Part shown: positions 1-41,610 of the stretch, in pieces
Position numbering within the stretch: position 1 is the stretch's first letter
How the letters are laid out: each line of letters opens with the position of its first letter
Source of the DNA: a virus
Length of the DNA stretch: 41,610 nt
Virus record (IMG/VR): IMGVR_UViG_3300032285_001011
Span: 1-41,610 of that record
Direction: 5' to 3' (one strand)
Notes under the pieces: model-generated
Told to the model about the DNA's origin: nothing
What the model saw: only the letters and a program-made list of their open reading frames with translations
Database searches by the model: none
Program-made: the position numbers and the translations under genes

Positions 1-1450
1 CGCAACCGAGAAAATTGTTCGTGAAGCTGGTGGCAACCATTTACGAGCTATGGCAGATGCAAGAGAAAAGTTTAATCCTGAAATTGCAAGACTGCGTTCA
101 TTTTGGGAAGTACCTGACCGCCAAAATGGTCTTGTTTTTCAAGATTGGCTAAATGTATTTTTAGAAGATAACTTAGTTTTAGATGCAGTAGCAGTTTGGG
201 GTCAGCCAACAGTAGGCGGAGATTTATATGGTTTCCAAATTATTGATGGCTCAACTATCAAACCATTATTAGATGACAGAGGTATGCGACCACTACCTCC
301 ACATCCTGCATACCAACAAATTCTTTATGGTTTTCCTAGAGGCGAATTTACAGCTACTACAGATGACCCAAAGGCTGATGGTGAATTTACCGCAGATGAA
401 TTAGCTTATTTAGTACGCAATCGTAGGTCTATTTCTGTATATGGATTTAGCCCTGTAGAGCGAGCATTACCAATGGCTGACATCTATTTACGCAGACAAC
501 AATGGCTTCGTGCTGAATATACAGATGGTGTATTGCCTGAGTTAATGTTTGAAACAGATGCTAACTTTGGTAACAACCCTGAATTGCTTCGTGCATACGA
601 AAACATTTTTAACGATGACTTAGCTGGTATGACTACACAGCGTATGCGAGCAAGAATCCTTCCTGCAGGTATGAAACCTATTCAATTTGATGGCTATGGC
701 GAAAAGTTTAAAGACACATTAGATGATTATTTAGTTACATCTATCTGCGGACACTTTGGCGTATTGCCTACTGAAATTGGATTTACTCCAAAGACAGGAT
801 TAGGCGGAGCAGGTCACCAAGCAGGTGAAGCTTTATCTGCAGCTAACATTGGATTAACACCGCTTGCATCATGGGCTAGTAAGATGCTTACGCAGCTATC
901 ACAAACTTACTTAGGTATGCCACGAGAGCTTGAATTTAAGTTTATGGATATTGAATTAGGCGAAGATGAAGCTGTAGCTCGTGCTAATGACATTGACTTC
1001 CGCATGGGTAAGAAGACATTAAACGAAACCCGTGCTGAGTCAGGCTTACCTTTAATTGAAACACCTGAAGCAGATATGCCAATGGTTTCATTTGGTAACA
1101 CAGCATTCTTTATGACACCTGATGGCATTAAGCCATTAGATACAGCCATACCAACTGATGCTGTGCCTGGCGAAGACCCAACCACACCTGCTACAGATGG
1201 TGAAAAGCCACAGCCTGAAACAGATAACACAGTAGCTGAAGACCCTAATGCTCAAACAAACAGCGATGATGGTGTTAAAGCTATAACTACAGAGCTAAAG
1301 TCTTTTATGAAGTGGGCTAAAAAAGGCAAGCGTGATAGAACCTTTAACTTTGAATCTGTTGAACCAATCGTGGGAGAGGCTCTAAACAAATGCGCAGCTG
1401 ATGGCGATTTAGAAACCGCCCGTGCATTGGTTTCAGCTTATTTATCTTGA
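1..1450 (+). CDS. portal protein (C-terminal part; gene wraps the contig ends)
   Basis: This is the bulk of the portal protein, the dodecameric ring at the capsid vertex through which DNA is packaged and to which the tail docks. The frame is open from the first bases and joins in phase to the ATG at 41072 across the 123-bp end overlap, giving about 621 residues, normal for a large siphovirus portal. The visible sequence has the alpha/beta portal core and an acidic, Pro/Thr-rich tail near the C-terminus (about nt 1140-1280). It is followed by a 4-base overlap with the MuF-like gene, the usual portal-MuF order. The call rests on fold-like sequence and position between terminase and capsid genes. 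Confidence 0.88.
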   Translation, partial: ATEKIVREAGGNHLRAMADAREKFNPEIARLRSFWEVPDRQNGLVFQDWLNVFLEDNLVLDAVAVWGQPTVGGDLYGFQIIDGSTIKPLLDDRGMRPLPPHPAYQQILYGFPRGEFTATTDDPKADGEFTADELAYLVRNRRSISVYGFSPVERALPMADIYLRRQQWLRAEYTDGVLPELMFETDANFGNNPELLRAYENIFNDDLAGMTTQRMRARILPAGMKPIQFDGYGEKFKDTLDDYLVTSICGHFGVLPTEIGFTPKTGLGGAGHQAGEALSAANIGLTPLASWASKMLTQLSQTYLGMPRELEFKFMDIELGEDEAVARANDIDFRMGKKTLNETRAESGLPLIETPEADMPMVSFGNTAFFMTPDGIKPLDTAIPTDAVPGEDPTTPATDGEKPQPETDNTVAEDPNAQTNSDDGVKAITTELKSFMKWAKKGKRDRTFNFESVEPIVGEALNKCAADGDLETARALVSAYLS

Positions 1451-2712
1451 AGAATTGGCCCATTAAACAACAGACTGCCAAAATAGCTGCGAGTAATGCA
1501 GTTAAGGTTCGTGCAGCTTTGCTTGCATCTATTGATGCCAACAAGGTAGCTACAGACTTTATGGATTCGCACCCTACAGTTACAGATGATGTGACCGCAG
1601 ACCGCCAAAATGCTAGACAATGGGCAAAAATAAATGTAATTACTAACTCTGTGCCGTTAAAAAGTGCGCTAAACCGCATACACGCAGAGGGTTGGGTAAC
1701 AGGCGATAAAGGCGCAAGGGCAAGCATCAGAACCGCAGCTTTAAACAAAGCTCCATCACTAGCTGAGATTATTCGTGACCCAAAAGCTAATGCGTGGACT
1801 AATTGGAAACCAGGCAATGAGGCTGCAGCAGCTTTGCTAAACCCACCAGGCGGCTTACGAGCTTTATTAGATGCTTCTAACATAACTATTCGTGAAATAG
1901 ACCGCACATCACTAGACCGCTTAGGCACTATTCTTGCTGATGGGCTGCGTACAGGTCAGGCAGCAGGTAAAACTGCAGCTGAGATTAGAAGCTTCTTAGC
2001 TGATACAGTTTCAGAGGATTACGCTGACCCTAGCCGAGCTTTAACCATAGCTTTAACTGAAACATCAAGAGCTGTTAATCAAGCAGCTTTAAATCGCTAC
2101 CAAGAATCAATGATTGACCAAGTAGAGTGGTTAGGAATTGAGCCTTGCGAAATATGTGCAGAAAATGATGGGCAAGTAGTTGGTTTAGGCGAGTCATTTC
2201 CATCAGGAGATGATGCACCGCCAGCTCACCCAAACTGCGTATGTACCCTTCTTCCCGTAATACCTGCTATGGCAGACATTGAGTTAGGTGCTAAGCCTGA
2301 TTTAGATTTACCTACAAAAGCTGGCGTACCGGGGCCATTAGAAATAGAGGCAGCTTTATCCCGTTTGGATATTTTGCCTAATCCAATCGCAGGTTCAGTA
2401 GATGAGCCTGAAAAATGGGTTGAATCATTTTGGGAAACTGTACCTGTACCAACTGTAGACCCCAATATATGGAGTACAGCTAAGGTTGTAGTAGTAAAGC
2501 TACAAGACTTAACAGGCACAGATGAAATACTAAAGCGTAAGAAATTAAAAGAGCATATTGAGGTATTGGGTCAGTCAAATACCCCTAATCGCAGCTTTGC
2601 TCTTATAGGTCGTACAAATGACCAACTAATTATTCTTGATGGACACCACCGCTTGGCGGCTATGTGGCTATTAGGTATGGACAGCGCACCTGTTTGGGTA
2701 GCGGAAATCTAA
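1447..2712 (+). CDS. MuF-like minor head protein with C-terminal ParB-like domain
   Basis: 421 residues. The middle carries the MuF/SPP1-gp7 head morphogenesis signature: CEIC at 234-237, then HPNC at 261-264 followed by V-C. The C-terminus (about 345-421) has a ParB/sulfiredoxin-like pattern with DGHHRLAAM at 398-406. MuF proteins sit near the portal inside the capsid and can be ejected with the DNA; C-terminal enzyme or toxin domains on them are known. The start is a TTG that overlaps the portal stop (TTGA). I see no good Shine-Dalgarno, so translational coupling is likely. Activity of the ParB-like part is unknown. Confidence 0.85.
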   Translation: MKNWPIKQQTAKIAASNAVKVRAALLASIDANKVATDFMDSHPTVTDDVTADRQNARQWAKINVITNSVPLKSALNRIHAEGWVTGDKGARASIRTAALNKAPSLAEIIRDPKANAWTNWKPGNEAAAALLNPPGGLRALLDASNITIREIDRTSLDRLGTILADGLRTGQAAGKTAAEIRSFLADTVSEDYADPSRALTIALTETSRAVNQAALNRYQESMIDQVEWLGIEPCEICAENDGQVVGLGESFPSGDDAPPAHPNCVCTLLPVIPAMADIELGAKPDLDLPTKAGVPGPLEIEAALSRLDILPNPIAGSVDEPEKWVESFWETVPVPTVDPNIWSTAKVVVVKLQDLTGTDEILKRKKLKEHIEVLGQSNTPNRSFALIGRTNDQLIILDGHHRLAAMWLLGMDSAPVWVAEI

Positions 2713-2721
2713 GGAGAACAA

Positions 2722-3003
2722 ATGGCAACGCAACATGTGAACGCTTCAACCTTCACAACAGCATCAATTCTATGTGTAATAAACAAGAATGCTCTGCCGC
2801 TAACACCAGTATCTATCTATAATGGACACAGCGCAGCAATCTTTATTGGTGATTCAAGTATTTCAACATCAGGCGCAAACATTGGTAGAACTATTCCTGC
2901 ATCAGCATCCCAAACATTTTATGTAAATGGTGGAGATGTTATTTACGCAATTTCAGCTGCTGCATCTGCTATAGGTGCAATAGTTATTACTTACTCAGCA
3001 TAA
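2722..3003 (+). CDS. small beta-rich virion protein, possible head decoration
   Basis: 93 residues, preceded by AAGGAGAAC. It is rich in Ser, Ala, Thr and Ile, without charged clusters or cysteine motifs, and alternates in a way that suggests a small beta sandwich. It lies between MuF and the protease, where some actinophages carry small capsid-associated proteins. I do not recognise the family. A capsid or decoration role is inferred from position only. Confidence 0.6.
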   Translation: MATQHVNASTFTTASILCVINKNALPLTPVSIYNGHSAAIFIGDSSISTSGANIGRTIPASASQTFYVNGGDVIYAISAAASAIGAIVITYSA

Positions 3004-3011
3004 GGAGAGAA

Positions 3012-4457
3012 ATGAACGACTTCGCTAGTGCCTATGCACGGATTATCAAGCAAGAAAAGCAAGAAGATGGCACATTGCTTGTTTATGGCAAAGCTACTGA
3101 TGATTCATTAGACATAGACCAACAAATTTGCGATGCCACATGGCTTGATAGAGCTATGCCTGAATGGTTTAAATCAGGTGGCAACATCCGTGAGCAACAC
3201 TCACACATAGCTGCAGGTGTAGCTAAGGAATACGAGCAAAAGTCAGATGGTCATTACATCCAAGCTTTAGTAGTAGACCCACTATCAGTTAAAAAGGTAG
3301 AAACAGGTGTGCTTAAAGGTTTCTCAATCGGTATTAAAGCTCCAAGAGTTGTGCGTGACCAAAAAGCTGCAAATGGTCGCATCATTGACGGACAAATCGT
3401 AGAAGTCAGTCTGGTAGACCGGCCAGCTAATCCGAACGCAAAGTTGATGTTAGCTAAGTCAGTTGATGGCGAAACATCTCTAAAGCAAGTTGAAGAACTT
3501 GTAGAAACTGACACCGAGAAAGGGTCAAAAATGGAAACAATCAAACAAATAGCAGAGTTAGCTAAAGGTTTAACTGCTGATTCGGTCAAGTTTGACCAAA
3601 CCGCATTTGACACCGCTCGTAAAGCTTTAGCTGAGCTAATCGTAGTAGAAGCAAAAGAAATGTCTGAGATGGGTTCAAACGAAAAAGATTCCATTGAAGA
3701 ACTGTTAGATGCTGTAAAGCATTTATTCCGTTGGTACGAAGGAGAAATAATGGAAAATGAAGTAGATAACCCAACCATCGAACTAAGCACAGAAGCAGAA
3801 ACCATTAAAGAAGATGGTTGCTCATGCGACTGCGAGTCATGCTCAAATGGAAAAGGTTGCGATTCAAAAATGTGCAAATGCTCTGATGGAGCAGTAGACA
3901 AATCTGCTGATACAGGTAAGTGCCTAGAGTGCGGTTGCGATAAGCCAGCTGATGCTCATGGTCGTACCGATGTATCAACTGCTGAAATGGTTTCACCAAC
4001 TGAAACTCCAAAGGATGCAGAAGCAGATACAACAGAAGAAAAGCCAGCTGAAGAAAAAGCTGATGAAAAAGTTTCCGAAGAAGAGCCTGTAGAGGTTCTT
4101 GCAGAGGAGAAAACCCTTGTTAGTGATGATGTGCTTAACACCATCATTGAAAAGGCTGTAAAGAGTGCCACAGATTCGGTCAAGGCAGAGATTGATGCCC
4201 TAACAGTTGCAAAAGAGGCAGCTTTAGATAAGTCAGTAGTTCTTGAACAAGAGTTGGCTATCGCCAAAGCATCCGCAGCAAACGGAGGCCCTAAGCGAAC
4301 AGCAGTACAACAAGGTACTGAGTCTAATGACTCATTTATCAAAGCCGCTGCTTACAAGGCAAAAGCCCAAGCAGCTACCGACCCAGTTCTTGCAAAAGGC
4401 TATCGTGCTTTAGCTGAAGAAATTCTAAAAGGCGCAACTAGCTCAGAGCAAGAATAA
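3012..4457 (+). CDS. prohead protease fused to scaffold region
   Basis: 481 residues. Residues 1-150 match the caudoviral prohead protease family (S78/XkdF-like): His63/His65 in EQHSHIA, Ser105 in GFSIGIKA and EVSLVDRPANPNA at 131-143. It matures the procapsid by cleaving scaffold and capsid N-terminus. The rest is acidic and helical: a Glu-rich stretch and a coiled coil (about 360-480), as expected of a scaffold. A Cys-rich block (10 Cys between residues 270 and 309) is inserted between. In-frame internal starts at 3531 and 3750 may give a separate scaffold. The major capsid gene follows after 17 bases. Confidence 0.85.
   Translation: MNDFASAYARIIKQEKQEDGTLLVYGKATDDSLDIDQQICDATWLDRAMPEWFKSGGNIREQHSHIAAGVAKEYEQKSDGHYIQALVVDPLSVKKVETGVLKGFSIGIKAPRVVRDQKAANGRIIDGQIVEVSLVDRPANPNAKLMLAKSVDGETSLKQVEELVETDTEKGSKMETIKQIAELAKGLTADSVKFDQTAFDTARKALAELIVVEAKEMSEMGSNEKDSIEELLDAVKHLFRWYEGEIMENEVDNPTIELSTEAETIKEDGCSCDCESCSNGKGCDSKMCKCSDGAVDKSADTGKCLECGCDKPADAHGRTDVSTAEMVSPTETPKDAEADTTEEKPAEEKADEKVSEEEPVEVLAEEKTLVSDDVLNTIIEKAVKSATDSVKAEIDALTVAKEAALDKSVVLEQELAIAKASAANGGPKRTAVQQGTESNDSFIKAAAYKAKAQAATDPVLAKGYRALAEEILKGATSSEQE
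3750..4457 (+). CDS. candidate internally initiated scaffold protein (nested in frame)
   Basis: Inside the protease gene an ATG at 3750 is in the same frame and has GGAG at 3741-3744, five bases upstream, as good as the sites of true gene starts here. The product would be 235 residues covering the Cys-rich block and the acidic coiled-coil tail without the protease. Nested scaffold genes inside protease genes are well known (lambda C/Nu3). A weaker candidate start is the ATG at 3531. The site is seen; its use is inferred. Confidence 0.5.
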   Translation: MENEVDNPTIELSTEAETIKEDGCSCDCESCSNGKGCDSKMCKCSDGAVDKSADTGKCLECGCDKPADAHGRTDVSTAEMVSPTETPKDAEADTTEEKPAEEKADEKVSEEEPVEVLAEEKTLVSDDVLNTIIEKAVKSATDSVKAEIDALTVAKEAALDKSVVLEQELAIAKASAANGGPKRTAVQQGTESNDSFIKAAAYKAKAQAATDPVLAKGYRALAEEILKGATSSEQE

Positions 4458-4474
4458 ATCTGAAAAGGAAACTC

Positions 4475-6181
4475 ATGGAAAACATTAAAGCATCAGACCT
4501 TTATGGTGAGTCATCACCTAAAAAGGCTGCAAAACGCCATGATGAATACATGGAAACTCTTAACAAGTCACTTTCACAGGCTGTTAAAGACCCATCATCA
4601 ATCATGCGCATCAAGAGTGGAACATCTACATTTTCTGCTGAAAGCGGAGATGCAGTTTCACAACTTGAAACATTAGCTGCTAACAAATCATTAGCACCTG
4701 AAGCAGTAAACGCATTAAACAGCGCATTATCAGCACAACGCACAATTTCTTCTGATATCGTCAAAGAAATTACAACAACTGTACCTTTGGATTCTTCTTT
4801 CGCTGCGTTCGACCTAGAAGCTCCAGCTAAGCTACTTACACCACGCCCTACCCCACTACGCAACAAAATTGTTCGTAAAAAGGGTATCGGTATGTCACAT
4901 CGTGTAAAGCGTATTCTTGGTTACACAGGTACAGGAACAGGTGGACAAGGAAATATCTGGCCTGGTATCACACAAACCACACAGAATAACTTTGCTCCTG
5001 GTGCATCAAACCCTCTTTACTATGAGCGTGGCCCACAAATCTCCTACACAGCGGATGATTTAGTATTGCCATACAACTCATACTCACTATCTGACCAAGT
5101 ATCTTTTGATGCTAACTTCTCAGGCTTGGGATACCAAGACCTTCGTCAGTTGTCATCAACTTCTACTCTGTACGCAACAATGCTTATGGAAGAACGCATG
5201 ATGCTTATGGCTCGTGGTACAGCTTCAGGTTACTCAGGCTTACTATCAGCTCCTGCACAAGCAACTGGTTCAGCAGCAGCTGTAGGTTCAACCGGATATG
5301 CTCCAATCACAGGTTACACAACCTCTGTATGGGTGTACACAACTGCATCAGCAGGTGCATTCGGTGAGTCTGCTCCATCTGTTGTTTCAGCAGCTATCAA
5401 TGTGTCTGCTGGGCAATATGTAACAGTAACTATCCCAGCCGTAACAGGCGCAGTTGGATACAATGTTTATGTAGGTACAGGTGCTTCTGCTCCTGCTACA
5501 TCTGCTGTTTATTATGCAGGTACTACAGCTACAAACACATTCATCCTACAGGGTGCATTACCTACAACTACAACAACTGTTGCAAGCGTTGTTTCACAAC
5601 AAGCTGCAGGTTCAGACCTATCAGCTTACGCAACTGGCTATGACGGAATCCTTCCAACAGTTCTTGGCGCAAATACAGGTTACAACAACAAGATTAACGC
5701 TTTGTTCTCTACATCTAACCCAGGTGTTGAGTACCAAAAGGTATTCTACGAGTTGTACAACAATGTAAAGGCTGACCCAGATGAAATTCTTATCAACGGC
5801 TCAGACCGCAAGCAACTATCTGATGCAATCAAGAATGGTTCAACTGCAAACTATCGTTTGAACTTGACCCAAACTGAAGCTGGAGATTATGTTGGTGGTG
5901 CAACAATCGGTGCGCTATACAACGAAATCACAGGCAAGATGGTTAATTTGACAGTACATCCCTGGCTACCACAAGGTGTATCTCCTGTTCTTTCCTACAC
6001 ACTTCCAATCCCTGATACAGAAGTTTCAGATGTTTGGGCAAATGTGTTGGTACAGGATTACATGGGTATTCAATGGCCTGTAACACAATTTACCTACGAC
6101 TTCAGCACCTACTTCAGAGGAACATTCTTCTGCTACGCACCTGCGTGGAATGGTGCAGTTTCAGGTATCCAAGCTGCTTAA
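4475..6181 (+). CDS. major capsid protein, HK97 fold with inserted Ig-like domain
   Basis: 568 residues, longer than the usual 300-420 of HK97-fold capsid proteins. The N-terminal about 100 residues are charged and helical, like the delta domain removed by the protease. The flanking parts (about 105-260 and 380-568) look like the HK97 core. Residues about 265-377 are a Thr/Val/Ala-rich beta segment containing GAFGESAPS and GYNVYVGTG, the pattern of bacterial Ig/fibronectin-III-like domains, probably displayed on the capsid surface. It directly follows the protease/scaffold gene and precedes a hairpin terminator. Confidence 0.88.
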   Translation: MENIKASDLYGESSPKKAAKRHDEYMETLNKSLSQAVKDPSSIMRIKSGTSTFSAESGDAVSQLETLAANKSLAPEAVNALNSALSAQRTISSDIVKEITTTVPLDSSFAAFDLEAPAKLLTPRPTPLRNKIVRKKGIGMSHRVKRILGYTGTGTGGQGNIWPGITQTTQNNFAPGASNPLYYERGPQISYTADDLVLPYNSYSLSDQVSFDANFSGLGYQDLRQLSSTSTLYATMLMEERMMLMARGTASGYSGLLSAPAQATGSAAAVGSTGYAPITGYTTSVWVYTTASAGAFGESAPSVVSAAINVSAGQYVTVTIPAVTGAVGYNVYVGTGASAPATSAVYYAGTTATNTFILQGALPTTTTTVASVVSQQAAGSDLSAYATGYDGILPTVLGANTGYNNKINALFSTSNPGVEYQKVFYELYNNVKADPDEILINGSDRKQLSDAIKNGSTANYRLNLTQTEAGDYVGGATIGALYNEITGKMVNLTVHPWLPQGVSPVLSYTLPIPDTEVSDVWANVLVQDYMGIQWPVTQFTYDFSTYFRGTFFCYAPAWNGAVSGIQAA

Positions 6182-6200
6182 TTAGAGCTTAAATAGGTGG

Positions 6201-6227
6201 GGGTGTGTCACTAAAAATGGCACACCC
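6201..6227 (+). terminator. hairpin after the major capsid gene
   Basis: Arms GGGTGTGTCA (6201-6210) and TGGCACACCC (6218-6227) pair over 10 bp with one G-U wobble around a 7-base loop. Only a weak T-rich tail follows. It probably partly ends transcription or protects the 3' end of the abundant capsid mRNA. Confidence 0.65.
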
Positions 6228-6251
6228 TTACTTCTAAGAAAGGAAGCGCAC

Positions 6252-6506
6252 ATGGTAAAAATGATTCCGCCACAAGGCTTAAAAGAAGTGGCAGTTAGAA
6301 CTGAAAGAGGCACAAAGGTTTATCGTGCAGACCGAAGTGGTCTGATAAATGTTGAAAATGACAAACATGCAGCTCAAATGAAAGCTGAAGGATTAGGTCA
6401 AGCAGGAATAGGCGGAGTGGCAAAGACCAATGGCTTTCCATGTAAAAAATGTGGATTTGGTTCTTTTTTTAAACAATGCTCAAAGTGCGGAGAAATAAAT
6501 GACTAA
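6252..6506 (+). CDS. small zinc-ribbon protein between capsid and connector genes
   Basis: 84 residues with GAAAGGAAGCGCAC upstream of the ATG. The C-terminus holds a zinc ribbon: Cys64, Cys67, Cys76 and Cys79 around CKKCGFGSFFKQCSKCG. The N-terminal half looks like a small beta domain. It overlaps the next gene by 8 bases, so the two are probably translationally coupled. Position suggests a small head or head-tail joining component; no family recognised. Confidence 0.65.
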   Translation: MVKMIPPQGLKEVAVRTERGTKVYRADRSGLINVENDKHAAQMKAEGLGQAGIGGVAKTNGFPCKKCGFGSFFKQCSKCGEIND

Positions 6507-7392
6507 TGGTATTACCCAAACAACCCACAAGTTTTCTACCCCATACCTAACTGTACAAGAGTTTAAAGATGCGCCTACAGCTATTGATATTGATAACTTA
6601 GTTTTTAATACCATTGACCCTGATGCGCAAGATGCAGAGTTAGCTAATGTTATTGCCCGTGCTTCTAGCTGGATTGACACTTACTGTAATCAAATTCTTG
6701 GCGCAACAAGTGAAACTGAGCAACAACGCTCACGCATTAGACCTGATGGCACTATCCGCTTTCACCCACGCTACAACCCTATTATTGCTTTAACACAATT
6801 TAAGTTTGGCACAGACTTTAGCCAAATGGTTACCTATCCTGACTGCTCAAATACATGGATTGAAGATAACCAAATTATCGTGCCTTACGCATGGTCTTAC
6901 CAAAACTACACATCACAAGGCCCATTACAATTTGGTTTTCCTTACAGCCAACAAGCTGAAGTTTTCTTGAATTATACTTATGTAAATGGCTATGCCAATA
7001 GTGAAGTAGTAACTGCAGTTGCAGGTCAATCTACATTAACCCTAAAAAGCGGTATTGGTATTACTGCAGGTCTTATGATGAAGATTTACGATGGATTTAA
7101 GAGCGAAAATATAACTGTAGCTGACTCCTATGTCTTTGGCTCACGCACAGTACCTATTACCTACCCATTAGATTACGACCACAACCCAGGTATTTCTGTA
7201 TCAGCTCTACCACCAGCTGTCAAAGAAGCAGCTATTTTGGTAACAACAGCTATGCTAAAAGTTCGTGGAGATAACTCTATGACAATGGCAGTAGGCACAT
7301 TACCTTCACAAGCTACCCCACAGACACAGAACATTGGCTCTGATATGGGTATGGCTATGGACTTATTGAAACCATATCGCAGGATTAGATAA
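6499..7392 (+). CDS. head-tail connector (adaptor) protein
   Basis: 297 residues. The N-terminal half (about 15-75) is helical with a WIDTYCNQ segment, as in the gp6/gp15-like adaptor family that forms the ring beneath the portal. A beta-rich middle (about 85-215) is longer than in minimal adaptors, and a helical C-terminus follows. It is the first large gene after the capsid, the usual adaptor position. Start ATG 6499 lies within the previous gene. Assigned by position and general pattern. Confidence 0.65.
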   Translation: MTNGITQTTHKFSTPYLTVQEFKDAPTAIDIDNLVFNTIDPDAQDAELANVIARASSWIDTYCNQILGATSETEQQRSRIRPDGTIRFHPRYNPIIALTQFKFGTDFSQMVTYPDCSNTWIEDNQIIVPYAWSYQNYTSQGPLQFGFPYSQQAEVFLNYTYVNGYANSEVVTAVAGQSTLTLKSGIGITAGLMMKIYDGFKSENITVADSYVFGSRTVPITYPLDYDHNPGISVSALPPAVKEAAILVTTAMLKVRGDNSMTMAVGTLPSQATPQTQNIGSDMGMAMDLLKPYRRIR

Positions 7393-7886
7393 TGTCACGG
7401 AAGCAAGTACGCACACATGTTGCCGATTGGATAGCATCAGAGCAAATAACCACGCTCAATCAGGTGTTTAAATCTTTTCCTAAGCGTATTAACTTCCAAG
7501 TAAATGCTTTTCCCGGTCAAAACTCCCGTGCTGCAGCTGTTGTTTTTATTGAGAACGAAAGCGAATCACGCTTAGCTATCGGTGGAGCTTATGACGGATG
7601 GAAGCGTGTGGACTATTTAGTAGCTTTACAGGTCTTTCACCACAGCACACAACGCAACGCTGAAGATGCTATGGATGACTTTGACAACCTGATAGATACG
7701 ATAAAAGAACGCCTAAGAAGTGGCGGTCACAGATTAGATTTGGCAGATAGCGATGGAGCAATTATATGGCAAGCTGCAGAGCCAGCTATAGATGTTGCTT
7801 ATGGCGAACCTGTCACAAACGATGGTGGTACAACTGAAACTTGGGCTGCTATTCGTTTTACTGTAACTCAAATGATAAGAGCATAA
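7392..7886 (+). CDS. tail terminator/completion-type protein
   Basis: 164 residues, overlapping the connector stop by one base (TAATG). The protein has the alternating beta/helix pattern of minor capsid or tail terminator proteins (lambda gpU/gp17-like): N-terminal helix with VADWIAS, a strand with RAAAVVFIENE, a helix NAEDAMDDFDNLIDTIKERL and C-terminal strands ending in a hydrophobic VTQMI. Its place between connector and tail tube fits the protein that caps the tail and joins it to the head. Confidence 0.7.
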   Translation: MSRKQVRTHVADWIASEQITTLNQVFKSFPKRINFQVNAFPGQNSRAAAVVFIENESESRLAIGGAYDGWKRVDYLVALQVFHHSTQRNAEDAMDDFDNLIDTIKERLRSGGHRLDLADSDGAIIWQAAEPAIDVAYGEPVTNDGGTTETWAAIRFTVTQMIRA

Positions 7887-7896
7887 GGAGAAACCA

Positions 7897-8094
7897 ATGG
7901 CTCGTTTTCAATACGATGGTGAAGCAGAGATGGTATTTCCTACCATTGGCGTAACTGTCAAAAAAGGTGAGCAGTTTGATGCGCCTGACGATTTCAAAGC
8001 CGTTGGCGTTTCAGCTGCATTATCTGTAAAGCAAGAAATAAAAAAAGCAGTATCCCAATCGTCAGCCCCGTCTGACACAACAGCAGGAGAGTGA
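7897..8094 (+). CDS. small conserved virion-module protein
   Basis: 65 residues with AAGGAGAAACC before the ATG. The first 30 residues read like a short beta domain (MARFQYDGEAEMVFPTIG followed by VKKGEQFDAP), then a charged, Ser-rich tail. Similar short proteins often sit just before the tail tube gene in actinophages. Function unknown; a head-tail or tail-assembly role is inferred from location only. Confidence 0.6.
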   Translation: MARFQYDGEAEMVFPTIGVTVKKGEQFDAPDDFKAVGVSAALSVKQEIKKAVSQSSAPSDTTAGE

Positions 8095-8098
8095 ATAA

Positions 8099-9073
8099 AT
8101 GACATTAGCACAGCCATCGGTACGCAGTTATTTAGGCGTTGCCAAAGAGGTCACAAAGGGAACTCCTGTTGCGGCCACAGCTTTTATCCCAATTAACAAG
8201 GATGCTTTTAAGCCAGTCGATATTATTGGGCCACTATATGACACAGGTCTTCGTGGTTCTATGGTTGAAAATTACAACTACATTCAAGGTCGCCGGCACA
8301 CAGAAATTGATTTAGGTGGCATTGCATACGCTGACACAATCGGTTGGGTTTTACAATCAGTATTAGGCGCAGACAATGTAGTGGGTTCAACTGCTCCATA
8401 CACACATACGATTTCGCTAAAGAACGCAACAAGCGGAGATGCACAACCTGACTCATTAACAATCACAGATTACTATGCTGCAGGTACACGCTACTACCCA
8501 GGTTGCCAATTCCATGACTTCACTCTGACATTTAACTCAGATGGACAATTAGAATACACAGCTAAAGCAACAGGTTTTCCATCAGTAACAACTTCAGCAC
8601 CAACACCATCATTTAGCACAGTAACTGCTACTCCTGTATGGACAGGTACTGTAACAATAGCTGGTAGTGCAAAGGCTTACACCCAATCAGGTACTCTTAC
8701 AATGACCCGTAAGATTGACCCAATTTTTGGTATCTCAAATACACAAGCTCCATACCAAGTATTTGTTGGTGCTTTAAATGTGACAGGAAAGCTTACATTT
8801 GTTATGGAAAACGATGACGAATTAACACGCTTCCTAACTAACACACAACCATCTTTAGTGTTTAACTTCTCACAAGGAACAGGTGCAACTGCAACTGAAA
8901 TTCAGTTCACCATCACTAAGGGTGCTTACACCACAGGTGCTATTGAGCGTACACAAGACCATGTACAGGTAACTGTAGATGTAACAGGTATCGCCAATAC
9001 AACCGATGCAGGTGCTTCTCTAGGTTATGCTCCTATTAAGTGGGAGCTAAAGAATGCTGTTGCTTCTTACTAA
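8099..9073 (+). CDS. major tail (tube) protein
   Basis: 324 residues, mainly beta, with repeated Thr-rich strands. It opens MTLAQPSVRSYLGVAKEVTK GTP, a common start for siphovirus tail tube proteins (small residues then a GVAKE.TKGT pattern). Many copies would stack to form the tail tube whose length is set by the tape measure. It lies between the tail terminator and the tail chaperones, the canonical position, and is followed by a strong structured hairpin. Confidence 0.85.
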   Translation: MTLAQPSVRSYLGVAKEVTKGTPVAATAFIPINKDAFKPVDIIGPLYDTGLRGSMVENYNYIQGRRHTEIDLGGIAYADTIGWVLQSVLGADNVVGSTAPYTHTISLKNATSGDAQPDSLTITDYYAAGTRYYPGCQFHDFTLTFNSDGQLEYTAKATGFPSVTTSAPTPSFSTVTATPVWTGTVTIAGSAKAYTQSGTLTMTRKIDPIFGISNTQAPYQVFVGALNVTGKLTFVMENDDELTRFLTNTQPSLVFNFSQGTGATATEIQFTITKGAYTTGAIERTQDHVQVTVDVTGIANTTDAGASLGYAPIKWELKNAVASY

Positions 9074-9092
9074 GTAACAGACTAGAACGGCT

Positions 9093-9145
9093 AACGGGGT
9101 GTATCAGAGCGACTGACCGCCTTCCTCAGTATGCTCCGCCCCGTT
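9093..9145 (+). terminator. three-helix hairpin after the tail tube gene
   Basis: Nested arms: AACGGGG (9093-9099) with CCCCGTT (9139-9145); GAGC (9107-9110) with GCTC (9133-9136); ACTGA (9112-9116) with TCAGT (9126-9130). All pairs are perfect and colinear, making one long interrupted stem. No poly-T tail follows. It probably tunes expression between the abundant tube protein and the chaperones, or stabilises the upstream mRNA. Confidence 0.65.
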
Positions 9146-9188
9146 ATGCCCCTATAATGTGAAGGCAAAATCAATGGAAGGAATCCAA

Positions 9189-9524
9189 ATGGCAGAAAAA
9201 AAGGTAGAACTACCTTCAGGTAATACAGCTACATTTCGTGACCCTGAAACATTAAAAGTAAAAGACCGCACTAAGGTTCTTATGGCTATCGGAAACGAAA
9301 ATGTACAAATCGCACAAGGCTTAAAACTTATTGATGGTTTATTGGCTATTCTTATTAAAGATTGGTCATTTGATTTAATTATCCCAAGCATCAAAATTGA
9401 CACTTTAGGTGAACTATCAATTCCTGATTACGATGCGTTAAGCAAAGCTGCGGAAGATGCTCGCAATAAGCTATTCCCATCATTTGAAGAAACAAAGGAA
9501 GCAGATAGCCCAAAAGACAGCTAG
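9189..9524 (+). CDS. tail assembly chaperone, short form (gpG-like)
   Basis: 111 residues from the ATG at 9189, chosen because AAGGA at 9178-9182 lies six bases upstream; a GTG at 9159 and an ATG at 9174 are also in frame. The protein is small, helical and acidic (residues 1-90), then a linker rich in Glu, Lys and Asp. With the frameshift product it would bind the tape measure before tail tube assembly, as lambda gpG/gpGT do. It sits between tube and tape measure genes. Confidence 0.8.
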   Translation: MAEKKVELPSGNTATFRDPETLKVKDRTKVLMAIGNENVQIAQGLKLIDGLLAILIKDWSFDLIIPSIKIDTLGELSIPDYDALSKAAEDARNKLFPSFEETKEADSPKDS

Positions 9525-9727
9525 AAAGACTTGAATGGATATTAAAGGGTAACCAAAGACACCCCGACTTAAAATATCCTGACAGGCAGTTTCTTTACTT
9601 TACCTGTGCCGAAAGGTTTGGGTGGACACCCGAAGAAACTGATAATGCTCCTGCAGCTCTTGTTGATTGGATGCTAATGATAGGCAATGCAGTAGACAAG
9701 GTGAAGGCAGAAAAGAGCCAACAATGA
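9189..9727 (+). CDS. tail assembly chaperone, -1 frameshift long form (gpGT-like)
   Basis: A -1 slip at CCCAAAA (9509-9515) moves ribosomes, nine bases before the short-form stop, into a frame open to the TGA at 9725. The extended protein is about 179 residues; the new part starts RQLERLEWILKG and contains CAERFGWTPEETDNAP, a helical domain. The second frame has no start codon or ribosome site near its beginning, so frameshifting is the natural way to express it. This matches the conserved G/GT arrangement of long-tailed phages. Confidence 0.85.
9509..9515 (+). promoter_or_regulatory. -1 programmed frameshift slippery heptamer
   Basis: C CCA AAA in the zero frame fits X XXY YYZ exactly. After a one-base backward slip the tRNAs re-pair with CCC and AAA. 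It is located at the end of the short chaperone frame, upstream of an open -1 frame and just before the tape measure region. Confidence 0.87.
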
Positions 9728-10155
9728 GCAGTTATTTTCAGGGCTTTGGCGAATTTCAAAAATACATGAAGAAATTTGAAAAAGATTTGGGTGGTCGCTC
9801 TAAAATAGCTGCTTTACAAATAGCTGCAGCCATTGAGCGTGAAGCTAAAAAGAATGCAAGCACAGGCAAGATTCCAAGAGATGAGTGGAAAACCGCACCG
9901 CACATACCCGGAACGGGCCCAGGTCCGAATGTGCGTACAGGCAGCTTGCGTGACGGCATTAAATACGAAGGTCAGCCAAAAGGTTTATTTGGTTATGAAG
10001 TACAGGTTGGTTCAACCACTATTTATTCAAGAGCGGTAGAACTTGGACACCCACGCTGGAAGTCAGGTGCTAAATATCCGTTCTTCTGGCCAGCAATTCA
10101 AAAACTAAAAGCAGATGGCACTATTTTAAGGATTCAAAAATCAATTTTCAAATAG
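9724..10155 (+). CDS. HK97-gp10-like minor virion protein
   Basis: 143 residues. The ATG at 9724 overlaps the frameshifted stop (ATGA), so it is preferred to the earlier in-frame start at 9667. The pattern is that of the HK97 gp10 family: N-terminal helix, IEREAKKNASTGKIPRD, then VRTGSLRDGIKYE and YSRAVELGHPRWKSGAKYPF near the end (VE.G....), all typical. The family acts in head-tail joining or tail completion. Its position after the chaperones, rather than beside the tail terminator, is slightly unusual. Confidence 0.8.
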   Translation: MSSYFQGFGEFQKYMKKFEKDLGGRSKIAALQIAAAIEREAKKNASTGKIPRDEWKTAPHIPGTGPGPNVRTGSLRDGIKYEGQPKGLFGYEVQVGSTTIYSRAVELGHPRWKSGAKYPFFWPAIQKLKADGTILRIQKSIFK

Positions 10156-10167
10156 AAAGGGAGAGCC

Positions 10168-12741
10168 ATGTTAGGTGAATTTGTACCAGGCATGAATATC
10201 CTAATCAATGCTGAAGTTACAGGTGCAATTCGTGAAATTACTAAATTAAATGGCTCATTAGAAAAAACTAAATTAACTGTAGGTTCTGTTTCAGGAGTTA
10301 TTGGTAAATTTTCAGGTTTAGCTATTGGCGCATTTGCAGCTATGGCATTTGGCGCAGACCGCATGGCTAACAAAATGGAAGTTGCTAACACTCAGTTAGC
10401 CGCTTCTTTTACTGCATTAGGTTATGATGCAAAACAACTTATGCCTATTGCGGAACAGACCGAACAAGTATTTACTAATCTTGGTTTTACTGTTGGTGAT
10501 ACTGCCGAAGCATTAAAGACATTGACTACAGGTCTTGGCTCACCTACCGCTGCTATGCAATTTATGACTGTTGCAGCTGACTTTGCCCGTAAAGCAAATA
10601 TGAGCCTTGCTGAATCTGCTATGGCTATTGTTAAAGCAACACAAGGTAACACAAGAGCGTTTAAGCAAGTCGGTGTTTCATTTGATGAAGGCACTACTGC
10701 AGCTGAAAAATTTACTAAAGGTATGGACAAGGTTGCTAAAGCAACTGCTGGTTCTGCTGTGGCATTTGCTAAATCTGCTGAAGGTGGCATGGCTATTATG
10801 GCCGCTAAAACCCAAGCAGCTACAGCTGTTTTAGGTCAAGCATTACAACCTATTCTTGTATGGATGGCAGCATTTATTACTGCAGTAGTTGTACCTGCAC
10901 TCAAATCTCTTGCAAACGCATTTACTAATATGCAAACCCCAGTAAAAATTGTTATTTCTTTATTTACAGGTTTATTTATTGCAAGCAAAATTGTTGGCGG
11001 TATTCTTTTAATTGGTAGGGCTATTGAAGCATTAAGCGCAGCAATGGTTGTATTGAAATCAACCACAATGGGTGCTTACTTAGCAGAGGCAGGGTTACTT
11101 TCACTTACAGGTGTTGGTATTGCTGTTGTTGCAGCTTCTGCTGCTACAGCTGCTGCGGCTTATTATGGTTTGAATAAAATCATTGATAGCTCTAAAGAAA
11201 AAATGGGTGATGCTAACTCAGTATTTAAGGACTTTGACAAACTTACTGCTGACATGTTGTTAAAGGCTGGCAAAGGAACTATAAACTTTCCCGGCGCTGC
11301 AGGTGCAGGTGCAGGTGGTAAAAAACTAGCATCTGATATTGAAAATGTATTTACGCAATTATCTAAGAGCGTTTCTGACATGATTAAAAACATGTCCAAG
11401 ATTACAAGCTTTGACTTGGCATCTAAAATTAAAAACTCTTTTACAGACCCATTAACAGCTGCATATAATAACTTAACTAAAGCTAGTTCTACATATAGTG
11501 CCGAACAAAAAAAGTTTACAGATGCAACTATTGAGTCTACTAAGGCTTCATTAGCTCATGCTAAAGCTTTAGATGCTTTAAATAACGCTACTGATAAGAA
11601 TGTAGATGCTTTAACTGTTGCTGCTGATGTTGCAAAGAACACCGCAAAAATAGCTGGCGATGCAGCTATGGCACAAGCTGAGGCAACTAATCAAGCATTG
11701 CAAGACATTATCTCAGCGCAAGAGGATTACGCTAACGCTGTTCTTGCCCGTGTCCAAAACTTTAGAGATGCTTTTGCTAACGCTACCAAGATTGACTTAG
11801 GTGGCATGGCAGGAAACATCGCACAGGCTAAACAACAGGTATCTGATGCTGAAACTGCATTAAAGGCAGCCCAAGATAAATTTGCTTCTACAGCCAAACT
11901 TGCTTCTTACTCAGGAATAGCAACCGCAGTAAGCCTTCCTATGTTTACCGCAGAAGAAGCTGCTGTGGCTAAAGCTAAAAAGGATTTGCAGGTTGCGTTA
12001 GGTAAAGAATCTAACCCATTTGCTGCAACTGCCGAAGAGTTATTAAGCGCATTAGAAAATCAATACACAAAGGCAACTGACCTATCTAAAAATGCTGGCT
12101 TGCTTGCTTCTGCAGGATTCTCACAAGAATTTATTACTCAGGTACTAGATTCAGGTACAGATATGGGTAATGCGCTAAGCAACGCCATATTAAGCTCTGA
12201 TAAAACTACACAAGCTTCATGGCAAAAGGTTTACAGCAATTTAGATACCATTTCTAAAACAGGTGTTAATACCCTTGCAACAACAATGAATCAAGGTTCT
12301 ATTGACATTATGAACCAATTTATTTCAGGCTTTAAGGCACAAGAAGACCCATTAAAGAAAGCTTTACAAAGCATTAACGACATGGTTACAGCTATGGCAG
12401 GTTCTATAGCTGCGGCTATTGCAAGCATGAACGCACAAATAGCTGCTATGACAGGCGCACAAGTAAGCTCATCTGTACCGCCAACTGGCAGTTCTTATGG
12501 TGCGTTTTCTGAATTACCAACTAGCGTAGTTAATAATTCAAATGTAGAAGTTCATGTAACTCAACCAAATGCCACAGCTAGTGATATAGCTGGTGCGCTT
12601 GCATTTACTACAAAGACATCTAGCGATATTATTTACAACCTACCTAAAGTTGATAACAGTACAGTTACCGCAAGACCATCAGGTCAATATGGCGTAACTA
12701 GAACTTCTATATTAAGCGGTGGAAGCCAGAGGGGCGACTAA
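10168..12741 (+). CDS. tape measure protein
   Basis: 857 residues, the longest gene here, with GAAAGGGAGAGCC before the ATG. It is Ala/Thr/Lys-rich and largely helical. The N-terminal region (about 75-230) has the phage tape-measure pattern of small-residue helices, a hydrophobic stretch of several potential membrane segments lies at about 240-335, and long coiled coils cover about 375-650. It sets tail length and is ejected to help DNA cross the cell envelope. By the usual rule of about 1.5 angstrom per residue the tail would be near 130 nm (estimate). No lysozyme domain was recognised. Confidence 0.92.
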   Translation: MLGEFVPGMNILINAEVTGAIREITKLNGSLEKTKLTVGSVSGVIGKFSGLAIGAFAAMAFGADRMANKMEVANTQLAASFTALGYDAKQLMPIAEQTEQVFTNLGFTVGDTAEALKTLTTGLGSPTAAMQFMTVAADFARKANMSLAESAMAIVKATQGNTRAFKQVGVSFDEGTTAAEKFTKGMDKVAKATAGSAVAFAKSAEGGMAIMAAKTQAATAVLGQALQPILVWMAAFITAVVVPALKSLANAFTNMQTPVKIVISLFTGLFIASKIVGGILLIGRAIEALSAAMVVLKSTTMGAYLAEAGLLSLTGVGIAVVAASAATAAAAYYGLNKIIDSSKEKMGDANSVFKDFDKLTADMLLKAGKGTINFPGAAGAGAGGKKLASDIENVFTQLSKSVSDMIKNMSKITSFDLASKIKNSFTDPLTAAYNNLTKASSTYSAEQKKFTDATIESTKASLAHAKALDALNNATDKNVDALTVAADVAKNTAKIAGDAAMAQAEATNQALQDIISAQEDYANAVLARVQNFRDAFANATKIDLGGMAGNIAQAKQQVSDAETALKAAQDKFASTAKLASYSGIATAVSLPMFTAEEAAVAKAKKDLQVALGKESNPFAATAEELLSALENQYTKATDLSKNAGLLASAGFSQEFITQVLDSGTDMGNALSNAILSSDKTTQASWQKVYSNLDTISKTGVNTLATTMNQGSIDIMNQFISGFKAQEDPLKKALQSINDMVTAMAGSIAAAIASMNAQIAAMTGAQVSSSVPPTGSSYGAFSELPTSVVNNSNVEVHVTQPNATASDIAGALAFTTKTSSDIIYNLPKVDNSTVTARPSGQYGVTRTSILSGGSQRGD

Positions 12742-13640
12742 TGGCAACTGTAACTAGCCTTAACTCATATTCCTTTGCATTTAACGGATTTGTATTTGGT
12801 GGTACTGATTCGCCATACCAAATTACCGCAGTAGATGGCATTGAGGATTTGCCTGTACTTCGTGTACAAGATGATAATCGTGGTTATCAAGATGGTATGT
12901 TTACAGGTAGAGATTTCTTGTCAGGTCGTATTATTCAAATGAGTATGCAGGTATTTGGTACTGCTAACGCATCCATGCAACAAAATTTAGCTTTGTTACA
13001 AAATGCGCTTATTCCACAACAACAAGGCACAGGCATATTACAGTTTCAAATTCCCGGCTCTAATCTACAAGAGGTAAATGCTCGTGTTAGGCGCAGAGCT
13101 GTAAGAATTGACCCTGACTTTACCTATGGTCGTGCAATCGTAACTTATGAATTTTTTGCACCTGACCCACGCAGATATGACAGCTTAATACAAAGTACAG
13201 ACTTGATTTTAGGTGTTACAACCACAGGTCGTACTTACAATCGTGTTTACACAGCTGCGGCTTCTCCAAACGCTAACCCAAATACAACAGGTATGTCATT
13301 TGGTGGTGGCGCAGGTTCACCTAACTTAGTTGTAAATAATGGCAATACAACAACTTATCCTTTAATTACTATTACAGGCCCTGCTATTAACCCTGTAATA
13401 ACCAACGCTACTGCAGGAGCTTTTCTACAAATCAATTACACATTAGGTAGCACAGATACATTAGTAATTAGCACAGATTTTAGAACGCTTACACTTAACG
13501 GAGTAACACGCAGAAGTATCTTGGCAAATAACTCTACTTGGTTTGGTGCGCAACCTGGCACTAACCTCTATACTTTTGCCGCAACAGGAACGGCAGGAAG
13601 CACATCTTGTTTAGTTCAATGGCAATCGGCTTACATCTAA
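12741..13640 (+). CDS. distal tail protein (Dit-like)
   Basis: 299 residues, overlapping the tape measure stop by one base. N-terminal strands with SYSFAFNGFVFGG and a GIEDLPVLRVQDD segment, followed by GYQDGMFTGRDFLSGR and ARVRRRAVRIDPDFTYG, resemble the siphovirus tail-family Dit ring that connects the tube to the baseplate. A beta-rich C-terminal part (about 175-299) probably forms a second galectin-like domain. The position right after the tape measure supports this. Confidence 0.78.
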   Translation: MATVTSLNSYSFAFNGFVFGGTDSPYQITAVDGIEDLPVLRVQDDNRGYQDGMFTGRDFLSGRIIQMSMQVFGTANASMQQNLALLQNALIPQQQGTGILQFQIPGSNLQEVNARVRRRAVRIDPDFTYGRAIVTYEFFAPDPRRYDSLIQSTDLILGVTTTGRTYNRVYTAAASPNANPNTTGMSFGGGAGSPNLVVNNGNTTTYPLITITGPAINPVITNATAGAFLQINYTLGSTDTLVISTDFRTLTLNGVTRRSILANNSTWFGAQPGTNLYTFAATGTAGSTSCLVQWQSAYI

Positions 13641-13649
13641 AGGAGCATC

Positions 13650-14657
13650 ATGGCACTACGCAATCCGCCTAGTTGGTTACAGAACGGCTCACACCCAGCC
13701 GAAAATGACCGCAATACAACTACACAGGCTATATGGAATGGCCCCGGTATTTGTGATTATGGTGATATGCAAGTAAGCCCAACAGGTACACCATCTATGG
13801 CTGTGCAAGTTGCATCAGGTCGAGCAATCGTATCTGGAAGCCAAACTAGCACACAAGGCAACTATGTAATTTTTAACGATGCTACAGCTACAGTTTCTAT
13901 TGCTACTGCTTCCCCTACCTTGCCACGCATTGACCTAATTTGTTTAGTTGTACAAGATTCTTACTACTCAGGTGCTAACAATCAGGTTATTTTCCAAGCG
14001 GTAACAGGCACACCTAACGCATCCCCTGTTGCACCTACAGCGCCAGCTAACTCTTTAATCTTGGCTCAAATAGCTGTAGCTGCAAACGCAACAGCTATCA
14101 ATACAGGTAACATTACAGATAGGCGTTCACTTGCTACATTTAGCGACACAGTAACTACCGCATCAGCTATTGGTGCAAACTCATTTACTGTAAATACAAT
14201 CGCATCACAAACAGGTAAAGCTATCCTTGTAAACAACTCAGCAGGTACACAGGTATTTGCAGTATCACCTGCAGGTGCAGTTACTTTCCCTGATGGTTCT
14301 ATTCAGACCACCGCAGCTACATACAACCCTAATTTAACAATCAATACCCAAACAAACACTACTTACACAATTTTAGCTGGTGATGCTCAAAAGCTAGTTA
14401 CGCTTTCTAACGCAAGCCCTGTAACTGTAACTATTGCATCTAACGCTACACAAGCACTACCTGTCGGTACTCAGGTTACGCTAAGCCAATATGGAGCAGG
14501 TCAAGTAAACATAGTTGGCGCATCTAGCCCTAACCCTGTAACTATTGTTTCTACAGGAGCTACAGCTAACAACCCTAAATTAAGAGCGCAGTATTCAACC
14601 TGTACTTTGATTCAAACTACAACTGATAACTGGTTAGTCGTAGGCGATATTTCATAA
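13650..14657 (+). CDS. minor tail/baseplate protein with fibre-like C-terminal domain
   Basis: 335 residues with AAAGGAGCATC before the ATG. The N-terminal 160 residues look like an actinophage minor tail protein (NPPSWLQNGSHPAENDR, LPRIDLICLVVQDSYYSG, NITDRRSLATF). Residues about 225-335 form a Thr/Val-rich beta domain ending WLVVGDIS that is paralogous to the C-terminus of the protein at 14917-15564. It probably forms part of the tail tip or side fibre base. Confidence 0.72.
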   Translation: MALRNPPSWLQNGSHPAENDRNTTTQAIWNGPGICDYGDMQVSPTGTPSMAVQVASGRAIVSGSQTSTQGNYVIFNDATATVSIATASPTLPRIDLICLVVQDSYYSGANNQVIFQAVTGTPNASPVAPTAPANSLILAQIAVAANATAINTGNITDRRSLATFSDTVTTASAIGANSFTVNTIASQTGKAILVNNSAGTQVFAVSPAGAVTFPDGSIQTTAATYNPNLTINTQTNTTYTILAGDAQKLVTLSNASPVTVTIASNATQALPVGTQVTLSQYGAGQVNIVGASSPNPVTIVSTGATANNPKLRAQYSTCTLIQTTTDNWLVVGDIS

Positions 14658-14917
14658 TGTCACGCTTAGCATTAACCCCAACTAATGTTCCTGCATTAGC
14701 CAGCGCACCAACAACGCCAACAATTAGAACTGGCGATTTATATTTCAACACTACAACTTCAAGCTTAATGGTCTATAATGGCTCAGCTTGGGTTGCAACA
14801 TCAGCTGCATCTTTAACCGAGATAGACGCTGGTTCATTTAACGGAATTGCACCATATATGGGTGGCGCAAATCCAACAGATGCTTCAACTCAAACAGTTA
14901 ATGGAGGAACTCCGTAA
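14657..14917 (+). CDS. short fibre-tip module protein
   Basis: 86 residues, one-base overlaps at both ends (TAATG). It contains the fibre motif GDLYFNTTTSSLMVYNGSAW that recurs, with changes, in the proteins at 39567-41063 and 20684-20896. A C-terminal Thr/Gly-rich tail follows. It lies in the fibre operon, so a structural tail-tip role is likely. No enzymatic motif is visible. Confidence 0.7.
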   Translation: MSRLALTPTNVPALASAPTTPTIRTGDLYFNTTTSSLMVYNGSAWVATSAASLTEIDAGSFNGIAPYMGGANPTDASTQTVNGGTP

Positions 14918-15564
14918 TGGCAGTCGTAACGCAAATTCAGGTACGCAGAGGAACTGCCTCTCAATGGACATCTGCTAACCCAACTTTAGCTGCAGGTGAG
15001 TGGGGATACGAAACCGATACAGGTTTAACTAAAATTGGTAATGGCTCTACTGCTTGGGCTTCTTTAGCTTATGCAACAGGTTCAATAGCTGTAGGAAACA
15101 TTACAGGTCTTGGTACAGGCGTTGCTACATTTCTTGCCACACCTACATCATCTAACTTGGCAACTGCCGTATCGGATGAAACAGGCTCAGGTTCTTTAGT
15201 ATTTGGCACAAACCCAACACTTACCTCACCACTAATTAACATTGGCGTTAATACACAAACAGGAACTACTTATACACCTGTATTAAGCGATAACGGCAAA
15301 ATTGTTACATTAAACAACGCTTCAGCTATTACAGTATCTATTCCTACAAACGCAACTACAGCTTTTCCAACTGGCGCACAAATTACATTTGCTTGGATTA
15401 CAGGCGCAGGACAGCCAACAATTCAAGCTGCATCATCAGGTACAACTACAATTCTTTCTACAGGTGCTACAGCTACTGCACCAAAGCTGCGTGTAGTTAA
15501 TTCAACTGCCACAGCCGTAAAGCTTGCAACCGACAGCTGGATAGTTATGGGAGATATAGCCTAA
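14917..15564 (+). CDS. tail fibre with Mtd-N-like start and duplicated C-terminal domain
   Basis: 215 residues. The N-terminus IQVRRGTASQWTSANPTLAA followed by GEWGYETDTGLTKIGNGSTAW matches the phage fibre N-terminal module seen in major tropism determinant-like and hyaluronidase-like fibres (RRGT...W....L..GE.G...D....KIG.G...W). The last about 105 residues mirror the C-terminal domain of the protein at 13650-14657 and end WIVMGDIA. It overlaps both neighbours by one base. Confidence 0.78.
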   Translation: MAVVTQIQVRRGTASQWTSANPTLAAGEWGYETDTGLTKIGNGSTAWASLAYATGSIAVGNITGLGTGVATFLATPTSSNLATAVSDETGSGSLVFGTNPTLTSPLINIGVNTQTGTTYTPVLSDNGKIVTLNNASAITVSIPTNATTAFPTGAQITFAWITGAGQPTIQAASSGTTTILSTGATATAPKLRVVNSTATAVKLATDSWIVMGDIA

Positions 15565-16142
15565 TGCCAATTCTTGGAGTTATTGCTTCTTCTATTTCAG
15601 GTAATTTAACACCACCTGATACTGGCTCTATGTTTCCTATTGCTATGGTAAATGTTGGTAGTGCTGGTGCTGCATCAATTTCATTTACTTCAATACCACA
15701 AACTTACAAACATTTACAATTAAGACTAATTGGTGCTGATAATGCAAGCGGTAGCGATTATGGCAATATGCAATTTAATGGTGATACAGGTGCTAATTAC
15801 GCTTCTCATCAATTATATGGTGATGGCTCTTCTGCAACAGCAAATAATTTTCCAAACAATAATCAAATTTATATTCACCGCATACCAGGCTCTATTACAA
15901 ATACTTTTGGTGCAGTTATTGTGGACATTTTAGATTATACAAATATAAATAAATATAAAACTGTTCGTGAACTTGGCGGCTATGATGCCAATGGTTCAGG
16001 TCGTATTTCTTTTAGTTCAGGAATGTGGTTTGGTGGAACTATTGGAAATTCAGCCAATACAATTACATCAATTTCAATTTCAACAGGTGGTTCAAGTTGG
16101 TTACAATATAGTCAGTTTGCACTTTATGGAATTAAGGGGTAA
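15564..16142 (+). CDS. tail fibre/adhesin paralogue without Gly-rich tip
   Basis: 192 residues. From residue about 28 it has the domain AASISFTSIPQTYKHLQLR, a strand pattern DYGNMQFNGDTG, and an ending ITSISISTGG then FALYGIKG. The same 165-residue domain starts the two following genes, so these are tandem paralogues. This copy lacks the glycine-rich extension. It probably forms a receptor-binding or trimer-forming unit at the tail tip. One-base overlap upstream (TAATG). Confidence 0.75.
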   Translation: MPILGVIASSISGNLTPPDTGSMFPIAMVNVGSAGAASISFTSIPQTYKHLQLRLIGADNASGSDYGNMQFNGDTGANYASHQLYGDGSSATANNFPNNNQIYIHRIPGSITNTFGAVIVDILDYTNINKYKTVRELGGYDANGSGRISFSSGMWFGGTIGNSANTITSISISTGGSSWLQYSQFALYGIKG

Positions 16143-16145
16143 TCA

Positions 16146-17513
16146 ATGAGTACATATACACCTATTGCTTCTCAAACACTTAGTGGTGCTGTATCAACTG
16201 TTACTTTTACTAGCCTTCCACAAAATTATACTGATTTAATTGTTGTTGGTAATCCAATAGTATCTGCTTCGCTTGATTACAAATGGTATGTAAATGGCGA
16301 TAATACAAGCGGACTTTATAGTCAAACTCGTTTATTAGGTAATGGTTCATCTGCTACATCAGGTAGAACTACTGGTGCTAATTATCTTTATTTAGATGCA
16401 ACAGCACCCGCATCAGGTAGCACTCAAACATTTATTATGAACTTTCAAAATTATGCTAATACTTCAATTTATAAAACTGTATTGGTTAGATACAACGATG
16501 CTGGAAATGAAACTGCTGCAAGAGTAAATTTATGGCGCAATACTAACGCTATAACTTCTATAACAATTTCAACCGATAGTTCTACATTTGCTACAAATTC
16601 TACTTTTACAATTTATGGCGTAGCCGCAGGTAACTCATCAGCCAAAGCATCAGGTGGAAACATTGTTACTACTGATGGCACTTATTGGTATCACGCTTTT
16701 ACTTCTTCAGGAACATTTACACCAAGCGTAGCATTAACTGTTGATTATTTAGTTGTAGCAGGTGGTGGCGGTGGTGGTACTGGCACTCAACCTGGTGCTG
16801 GTGGCGGTGGTGCAGGTGGTCTGCGTTCAACAGTAACTGCAACAGGTGGCGGAGGTTCTTTAGAAACTGCTTTATCTTTAACCGCTAATACTTCTTATAC
16901 AGCAATTATTGGTGCAGGTGGCGCTGGTGGTTCAGCAAGCAGTACACAAATTGGCGTTAATGGCAATAGCTCAACATTTTCTACTATTATTTCAATCGGT
17001 GGTGGCGGTGGTGCTGGCTCAAACAATACCGATACAGTTACTTCACAAAGCGGTGGTAGCGGTGGTGGTGGAGCTAGACCGGGAACAGGCAATACAAGCA
17101 TGGCTGGCGGTTCAGGAACTACTAATCAAGGTTATGCTGGTGGTAACGGAAGACATCAAGCAGGTGTTCGCTCAACTGGCGGTGGTGGTGGTGGTGCTGG
17201 TCAAGCAGGTCAAAATGGTTCTGATTATTCAGCTGCTAATGGTGGTAATGGTGTTCAAATTACTGCGTTAGCTACTGCAACAGGAACTGGTGCTAATAGT
17301 GGTTATTACGCAGGTGGCGGTGGAGATTCTTCTGACGCTGGCGCTGGTTACGGAACTGGCGGATTAGGTGGCGGTGGAAATGGTACTGCTTCAGGAAACG
17401 CAAATGCTGGAATTGCCAACACGGGTGGTGGCGGTGGTGCTGCTAATAATCCAAATACAAATCTTGGTGGTAATGGTGGTTCAGGTATTGTCATTATTAG
17501 GTATGCGGTTTAA
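16146..17513 (+). CDS. Gly-rich tail adhesin, copy 1
   Basis: 455 residues. Residues 1-160 are the paralogous fibre domain (VTFTSLPQNYTDLIVVG ... TFTIYGVAAG). After a short linker, HAFTSSGTFTPSVALTVDYL leads into a low-complexity glycine-rich domain (about 200-455) with many GGGG and GGxG blocks and a final GIVIIRYAV. Such domains can fold as polyglycine-II sandwiches, as in T-even gp38 adhesins. Asn, Ser and Thr in the loops would contact the receptor. Host recognition is inferred. Confidence 0.78.
   Translation: MSTYTPIASQTLSGAVSTVTFTSLPQNYTDLIVVGNPIVSASLDYKWYVNGDNTSGLYSQTRLLGNGSSATSGRTTGANYLYLDATAPASGSTQTFIMNFQNYANTSIYKTVLVRYNDAGNETAARVNLWRNTNAITSITISTDSSTFATNSTFTIYGVAAGNSSAKASGGNIVTTDGTYWYHAFTSSGTFTPSVALTVDYLVVAGGGGGGTGTQPGAGGGGAGGLRSTVTATGGGGSLETALSLTANTSYTAIIGAGGAGGSASSTQIGVNGNSSTFSTIISIGGGGGAGSNNTDTVTSQSGGSGGGGARPGTGNTSMAGGSGTTNQGYAGGNGRHQAGVRSTGGGGGGAGQAGQNGSDYSAANGGNGVQITALATATGTGANSGYYAGGGGDSSDAGAGYGTGGLGGGGNGTASGNANAGIANTGGGGGAANNPNTNLGGNGGSGIVIIRYAV
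16759..17490 (+). repeat. GGT/GGC-rich low-complexity coding repeat, copy 1
   Basis: Imperfect repeats of GGTGGTGGC-type triplets encode the glycine-rich adhesin tip. The G-rich composition stands out against the A+T-rich genome. Homologous repeats in the next gene could recombine and change tip length. Confidence 0.75.
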
Positions 17514-17523
17514 GGGGATATAA

Positions 17524-18912
17524 ATGAGTACAAATTTGACACTTATTGAAACTAAAACTGTAGGTGCTGGTGGTGCTGCAAATATTACTTTTACTTCTAT
17601 TCCATTAACTTATACTGATTTAAAAGTTGTGTATTCATTAAGGCAAACTGATGCTAGTGATGATTTTCGTTTATATTTCAATGGCAATGCTGGCACAAGT
17701 TTATATTCTTACAAAGAAATTTACACAAATAATGGAACAAGTGCTAATTCATTTGGTCGCTCATCATTTAGTTGGATAGACAATGTAAGTAATGACACTA
17801 CTTCAATGACGGCAAATACATTTAATAATGGCGAAATTTATATTACAAATTATGCCAGCACTACACAAAATAAATCATTATCTATTGATGTAGCTGCAGA
17901 AAATAATGCTGCTTCTACTAATATGGCTTTAGTTGGTGGACTTTATGCTAGCAATAATCAAATTACTTCTATAACTTTAGCAACTGCAACTGGTTATGCA
18001 CAATATTCAACAGCCTCTATTTATGGAGTTTCAAATGTTACATCTACACCTAAAGCAACTGGTGGAATGGTTTCACAAGACAATACATATTATTATCATA
18101 CTTTTGTTACTTCAGGTGTTTTTACTCCTACTGTTGCCTTATCTGCTGACATCTTAGTAGTTGCAGGTGGTGGCGGTGGCGGTATGGGTCAATACGCCAA
18201 CACACCTGCTGGCGGTGGTGGTGCCGGCGGATTATTAGGTTTTACATCTCAATCACTTACTACAACTGGTTATTCTGTTACTGTCGGTGCAGGTGGAACG
18301 AAAGGTATTTGGAATAGTTCATCAGGTGGAAGTGCGGCAACTAATGGTGGCAATAGTCAATTTGCTGCATTGACGGCAGCAGTTGGTGGTGGTCGTGGTG
18401 CTGGCTGGTCTGATAACAACACTCCTTTTCCTGCAAATACTGGCGGTTCAGGCGGTGGTGGATATGGACAATTTTCAGGAACAGGTGCAGCAGGAACTTC
18501 AGGTCAAGGAAATGCTGGTGGTTCATCATCATTTAGTGGTAGTGGATATACTTCAGGCGGTGGCGGTGGCGCAGGAGCAGCAGGTGGAAGTGCAACTTCT
18601 ACAACAGTAAGCGGTGCAGGTGGTGTAGGTTCTTCTACTTATTCATCTTGGGGTCTTGCTACATTTACTGGTGAAATAATTAACGGAACTGTTTATTTTG
18701 CTGGTGGTGGCGGAGTATCGGGTGCTTCAGGCGGAGTGCCATCTAGCGGTGGTTATGGTGGCGGTGGAGCAGGTGCTATGCCATCTCCGACAAGTGTTGC
18801 TTATAGCGGTTTAGCAAATACTGGTGGTGGTGGTGGTTCAGGACTTGGCCAAAATTATGCAATAGCAGGTAATGGTGGCTCAGGTGTAATAATAGTTAGA
18901 TATGCGAAATAA
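17524..18912 (+). CDS. Gly-rich tail adhesin, copy 2
   Basis: 462 residues, a full-length paralogue of the preceding gene: the same start domain (ITFTSIPLTYTDLKVVYS ... ASIYGVSNV), the same linker (HTFVTSGVFTPTVALSADIL) and a glycine-rich tip (about 215-462) ending GVIIVRYAK. Loop residues differ strongly from copy 1, as expected of duplicated adhesins diverging to bind different receptors. GGGGAT-type spacing gives a weak ribosome site. Confidence 0.78.
   Translation: MSTNLTLIETKTVGAGGAANITFTSIPLTYTDLKVVYSLRQTDASDDFRLYFNGNAGTSLYSYKEIYTNNGTSANSFGRSSFSWIDNVSNDTTSMTANTFNNGEIYITNYASTTQNKSLSIDVAAENNAASTNMALVGGLYASNNQITSITLATATGYAQYSTASIYGVSNVTSTPKATGGMVSQDNTYYYHTFVTSGVFTPTVALSADILVVAGGGGGGMGQYANTPAGGGGAGGLLGFTSQSLTTTGYSVTVGAGGTKGIWNSSSGGSAATNGGNSQFAALTAAVGGGRGAGWSDNNTPFPANTGGSGGGGYGQFSGTGAAGTSGQGNAGGSSSFSGSGYTSGGGGGAGAAGGSATSTTVSGAGGVGSSTYSSWGLATFTGEIINGTVYFAGGGGVSGASGGVPSSGGYGGGGAGAMPSPTSVAYSGLANTGGGGGSGLGQNYAIAGNGGSGVIIVRYAK
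18166..18890 (+). repeat. GGT/GGC-rich low-complexity coding repeat, copy 2
   Basis: Second run of glycine-coding triplets, encoding the tip of the second adhesin. It is parallel to the block at 16759-17490. Confidence 0.72.
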
Positions 18913-18921
18913 GGAGAAATA

Positions 18922-19266
18922 ATGGCGCACTTTGCAGAAATAGATAAAAACAACATTGTTGTTAGAGTGTTGGTTGTGCCTGATGAGGCAGAAGATAGAG
19001 GACAAGATTACCTAGCCAATGACTTAGGTTTAGGTGGTACTTGGATTCAAACTTCTTATAATGCTCGCATTCGTAAAAATTATGCAGGAGAAGGATTCAC
19101 ATACGATGCAGAGCGTGATGCTTTCATTCCACCAAAGCCTTTTGATTTATGGATATTAAATGAAGAAACTTGTCAATGGGAATCACCTATACCTTATCCA
19201 ACTGATGGAATTGTATATAAATGGAGTGATAACGATAAAGATTGGAAAGCGGTTGTAAATGACTAA
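18922..19266 (+). CDS. conserved fibre-module protein (IRKNYAG family)
   Basis: 114 residues with AAGGAGAAATA upstream. It shows a pattern common in phages of aquatic bacteria: FAEIDKNNIVVRVLVV at the start, then TWIQTSYNARIRKNYAGEGF and DAFIPPKPF, ending with aromatic strands. These proteins are encoded next to fibre genes and are regarded as structural or fibre-assembly proteins; the exact role is not established. It overlaps the next gene by 8 bases. Confidence 0.75.
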   Translation: MAHFAEIDKNNIVVRVLVVPDEAEDRGQDYLANDLGLGGTWIQTSYNARIRKNYAGEGFTYDAERDAFIPPKPFDLWILNEETCQWESPIPYPTDGIVYKWSDNDKDWKAVVND

Positions 19267-19489
19267 TCAAAAAATTGTAGTTGATTGCGCTAAAGGAACT
19301 ATTGCTTATTTACCTTTATCAGCAGCGGAAATAGCAGAGCGTGACCAAGCTGCAGCAGCTTTTGCTGAGGCTGAAGCTAAACGCCAAGCAGATACAGAAG
19401 CATTGGCAAAACTTAAAGAATCTGCAAAAGCTAAGCTAACAGCTGGCAAGCCATTAACCGAAGAAGAAGCTGCCACATTAGTAATCTAA
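19259..19489 (+). CDS. small coiled-coil protein of the fibre operon
   Basis: 76 residues. A short beta start (KIVVDCAKGTIAYLPLS) leads to an Ala/Glu/Lys-rich helix from residue about 22 to 60, likely a coiled coil, and a GKPLTEEEAATLVI end. Small proteins with this layout follow IRKNYAG-type proteins in several phages. A fibre-assembly or chaperone role is plausible but unproven. Confidence 0.65.
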   Translation: MTNQKIVVDCAKGTIAYLPLSAAEIAERDQAAAAFAEAEAKRQADTEALAKLKESAKAKLTAGKPLTEEEAATLVI

Positions 19490-19491
19490 TT

Positions 19492-19551
19492 TTGGCTTAT
19501 ATTGGTTTCTTTTTTGGAATCATTATTGGATACATTTACGGCAAAAACTAA
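19492..19551 (+). CDS. possible 19-residue membrane peptide
   Basis: From a TTG two bases after the preceding stop, 19 codons encode LAYIGFFFGIIIGYIYGKN, a single hydrophobic helix with G-x3-G spacing and a positive end. The stop TAA overlaps the ribosome site of the next gene. There is no clear Shine-Dalgarno. Reported as a candidate because tiny membrane genes are common in this genome and this fills the gap exactly. Confidence 0.3.
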   Translation: MAYIGFFFGIIIGYIYGKN

Positions 19552-19560
19552 GGAGTAGCG

Positions 19561-20676
19561 ATGGCAGTAACAACCTACCGCTACCTATTTGCCGACCTTT
19601 TAACCAATAACATATTAGCTGAATTACCTTTAACGGGAGTTACCTTTACACAGGTACTTAACTCACCCGGCTCTTTAAACGCTCACATGCTTGTATCTGA
19701 TTTGCGTGAAAACTCATTGGATTATGTGAATGCGACCATACCAGCCCGTACTGCAATATATGTAGACAGAAACGGGGTATTGGTCTGGGGAGGCATATTA
19801 TTTGCAAGGCGATATAACGCTTCTGCCCAAAGAATAGAAATAACAGCTAGAGAGTTTGATTCGTATTTTGAGCGTAGAAGAATCTCAACTTCCCAAGCTT
19901 TTAACAATGTAGACCAATTAACCATAGCTGAAACGCTAGTTAATAATGCCCAAGCAGCTACAAATGGAAACATTGGGCTGATAGTGCCTACCAACACATC
20001 AGGCGTATTAGTCAGCCGTGTGTTTTACTCATACGAACTTAAAGACCTTTATTCAGGCATTAAAGATATTGCTACCCAATCTGATGGCTTTGATTTTAAT
20101 GTGGATGTGCAATATGACAGCTCTCAAAATCCAACCAAGATATTAAGGCTTGACTATCCTTATCGTGGCGTTACTTGGAATGCTTCTAGCCCTACAGCAT
20201 TGGTATTTGAATTTCCCGGAAACCTTGTCGATTATGAATACCCTGAAGATGGCTCAATTACAGCTAACGCTATGTTTGGTATCGGACCCGGCTCTAACGA
20301 AGGCAAGCTAATTGCCTCATCTACTGTGCCAGCTCAATGGGCTGCAGGATGGCCGCTACTAGAAGACACCACAACTTACAACGATGTTTATGACTCAACA
20401 CTTTTAACAAACCTTACATCTGCTGAAGTATTTGCTAAACAAAATCCTGTAACAACTGTGAAGGTTGTATTACCTGCTTATGTAGACCCTGTACTTGGTT
20501 CATACAAAACAGGTGACCAATGCTTACTTAGAATTACAGATGACAGATTTCCAAATCAAGGTAGTGGTTATGGCTTGGTTGTTGTTCAACGCATTGTTGC
20601 AATCAATGTTGAGCCAGGCGAAAATGGCCCAGAGCGAGTAACATTAACTTTAGTAAATCCACCACCTACTTCATAG
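19561..20676 (+). CDS. baseplate hub / tail-associated minor tail protein
   Basis: 371 residues with AAGGAGTAGCG before the ATG. N-terminal part YRYLFADLLTNNILAELPL and VLVWGGILFARRYNASAQ resembles the siphovirus ReqiPepy6 gp37/Tal-like hub family (GVLVWGG followed by strands; IEITAREFDSYFERR). Late strands GDQCLLRITDDRF and VNVEPGE-like sequence match the C-terminus of such hubs. It probably forms the tail-tip hub beneath Dit, though it is encoded after the fibres. No peptidase motif was seen. Confidence 0.72.
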   Translation: MAVTTYRYLFADLLTNNILAELPLTGVTFTQVLNSPGSLNAHMLVSDLRENSLDYVNATIPARTAIYVDRNGVLVWGGILFARRYNASAQRIEITAREFDSYFERRRISTSQAFNNVDQLTIAETLVNNAQAATNGNIGLIVPTNTSGVLVSRVFYSYELKDLYSGIKDIATQSDGFDFNVDVQYDSSQNPTKILRLDYPYRGVTWNASSPTALVFEFPGNLVDYEYPEDGSITANAMFGIGPGSNEGKLIASSTVPAQWAAGWPLLEDTTTYNDVYDSTLLTNLTSAEVFAKQNPVTTVKVVLPAYVDPVLGSYKTGDQCLLRITDDRFPNQGSGYGLVVVQRIVAINVEPGENGPERVTLTLVNPPPTS

Positions 20677-20683
20677 GAGCATA

Positions 20684-20896
20684 ATGGCGTTTTACAACCT
20701 ACCTCCTGCTTTATCAACCATTATGGATGAGTTAGATAAAAGACTTCGCAGACTAGAAACTTCTTATAGATTTACTGTACCTACTGTAAGTACAGTACCT
20801 GCTAATTTACGCAACGGAGATATGTATATTCTTTCTTCAAATAGCAAGCTTTACATTTATTACAACGGAACACATCATCAATTAGCTAACCTATAA
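20684..20896 (+). CDS. small tail-tip protein
   Basis: 70 residues. A helical start (LSTIMDELDKRLRRLETSY) is followed by NGDMYILSSNSKLYIYYNG, a variant of the fibre motif found at 14657 and 39567. This suggests a coiled-coil stem with a small beta cap, a typical miniature fibre. Located between the hub and the lysis cassette with AGGAGCATA upstream. Confidence 0.65.
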   Translation: MAFYNLPPALSTIMDELDKRLRRLETSYRFTVPTVSTVPANLRNGDMYILSSNSKLYIYYNGTHHQLANL

Positions 20897-20911
20897 CCCG
20901 AAAGGGCGCAA

Positions 20912-21193
20912 ATGCTTAATAACCTTAGTTTAACTGCCAACTTAGTATGGGCTACATTTGAATCACTTATACTATTAGGCGCAGGAGTAAAATTCTTTTT
21001 TACTATTAAAAGTCGTTTAGACAATATAGAAAACTATACTTACAAGCGTAATGGTGGTTCATCTATGGCTGATGCGTTAGCAAGATTAGAAAAAGCGTTA
21101 AAAGAAAACACAAAGGTTACTCAGGATATAGCTGTTAAATTGGCTAAATTAGAAGGCAAATTTGAACAGCATGTGGATGAGCAAAATGGCTAA
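20912..21193 (+). CDS. membrane-anchored coiled-coil protein, holin-module candidate
   Basis: 93 residues. One hydrophobic segment near residues 8-30 (LVWATFESLILLGAGVKFFF) is followed by a charged helix to the end with heptad spacing. This single-TM plus coiled-coil form occurs beside endolysins in actinophages (DUF2746-like) and may act as holin, pinholin or regulator. The gene ends inside the endolysin start region (8-base overlap with the chosen ATG). A+GGG before the ATG is a fair ribosome site. Confidence 0.6.
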   Translation: MLNNLSLTANLVWATFESLILLGAGVKFFFTIKSRLDNIENYTYKRNGGSSMADALARLEKALKENTKVTQDIAVKLAKLEGKFEQHVDEQNG

Positions 21194-21644
21194 TGTAGTA
21201 GATATAGCCAAAGCTGAAGCTGCAACAGGGGTCAAAGAAGCTGCAAATAATGACACCAAGTATGGCAAATGGTATGGCTTAAACAATGTCAGCTGGTGCG
21301 CCATATTTGTATCTTGGTGCTTTAACCAAGCTGGCTTAGCTGCAAATGTAGCTGCACAAACCAAAAAGGGTTTTGCCTCCTGTGATGCAGGATTAAAGTG
21401 GTTTACCAAAAATAATAAGCTCGTACCCGTTGGGCAAGCCCAAGCAGGGGATATAGCTTTCTTTCAGTTTGATAAAGATGCCGAACCTGACCATGTAGGT
21501 ATAGTGGCTAAAAATGACGGCAAATACCTTTACTGCTATGAGGGCAATACTTCAAGCGGTGATAAAGGCTCACAGTCAAATGGTGATGGGGTATTTATGC
21601 GCAAGCGTGCCTATTCACTTGTTATGGGTGTAGCTCGACCTTAA
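21186..21644 (+). CDS. endolysin, CHAP/NlpC-type amidase or endopeptidase
   Basis: 152 residues from the ATG at 21186; upstream in-frame starts (21162 TTG, 21171 and 21177 ATG) would add up to eight residues. The papain-like catalytic set is visible: Cys38 in VSWCAIFVSWC, His103 in PDHVGIVAK, and Glu119/Asn121 in YEGNTS. The enzyme would cut host peptidoglycan cross-links or stem peptides. There is no cell-wall binding domain or signal peptide, so a holin is needed. It sits between two membrane-protein genes. Confidence 0.85.
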   Translation: MANVVDIAKAEAATGVKEAANNDTKYGKWYGLNNVSWCAIFVSWCFNQAGLAANVAAQTKKGFASCDAGLKWFTKNNKLVPVGQAQAGDIAFFQFDKDAEPDHVGIVAKNDGKYLYCYEGNTSSGDKGSQSNGDGVFMRKRAYSLVMGVARP

Positions 21645-21653
21645 AGGAGAACA

Positions 21654-21908
21654 ATGAAAAAGACCGAAATGCAATGTATGTTGAAGTCATACGCAAGAGG
21701 CGTACTGACCGCAATTACCCCATTGTTAGCTATCCAAAGCACAGATTCAAAGGCATACTTCTTTGCAATAGTAGCTGGTGTAATTGCCCCAGCCATTAGA
21801 GCTGTAGATAAAAACGATGCAGCTTTTGGATTTGTAGCTGATGCTGTAGTAGCAGAAGCTAAGAAAATTTCAGTAGCAAAAAAGGTAGCAAAAAAATCCG
21901 CTAAATAA
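21654..21908 (+). CDS. probable holin
   Basis: 84 residues with AAAGGAGAACA before the ATG. Two hydrophobic stretches, about 15-27 and 34-50 (AYFFAIVAGVIAPAIRAV), and a Lys-rich C-terminus (KKVAKKSAK) give the classic small two-TM holin form. It follows the endolysin directly, as actinophage holins often do. It would form membrane lesions that release the endolysin. Sequence alone cannot exclude another membrane role. Confidence 0.72.
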   Translation: MKKTEMQCMLKSYARGVLTAITPLLAIQSTDSKAYFFAIVAGVIAPAIRAVDKNDAAFGFVADAVVAEAKKISVAKKVAKKSAK

Positions 21909-21926
21909 GCGATTCAATACACAACT

Positions 21927-21989
21927 AGCCCTAGTTCTTCGTGTAGCCTACTCCTAACCATAGGAGGGTTATATGACTGAACTAGGGCT
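21927..21989 (+). promoter_or_regulatory. nested hairpins around the ribosome site of the HTH gene
   Basis: Outer arms AGCCCTAGTTC (21927-21937) and GAACTAGGGCT (21979-21989) are an 11-bp perfect inverted repeat; the second arm lies in codons 3-6 of the next gene. Inner arms CTCCTA (21951-21956) and TAGGAG (21961-21966) bury the Shine-Dalgarno AGGAGG in a stem with a 4-base loop. Together they could shut off translation or act as an attenuator at the end of the late operon. Confidence 0.6.
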
Positions 21990-22242
21990 TCTTTCGCAAT
22001 TAAAGGCAGTTGCAGATGAATCCCCACAGAATAATAATGTCTGTGGCGTTGCTAGGTTTTTGCGAGATTTAAGCGATAAAGAAAAAGCTGAATATGAAGA
22101 GGTATTGGATAACCCCAATATCATGTCTACAAGGCTATCTAAGGTCTTTTATGACAATGGGCATAAAGTAACTTCGTACATGATTCGATACCACCGAAAT
22201 AGATTGGAAGGTCGTGGGTGTAAATGCCCAATTACTAAATGA
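21973..22242 (+). CDS. HTH-type DNA-binding protein of actinophage type
   Basis: 89 residues. Helical with CGVARFLRDLSDKEKAEYEE near 24-43, then a likely helix-turn-helix (MSTRLSKVFYDNGHKVTSYM and IRYHRN) and a C-terminal GCKC. Proteins with this order (CGVARWL...ALA..L...GHKVS...I..HR...C.C) are common in actinophages and of unknown function. It may regulate the switch between modules; its own ribosome site is buried in RNA structure. It overlaps the next gene by 4 bases (ATGA). Confidence 0.7.
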   Translation: MTELGLLSQLKAVADESPQNNNVCGVARFLRDLSDKEKAEYEEVLDNPNIMSTRLSKVFYDNGHKVTSYMIRYHRNRLEGRGCKCPITK

Positions 22243-23270
22243 GCCTAAGCGATGATTTAGCCAACTTGAAAAAAGAGGCTGACCCTGAAATTGCAGAGTT
22301 GCGTAAAGCTTTAATAAACACGCAGAAACAGCTGCAAAAAGCTAAACAAAAAACAGATGAATTAGTAGAGGCTACTTTCAGAGCCGCATACGAAGCTACG
22401 CTATCAATGGGTAGTGTTAAGCCTGTAGCTGTGCCAAAAGTAGATAATCGTAAAAGCAAAGCTGAAGTTGCGCTAATACACGCAACTGATTGGCAAGGTG
22501 CAAAGCGCACTACAAGTTACAACTCAGAAATTATGCGCAAGCGTGTAATGTCATTTGCTGAAAAGGCAGTACGCATTACAGACATCCAACGCAATGACCA
22601 TCCTGTTAAAGATTGTGTTGTTATGTTTGGTGGAGATATGGTGGAAGGCTTGTTCAATTTTCCCGGACAGGTATTTGAAATTGACTCCACACTATTTGAG
22701 CAATATGTAAATGTATCTAGGCTCTGTGTTGATTTTGTTCGCTACATGCTAACCAATTTTGAAAAGGTAACAGTTGTAGCGGAATGGGGAAATCACGGCC
22801 GGATAGGTTCAAAGCGTGACAATGTTCCAAAGAGCGATAACTTTGACCGCATGTGCTACGAGCTATCTAGGCAGCTATTAAGGGATGAAAAAAGATTAAC
22901 TTGGGAAGATTGCCCTGAAGATATACAGCGAGTAGAGATAGGCAATTACAAAGCTTTACTAATACATGGTGACGAAGTGGGTCGTAATGGCTTTGCTTCC
23001 CCTACAGCTATTGTGCAACACGCTAACCGCTGGCGTTCAGGCTCTTATCCCTGGGACTTTAGGGATGTTTACATTGGGCATTACCACACCCACGCTGAGT
23101 GGCCTATGGCTAATGGGCAAGGCTCGGTATATCAAACAGGCTCAACTGAGTCTGATAATAGGTATGCCCGTGACCTTTTAGCTGCATCCGCCACCCCATC
23201 CCAAAGGCTTCACTTTGTAGACCCCGTAAAGGGCAGGGTTACCGCAGCGTACAAGGTGTGGTTGGACTAG
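22239..23270 (+). CDS. calcineurin-like metallophosphoesterase
   Basis: 343 residues. After a coiled-coil start (about 5-45) come the family's metal-binding motifs in order: HATDWQG, FGGDMVEG, EWGNHGRIG, LIHGDEVG and IGHYHTHAEW. These give the usual two-metal site for hydrolysing phosphodiesters or phosphomonoesters. Similar proteins are frequent in actinophages, near replication genes; the substrate is unknown, DNA or a nucleotide being likely. Translation is coupled to the preceding gene. Confidence 0.87.
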   Translation: MSLSDDLANLKKEADPEIAELRKALINTQKQLQKAKQKTDELVEATFRAAYEATLSMGSVKPVAVPKVDNRKSKAEVALIHATDWQGAKRTTSYNSEIMRKRVMSFAEKAVRITDIQRNDHPVKDCVVMFGGDMVEGLFNFPGQVFEIDSTLFEQYVNVSRLCVDFVRYMLTNFEKVTVVAEWGNHGRIGSKRDNVPKSDNFDRMCYELSRQLLRDEKRLTWEDCPEDIQRVEIGNYKALLIHGDEVGRNGFASPTAIVQHANRWRSGSYPWDFRDVYIGHYHTHAEWPMANGQGSVYQTGSTESDNRYARDLLAASATPSQRLHFVDPVKGRVTAAYKVWLD

Positions 23271-23292
23271 CAACACGCCCGAAAGCTGGTTC

Positions 23293-23321
23293 TTGCAATA
23301 GCTTACGCTTTTGCCTATATT
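23293..23321 (+). promoter_or_regulatory. promoter P1 (TTGCAA-17-TATATT)
   Basis: -35 TTGCAA at 23293-23298 and -10 TATATT at 23316-23321 with a 17-base spacer. It lies just after the phosphoesterase gene, upstream of a 57-codon gene. Its sequence matches promoter P2 (28223-28251) without gaps, including the spacer TTACGCTTTT. Confidence 0.7.
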
Positions 23322-23331
23322 TATGCCATGA

Positions 23332-23350
23332 GGTTCTGAACGGCAGAACC
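23332..23350 (+). promoter_or_regulatory. leader hairpin downstream of P1
   Basis: GGTTCTG (23332-23338) pairs with CAGAACC (23344-23350) around the loop AACGG, just before the GGAGG ribosome site of the next gene. P2 has a similar hairpin with GAACC/GGTTC arms and an AACGG-containing loop. Confidence 0.6.
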
Positions 23351-23369
23351 GAATGGAGGCAAAACAGTA

Positions 23370-23543
23370 ATGAATAAAGAACAAGCAATGCAAAAAGCAC
23401 AAGAGCTAATTGCTAAATATCCTGATTGCAAAAATGTTAGCGATTTGATTGATACTGCAGTTGCTCACAATGAGTTTAAAACTAATGAAGAAGGCATGGC
23501 GGTTTGGGGCAGAGTTTGTCGTTTATTGCCACAAAAAAATTAA
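23370..23543 (+). CDS. small acidic/helical early protein (57 aa)
   Basis: 57 residues starting MNKEQAMQKAQELIAKYPDC, with TGGAGG about 12 bases before the ATG. It is largely helical with two Cys and an aromatic VWGRVCRLLPQKN end. It stands alone between promoter P1 with its hairpin and a strong terminator, so it is probably expressed as its own short transcript, like early host-takeover genes. No family recognised. Confidence 0.65.
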   Translation: MNKEQAMQKAQELIAKYPDCKNVSDLIDTAVAHNEFKTNEEGMAVWGRVCRLLPQKN

Positions 23544-23564
23544 ACTGTTCTTTCTTAACTCCGT

Positions 23565-23607
23565 CACAAATACCCTCATCTGACTAGGCAGGTGGGGGTT
23601 ATTTGTG
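23565..23607. terminator. strong hairpin between convergent genes
   Basis: CACAAATACCC (23565-23575) pairs with GGGTTATTTGTG (23596-23607), 11 bp with a one-base bulge, followed by TTTTCT. It lies between a + strand gene ending at 23543 and a - strand gene ending at 23654, so it can serve both directions. Confidence 0.75.
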
Positions 23608-23653
23608 TTTTCTAAATACTTTTTCTAAAAATATAGCAATACGCATTAAAAAG

Positions 23654-23845
23654 TTATTCATCTATATCTTCCTCTTCAGGAATTGCTATATTAAATAAAT
23701 CTATATTATTGTTCTTCATAGTATTTACAGCCATAATAAATGCTGTAGAAGCCCGATTAACTAGGTCTGTAACCGCATCGGGATAGCTCTCGCTTGATTG
23801 TATTTCTACGCTTAATTCGTAAGCTTTAATTTTTATATTTATCAT
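23654..23845 (-). CDS. small conserved protein on the minus strand
   Basis: 63 residues. Upstream on the minus strand, AAAGG lies about seven bases before the ATG. The protein reads as a beta strand then a helix (YPDAVTDLVNRASTAFIMAV followed by an acidic end PEEEDIDE), a pattern I associate with short actinophage proteins of unknown function. One of only two minus-strand genes, facing a bidirectional terminator; it may be divergently controlled from the same region as the annealing gene. Confidence 0.65.
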   Translation of the reverse strand: MINIKIKAYELSVEIQSSESYPDAVTDLVNRASTAFIMAVNTMKNNNIDLFNIAIPEEEDIDE

Positions 23846-23933
23846 GGCTAACCTTTTCTGTAGCCTCCTATTATCTCATAACACGCCTATTGCGATACTT
23901 GCTTTTAGTCAGCCCATTACCTTACCTTTAGCT

Positions 23934-23951
23934 TACAGTTATTTAACTGTA
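23934..23951. promoter_or_regulatory. 18-bp palindrome, operator candidate
   Basis: TACAGTTATTTAACTGTA is a perfect inverted repeat (8-base arms, TT centre) 16 bases before the ATG at 23968. It lies in the divergent intergenic region between the minus-strand gene and the recombination operon. It suits a dimeric repressor site, or an RNA hairpin just before the AAGGAGG ribosome site. Confidence 0.6.
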
Positions 23952-23967
23952 CTAAAAAGGAGGCAGT

Positions 23968-24549
23968 ATGGCGTTTAATTTAGACAACTACACGACAGTT
24001 GCAGAGCGACTTCGTGCAGCTTTGGATAAACATGAAAAGGATGATATTCGTATCATTACTGACTTGATTCATGTTGAAAGAGATACAGCTGGAAAACCAT
24101 TGCAATACATTTGCCGAACACAGATTTGGTTTGGGCAAACATTAAAGGCACAAGATTTAGCCGAAGAAATGGTTGGCTCATCTAATGTAAACCGCACCAG
24201 TGCTTTGGAAAACTGTTCTACCAGCTCATGCGGAAGAGCGTTAGCTCTGATTGGCTTTATGGGTACAGACCCAATAACCAAAAAACCAATTCGCCCAACA
24301 CGGGAAGAAATGGAAAAGGTTGCTCGCTTTGAGGCACAGCCTGAAGTAATAAATAAGGTTGTGTACACAACTGAGCAAACCGAAATGGCTGTAGAGGCTA
24401 TTGAGCAGGTTGAAGCAATTACTGATTTAAATGAGTTAAAACTGCTTTACACAGGCGCACAACAGGCAGGGCTTTTACATGTACCTGTAAATGGCAAAAC
24501 ACTTAATACAGTTATATCTAACAAAAAGAAAAGCTTGGAGGCAAAGTAA
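23968..24549 (+). CDS. putative single-strand DNA annealing/binding recombination protein
   Basis: 193 residues with AAAAAGGAGG before the ATG. The core (about 25-105) is a beta-rich domain ending with NRTSALENCSTSSCGRALAL, resembling the (N).TSALENCETSA.GRALA signature of ERF/Rad52-like phage annealing proteins. The C-terminus is helical and charged. It heads an operon with a coiled-coil partner and a RecB-like nuclease, the typical phage single-strand annealing set. Exact family is uncertain; an ssDNA-binding function is more secure than annealing. Confidence 0.65.
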   Translation: MAFNLDNYTTVAERLRAALDKHEKDDIRIITDLIHVERDTAGKPLQYICRTQIWFGQTLKAQDLAEEMVGSSNVNRTSALENCSTSSCGRALALIGFMGTDPITKKPIRPTREEMEKVARFEAQPEVINKVVYTTEQTEMAVEAIEQVEAITDLNELKLLYTGAQQAGLLHVPVNGKTLNTVISNKKKSLEAK

Positions 24550-24683
24550 TGAGAAACGACATGGTTCATTTCACGCCAACTGAGTACCGCTCAGAACGCT
24601 ATTACACCATTCGTACAGTAGTGCGCTTTGTATTTTGGGGTGCGCTTATTTGGGGAACGCTTATTGGATTGGCATTACTCTAA
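24549..24683 (+). CDS. 44-residue single-TM protein
   Basis: The ATG overlaps the preceding stop (TAATG) and TTGGAGGCAAA lies upstream. The N-terminal 25 residues are polar (MRNDMVHFTPTEYRSERYY) and the rest is one membrane helix (VVRFVFWGALIWGTLIGLAL). It overlaps the next gene by one base. Function unknown; small phage membrane proteins often affect superinfection or host envelope. Confidence 0.6.
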   Translation: MRNDMVHFTPTEYRSERYYTIRTVVRFVFWGALIWGTLIGLALL

Positions 24684-24922
24684 TGAAGCATCCTGAAGGC
24701 AGAATAATGGCTATACAACAGCAAATACATTTTGCTGAAACGGCATCACCAGCTTTTGACATGATGCCTGAATACTTACTTGCTTGCTTAGCTAAAGTAG
24801 GTTTAAAACTCACAACAGATGAGAATGAGATAGCTGTGGATGCAGCTTTAATTACCGAACGAGTAAATATCGCTAAACCATTAAAGGTGGTGAAAAATGA
24901 GCATAACTCCACAAAAAGTTGA
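24683..24922 (+). CDS. hypothetical recombination-operon protein
   Basis: 79 residues from the ATG at 24683 (TAATG overlap); a later ATG at 24707 is a possible alternative. Helical in the middle (FDMMPEYLLACLAKVGLKL) followed by an acidic segment and a region TERVNIAKPLKVVKNEH. It overlaps the next gene by 26 bases. No recognised domain; location suggests a DNA metabolism accessory. Confidence 0.55.
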   Translation: MKHPEGRIMAIQQQIHFAETASPAFDMMPEYLLACLAKVGLKLTTDENEIAVDAALITERVNIAKPLKVVKNEHNSTKS

Positions 24923-25244
24923 GCAACGCTTATACGAATTATCTAAGGAAGTAGATGAGTCGCATAAAGAATTAGTAAATGCTGAAAACCAATACCATGT
25001 GGCAAAAGCATCATTTGAAATAGCTATGGCTAAATCTCGTATTAAAAATAGCCATACAGATATGAAAATGACTGCATCGCAAAGGGAAGACCAAGCTTTA
25101 ATAGAAAATGGCGAACAGTCTATGCAACTTGCAATAGCTGAAGCCACAGTTAAAGCTATGCGAGCAAACACTCAAAGAATCCGCACACAGGTAGATATTG
25201 CCCGTTCTATAAGCGTATCTGTCCGTTCAAGCATGGAGCTATAA
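24897..25244 (+). CDS. helical partner of the annealing protein
   Basis: 115 residues, almost wholly helical with heptads (VEQRLYELSKEVDESHKELV ... ) and a C-terminal VKAMRANTQRIRTQVDIARS. This form, ending VKA.R..L..LRTQ.D..RS, recurs beside phage annealing genes. Probably a coiled-coil dimer assisting ssDNA recombination; this is inferred from context. Confidence 0.65.
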   Translation: MSITPQKVEQRLYELSKEVDESHKELVNAENQYHVAKASFEIAMAKSRIKNSHTDMKMTASQREDQALIENGEQSMQLAIAEATVKAMRANTQRIRTQVDIARSISVSVRSSMEL

Positions 25245-25735
25245 TGAAAAAAATAACCTTTGTATTAGCTGCATCATTATCGGTAATTCCTGTTTATGCC
25301 TATGCAGATGTTTATGTAAAAGTAGATGCAAACGGCATAGCTGTAGATGGCCCTATTATGTGCGATTCAGGAACTTGTGGCGAAGGTTCTTTGTTTTCCA
25401 AATTAACATTAAAACCGGGCGAACGCTATGTCTTACAAGGAATAGGTCAGGCAGGTATTGGTGGGAACAACCCTGATACCCAAGTTAAGGTTGATTTACA
25501 GACAAATGTATGGACTGTAACCAACACGCAAACTAATACTGTTACCCAAGAATTCACACCGCAAAATAGCCCCGGTAATGAGCGACCTGTGGTTGTGCCA
25601 CCGCAACCTATAGTTGATACACCAACAGTAAAGGTAGATACAGCTACTGTATTTGTAGATACCAAAACTGTGACAGTAGATACCAAAACTGCTACTGTGA
25701 AAGTTGTGAAAAAACAAACAAAGAAGCGCAAATGA
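25244..25735 (+). CDS. exported protein with VDT repeats
   Basis: 163 residues. A Sec-type signal peptide is clear: MKK, a hydrophobic core (FVLAASLSVIPV), and a likely cut after AYA at about residue 21. The mature part has a small Cys-containing domain (CDSGTCGEG near 40-48) with strands, then a C-terminal run of VDT.TV repeats (about 125-155, at least five VDT units) and a Lys/Arg-rich tail. It sits inside the recombination operon, an odd place for a secreted protein. Surface or superinfection roles are possible. Confidence 0.7.
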   Translation: MKKITFVLAASLSVIPVYAYADVYVKVDANGIAVDGPIMCDSGTCGEGSLFSKLTLKPGERYVLQGIGQAGIGGNNPDTQVKVDLQTNVWTVTNTQTNTVTQEFTPQNSPGNERPVVVPPQPIVDTPTVKVDTATVFVDTKTVTVDTKTATVKVVKKQTKKRK

Positions 25736-25872
25736 CCTTTGACTTCTTTGCAGCTGAATGGTCGGGCAAATGCGGAGCTTGCGGTCATAAAATGTATGCG
25801 CCATCTAAAAGTGCATACATACTGCAATACTCTTTGCATACACATTCCAATAAGTGTTTAGGCGGTTGGTAA
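25732..25872 (+). CDS. 46-residue zinc-finger microprotein
   Basis: ATG overlaps the preceding stop (ATGA). MTFDFFAAEWSGKCGACGHK contains a CxxC knuckle, and HTHSNKC near the end supplies the other ligands, giving a small Cys2-His-Cys zinc finger. A one-base overlap leads to the nuclease gene. It may bind nucleic acid or act as a nuclease accessory; unknown. Confidence 0.65.
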   Translation: MTFDFFAAEWSGKCGACGHKMYAPSKSAYILQYSLHTHSNKCLGGW

Positions 25873-26534
25873 TGGATATACAAAACCTTCTAAAGCTGGC
25901 TTTGGTTGAAAATGACAAGGCAAGAGATAGGTCGCAACAGACTGAACTCGGTGCATCAAGTGTTGGTGGGTGTAGAAGAGCCGCATGGCAAATCATCCAT
26001 CAAAAGCCAAAGACCAATACAAATACTGAATCATTAGCTGCAATTATTGGCACAGCTTTACACGCCACTATTGCTGAAGCTATGTCTAACATTGACCCGT
26101 TTGGCGATGACTTGCTTATTGAGCAGGGATTCAAAACGCCTGACTTAAAAGGTCATGTTGATTTGTTTGTTAAATCCACCAAAACAGTTATTGATTGGAA
26201 AACAACAACCAAAAAGAAAATGGCATCATTTCCATCAGAGCAACAAATAATGCAGGTAAATCTTTACGGGCATTTATTAGAGGCTAATGGTTATGAGGTA
26301 GAAAATGTTGCTTTGGTTGCTATTCCAAGAGATGGCAGGATGGCAGATGTAAAGGTTTGGCAAGCACCATACAGCCCACAAATTGCAAACATTGGATTAG
26401 ATTGGGTTAGAGAATTACAAGAAACACTTTTCCCACCAGCTCCCGAAAAGTCTTTTAGGTTCTGTAGAGATTTTTGTGAGTATTACAATCCAAATGCTCA
26501 GGTGGAAGGAATCGGATGCGCAGGGATGATGTAG
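25872..26534 (+). CDS. Cas4/RecB-like PD-(D/E)XK nuclease with Fe-S cysteines
   Basis: 220 residues from the ATG at 25872. Nuclease motifs: His64 in GTALHATIAE, Asp97 in GHVDLFV, Asp108-Lys110 in VIDWKTT, and QVNLYGHLL (Gln128, Tyr132). Cys34 plus Cys198, Cys202 and Cys216 match the one-plus-three cysteine layout that holds a 4Fe-4S cluster in Cas4/AddB-type nucleases. It probably acts as a recombination exonuclease with the annealing protein. No CRISPR is present. Confidence 0.83.
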   Translation: MDIQNLLKLALVENDKARDRSQQTELGASSVGGCRRAAWQIIHQKPKTNTNTESLAAIIGTALHATIAEAMSNIDPFGDDLLIEQGFKTPDLKGHVDLFVKSTKTVIDWKTTTKKKMASFPSEQQIMQVNLYGHLLEANGYEVENVALVAIPRDGRMADVKVWQAPYSPQIANIGLDWVRELQETLFPPAPEKSFRFCRDFCEYYNPNAQVEGIGCAGMM

Positions 26535-26860
26535 ATTGGTCTAGAGCTAGCTGTAGGGGTTTAGACACAAACATTTTCTATATGTATGAAAATCAGCTTA
26601 TGGATAAAGAAAACATAGAACTGATGACTCTGCGTAGGTTGTGTTTTGCTTGCCCGATATGGCGTGAGTGCTTAACCATAGGTTTTAAATATGAGCGATA
26701 TGGGCATTGGGGTGGCTTAGCAGCTGATGAGCGAAACCACATGGCTGAAAATCAAGCCACAAAAAGAGTGGCAAGATTACAAAAACAGTTAGATGAACTT
26801 AATGTCGATTGGGAAGAAATAGTAAAAATAAGCAAAACGAAGAGGGAGTTAATCTGGTAA
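26516..26860 (+). CDS. WhiB-family Fe-S transcriptional regulator
   Basis: 114 residues; GGAAGGA precedes the ATG, inside the nuclease gene. Four conserved cysteines Cys13, Cys43, Cys46 and Cys52 (C-x29-C-x2-C-x5-C) with CPIWRECLTIGFKYERYGHW followed by GGL give the WhiB signature and G.WGG turn. The C-terminus is basic and helical. WhiB proteins bind the primary sigma factor and are confined to actinobacteria and their phages, the best host marker here. It probably adjusts host or phage transcription, possibly at the P1-P3 promoters. Confidence 0.9.
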   Translation: MRRDDVDWSRASCRGLDTNIFYMYENQLMDKENIELMTLRRLCFACPIWRECLTIGFKYERYGHWGGLAADERNHMAENQATKRVARLQKQLDELNVDWEEIVKISKTKRELIW

Positions 26861-27591
26861 TGGCATCACTTCCATATATGCAACTTTATGTATCGGATTA
26901 CTTGGCTGATACAGCACACCTAACAGCACAGCAACATGGTGCTTACATGCTTTTACTTATGAACTATTGGCAAAAGGGTAGGGCATTAGAAAACACAGAT
27001 GAACGCCTACAGCATGTGGCAAGGCTAAGCCAAGAAGAGTGGACAGCTAACAAAGCTATTTTGGCTGAATTTTTTATAGTTGATGGGGATATATGGACAC
27101 ATTTGCGAATAGAGGAGGATTTGGCAAAAGTACGAGAAAAGTCCACCAAAGCCTCAACAGCTGGTAAGCGTTCGTTTAGCGTTCGTTCAACAGGCGTTGA
27201 ACACCCGTTCAACCATAAAGATAAAGATATAGATAAAGATAAAAACAAAGAAGCATTTGATGTTTTTTGGGATATTTACCCAAGAAAGGTAGGCAAGGTA
27301 GAGGCTGAGCGAGCATTTCTAAAAGCTTTACGCATAGTTGAGCCTGAAGCCATCATTGCAGGTGCTACAAAGTATGCAGCTGACAAGAATCGCATTCCAA
27401 TTTACACGGCACATCCGTCTACTTGGCTTAATCAGGGCAGGTGGGCAGACGAGCCAATACCCGATAGACAAGCCCAAACAGCACCTACTTGGTCACCGCC
27501 AGCTTTTGACCATAGGGAGTTGGAGCAACAGAAGGCAATAGCCGTACCTATGCCTGAAGAGTTAAAAAGCTTACTAAAACGATTACCATAA
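26860..27591 (+). CDS. DUF1376-type replication organiser
   Basis: 243 residues from the ATG at 26860 (one-base overlap). Residues 1-90 match DUF1376/YdaU-like domains (MASLPYMQLYVSDYLADTAH; AYMLLLMNYWQKG). After a charged linker of KD repeats (about 118-130), a C-terminal domain with FDVFWDIYPRKVGKVEAERA and TYTAHPSTWLNQGRW-like sequence matches replication initiator/DnaT-like regions. It likely loads the host helicase. The linker coding DNA carries 11-bp repeats and AT-rich repeats, a candidate origin. Confidence 0.78.
   Translation: MASLPYMQLYVSDYLADTAHLTAQQHGAYMLLLMNYWQKGRALENTDERLQHVARLSQEEWTANKAILAEFFIVDGDIWTHLRIEEDLAKVREKSTKASTAGKRSFSVRSTGVEHPFNHKDKDIDKDKNKEAFDVFWDIYPRKVGKVEAERAFLKALRIVEPEAIIAGATKYAADKNRIPIYTAHPSTWLNQGRWADEPIPDRQAQTAPTWSPPAFDHRELEQQKAIAVPMPEELKSLLKRLP
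27167..27250. other. candidate replication origin inside the organiser gene
   Basis: Four CGTT-centred repeats lie exactly 11 bp apart (CGTT at 27173, 27184, 27195 and 27206); AGCGTTCGTT occurs at 27167 and 27178, and GTTCAAC/GTTGAAC/GTTCAAC at 27185, 27196 and 27207. Next comes an AT-rich stretch of GATAAA repeats (27219-27245). Since 11 is not a multiple of three, protein repeats do not explain it. Lambda-like origins lie in the same place within O. Confidence 0.55.
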
Positions 27592-27629
27592 GTAAGTAAT
27601 GTATGAGATACTTTTATTAAGGAGGAAAT

Positions 27630-27824
27630 ATGCCTAACCTACTCAAACAGGTAGAAGTCGGACATTTACAGATGGGTGATACTGTAATCTGTAATGACCA
27701 ACGCTACTTTGTCATCCAAATAGAGGATGATGTGCATGGACACGAGCTGCGCTTAAAAGATGCTTATGGCGTTGGAAAAGTTAAGTTTGTGCCAAGCGGA
27801 GAAAGAATTACAATAGAGCTGTGA
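27630..27824 (+). CDS. small beta-rich hypothetical protein
   Basis: 64 residues with a strong AAGGAGGAAAT site. Strands such as MGDTVICNDQRYFVIQIE and VGKVKFVPSGERITI suggest a small SH3-like barrel. Short proteins of this type (GD.V..N..RY.V..IE.D) are common in actinophages; function unknown. It overlaps RusA by 4 bases (GTGA). Confidence 0.65.
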   Translation: MPNLLKQVEVGHLQMGDTVICNDQRYFVIQIEDDVHGHELRLKDAYGVGKVKFVPSGERITIEL

Positions 27825-28228
27825 TTTATTTTTCTGTGGATGGCAAACCCATTCCACAGGGTTCTATGAAGTTTATACGCCCAGGCGTAATGATTCATTC
27901 TAGGGCTGCCGAATTAGCTCTTTGGCGTGCTTTAGTGGCTCAAAAAGCTAAAGAACATATCCCGACTCCATTTCAAGAACCCATAGCTTTAGAAGCCAAT
28001 TTTAGGCTTATTAGAGGCAAGTCTGTTAAACGCCCATATCCCACAGTTCCGCCTGACCTAGATAAGCTTTTAAGAGCTGTTATGGATGCAGGAACAGGCG
28101 TAATTTGGCTGGATGATGCCCAAGTGGTCAAAGTTAGCTGCACAAAGAGCTATTCCGACACGCCGGGTGTGGATATAGGCATACGCCCGATAGGGCTGTT
28201 TGAAGACACACCCATCCAAGACTTGTAA
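27821..28228 (+). CDS. rusA: RusA-family Holliday junction resolvase
   Basis: 135 residues from a GTG overlapping the preceding TGA. RusA features: SVDGKPIPQGSMKF at the start, then PPDLDKLLRAVMDAGTG with Asp79, Asp81 and Asp89 and DDAQVVKV with Asp98-Asp99. These Asp residues bind metal in the dimeric resolvase. It would cut branched replication or recombination intermediates before packaging. Promoter P2 overlaps its stop codon. Confidence 0.9.
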   Translation: MIYFSVDGKPIPQGSMKFIRPGVMIHSRAAELALWRALVAQKAKEHIPTPFQEPIALEANFRLIRGKSVKRPYPTVPPDLDKLLRAVMDAGTGVIWLDDAQVVKVSCTKSYSDTPGVDIGIRPIGLFEDTPIQDL

Positions 28229-28251
28229 TACCTTACGCTTTTCTATACATT
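28223..28251 (+). promoter_or_regulatory. promoter P2 (TTGTAA-17-TACATT)
   Basis: -35 TTGTAA at 28223-28228 overlaps the rusA stop; -10 TACATT at 28246-28251 with a 17-base spacer. Position by position it shares 25 of the first 32 bases with P1, including the whole spacer block CTTACGCTTTT. It would drive the 28.3-31 kb block. Confidence 0.68.
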
Positions 28252-28260
28252 TGTCGTATT

Positions 28261-28277
28261 GAACCTAACGGGGGTTC
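28261..28277 (+). promoter_or_regulatory. leader hairpin downstream of P2
   Basis: GAACC (28261-28265) pairs with GGTTC (28273-28277) around TAACGGG. The arms and AACGG loop resemble the hairpin after P1. It is followed by TTT and then the TAGGAGGCAAA ribosome site. Confidence 0.5.
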
Positions 28278-28295
28278 TTTAAATTAGGAGGCAAA

Positions 28296-28883
28296 ATGGC
28301 TACAAAGATTGATGATCAAATCAGCATCGAATTATGTCGTAAGGTTTCTCAGGAACTAGATGCATTCTGTGTTGAATTATTCAAGAAGCATAATTTAGTT
28401 CGTGGCAAAGCAAGTTCTAAATACGGCATTGAGTTCCAATACAAAATGGAAGCTTTTGCAAATGACAACATTTCTAAGCAATTAACTGCAGACTTACAAA
28501 ACGAAATCGGTAATTTTGCCGACAAACTTTTTACTGACAATGGTCTAGTAGGCGATTCAAATAAAGCCAAGTTTGGTTCAAATGCATTTCAAATTACTAT
28601 CAAAGCAAGTAAATTAGTTCCTGGCGATAACGGAGTTAATTTAGCTTCTCAATATGCTCAAAATTTCCGTCTTTGGGAAATGATTCACAAATTACCTGCT
28701 GAAACTTTAGGCAAAAAAGCAGTAATCAATGGCGAAACTGTTTACTTGGCAGGAATTGATTGCAAGCGTAATGGTGATTCTCTTGCCGTAGTTTTAACTT
28801 CTAAAGGCAAAACAGTCATTTATTCCAACCCATTAGTATTAAATAAGTATTGGGGTGGGTCTGTAATGAAGGAAATTAAGTAA
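28296..28883 (+). CDS. unknown protein with internal duplication
   Basis: 195 residues with TTAGGAGGCAAA before the ATG. Two copies of a roughly 30-residue unit are seen: one around ELFKKHNLVRGKASSKYGIE (about 28-55) and one around KLFTDNGLVGDSNKAKFGSN (about 74-103), each followed by an alternating strand. The C-terminal third is a beta-rich region. It is first after promoter P2, so probably abundant early. No family recognised. Confidence 0.7.
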   Translation: MATKIDDQISIELCRKVSQELDAFCVELFKKHNLVRGKASSKYGIEFQYKMEAFANDNISKQLTADLQNEIGNFADKLFTDNGLVGDSNKAKFGSNAFQITIKASKLVPGDNGVNLASQYAQNFRLWEMIHKLPAETLGKKAVINGETVYLAGIDCKRNGDSLAVVLTSKGKTVIYSNPLVLNKYWGGSVMKEIK

Positions 28884-29116
28884 TGATTAAGTTTAAAAGA
28901 GTAAATGGTTGGACTTACAAAACAGCCGATAACAAGTACATTGTTTACAATGGCGGTGCTAATGAATGGTATAGCGCACCTGTAGACGAAAAACTTGTAG
29001 AGCAATTCGGATACTGCTCAGTTGCAGTTAATGAATCTCAAAAAACATACCATTACTCAATTTGTGATGCTCAAAGCTTTGTTCAAGATTTTTATTATGC
29101 CGAAGGGAGAGCATAA
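28883..29116 (+). CDS. hypothetical aromatic-rich small protein
   Basis: 77 residues, one-base overlap upstream. Rich in Tyr, Trp and Phe with short strands (GWTYKTADNKYIVYNGG, ANEWYSAPVD) and a C-terminal FVQDFYYAEGRA. A small beta-sheet domain is likely. Coupled to both neighbours by TAATG overlaps. Function unknown. Confidence 0.6.
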   Translation: MIKFKRVNGWTYKTADNKYIVYNGGANEWYSAPVDEKLVEQFGYCSVAVNESQKTYHYSICDAQSFVQDFYYAEGRA

Positions 29117-29256
29117 TGGCTTGTATGTTTTGCGGTAATGAAGGTGGATGGTTAAACCGCCTAAACATTCATCGTGTGGGCTTGGATGCCATTTTTGAAT
29201 GCGATTGGTGTGCTTTGGATGTAGACATTAGGGTCGCAAGGGATATGCAAGTATGA
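29116..29256 (+). CDS. 46-residue zinc-ribbon microprotein
   Basis: Start ATG in a TAATG overlap. MACMFCGNEGG has a CxxC knuckle and ECDWCALDVD a second, the minimal zinc ribbon. It overlaps the next gene by 4 bases (ATGA). First of three consecutive zinc-ribbon genes. Probably nucleic-acid or protein binding; unknown. Confidence 0.65.
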   Translation: MACMFCGNEGGWLNRLNIHRVGLDAIFECDWCALDVDIRVARDMQV

Positions 29257-29363
29257 GTTGCGCAAACTGTTTTGACAAAGGCTATGTTTATCATGGCGAT
29301 AAAGAGGAATATGACATATCAGTATGCGAATGTCAGAAGGAGGCAAACAAAGATGGCAAGTAA
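29253..29363 (+). CDS. 36-residue Cys-knuckle microprotein
   Basis: MSCANCFDKGYVYHG begins with CxxC; SVCECQKE gives a CxC near the end, enough ligands for one zinc. It starts in an ATGA overlap and contains the ribosome site AAGGAGG of the next gene. Too short to classify, but the tight coupling argues it is translated. Confidence 0.55.
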   Translation: MSCANCFDKGYVYHGDKEEYDISVCECQKEANKDGK

Positions 29364-29550
29364 TTTAATGCCCGGTCTATCAGGGTTTGAATCTGCAATA
29401 AGTGGTGGTTATGAAACTTATGCAGCTTTGGAGTGTGGCGAATGTGAAAAAGAATTTGAAACCACATTAAATTATGATGGCGCAGGTTATTACGAAGTAA
29501 TTTGTACACATTGCAAAGCTAAACAAGATAGAAAGGTGGATTTAGATTGA
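29353..29550 (+). CDS. 65-residue zinc-ribbon protein
   Basis: ATG at 29353 preferred because AAGGAGG lies nine bases upstream; an earlier in-frame start at 29272 has no such site. The protein has CGEC near 29-32 and CTHC near 53-56 around an aromatic strand, a standard zinc ribbon, and an acidic/basic tail. Overlaps neighbours at both ends. Confidence 0.65.
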   Translation: MASNLMPGLSGFESAISGGYETYAALECGECEKEFETTLNYDGAGYYEVICTHCKAKQDRKVDLD

Positions 29551-29657
29551 TATTCTTTTTATTAGTAGCAACACCTGTATTAGTTACAGCATTTTTAATA
29601 GCACTATTTACAATAGAGGAGGCACTAAATGAAGTTAAACAGAAGCCAAAAGCGTAA
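29547..29657 (+). CDS. 36-residue single-TM protein (TTG start)
   Basis: TTG overlaps the preceding TGA (TTGA), as at the portal-MuF junction, with AAAGGTGGA upstream. The first 24 residues are one hydrophobic helix (IFFLLVATPVLVTAFLIALF), followed by a charged tail. It overlaps the next gene by 29 bases. Membrane microprotein of unknown role. Confidence 0.5.
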   Translation: MIFFLLVATPVLVTAFLIALFTIEEALNEVKQKPKA

Positions 29658-29895
29658 GGCTGTAAAAGCTGGGATTCCATTACAGCGCACTATTGACTTA
29701 AAAAATGAAATAACAGGCACAACAGTTCAGGCTGTAGTTGTTTGGAGTCAGGATTTAGAACCTACGATTGTATTTGTAGAGGAAAACAAGGATGTGCTGT
29801 ACAAAGTTCCTGCTTTAGATTTTATACAGGCAGTTACAGTACAAACCCAAGAAGCTTTAATTCGCTTCAAAGAAAGCCTGACAGCTAATGAATAA
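29629..29895 (+). CDS. hypothetical protein (88 aa)
   Basis: Preceded by AGAGGAGGCACTAA. A basic N-terminus (KLNRSQKRKAVKAG) is followed by strands TGTTVQAVVVWSQ and TIVFVEENKDVLYKV and a C-terminal helix. The mix of basic start and small alpha/beta body could bind nucleic acid. Overlaps the next gene by 8 bases. No family recognised. Confidence 0.6.
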   Translation: MKLNRSQKRKAVKAGIPLQRTIDLKNEITGTTVQAVVVWSQDLEPTIVFVEENKDVLYKVPALDFIQAVTVQTQEALIRFKESLTANE

Positions 29896-30199
29896 CTCAG
29901 TAATTTTATCTCGTAACCCTCAGCGCACATCTGTTTTAGCTGCAGAAAAAGTTTATCCAAAAACAGGTTCATTAAAGCGTAAGCTTTATGATTACTTTAT
30001 TAGTCGTGGCGAATATGGTGCTACCGACCAAGAAATTGAAACCGCATTAGAAATGAGCGGTAATACAGTTCGACCTACACGCCAATCTTTACAAAAAGAT
30101 GGGTACATAATTGATAGCGGTACAACCCGTACCAATGCAAATAACAACCAATGTATTGTTTGGTGCGTACCTGATGCAAAGCAAGGAGTATTGTTCTAA
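29888..30199 (+). CDS. winged-helix DNA-binding protein
   Basis: 103 residues. LKRKLYDYFISRGEYGATDQ, EIETALEMSGNTVRPTRQSL and QKDGYIIDSGTTR form the three helices and wing typical of winged HTH domains (a TDQEI..AL...NTVR..R..L...G.I pattern). A transcription factor or replication accessory is likely. One-base overlap with the following zinc-ribbon gene. Confidence 0.72.
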   Translation: MNNSVILSRNPQRTSVLAAEKVYPKTGSLKRKLYDYFISRGEYGATDQEIETALEMSGNTVRPTRQSLQKDGYIIDSGTTRTNANNNQCIVWCVPDAKQGVLF

Positions 30200-30369
30200 T
30201 GCCACATTATGAATATCGCTGTAAAAAATGTTCTACTTATCTAATGATGAAACAAGATTTTAACGATGACACAGTACCTAATTGCCCTACATGCCAAGCT
30301 TTAATGAGCAAAATGTACACAGCTACACCAGCTATATTTCGTGGAACAGGATGGGCTAAAAATGGCTAA
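30199..30369 (+). CDS. FmdB-type zinc-ribbon protein
   Basis: 56 residues. MPHYEYRCKKC followed by NCPTCQA gives the FmdB family pattern (M..Y.Y.C..C ... CP.C), a small regulatory zinc ribbon. The C-terminus PAIFRGTGWAKNG fits the family ending. Start in a TAATG overlap. Function of phage copies unknown. Confidence 0.75.
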   Translation: MPHYEYRCKKCSTYLMMKQDFNDDTVPNCPTCQALMSKMYTATPAIFRGTGWAKNG

Positions 30370-30496
30370 AACAATACGCATTAAAAACATAGCTGTAGTT
30401 TTTGGAATATCCAAGCAACTTGGACTTGGATTCAATGTAAACAGGTGGGCATTATCCGCAGACTTTTTTTGCTTTTGGTTGGCGGTGGAATGGTGA
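30362..30496 (+). CDS. 44-residue hydrophobic phage protein
   Basis: MAKTIRIKNIAVVFGISKQL, then GLGFNVNRWALSADFFCFWL and a WAVEW-like end. Amphipathic strands with aromatic positions; short proteins of this look (GLGF...R...L...F..W...W) are recurrent in actinophages. Overlaps both neighbours by 8 and 4 bases. Function unknown. Confidence 0.55.
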   Translation: MAKTIRIKNIAVVFGISKQLGLGFNVNRWALSADFFCFWLAVEW

Positions 30497-30591
30497 TAAA
30501 GCTTTTAATTGCTTGGATAGTAATAACTGACTTAGCAGCTATAAGTCTTGGCATTTATGGTTTAGGCATGGCTAAAGGTTGGTGGAAATGA
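30493..30591 (+). CDS. 32-residue single-TM microprotein (GTG start)
   Basis: GTGA overlap upstream and ATGA overlap downstream. MIKLLIAWIVITDLAAISLG forms one membrane helix, ending KGWWK. The frame fills the space between neighbours exactly. Likely a membrane peptide; role unknown. Confidence 0.5.
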   Translation: MIKLLIAWIVITDLAAISLGIYGLGMAKGWWK

Positions 30592-31121
30592 TTATCGGAT
30601 TATCAGGATATGCAAGTGCAGGTAAAGACACAGTATCCCAAATACTTGTAGATAAGTTTGGATACAAGCGTATGGCGTTTGCTGATTCTATCCGTGACAT
30701 TCTTTATACACTTAATCCATTAGCGCAAAAAGGCATATACATTAAGCAGCTTGTTGATGAATATGGATGGGATATAGCTAAACAAGACCCTGAAGTACGC
30801 AGGTTATTACAAGTATTGGGTACTGAAGTAGGTCGGGAATTTTTTGGCGATGATATATGGGTAGATACCTTAATAGCTAAAATAGAGCCTGAAGATAAAG
30901 TTGTAATTACTGATGTGCGTTTTCCAAATGAAGCTAGAGAAATAAATTATTTAGCTGGACAAATTTGGCGTGTAAATCGTAATGGCATTGAAGCAGTCAA
31001 TGAGCATGTATCAGAAACACAAATGGACAACTATGATTTTGATTTTGTAATAAATAACAATGGTTCATTAGAAGATTTAGAGCAATACATAACTGCTTTG
31101 ATAGAAGATAACAATGTATGA
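30588..31121 (+). CDS. deoxynucleoside monophosphate kinase
   Basis: 177 residues from the ATG at 30588 (ATGA overlap). The N-terminus IIGLSGYASAGKDT carries the P-loop, as in phage T4-like dNMP kinases; RMAFADSIRDILY and VVITDVRFPNEAREI are the other family motifs. The enzyme phosphorylates dNMPs to feed phage DNA synthesis, possibly including modified nucleotides. Confidence 0.85.
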   Translation: MIIGLSGYASAGKDTVSQILVDKFGYKRMAFADSIRDILYTLNPLAQKGIYIKQLVDEYGWDIAKQDPEVRRLLQVLGTEVGREFFGDDIWVDTLIAKIEPEDKVVITDVRFPNEAREINYLAGQIWRVNRNGIEAVNEHVSETQMDNYDFDFVINNNGSLEDLEQYITALIEDNNV

Positions 31122-31305
31122 AGAACCTGTAACACGCTGTAATGGATGCGGAAGATGGTTGCAAATACATGATTTGCGCTGTTTTTGCAAAGATTATAGT
31201 AAAATAGATGCACCCAAAACCAATGAAGGGAGTGTCAGAAATGACATCAACCAACAACGGAAAGGCAAGCCGATGACCGCTTTAGATAGAGGAGAGATTG
31301 GCTAG
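31114..31305 (+). CDS. small zinc-ribbon protein (63 aa)
   Basis: Overlaps the kinase end by 8 bases. RCNGCGRWL with RCFCKDY supplies four cysteines for a zinc ribbon at about 9-26. The rest is polar and probably unstructured. It resembles other short phage zinc-ribbon proteins, role unknown. Its end lies just before an exported enzyme with an unusual start. Confidence 0.62.
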   Translation: MYEEPVTRCNGCGRWLQIHDLRCFCKDYSKIDAPKTNEGSVRNDINQQRKGKPMTALDRGEIG

Positions 31306-31307
31306 AG

Positions 31308-31739
31308 CTGAAGTTAAGCAAGCGATTTCTTTTAGTAGCCGCATTATCGGTAGGAATCGCAATAGCAACACCAGCAGAGGCTCAATCGCCTCAAAAGCAT
31401 AAACCCCTGCTAGTTGCTCGCACACCTGAAGCAGCTAAACAACATGCAATAAAACAGATAGCTGACTTCAAATGGAGTGCAAAAGAATGGAAATGCTTGG
31501 ATACGCTTTGGACAAAAGAATCAAACTGGCGACCAGAAGCGCAAAATAAACAAGCAGTAATAACAATTAAAGACGGCAAGCGTGTAAAAGCTTATGCAGG
31601 TGGCATACCTCAGATATTGGGAATGTCGCCCGATTTAAGCGTGGAAAGTCAAGTAAGACTTGGATTGAAATATATTCAGGCTCGATATGAAACTCCATGC
31701 AAAGCTTTAGCTTTTCACCTGCAAGCCAACTACTACTAG
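31308..31739 (+). CDS. exported lytic transglycosylase-like protein, probable CTG start
   Basis: 143 residues if begun at CTG 31308. From there the protein has a perfect Sec signal peptide (KLSKRF, then LLVAALSVGIAIATPAEA, cut before QS). No ATG, GTG or TTG lies between the upstream stop and this signal. The mature part has WKCLDTLWTKESNWRPEA, AGGIPQILGM and QVRLGLKYIQARYETPCKA, the E-S-x-W and G-I-P-Q patterns of SLT/Rpf-like muralytic domains. It would act outside the cell. A TTG start at 31497 would lose the signal and the catalytic N-terminal part. Confidence 0.7.
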   Translation: MKLSKRFLLVAALSVGIAIATPAEAQSPQKHKPLLVARTPEAAKQHAIKQIADFKWSAKEWKCLDTLWTKESNWRPEAQNKQAVITIKDGKRVKAYAGGIPQILGMSPDLSVESQVRLGLKYIQARYETPCKALAFHLQANYY

Positions 31740-31750
31740 GAGAGGCAAAA

Positions 31751-32287
31751 GTGAAGGCAACAAAATTATTTGCATACGCTGACCCTCCCTATTACAAAAA
31801 AGGGAAATTGCACTATGGCGAGCTGCATAAAGATGCCTATTTATGGGATAGCAAAGAAAGCCATTTAGAGCTAATACAAAGCTTAAAAGACAATTACCCT
31901 GATGGTTGGGCTATGAGCTGTAATTCTAATAATTTATGGTGGCTTTTAGAAAATGAGCCTGATATAAGAGTTTGTATATGGACAAAAGGTTTTCATCAAA
32001 TAAGACAATCCACTATTCAGTACGCCTATGAGCCTGTATTGCTATGGAATGGCAGAAAAGAACTTAAACGCAGACCAATGGTTAGAGATTGGATTAGCTG
32101 CAATATAGCTATGAGGCGTGGTTTGGTAGGCTCAAAACCATTAGCTTTTAATTTATGGATATTAGATTTATTAAACTACAAATTGGGTGACCAATTAGAT
32201 GACATATTTCCCGGTACAGCTGGTATGGCAGAAGCCATTAAAGTAAAAGAAGAATTATTAAAGACAGCTATAAATGGTGTAGCATGA
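31751..32287 (+). CDS. DPPY-type DNA adenine methyltransferase
   Basis: 178 residues from GTG 31751, with AGGAGAGG six bases upstream. Catalytic DPPY at 11-14 and an AdoMet-site FPGTAG at 153-158 near the C-terminus, with GSKPLAFNLWILDLL before it, show the permuted order of beta-type amino-methyltransferases. It would methylate adenine (or N4-cytosine) in phage DNA. It is short, so recognition may need a partner or be loose. Overlaps the C5 methyltransferase by 4 bases. Confidence 0.75.
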   Translation: MKATKLFAYADPPYYKKGKLHYGELHKDAYLWDSKESHLELIQSLKDNYPDGWAMSCNSNNLWWLLENEPDIRVCIWTKGFHQIRQSTIQYAYEPVLLWNGRKELKRRPMVRDWISCNIAMRRGLVGSKPLAFNLWILDLLNYKLGDQLDDIFPGTAGMAEAIKVKEELLKTAINGVA

Positions 32288-33225
32288 AAGCGGTTAGTTT
32301 ATTTGCAGGTGTAGGAGGCTTTGATTTAGCTCTTGAACGCAATGGCGTAGATGTTGTGGCATCAGTAGAAATAAATAAACAGGCTCGTTCAATTTTAGCT
32401 AAGCAATTTCCTAAATCTAATGTTTTGGAGGATGTAAAAGATGTCACAGGAAAACAGCTATTTGAATACGGATTCGATTCAGATGGAGTTATTGTCGGTG
32501 GATTCCCATGTCAAGACTTATCAGTTGCAGGAAAGCGTAAAGGATTGGCTGGCGAACGCTCAGGATTATTTTGGGAGATATACAGGCTTCTTGAAGAAAC
32601 AAAAGCCAAGTGGTTCATCTTGGAAAATGTACCTGGACTATTGTCATCAAACGGAGGAAGGGATTTGGGAATCGTCATCGGAGCATTGGCTGAACTCAGG
32701 TATGGGGTCGCATACAGGATTCTTGACTCTCAATACTTTGGAGTACCACAGCGCAGAAGAAGAATCTTTATTGTCGGATGTCTTGGAGATGACGGGGGAA
32801 CACCTGCAGAAATACTCGCTATCGCACAAGGCCGCACAGGGTATATTGAGGCGAGCAATACAAAACAAAAAAACACTTTCAGAACAGCTGCAAAAAGCTT
32901 TAGAAGCAGTAGCAACAAAACAATAGATAAGCCAACTATATTTGAAGCAACAAGAGTGAATGACAGTAGGTTTTATACTGATTATTCTCCAACAGTAGCA
33001 ACTTATTGGGGAACGGGTGGAGCAAGAGTTCCTTATGTGTTAAGACAAAAAATGCCAATACGCAGATTAACTCCATTGGAATGTGAAAGGTTGCAAGGCT
33101 TTCCCGATAATTGGACAGCTGGCCAAGCAGACTCGCATCGCTATAAACAAATGGGTAATGCTGTAACTGTACCTGTTGTAGAATGGATTATTAAAAGATT
33201 ATTGGAAACCCAACAGATTTCTTAG
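32284..33225 (+). CDS. DNA cytosine-5 methyltransferase
   Basis: 313 residues with all main motifs: FAGVGGFD (I), GGFPCQDLS with catalytic Cys76 (IV), LENVPG at 113-118 (VI), QRRRRIFIVG from 156 (VIII), and LTPLECERLQGFPDNW plus MGNAV (IX-X). It methylates cytosine C5 at a sequence set by the TRD at about 200-260. It likely shields phage DNA from host restriction. A 161-codon ORF is nested in another frame over residues 53-214. Confidence 0.92.
   Translation: MKAVSLFAGVGGFDLALERNGVDVVASVEINKQARSILAKQFPKSNVLEDVKDVTGKQLFEYGFDSDGVIVGGFPCQDLSVAGKRKGLAGERSGLFWEIYRLLEETKAKWFILENVPGLLSSNGGRDLGIVIGALAELRYGVAYRILDSQYFGVPQRRRRIFIVGCLGDDGGTPAEILAIAQGRTGYIEASNTKQKNTFRTAAKSFRSSSNKTIDKPTIFEATRVNDSRFYTDYSPTVATYWGTGGARVPYVLRQKMPIRRLTPLECERLQGFPDNWTAGQADSHRYKQMGNAVTVPVVEWIIKRLLETQQIS
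32441..32926 (+). CDS. ORF nested in the cytosine methyltransferase (second frame)
   Basis: 161 codons wholly inside the methyltransferase in a different + frame. GGAGG at 32427-32431 lies nine bases before the ATG. The product is polar and contains WESSSEHWLNSGMGSHTGFL, LNTLEYHSAEEESLLSDVLE and YSLSHKAAQGILRRAIQNKK, ending in a helix. From memory, phage proteins found with C5 methyltransferases carry the same ending (SLSD.LE...YLS.KA..GILRRA..R). This suggests a true overlapping gene; function unknown. Confidence 0.55.
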   Translation: MSQENSYLNTDSIQMELLSVDSHVKTYQLQESVKDWLANAQDYFGRYTGFLKKQKPSGSSWKMYLDYCHQTEEGIWESSSEHWLNSGMGSHTGFLTLNTLEYHSAEEESLLSDVLEMTGEHLQKYSLSHKAAQGILRRAIQNKKTLSEQLQKALEAVATKQ

Positions 33226-33245
33226 TGCCGTTCACTAGGGAAAAC

Positions 33246-33286
33246 GAAGCCTGACATTTGAGATTGCCTCCCAAGTGTCGGGCTTC
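33246..33286 (+). terminator. 15-bp hairpin after the methyltransferases
   Basis: GAAGCCTGACATTTG (33246-33260) pairs with CAAGTGTCGGGCTTC (33272-33286) over 15 bp with two G-U wobbles and an 11-base loop. It lies 20 bases after the methyltransferase stop. There is no long T run, but the stem is the longest in the genome. Confidence 0.75.
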
Positions 33287-33317
33287 ACTTAGATTACTTA
33301 TGGTGTAAGGTGTGGTT

Positions 33318-33485
33318 ATGGGAAAAGGCAAAAGTCGTGGAGAACGCAACTCAGATAGACCAAATGGCAAAGCTTGGAAAAAGCGAAAAAAAACGCCAAA
33401 GAAAACAGGTCGCACTATTGGTGGATATTCACCAAAGAAATTAGCTGCAAGGGCAGAAAAGCGTAAGCAAAAAACAGAAGCTTAA
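33318..33485 (+). CDS. 55-residue very basic protein
   Basis: MGKGKSRGERNSDRPNGKAW begins a chain with about one third Lys and Arg. AAGG precedes the ATG by eight bases. Likely disordered and nucleic-acid binding. It sits alone after a terminator and before the Mom-like gene; function unknown. Confidence 0.6.
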   Translation: MGKGKSRGERNSDRPNGKAWKKRKKTPKKTGRTIGGYSPKKLAARAEKRKQKTEA

Positions 33486-33511
33486 ATAAGAGAATATGCG
33501 GTGATAGTGTA

Positions 33512-34195
33512 ATGACAACACAGAAAACTCTCCAGTTTTCAGAAGGCGGTTTAATTCCGACCTCACCGCTCCATCTTTTTGATGTGAAAATTCCTAATAT
33601 CAATAGCTCTAAATGGTTCATTAAAGAAACCAATCTGCTTACAGCTCGTAAGCTGGTGTGGGCTTATCATTATTTAGGTGAAGTAAAATTCATAGGCAAC
33701 AGGGTTTTTGGTTTATTTGCAGAAGAAAATGATGAGGGTGCAATGTGTGTTGGCGTAGCTGTATATGGCCCACTATCAGTTCCTAATTCAGCACAGTCAG
33801 CTTTTGGTTTACCAAGAGGAAATTATCCTGACTTAGTAGAGCTGCATAGGTTGGTTTTAATGCCTGAGTGGAATGGCAAAAACGCAGGAAGTTATTTAAT
33901 TGGTCGCTCTTTACGGATGTTAAAAAAACTAGGAATTAGAGCAGTAATATCTTATGCAGATACAGACCACCATTTGGGCAGTATTTATCAAGCTTGTAAT
34001 TTTACTTATCATGGTTTAACACCACAGAAAAGCGATTTTTTCTTTGCAGATGGCACTAAATTAAATAGAGGAAAAAGCAAAGGCATGGATGGAAATTGGG
34101 TTTTACGCTCACGCAAGCATAGGTATTTATACACATTTGATAAATCTTTAAACATAGTATGGCCGCAAGAAACATATCCAAAGGCGAATAAATGA
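33512..34195 (+). CDS. Mom-like GNAT DNA-modification protein
   Basis: 227 residues. The central GNAT-like core and ELHRLVLMPEWNGKNAGSYL with ISYADTDHHLGSIYQACNFT and YHGLT match the pattern of phage Mu Mom and related proteins (SYAD...H.G.IYQA.NF.Y.G). Mom modifies adenine in DNA to block restriction. Together with the two methyltransferases this makes a modification cluster. The exact chemistry here is unknown. It overlaps the Ntn hydrolase by 4 bases. Confidence 0.78.
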   Translation: MTTQKTLQFSEGGLIPTSPLHLFDVKIPNINSSKWFIKETNLLTARKLVWAYHYLGEVKFIGNRVFGLFAEENDEGAMCVGVAVYGPLSVPNSAQSAFGLPRGNYPDLVELHRLVLMPEWNGKNAGSYLIGRSLRMLKKLGIRAVISYADTDHHLGSIYQACNFTYHGLTPQKSDFFFADGTKLNRGKSKGMDGNWVLRSRKHRYLYTFDKSLNIVWPQETYPKANK

Positions 34196-34737
34196 CCACC
34201 ATAGTAGCTGTTCAGCACCCTAATAAAGTTGTTATAGCTGCAGACAACCAAGTAACAAGCACACGCAAATACCGCCATCACAAAATGGCAAAAATTACAA
34301 AGCGTGGTCAGTATTTAATTGCAGGTAGTGGAGAGGTTGCAGCTTGCGACATAGCCCAACACATATTTGTACCACCTAAGCCCACACTTGAAGATAAAAA
34401 AGATTTATACCATTTTATGATAGCTAAGTTTATTCCTGCGCTTAAAAAGTGTTTTAAAGATAACGAATACAAATGGGTAACCACAACCGAAGATGAAGAG
34501 TACGAAACTAAGTTTATGTTTTTAGTAGCTGTATGCGGTGAAGTATTTGAAATAGCAGATGATATGTCTATTACCCTAGATGAATCAGGCATTTATGGCA
34601 TTGGCTCAGGCAGTTCATTAGCTATAGGCGCATTACACGCCGGTGCAGACTTGGATACAGCTTTAGAGATAGCAGCTAAAATTGACCCATTTACTTCTGC
34701 TCCATTTATGAAAATGGAACAACAGAAGAATGGATAA
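34192..34737 (+). CDS. HslV/proteasome-beta-like Ntn hydrolase
   Basis: 181 residues beginning M-T-T-I-V-A-V. After Met removal the Thr would be the nucleophile. Asp18 (AADNQ) and Lys34 (KMAKI) fall at HslV/proteasome positions D17 and K33; YLIAGSGEVAACDI and YGIGSGSSLAIGALHAG match the family's other strands. It is probably a peptidase or amidohydrolase of unknown target. Host actinobacteria have proteasomes, so mimicry or interference is possible. No HslU-like ATPase is encoded. Confidence 0.78.
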   Translation: MTTIVAVQHPNKVVIAADNQVTSTRKYRHHKMAKITKRGQYLIAGSGEVAACDIAQHIFVPPKPTLEDKKDLYHFMIAKFIPALKKCFKDNEYKWVTTTEDEEYETKFMFLVAVCGEVFEIADDMSITLDESGIYGIGSGSSLAIGALHAGADLDTALEIAAKIDPFTSAPFMKMEQQKNG

Positions 34738-35053
34738 AAAAGTGGCTGAAATGGTATTGGCTCGCGCCAAAGGATATTGTGAGAAGTGTGGTCTGCCGGG
34801 ATACAACTTGGCATTACATCACAGAAAGCTACGCTCACAAGGTGGTAAAGATGCTGTATGTAATTTAATTGCAGTACATCATCGTTGCCATAATCAAGAA
34901 AGAAACTCAATACATGATAACCCTAAGAATTCAATTCTTAAAGGTTATATTGTTCCAAGTTGGGCTGACCCATTGGAGTATCCAATACATCAACCTGATG
35001 GAACTGTAGTAAGGCTAGACAATGAAGGTAACTATCACAGAATAGAGGCATAG
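34730..35053 (+). CDS. HNH endonuclease
   Basis: 107 residues. Zinc knuckle CEKC at 17-20, LHHRKLRSQGG with His30-His31, Asn45 and AVHHRCHN with His50-His51, Cys53 and His54 give a complete HNH beta-beta-alpha-metal fold. It might nick or cut host or competing DNA or assist packaging; it is separate from the terminase here. Overlaps the Ntn hydrolase by 8 bases. Confidence 0.85.
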   Translation: MDKKVAEMVLARAKGYCEKCGLPGYNLALHHRKLRSQGGKDAVCNLIAVHHRCHNQERNSIHDNPKNSILKGYIVPSWADPLEYPIHQPDGTVVRLDNEGNYHRIEA

Positions 35054-35055
35054 GA

Positions 35056-35436
35056 ATGGCACAAATAACAGTAGTAGGAAATGTAGGCACAGAGCCTGAG
35101 TTAAAGTTTTTTAATGGCAAGAATGGCGATTTTGCTGTTACTAATTTTTCATTGGCATACACACCCCGTGAAAGAAAAGGTACTGAGTTTGTAGATGGCG
35201 AAACAACTTGGTTTAGAGTTTCTGTGTTAGGAAAGCAAGCCGAGCTGGCAACTGAAATTAAAAAAGGTGACAAGGTTTTAGTAATAGGTACATTTAAGCA
35301 ATCTACCTATCAAGCTAAAGATGGCACAACTAAAACAGGATTGGAGATTAAAGCCGACAATTTTGCAGTTGTACCAAAAGGTTTAGCCAAGCCAAAGAAG
35401 CAAGAAGATGATGGGGGTTGGTCATCATGGAGCTAA
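35056..35436 (+). CDS. ssb: single-strand DNA-binding protein
   Basis: 126 residues with the OB-fold pattern: QITVVGNVGTEPELKFF, then TWFRVSVLGKQAELATEIKK and GDKVLVIGTFKQSTY. A short linker and EDDGGWSSWS tail follow; the usual acidic DDDIPF tip is replaced. It coats ssDNA in replication and annealing. The next HTH gene begins at its stop. Confidence 0.9.
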   Translation: MAQITVVGNVGTEPELKFFNGKNGDFAVTNFSLAYTPRERKGTEFVDGETTWFRVSVLGKQAELATEIKKGDKVLVIGTFKQSTYQAKDGTTKTGLEIKADNFAVVPKGLAKPKKQEDDGGWSSWS

Positions 35437-35606
35437 TGACTACTGCTGAGGTACGGGATTTATTGCAGGTGAACGAAAACAACCTGCATCAAATTCAGTA
35501 TCGTGGGCATATAAAGTGGGTTAAAAAAGAAGGCAAGCGTGTCTTTTACAATCGTGCAGATGTAGAGGCATACAAAGCTAAAAGAGATAAGCGTGGTAAA
35601 GCGTGA
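35427..35606 (+). CDS. MerR/excisionase-type small HTH protein
   Basis: 59 residues from the ATG at 35427; a second ATG at 35436 (TAATG overlap with the SSB stop) is equally possible. MTTAEVRDLLQVNENNLHQI plus YRGHIKWVKKEGKRVFYNRA is the HTH_17 winged pattern. No integrase is present, so an excisionase role is unlikely; a regulator or DNA architecture role is more likely. Confidence 0.75.
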   Translation: MELMTTAEVRDLLQVNENNLHQIQYRGHIKWVKKEGKRVFYNRADVEAYKAKRDKRGKA

Positions 35607-35776
35607 TTTGGTTTGTACTTACTGTTATGGGAGTACAGCAGCTTATTCACGCATGGGAAATACGCAGACTCAGAAACGACTACCATCTAATGTTTCATTC
35701 TGTTGTCACAGTTTCTAAAACTGCAGACACAGTATTGGAAATGTGGATAGAACATAAAAACGAGCATTTAAAATGA
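35603..35776 (+). CDS. 57-residue N-terminally anchored protein (GTG start)
   Basis: GTGA overlap with the preceding gene. MIWFVLTVMGVQQLIHAWEI is a short hydrophobic helix, then a charged helix to the end. It may be a membrane-attached helper. It overlaps the following gene by 4 bases. Unknown function. Confidence 0.55.
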   Translation: MIWFVLTVMGVQQLIHAWEIRRLRNDYHLMFHSVVTVSKTADTVLEMWIEHKNEHLK

Positions 35777-36396
35777 GATGTCTGTTGTGTCGTAGGGTAA
35801 ATGACCAAATAGTTTGCATGAACTGTTGGCAATTTGCGCTGTCACAACTTAAAAAGTTTCCTGAAAAATACAATCAGTTAGAAGCAGAATTATTACCATC
35901 TAAAGGTTATGGTGAGCGTGTAGCTGGCACTAAAACACCACCCCTACCTGTCAGATTAGAAACCTTGCATTTACGCACAGGAGGGATTAGTCACAATCTA
36001 ATGTTACATGAGGCGCAAATAAGAATAGTACAAAAACATACAAAGATTACTTGGCGTGGGGAAGAGATACATCGCATTACTAAAACCTGCGAATACATAA
36101 CAATTCATGAAAAATGGATATATGAGAATTATGATGATATTGACCAATTAACTAAAGACATACAAGACATAGCTGGCAAAATAAACTTTGTACTTGGCTT
36201 TAAATCAGATGAAATAACCATTGGCACATGCCCAAGCCAAGATGAAAAAGGCGAAGTCTGCGGAGCTATATTACGAATCAACCCAAACATATTAGTTACC
36301 TTTGCTGACATTAAATGCAGAGCGTGTGACACAGTATGGAAGTCAGACCAATGGCGATTATTAGGTAGGATTTTGGAAACAGAAACTGCTCAATGA
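35773..36396 (+). CDS. actinophage zinc-binding protein
   Basis: 207 residues. MRCLLCRRVNDQIVCMNCW holds one Cys cluster; a second lies near the C-terminus (TCPSQDEKGEVCGA and IKCRACDTVW). The middle is a helical domain containing GYGERVAGTKTPPLPVRLE. Such proteins (RC..C...C ... GGS.GE.VSG....PLP) followed by a small HTH gene are typical of actinophages, unknown function, suspected DNA binding. Confidence 0.7.
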   Translation: MRCLLCRRVNDQIVCMNCWQFALSQLKKFPEKYNQLEAELLPSKGYGERVAGTKTPPLPVRLETLHLRTGGISHNLMLHEAQIRIVQKHTKITWRGEEIHRITKTCEYITIHEKWIYENYDDIDQLTKDIQDIAGKINFVLGFKSDEITIGTCPSQDEKGEVCGAILRINPNILVTFADIKCRACDTVWKSDQWRLLGRILETETAQ

Positions 36397-36563
36397 TTAC
36401 AACACGGCAAGCAGCTAAGCTTTTTAAGGTTACGGAACGCACCATATACAACTGGGTAAAAGCAGATAAGATAAAATCCAAAAACGCCCTATACTCTGCA
36501 GATGATTTACAAAGAGCTTATGACAAAAGGCGTAGAAAGAAACCAAGACTGCGCCATAAGTAA
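36393..36563 (+). CDS. 56-residue HTH protein
   Basis: MITTRQAAKLFKVTERTIYN starts an HTH_17/MerR-like domain with YSADDLQRAYDKRRRKK at the end, a basic tail. It overlaps the zinc-binding gene by 4 bases (ATGA), the usual pair. Probably a small DNA-binding regulator that may act at the neighbouring P3 promoter (speculative). Confidence 0.72.
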   Translation: MITTRQAAKLFKVTERTIYNWVKADKIKSKNALYSADDLQRAYDKRRRKKPRLRHK

Positions 36564-36564
36564 T

Positions 36565-36593
36565 TTGACACTTGCGCTTATTTTCAGTATTAT
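36565..36593 (+). promoter_or_regulatory. promoter P3 (TTGACA-17-TATTAT)
   Basis: Consensus -35 TTGACA at 36565-36570 and TATTAT at 36588-36593 with a 17-base spacer that contains CTTGCGCTT, close to the CTTACGCTT of P1 and P2. It lies right before the packaging and structural genes and is the best sigma-70-like promoter in the window. Confidence 0.75.
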
Positions 36594-36629
36594 CAGTTAT
36601 ATTGGTTGGCGTGTATCTAATGGACAATC

Positions 36630-36842
36630 ATGTTAGTCGTAACAGACGAAATTACAATAGCTGAAATCGATGAAGCCCTGAATCACATGAGGGAAAAACT
36701 GCAAGACCGATATGGCAATAGACTTACTTGGAAGCAAAAACAGCTATATTGGGCAAGCATTGATGACCTGTTAGAAGCTCGTTTAAACCTTACGAATAAA
36801 TCACCAGAAGGCTTATTGTCACCAGAATTGAGTAACACCTAG
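36630..36842 (+). CDS. small helical protein before the terminase
   Basis: 70 residues: ITIAEIDEALNHMREKLQDR then QLYWASIDDLLEARLNLT, two long amphipathic helices. Short proteins of this form often precede terminase genes in actinophages. No catalytic motif. One-base overlap (TAGTG) with the next gene. Confidence 0.65.
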   Translation: MLVVTDEITIAEIDEALNHMREKLQDRYGNRLTWKQKQLYWASIDDLLEARLNLTNKSPEGLLSPELSNT

Positions 36843-37330
36843 TGAGTAACAAAAACGCATTACCTGAACCTGAACAGCTGGACAAAGAGAATCGGGTCAT
36901 GGAATTACGCAGATTAGGGCTAACTTGGTCTGAGATAGCTGCACAAACTGGTTATGCAAACCATGTAGGAGCTATGAAAGCCTATAAGCGTGTCATGGAG
37001 CGTTACCAAAAAGAACCCCGTGAAGACCTACAGAAAATTGAGGTCGAGCGGCTAAACAAGATTCAATCTATATTTATGGAAAAGGCGTTTGCTGATGCGG
37101 ATGTAAAGTCTGCAGCTATAGCCCTAAGAGCTATTGAGCTTAGAGCTAAGCTTTTAGGCTTAAATGAGCCAACAAAGATTCAGCAAGAGATAACTACATG
37201 GGATGGCGATGAATCCATTGATAGAGCAGTCAAAGACCTTGCCCAATTACTCACCCGAAACGATGAGATTGGCAGCAGCGAGAGTTCAATGGCAGACAAT
37301 CCAAGCGAGAGCGAATCAGCTACCGCCTGA
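36842..37330 (+). CDS. terminase small subunit (probable)
   Basis: 162 residues from GTG 36842. ENRVMELRRLGLTWSEIAAQ and an HTH follow in the N-terminal half, then a long helix (REDLQKIEVERLNKIQSIFM) and an acidic Ser-rich tail: the layout of small terminase subunits, which recognise packaging sites and feed DNA to the motor. It overlaps the large subunit by about 130 bases. Assigned from position and layout. Confidence 0.72.
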   Translation: MSNKNALPEPEQLDKENRVMELRRLGLTWSEIAAQTGYANHVGAMKAYKRVMERYQKEPREDLQKIEVERLNKIQSIFMEKAFADADVKSAAIALRAIELRAKLLGLNEPTKIQQEITTWDGDESIDRAVKDLAQLLTRNDEIGSSESSMADNPSESESATA

Positions 37331-38570
37331 ATCTGATTGGCAGACCTGGCTAATCCTTTCAGGTCGTGGGTGGGGCAAAACCCGTACAGGCGCAGAATGG
37401 CTGGCTTACCAAGCTATAAATAATGCAGCTTCCCGTTGGGCTATTGTTGCCAAAACCTTTGCCGATGCTAGAGATACATGCGCAGAGGGTGAATCAGGCA
37501 TAGTTAATGTGCTTATGCGTTATGGCGCAATACAGACCTATAACCGCTCTATAGGCGAAATTATCCTTACGAACAAGTCACGAATAAAGCTATTTAGTGC
37601 TGAAGAGCCAGACAGACTTCGTGGCCCGCAGCATCATGGCGTGTGGTGTGATGAGTTAGCTGCATGGGAAAAACCCGATGCCTATGACCAGCTTATCTTT
37701 GGTCTACGCTTGGGTAAGCATCCACAGGTCGTAATTACCACGACTCCAAGACCCACAAAGCTCATAAAAGACCTAATAAGCCGAGAAACCACGCATATAA
37801 CTCGTGGCTCTACCTTTGATAACGCAGATAACTTAGCTCCATCAGCTTTGTTAGAGCTGCAAAATAGGTACTCAGGCACAAGATTGGGCCGCCAAGAGCT
37901 ATTTGGCGAGATATTAGACGATAACCCAGGCGCACTATGGAATCGTTCTATGATTGAAAAGAACAGAATTAAGGCAGCTGATTTACCACCGCTTATGCGG
38001 ATAGTTGTGGGAGTAGACCCTGCTGTAACAAGCAACGAAGACTCCGACTATACAGGCATCGTTACCTGCGGCATGACGGCAGATGGTCACTACTACATAT
38101 TGTCAGATGACACAATCAAAGCCTCACCGCAGGAATGGGCTACCAAAGCTGTAGCAGCTTATGAGCTGCACAAAGCTGACCGCATGGTAGCTGAGGTCAA
38201 TAATGGCGGCGATTTAGTTATTCATTTGTTGCAGCAGGTCAATGTAAACATACCCGTAAAAAAGGTCACAGCTACACGGGGTAAGCGTGTTAGAGCTGAA
38301 CCTATAGCTGCGCTTATGGAACAAGACCGCTGCCACATGGTGGGTTACTTTGCCGAGCTTGAAGAGCAGATGTGCGAGTGGACACCCGATGCAGCTGAAA
38401 GCCCTGACCGCTTAGATGCGATGGTATGGGCATTAACAGAGCTGAGCGAGTCTTCAGGCACTATGTCAGCTTTAGGGCAGCTTGCCAAGTTTTGTCCTAA
38501 ATGCCGTATGCCAAACCCAGCTAGGCAGACACATTGTACGAAATGCGCTACGAGCTTAGGGAACGCATAG
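37203..38570 (+). CDS. terminase large subunit with C-terminal zinc ribbon
   Basis: 455 residues from ATG 37203; ATG 37209 or 37263 also possible. Walker A LSGRGWGKTRTG (52-63), Walker B HHGVWCDE (144-151), nuclease VGVDPAVT with Asp272 and late RLDAMVWAL. It translocates and cuts DNA into proheads. The C-terminus adds CPKCRMPNPARQTHCTKC, a zinc ribbon not usual in this family. The start lies well inside the small subunit because no start codon exists after its stop before Walker A. Confidence 0.9.
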   Translation: MAMNPLIEQSKTLPNYSPETMRLAAARVQWQTIQARANQLPPESDWQTWLILSGRGWGKTRTGAEWLAYQAINNAASRWAIVAKTFADARDTCAEGESGIVNVLMRYGAIQTYNRSIGEIILTNKSRIKLFSAEEPDRLRGPQHHGVWCDELAAWEKPDAYDQLIFGLRLGKHPQVVITTTPRPTKLIKDLISRETTHITRGSTFDNADNLAPSALLELQNRYSGTRLGRQELFGEILDDNPGALWNRSMIEKNRIKAADLPPLMRIVVGVDPAVTSNEDSDYTGIVTCGMTADGHYYILSDDTIKASPQEWATKAVAAYELHKADRMVAEVNNGGDLVIHLLQQVNVNIPVKKVTATRGKRVRAEPIAALMEQDRCHMVGYFAELEEQMCEWTPDAAESPDRLDAMVWALTELSESSGTMSALGQLAKFCPKCRMPNPARQTHCTKCATSLGNA

Positions 38571-38768
38571 CTCCCAAGTGCCATCGGCAGCTTGCTCAAC
38601 AGAGCCAAATGAGCTATAGCCAAAGCTATAACCAACGGACATAAGATACCTAGCGTTGTAGGCAGCTATTGGTGAATCATTTAAAGCTTCTTGTTCAGTT
38701 GCGTAATAACGCCAAGCAACTTTATTGCCATTGCGTTGCGATAAGCAAGGTGAGTAATCCTTTAACAT
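38556..38768 (-). CDS. small conserved protein on the minus strand
   Basis: 70 residues. On the minus strand AGGAGG followed by CAAA directly precedes the ATG, and TATAAT lies about 42 bases upstream, so it is a real gene. It reads MLKDYSPCLSQRNGNKVAWR and later YNARYLMSVGYSFGYSSFGS, ending DGTWELCVP. Short phage proteins with an AAYNARYL...GY.FGY pattern exist; function unknown. Its end overlaps the large terminase end by 15 bases in the opposite direction. Confidence 0.7.
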   Translation of the reverse strand: MLKDYSPCLSQRNGNKVAWRYYATEQEALNDSPIAAYNARYLMSVGYSFGYSSFGSVEQAADGTWELCVP

Positions 38769-38809
38769 TTTGCCTCCTATGTAACTAAGTATTTCCTAGT
38801 CACACCCCA

Positions 38810-38815
38810 ATTATA
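38810..38815 (-). promoter_or_regulatory. -10 element for the minus-strand gene
   Basis: On the minus strand the sequence reads TATAATTGG, a perfect -10 box about 42 bases upstream of the ATG at 38768. No convincing -35 is found at 16-18 bases; the surrounding 38769-38916 gap is AT-rich (runs of A and T) and otherwise empty. Confidence 0.5.
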
Positions 38816-38916
38816 CTTTTGGCAATTTTCAAAAATTAAAAAATTAAATTATTTACGCACACAAATTGTTAAAACAGGCACGACACGCCACGATTTGACA
38901 AATGATTTGGAGAAAT

Positions 38917-39258
38917 ATGGCTGCAGTTTACAATGGTGTAATTGACCAGGGAGCTGATTGGTACATCAACTTTACCTATAAAGACCCAAATGGCACAGCT
39001 ATAAATCTCACAGGCTACACAGCTGCGTTGCAAATGCGTACATCCCCATTAGCTCGTACAACTGTATTAAGCTTAACTAATGGCTCAGGGATTACAATTA
39101 CAGGGCCATCAGGCTTAGTAGCTGTACACGCTACGGCAACCCAAACCGCAGCTATAGCACCGGGCAAATACTCATACGACTTAGAAATAGCAAATGCTGG
39201 AATAGTTACCCGTTTAATTCAAGGAACTATGGAAGTGTCTGCGAATACAACCCGATGA
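38917..39258 (+). CDS. phage virion beta-sandwich protein
   Basis: 113 residues; ATG 38917 is preferred over 38902 because TTGGAGA lies just before it. Pattern: VIDQGADWYINFTYKDPNGT then INLTGYTAALQMRTSP and GKYSYDLEIANAG ending with MEVSANTTR. It matches a common phage structural module (IDQGA.....F.Y.D..G.PINLTGYTA) often next to fibre or baseplate genes. A virion surface role is likely. Confidence 0.72.
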   Translation: MAAVYNGVIDQGADWYINFTYKDPNGTAINLTGYTAALQMRTSPLARTTVLSLTNGSGITITGPSGLVAVHATATQTAAIAPGKYSYDLEIANAGIVTRLIQGTMEVSANTTR

Positions 39259-39557
39259 GCGACCCAATCGTAGTTGTAGATGAACCGCAAAACATTGTAG
39301 TAGTACAGCCTGTTGTTCCAACTATCCAAATTACAGCTCCGGGGCCGCAAGGTGGAGCTGCACAAGTTTTTTATACCCACACACAAAACACGCCATCTGC
39401 AGCTTGGACAATTAACCACAACCTAAATGGTTATCCAACTGCCGTTGTATTAGATAGCGCAGGAACTATGTGTGAAGGTGCTTTTGAATACACATCCAAT
39501 ATACAAATGATTATCCGTTTTAACTCCGCTTTTAGCGGTATTGCTTACATCATCTAA
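39255..39557 (+). CDS. small fibre/receptor-module protein
   Basis: 100 residues. A Val/Pro/Gln-rich start (IVVVDEPQNIVVVQPVV) leads to a domain HTQNTPSAAWTINHNLNGYP followed by TAVVLDSAGTM. The WTINHNLN..P..VV.DS pattern is seen again at the end of the fibre at 39567 (YTVTHNLGTRDVVVSVYDNS). Probably a small head- or tail-fibre unit. Overlap of 4 bases upstream. Confidence 0.72.
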   Translation: MSDPIVVVDEPQNIVVVQPVVPTIQITAPGPQGGAAQVFYTHTQNTPSAAWTINHNLNGYPTAVVLDSAGTMCEGAFEYTSNIQMIIRFNSAFSGIAYII

Positions 39558-39566
39558 GGAGAACAA

Positions 39567-41063
39567 ATGAGCCGTAAATTTCTAGTAGGCATTGACCTCA
39601 CCAAGAACGAATTACAAAATGCGGTAATTCAAAACCTTGCTACTGCGCCATCATCTCCTGTAGCTGGTCAGATTTACTTTAATACAGTATCTAACTCATT
39701 ATTCTTTTGGAATGGCTCAGCTTGGGTAGATTTTGTACAACAATCAACAATCGCCTATAACACCTTCTCTAACCGCCCTGCAGCAGCTTCAGGTAACGCT
39801 GGCACATTGTTCTATGCCACAGACACACACCTGCTATACCTAAGCAATGGCTCAGCTTGGTCACAGATTTCTCAATTTGGCACAGTATCTTCCCAAACAA
39901 ACTATGGCGATACATCAAGCAGCGGTACATCAACTGATTACGCCCGTGCTGACCACACTCACGGAACTCCAAGCCTTTCAACTAACACGCCATCAGCTAA
40001 CAGCATTACAGCTTCAGGCAGCGCAGGTAGCGGAACGCTGCCATCAAAGGATGACCACACACACGCTGGACCCGGCTTTGGAGCTGTAACAGCTCAAACC
40101 TCATTTGGCTCTGCTTCCACAAACGGAACAGCTACCACAGTTTCACACTCAGACCACACACACGGCACACCTACGCTTAATAACGCAGCTGTTTCTTCTA
40201 TCAACATTTCAGCTTTAGCTGCGCCTACAGCAAATGTGTCTTGGGGTTCATACAAGATTACAAGCTTAGCTGACCCATCTTCTGCCCAAGATGCAGCTAC
40301 AAAAGCTTATGTAGATTCTGTAGCACAAGGTCTGAATGTCCACGATTCAGTAGCTGCAGGCACTACAGCCTCACTTGCAACTATTACAGGCGGAACTGTT
40401 ACCTATAACAATGGTTCTTCAGGTGTTGGCGCAACACTTACCCTACAAAACGCTCTTACTACCTTAGACACAACATGGACAGTAGTTGCAGGTAACCGAC
40501 TTTTAATCAAAAATGAAGCAACTCAGGCTAACAATGGTATTTACACCATTGATGCCACATTAAAGATTTTAACCCGTGCTACAGACTTTGATACACCAGC
40601 AGAAATTGGTGGCGGTGACTTCGTATTCGTTGAAAACGGACAAACCTTAGATAACACAGGTTGGGTATGTATTGATAAAGCCACAACTGTAGGTACAACA
40701 CCAATCGTATTTACTCAGTTCTCAGGTGCAGGTACTTACACAGCTGGCAATGGTATCAACATCACCAGCAACGCTATTAGCGCAGTTGCAGGTACAGGCA
40801 TCACAGTAACAAGCGGTGGTATTAACATTGACACAGCTACTGTAGTTCGCAAATATGCAGCTTCAGTAGGCGATGGCTCTTCTACTTCTTACACAGTAAC
40901 TCACAACTTAGGAACTAGGGATGTAGTTGTATCTGTTTATGACAACTCATCACCTTACGCTGAAGTAGTTTGCGATGTTCAACATACCTCTACAAACGCA
41001 ATTACTGTATTGTTCTCAGTCGCACCAACAAGTAACCAATACCGAGTAGCAGTACAAGGCTAA
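39567..41063 (+). CDS. large fibre with DHTH repeats, encoded before the portal
   Basis: 498 residues with AAGGAGAACAA upstream. Two fibre motifs (GQIYFNTVSNSLFFWNGSAW and GTLFYATDTHLLYLSNGSAW), then three DHTH sites (ADHTHGTPSL, KDDHTHAGPG and SDHTHGTPTL) as in metal-bound trimeric fibre stems, then repeats and a C-terminal VTHNLG domain. Fibre genes between terminase and portal suggest capsid-bound fibres, though a tail fibre is possible. Confidence 0.78.
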   Translation: MSRKFLVGIDLTKNELQNAVIQNLATAPSSPVAGQIYFNTVSNSLFFWNGSAWVDFVQQSTIAYNTFSNRPAAASGNAGTLFYATDTHLLYLSNGSAWSQISQFGTVSSQTNYGDTSSSGTSTDYARADHTHGTPSLSTNTPSANSITASGSAGSGTLPSKDDHTHAGPGFGAVTAQTSFGSASTNGTATTVSHSDHTHGTPTLNNAAVSSINISALAAPTANVSWGSYKITSLADPSSAQDAATKAYVDSVAQGLNVHDSVAAGTTASLATITGGTVTYNNGSSGVGATLTLQNALTTLDTTWTVVAGNRLLIKNEATQANNGIYTIDATLKILTRATDFDTPAEIGGGDFVFVENGQTLDNTGWVCIDKATTVGTTPIVFTQFSGAGTYTAGNGINITSNAISAVAGTGITVTSGGINIDTATVVRKYAASVGDGSSTSYTVTHNLGTRDVVVSVYDNSSPYAEVVCDVQHTSTNAITVLFSVAPTSNQYRVAVQG

Positions 41064-41071
41064 GGAAACCA

Positions 41072-41610
41072 ATGGGTTTATTAGATAGGTTAGCAAAAGC
41101 TGTAGCTGAGCAGATTCAAAAAGCACCAATGAATCTACCTGCTGGCTCAGTCACGCTTACAGAAGAACAAATGCGCTCTTCATCATCTAACTATGCTTAT
41201 GGCACAGTAGATGGTTTACCACGCAATCCATTATTAACTTCTGTTCCGTTTTCTCCGGGCAGACCTATTGTGCCGGGTGCAATTAACCCTATACAAGAGC
41301 GTGGCAGACCTGACCCAAGACGATATGAATTTCAAGTCGCACAAAACATCAACATCACAGAAACACGACTTGTACCATTTAAAACATTAAGAGCTGCAGC
41401 TGACCAAATTGATATTTTGCGCAGATGTATTGAAGTATTAAAGTCAAAGATGAGCGGTCTTGATTGGGATATTGTTGTAGCTGAAAGCGCAACCGAGAAA
41501 ATTGTTCGTGAAGCTGGTGGCAACCATTTACGAGCTATGGCAGATGCAAGAGAAAAGTTTAATCCTGAAATTGCAAGACTGCGTTCATTTTGGGAAGTAC
41601 CTGACCGCCA
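41072..41610 (+). CDS. portal protein (N-terminal part; continues at base 1)
   Basis: The ATG at 41072 follows the fibre gene stop by 8 bases with an AAGGAAACC ribosome site. The product begins MGLLDRLAKAVAEQIQ, an amphipathic start, then a Pro/Arg-rich stretch and a helical segment containing LRRCIEVLKSKMSGLDWDI, typical of portal N-terminal domains. The frame runs off the end; because bases 41488-41610 equal bases 1-123, it continues in phase at base 2. Do not count it as a second gene. Confidence 0.88.
   Translation, partial: MGLLDRLAKAVAEQIQKAPMNLPAGSVTLTEEQMRSSSSNYAYGTVDGLPRNPLLTSVPFSPGRPIVPGAINPIQERGRPDPRRYEFQVAQNINITETRLVPFKTLRAAADQIDILRRCIEVLKSKMSGLDWDIVVAESATEKIVREAGGNHLRAMADAREKFNPEIARLRSFWEVPDR
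41488..41610 (+). repeat. 123-bp terminal overlap with bases 1-123
   Basis: The last 123 bases are identical to the first 123. Both copies lie inside the portal coding sequence and keep its frame. This is what an assembler leaves when it closes a circular or circularly permuted genome; it is not a biological repeat placed in a gene. It implies a unit length of about 41,487 bp. Confidence 0.95.

Follow-up and report, generated by a model that had tools for sequence, protein, structure and literature searches.

A conserved gene nested in the +1 frame of phage cytosine methyltransferase genes, with a probable role as a second enzyme subunit

The window, the whole 41,610-nucleotide stretch of viral DNA analysed here, contains a C5-cytosine DNA methyltransferase (MTase) gene whose product covers positions 1–323 of the 324-position PF00145 model and carries motifs I–VIII, IX and X, with PCQ and ENV among them, in one unsplit and intact reading frame (frame 0). 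A second ORF lies entirely within this gene, beginning 157 nt downstream of the MTase start at 32284, and thus in its +1 frame, and extending from before motif IV (PCQ, codons 75–77) to past motif VIII (PQRRRR, codons 155–160). A sequence-only reading of this DNA had proposed a gene nested over motifs IV–VIII with a ribosome site of its own; its coordinates, frame and motif span are reproduced here, together with the spacing between GGAGG and the ATG (Table 1). In the AlphaFold2 model, the MTase is confidently predicted over approximately residues 1–181 and 258–312, while the intervening segment, where the variable region should be, is disordered.

Table 1. Coordinates of the nested gene, the surrounding methyltransferase gene and their features in the window
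Feature	Position	Strand	Basis
C5-cytosine DNA methyltransferase, 313 aa, frame 0	32284..33225	+	PF00145 E 4.9e-74; M.HhaI E 3.2e-34
GGAGG, likely ribosome site of the nested gene	32427..32431	+	nine bases 5' of the ATG
Nested gene, 161 codons, ATG start	32441..32926	+	stop avoidance, fourfold-site constraint, residue conservation
QMELL, weak sliding-clamp-like peptide, nested residues 14–18	32480..32494	+	QLxLF-like peptides enriched here in relatives
Conserved helical tail of the nested protein, residues 109–155, SLLSDVLE...LSHKAAQGILRRA...	32765..32905	+	conservation; AlphaFold2
MTase residues 182–257, predicted disordered, between motifs VIII and IX	32827..33054	+	AlphaFold2 pLDDT mostly 26–50
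Motif IX of the MTase, RRLTPLECERLQGFPDNW	33061..33114	+	frame 0

Upstream, an ORF at 31697–32287 overlaps the MTase start by four bases; it contains a DPPY motif, gives weak matches to PHROG DNA methyltransferases (E 0.015) and is possibly an N6-adenine MTase. Directly downstream of the MTase lies a gene for a Mom-like DNA modification protein (33512–34195; PF25680, E 2.7e-27), followed by an HslV/proteasome-like peptidase (34192–34737; PHROG 1040, E 7.6e-30), and a single-stranded DNA-binding protein (SSB) is encoded at 35056–35436.

The coding status of the nested frame was assessed against a null model in which synonymous codons are shuffled within each MTase, preserving both the protein and its codon usage. 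For the window MTase itself, the shuffles produce 7.2 +1 stops over codons 60–200 and none is seen, bearing out the suspicion that the frame is open beyond chance. Across 42 loci, 11 +1 stops are observed against 194.5 expected, while the +2 frame of the same loci displays no avoidance (330 vs 326). A second test on 65 non-redundant relatives (<80% identity) resolves this depletion along the ORF, with 4 stops against 126.1 expected in the N-terminal part, 0 against 42.9 in the middle and 0 against 28.3 in the tail; upstream of the nested ORF the +1 frame of the same MTases is not depleted (165 vs 141.2). Likewise, 21 C5 MTases lacking the conserved tail, mostly drawn from the same genomes as the nested-gene loci, show no avoidance (94 vs 102.7); two members of this set (loci L278 and L287) in fact possess a shorter tail variant and have no stops. 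Additionally, 47 of 63 loci possess a start codon with a Shine-Dalgarno site in the region where one would be predicted, against 14.9 expected; the +2 frame gives 8 against 10.3.

Substitution patterns point the same way. Before the overlap, fourfold-degenerate MTase sites differ in 0.66 of comparisons; the fraction falls to 0.47, 0.39 and 0.27 inside it and to 0.12 in the tail, where the periodicity is flipped and frame-0 codon position 1 becomes the most variable. Tail identity is 0.70 in the +1 frame vs 0.41 in frame 0, so that the nested frame is the better conserved of the two, and +1 residue likeness exceeds the level forced by frame 0 with z values of 4.1, 3.4, 19.0 and 32.5 along the overlap, compared with approximately 0 before it. 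The tail figure is partly ascertained, since the genome loci were found via the tail motif; the viral loci were not. Collectively, these comparisons agree with the suggestion that two proteins are evolving on shared bases: the two frames stay open in different phyla, only the +1 frame is depleted of stops, and neither frequent stops in relatives nor an absence of purifying selection, either of which would have counted against it, is encountered. Judged from sequence alone, the nested ORF is almost certainly a real protein-coding gene under strong purifying selection.

The arrangement is widely distributed. A tblastn search with the nested product gives matches in 87 phage records, and in all 12 loci first fetched the match corresponds to the +1 frame of an MTase gene; these include phages of Roseobacter, Mycobacterium, Pseudanabaena, Caulobacter, C. 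difficile, Streptococcus and Vibrio, as well as dmt of coliphage P1, where the +1 ORF lies at about 66728–67198 of NC_005856. The ORF is annotated in none of the 16 annotated records checked (these 12 loci and 4 more), P1 included. With the MTase protein as the sole query, 80 IMG/VR loci are recovered, and among the matches listed the +1 ORF is intact with the same tail. A genome scan with the nested protein yields 80 loci, distributed over Proteobacteria, Bacteroidota, Planctomycetes, Bacillota, Actinomycetes and others, 79 of them in the +1 frame of an MTase and the remaining one arranged likewise except that its MTase frame seems to contain an indel; in a Bacillota genome sample, 23 of 398 give a match. 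By these comparisons selection maintains the nested gene in phages and prophages of many bacterial phyla, and its frame is shown to be tied to one group of phage C5 MTases. Apart from a fusion described below, no free-standing copy appears in the phage, plasmid, genome or Bacillota searches, the frame having been checked for fetched loci only.

Searches of Pfam, NCBIfam, PADLOC and PDB, by sequence and by fold, return nothing significant for the nested protein, and no paper describing a nested gene in phage C5 MTases was found in the literature. The nested product does match the 139-position profile PHROG 16143, named 'DNA methyltransferase' (window E 1.4e-6; locus L088 E 5.8e-11), which indicates that some annotators probably called the nested ORF; the profile, whose members were not inspected, probably owes its name to the overlapping MTase. 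The sequence-only reading had described the ending as resembling phage proteins annotated beside C5 methyltransferases. The tail is indeed conserved among phage relatives; in the opened records, however, it lies unannotated inside the MTase gene rather than in a separate protein. A shorter variant of the tail, SLxDILExxVxxKYFLSxxxVxxLL followed by a stop, occurs in further C5 MTases, again in the +1 frame, where stops are few or absent (L008, L011, L177, L278 and L287).

The nested protein modelled by AlphaFold2 with 56 relatives is predicted to be disordered over its N-terminal two-thirds and helical in its C-terminal tail (pLDDT 88–97 over approximately residues 121–160), a fold for which no PDB match is found. 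Near the N-terminus many members carry QLTLF, QLDLF, QLSIF or QISLF, of which the window has only a degenerate copy. The sliding-clamp consensus is QLxLF, and this motif is described as arising in different locations and frequently within unstructured sequence (PMC4549789). QLxLF-like peptides occur in 14 of 41 loci against 0.78 expected, and in 15 of 26 loci of a second group, discussed below, with motif IX in the nested frame, against 0.56 expected. In some Bacillota members with a later nested start, the peptide is located at other MTase positions (L120, L126, L136 and L150), and it is missing in many members. Without binding data, the peptide is a lead to a putative sliding-clamp interaction.

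One tie between the nested protein and the MTase is provided by locus L288, a 500-residue bacterial MTase with all motifs in frame; after motif X it continues in a C-terminal extension recognised by the nested profile (E 1.4e-16). Besides the tail, the match covers the preceding part of the nested protein, which in other loci overlaps MTase sequence up to motif VIII. The L288 MTase groups with a nested-gene MTase (SH-aLRT 94), while its own +1 frame has decayed (6 stops vs 5.2 expected), a state that would be expected if the product works with the MTase and the fusion released it from the overlap. It is the single clear in-frame fusion, comes from a genome assembly, and has no relatives in a viral scan with the L288 C-terminus or in the Bacillota genome search. 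Nevertheless, it supplies a homologue outside overlapping MTase DNA, the absence of which would have spoken against the gene.

Further ties involve the MTase frame itself. At least 50 relatives have a split MTase, the break between its two ORFs lying close to where the nested gene ends, typically 89 nt past the nested stop; the 'fusion' labels given to L083 and L085 in this tabulation result from frame artefacts. In L136 and L311 the nested ORF extends into MTase motif IX or beyond, and L150 is similar except that no motif IX is detected; an assembly indel is not excluded in any of the three. Canonical MTases are also hit by the tail profile, in the in-frame segment that follows motif VIII (L263, E 3e-5; L277, 0.002; SPR, 0.01; others weaker), a similarity that is weak by profile alignment (hhalign probability 13%). 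Taken together, the disorder of MTase residues 182–257, the split MTases, the tail-profile matches, the strict co-location and the L288 fusion lead to the inference of a second subunit that supplies or orders the region after motif VIII.

Two-polypeptide C5 MTases provide the closest comparison. In M.EcoHK31I, the gene for the small polypeptide is nested in another frame of the gene for the large one. The large subunit of this enzyme contains motifs I–VIII, the target recognition domain and motif X, while the small one contains motif IX, and M.AquI is divided into a I–VIII part and a IX–X part (PMC3404938). Like M.EcoHK31I, the window encodes a C5 MTase with a second, smaller polypeptide, here an ORF under selection whose expression has not been shown; unlike it, motif IX resides in the MTase frame, and the nested tail is different and helical. 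Motif IX therefore cannot come from the nested protein, whose ORF ends before that motif begins, and a motif IX subunit in the EcoHK31I style is ruled out. Compared with M.AquI, the window MTase is unsplit, its single 313-aa ORF containing every motif, and the nested protein does not correspond to the IX–X half, although many relatives of this MTase are broken into two ORFs near the nested-gene end.

An EcoHK31I-like layout does look common in phages. A group of phage MTases (L175 and L183–L262) has no motif IX detected in frame 0 and a long nested +1 ORF, which in many loci ends in a motif IX-like LNPxWVEWLMG; these MTases form a separate clade with 100% support. This group resembles the window's kind of nested gene in having a nested +1 ORF over the same MTase region, stop avoidance (15 vs 138.5 expected) and often an N-terminal QLTLF, and differs in its nested C-terminus, the window protein being without motif IX. 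Between the two kinds of nested protein, similarity beyond the null is confined to the neighbourhood of the N-terminal QLTLF segment (z 7.7), with little or none elsewhere; homology is thus supported for that short segment alone and is not claimed for the two kinds as such. With motif IX in its MTase frame, the window pair would represent a new form of nested two-polypeptide MTase rather than the EcoHK31I type.

These observations can be accommodated by an overlapping gene whose product is an MTase subunit with a disordered arm and a helical domain. A second ribosome site on the MTase mRNA would direct +1-frame translation of a small protein comprising a disordered arm at the N-terminus, in which a sliding-clamp-like peptide is often present, followed by a helical C-terminal domain. 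The product is inferred to bind the catalytic polypeptide and may supply or order the segment that separates motifs VIII and IX and is poorly folded, acting in DNA recognition or as a hinge, by analogy with the small polypeptide of M.EcoHK31I that supplies motif IX. That the nested product is a second MTase subunit is probable, complex formation and role both being inferred; the explanation as a whole is favoured with reasonable but incomplete confidence, there being no expression, binding or activity data. More tentatively, the N-terminal arm might tether the MTase to the sliding clamp, leading to methylation of new DNA during synthesis, a speculative step without binding data. Equally doubtful is the extended version in which an ancient overprinted gene encodes an obligate second C5 MTase subunit, with a helical DNA-recognition or hinge module and a QLxLF clamp arm, for fork-coupled methylation of phage DNA.

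The role in controlling the MTase originally suggested for the nested product is thereby refined, as the fusion and the strict co-location favour a subunit, while a separate regulator remains possible. Such a regulator, or else a decoy, might for instance inhibit the MTase or a host restriction system, and would be linked to the MTase gene merely by location and shared expression. It would suit a small protein with its own ribosome site and no catalytic motif, and the window MTase, with all catalytic motifs in frame 0, might work without the nested protein. A free regulator would, however, be expected to move, and every recovered copy of the nested protein belongs to this MTase group, the one in L288 being fused in frame to the MTase, making this alternative unlikely. 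Programmed +1 frameshifting out of the MTase into the tail, yielding a truncated MTase joined to the tail from an ORF without its own start, would account for the tail being the best conserved part and lying directly after motif VIII; it is strongly disfavoured because stop avoidance and residue constraint extend far ahead of the tail, start codons preceded by ribosome sites occur more often than expected, and the L288 homologue after motif X includes the pre-tail part. The absence of any second gene is scarcely credible: overlapping frames of conserved genes can look conserved, and part of the similarity is indeed forced, as the null values indicate, yet shuffling under a fixed MTase protein and codon usage leads one to expect many stops, a prediction that holds for the +2 frame, for the MTase ahead of the nested ORF and for tail-less MTases but not for the nested frame, and divergence by codon position flips in the tail, so that chance or forced similarity is ruled out unless an artefact common to all loci is invoked.

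If the subunit reading is correct, many phage 'single-protein' cytosine methyltransferases would be two-subunit enzymes, and activity may have been missed where the MTase frame was expressed alone. The nested gene would be a very widely conserved overlapping gene in phages, unannotated in every record opened, P1 among them, and P1 makes its function testable in E. coli. The L288 fusion would offer a view of an overlapping gene whose product left the overlap.

Irregular MTase frames are seen in individual relatives. In L021, L022, L024, L033 and L045 the MTase is seemingly broken by in-frame stops, with motif IX onward in the same frame, which may reflect readthrough, decay or a split gene. In L145, a large intein-like insertion (CFPEGTLV...VVHNC) is located at the PCQ region of the MTase frame, and the nested ORF downstream of it is intact.
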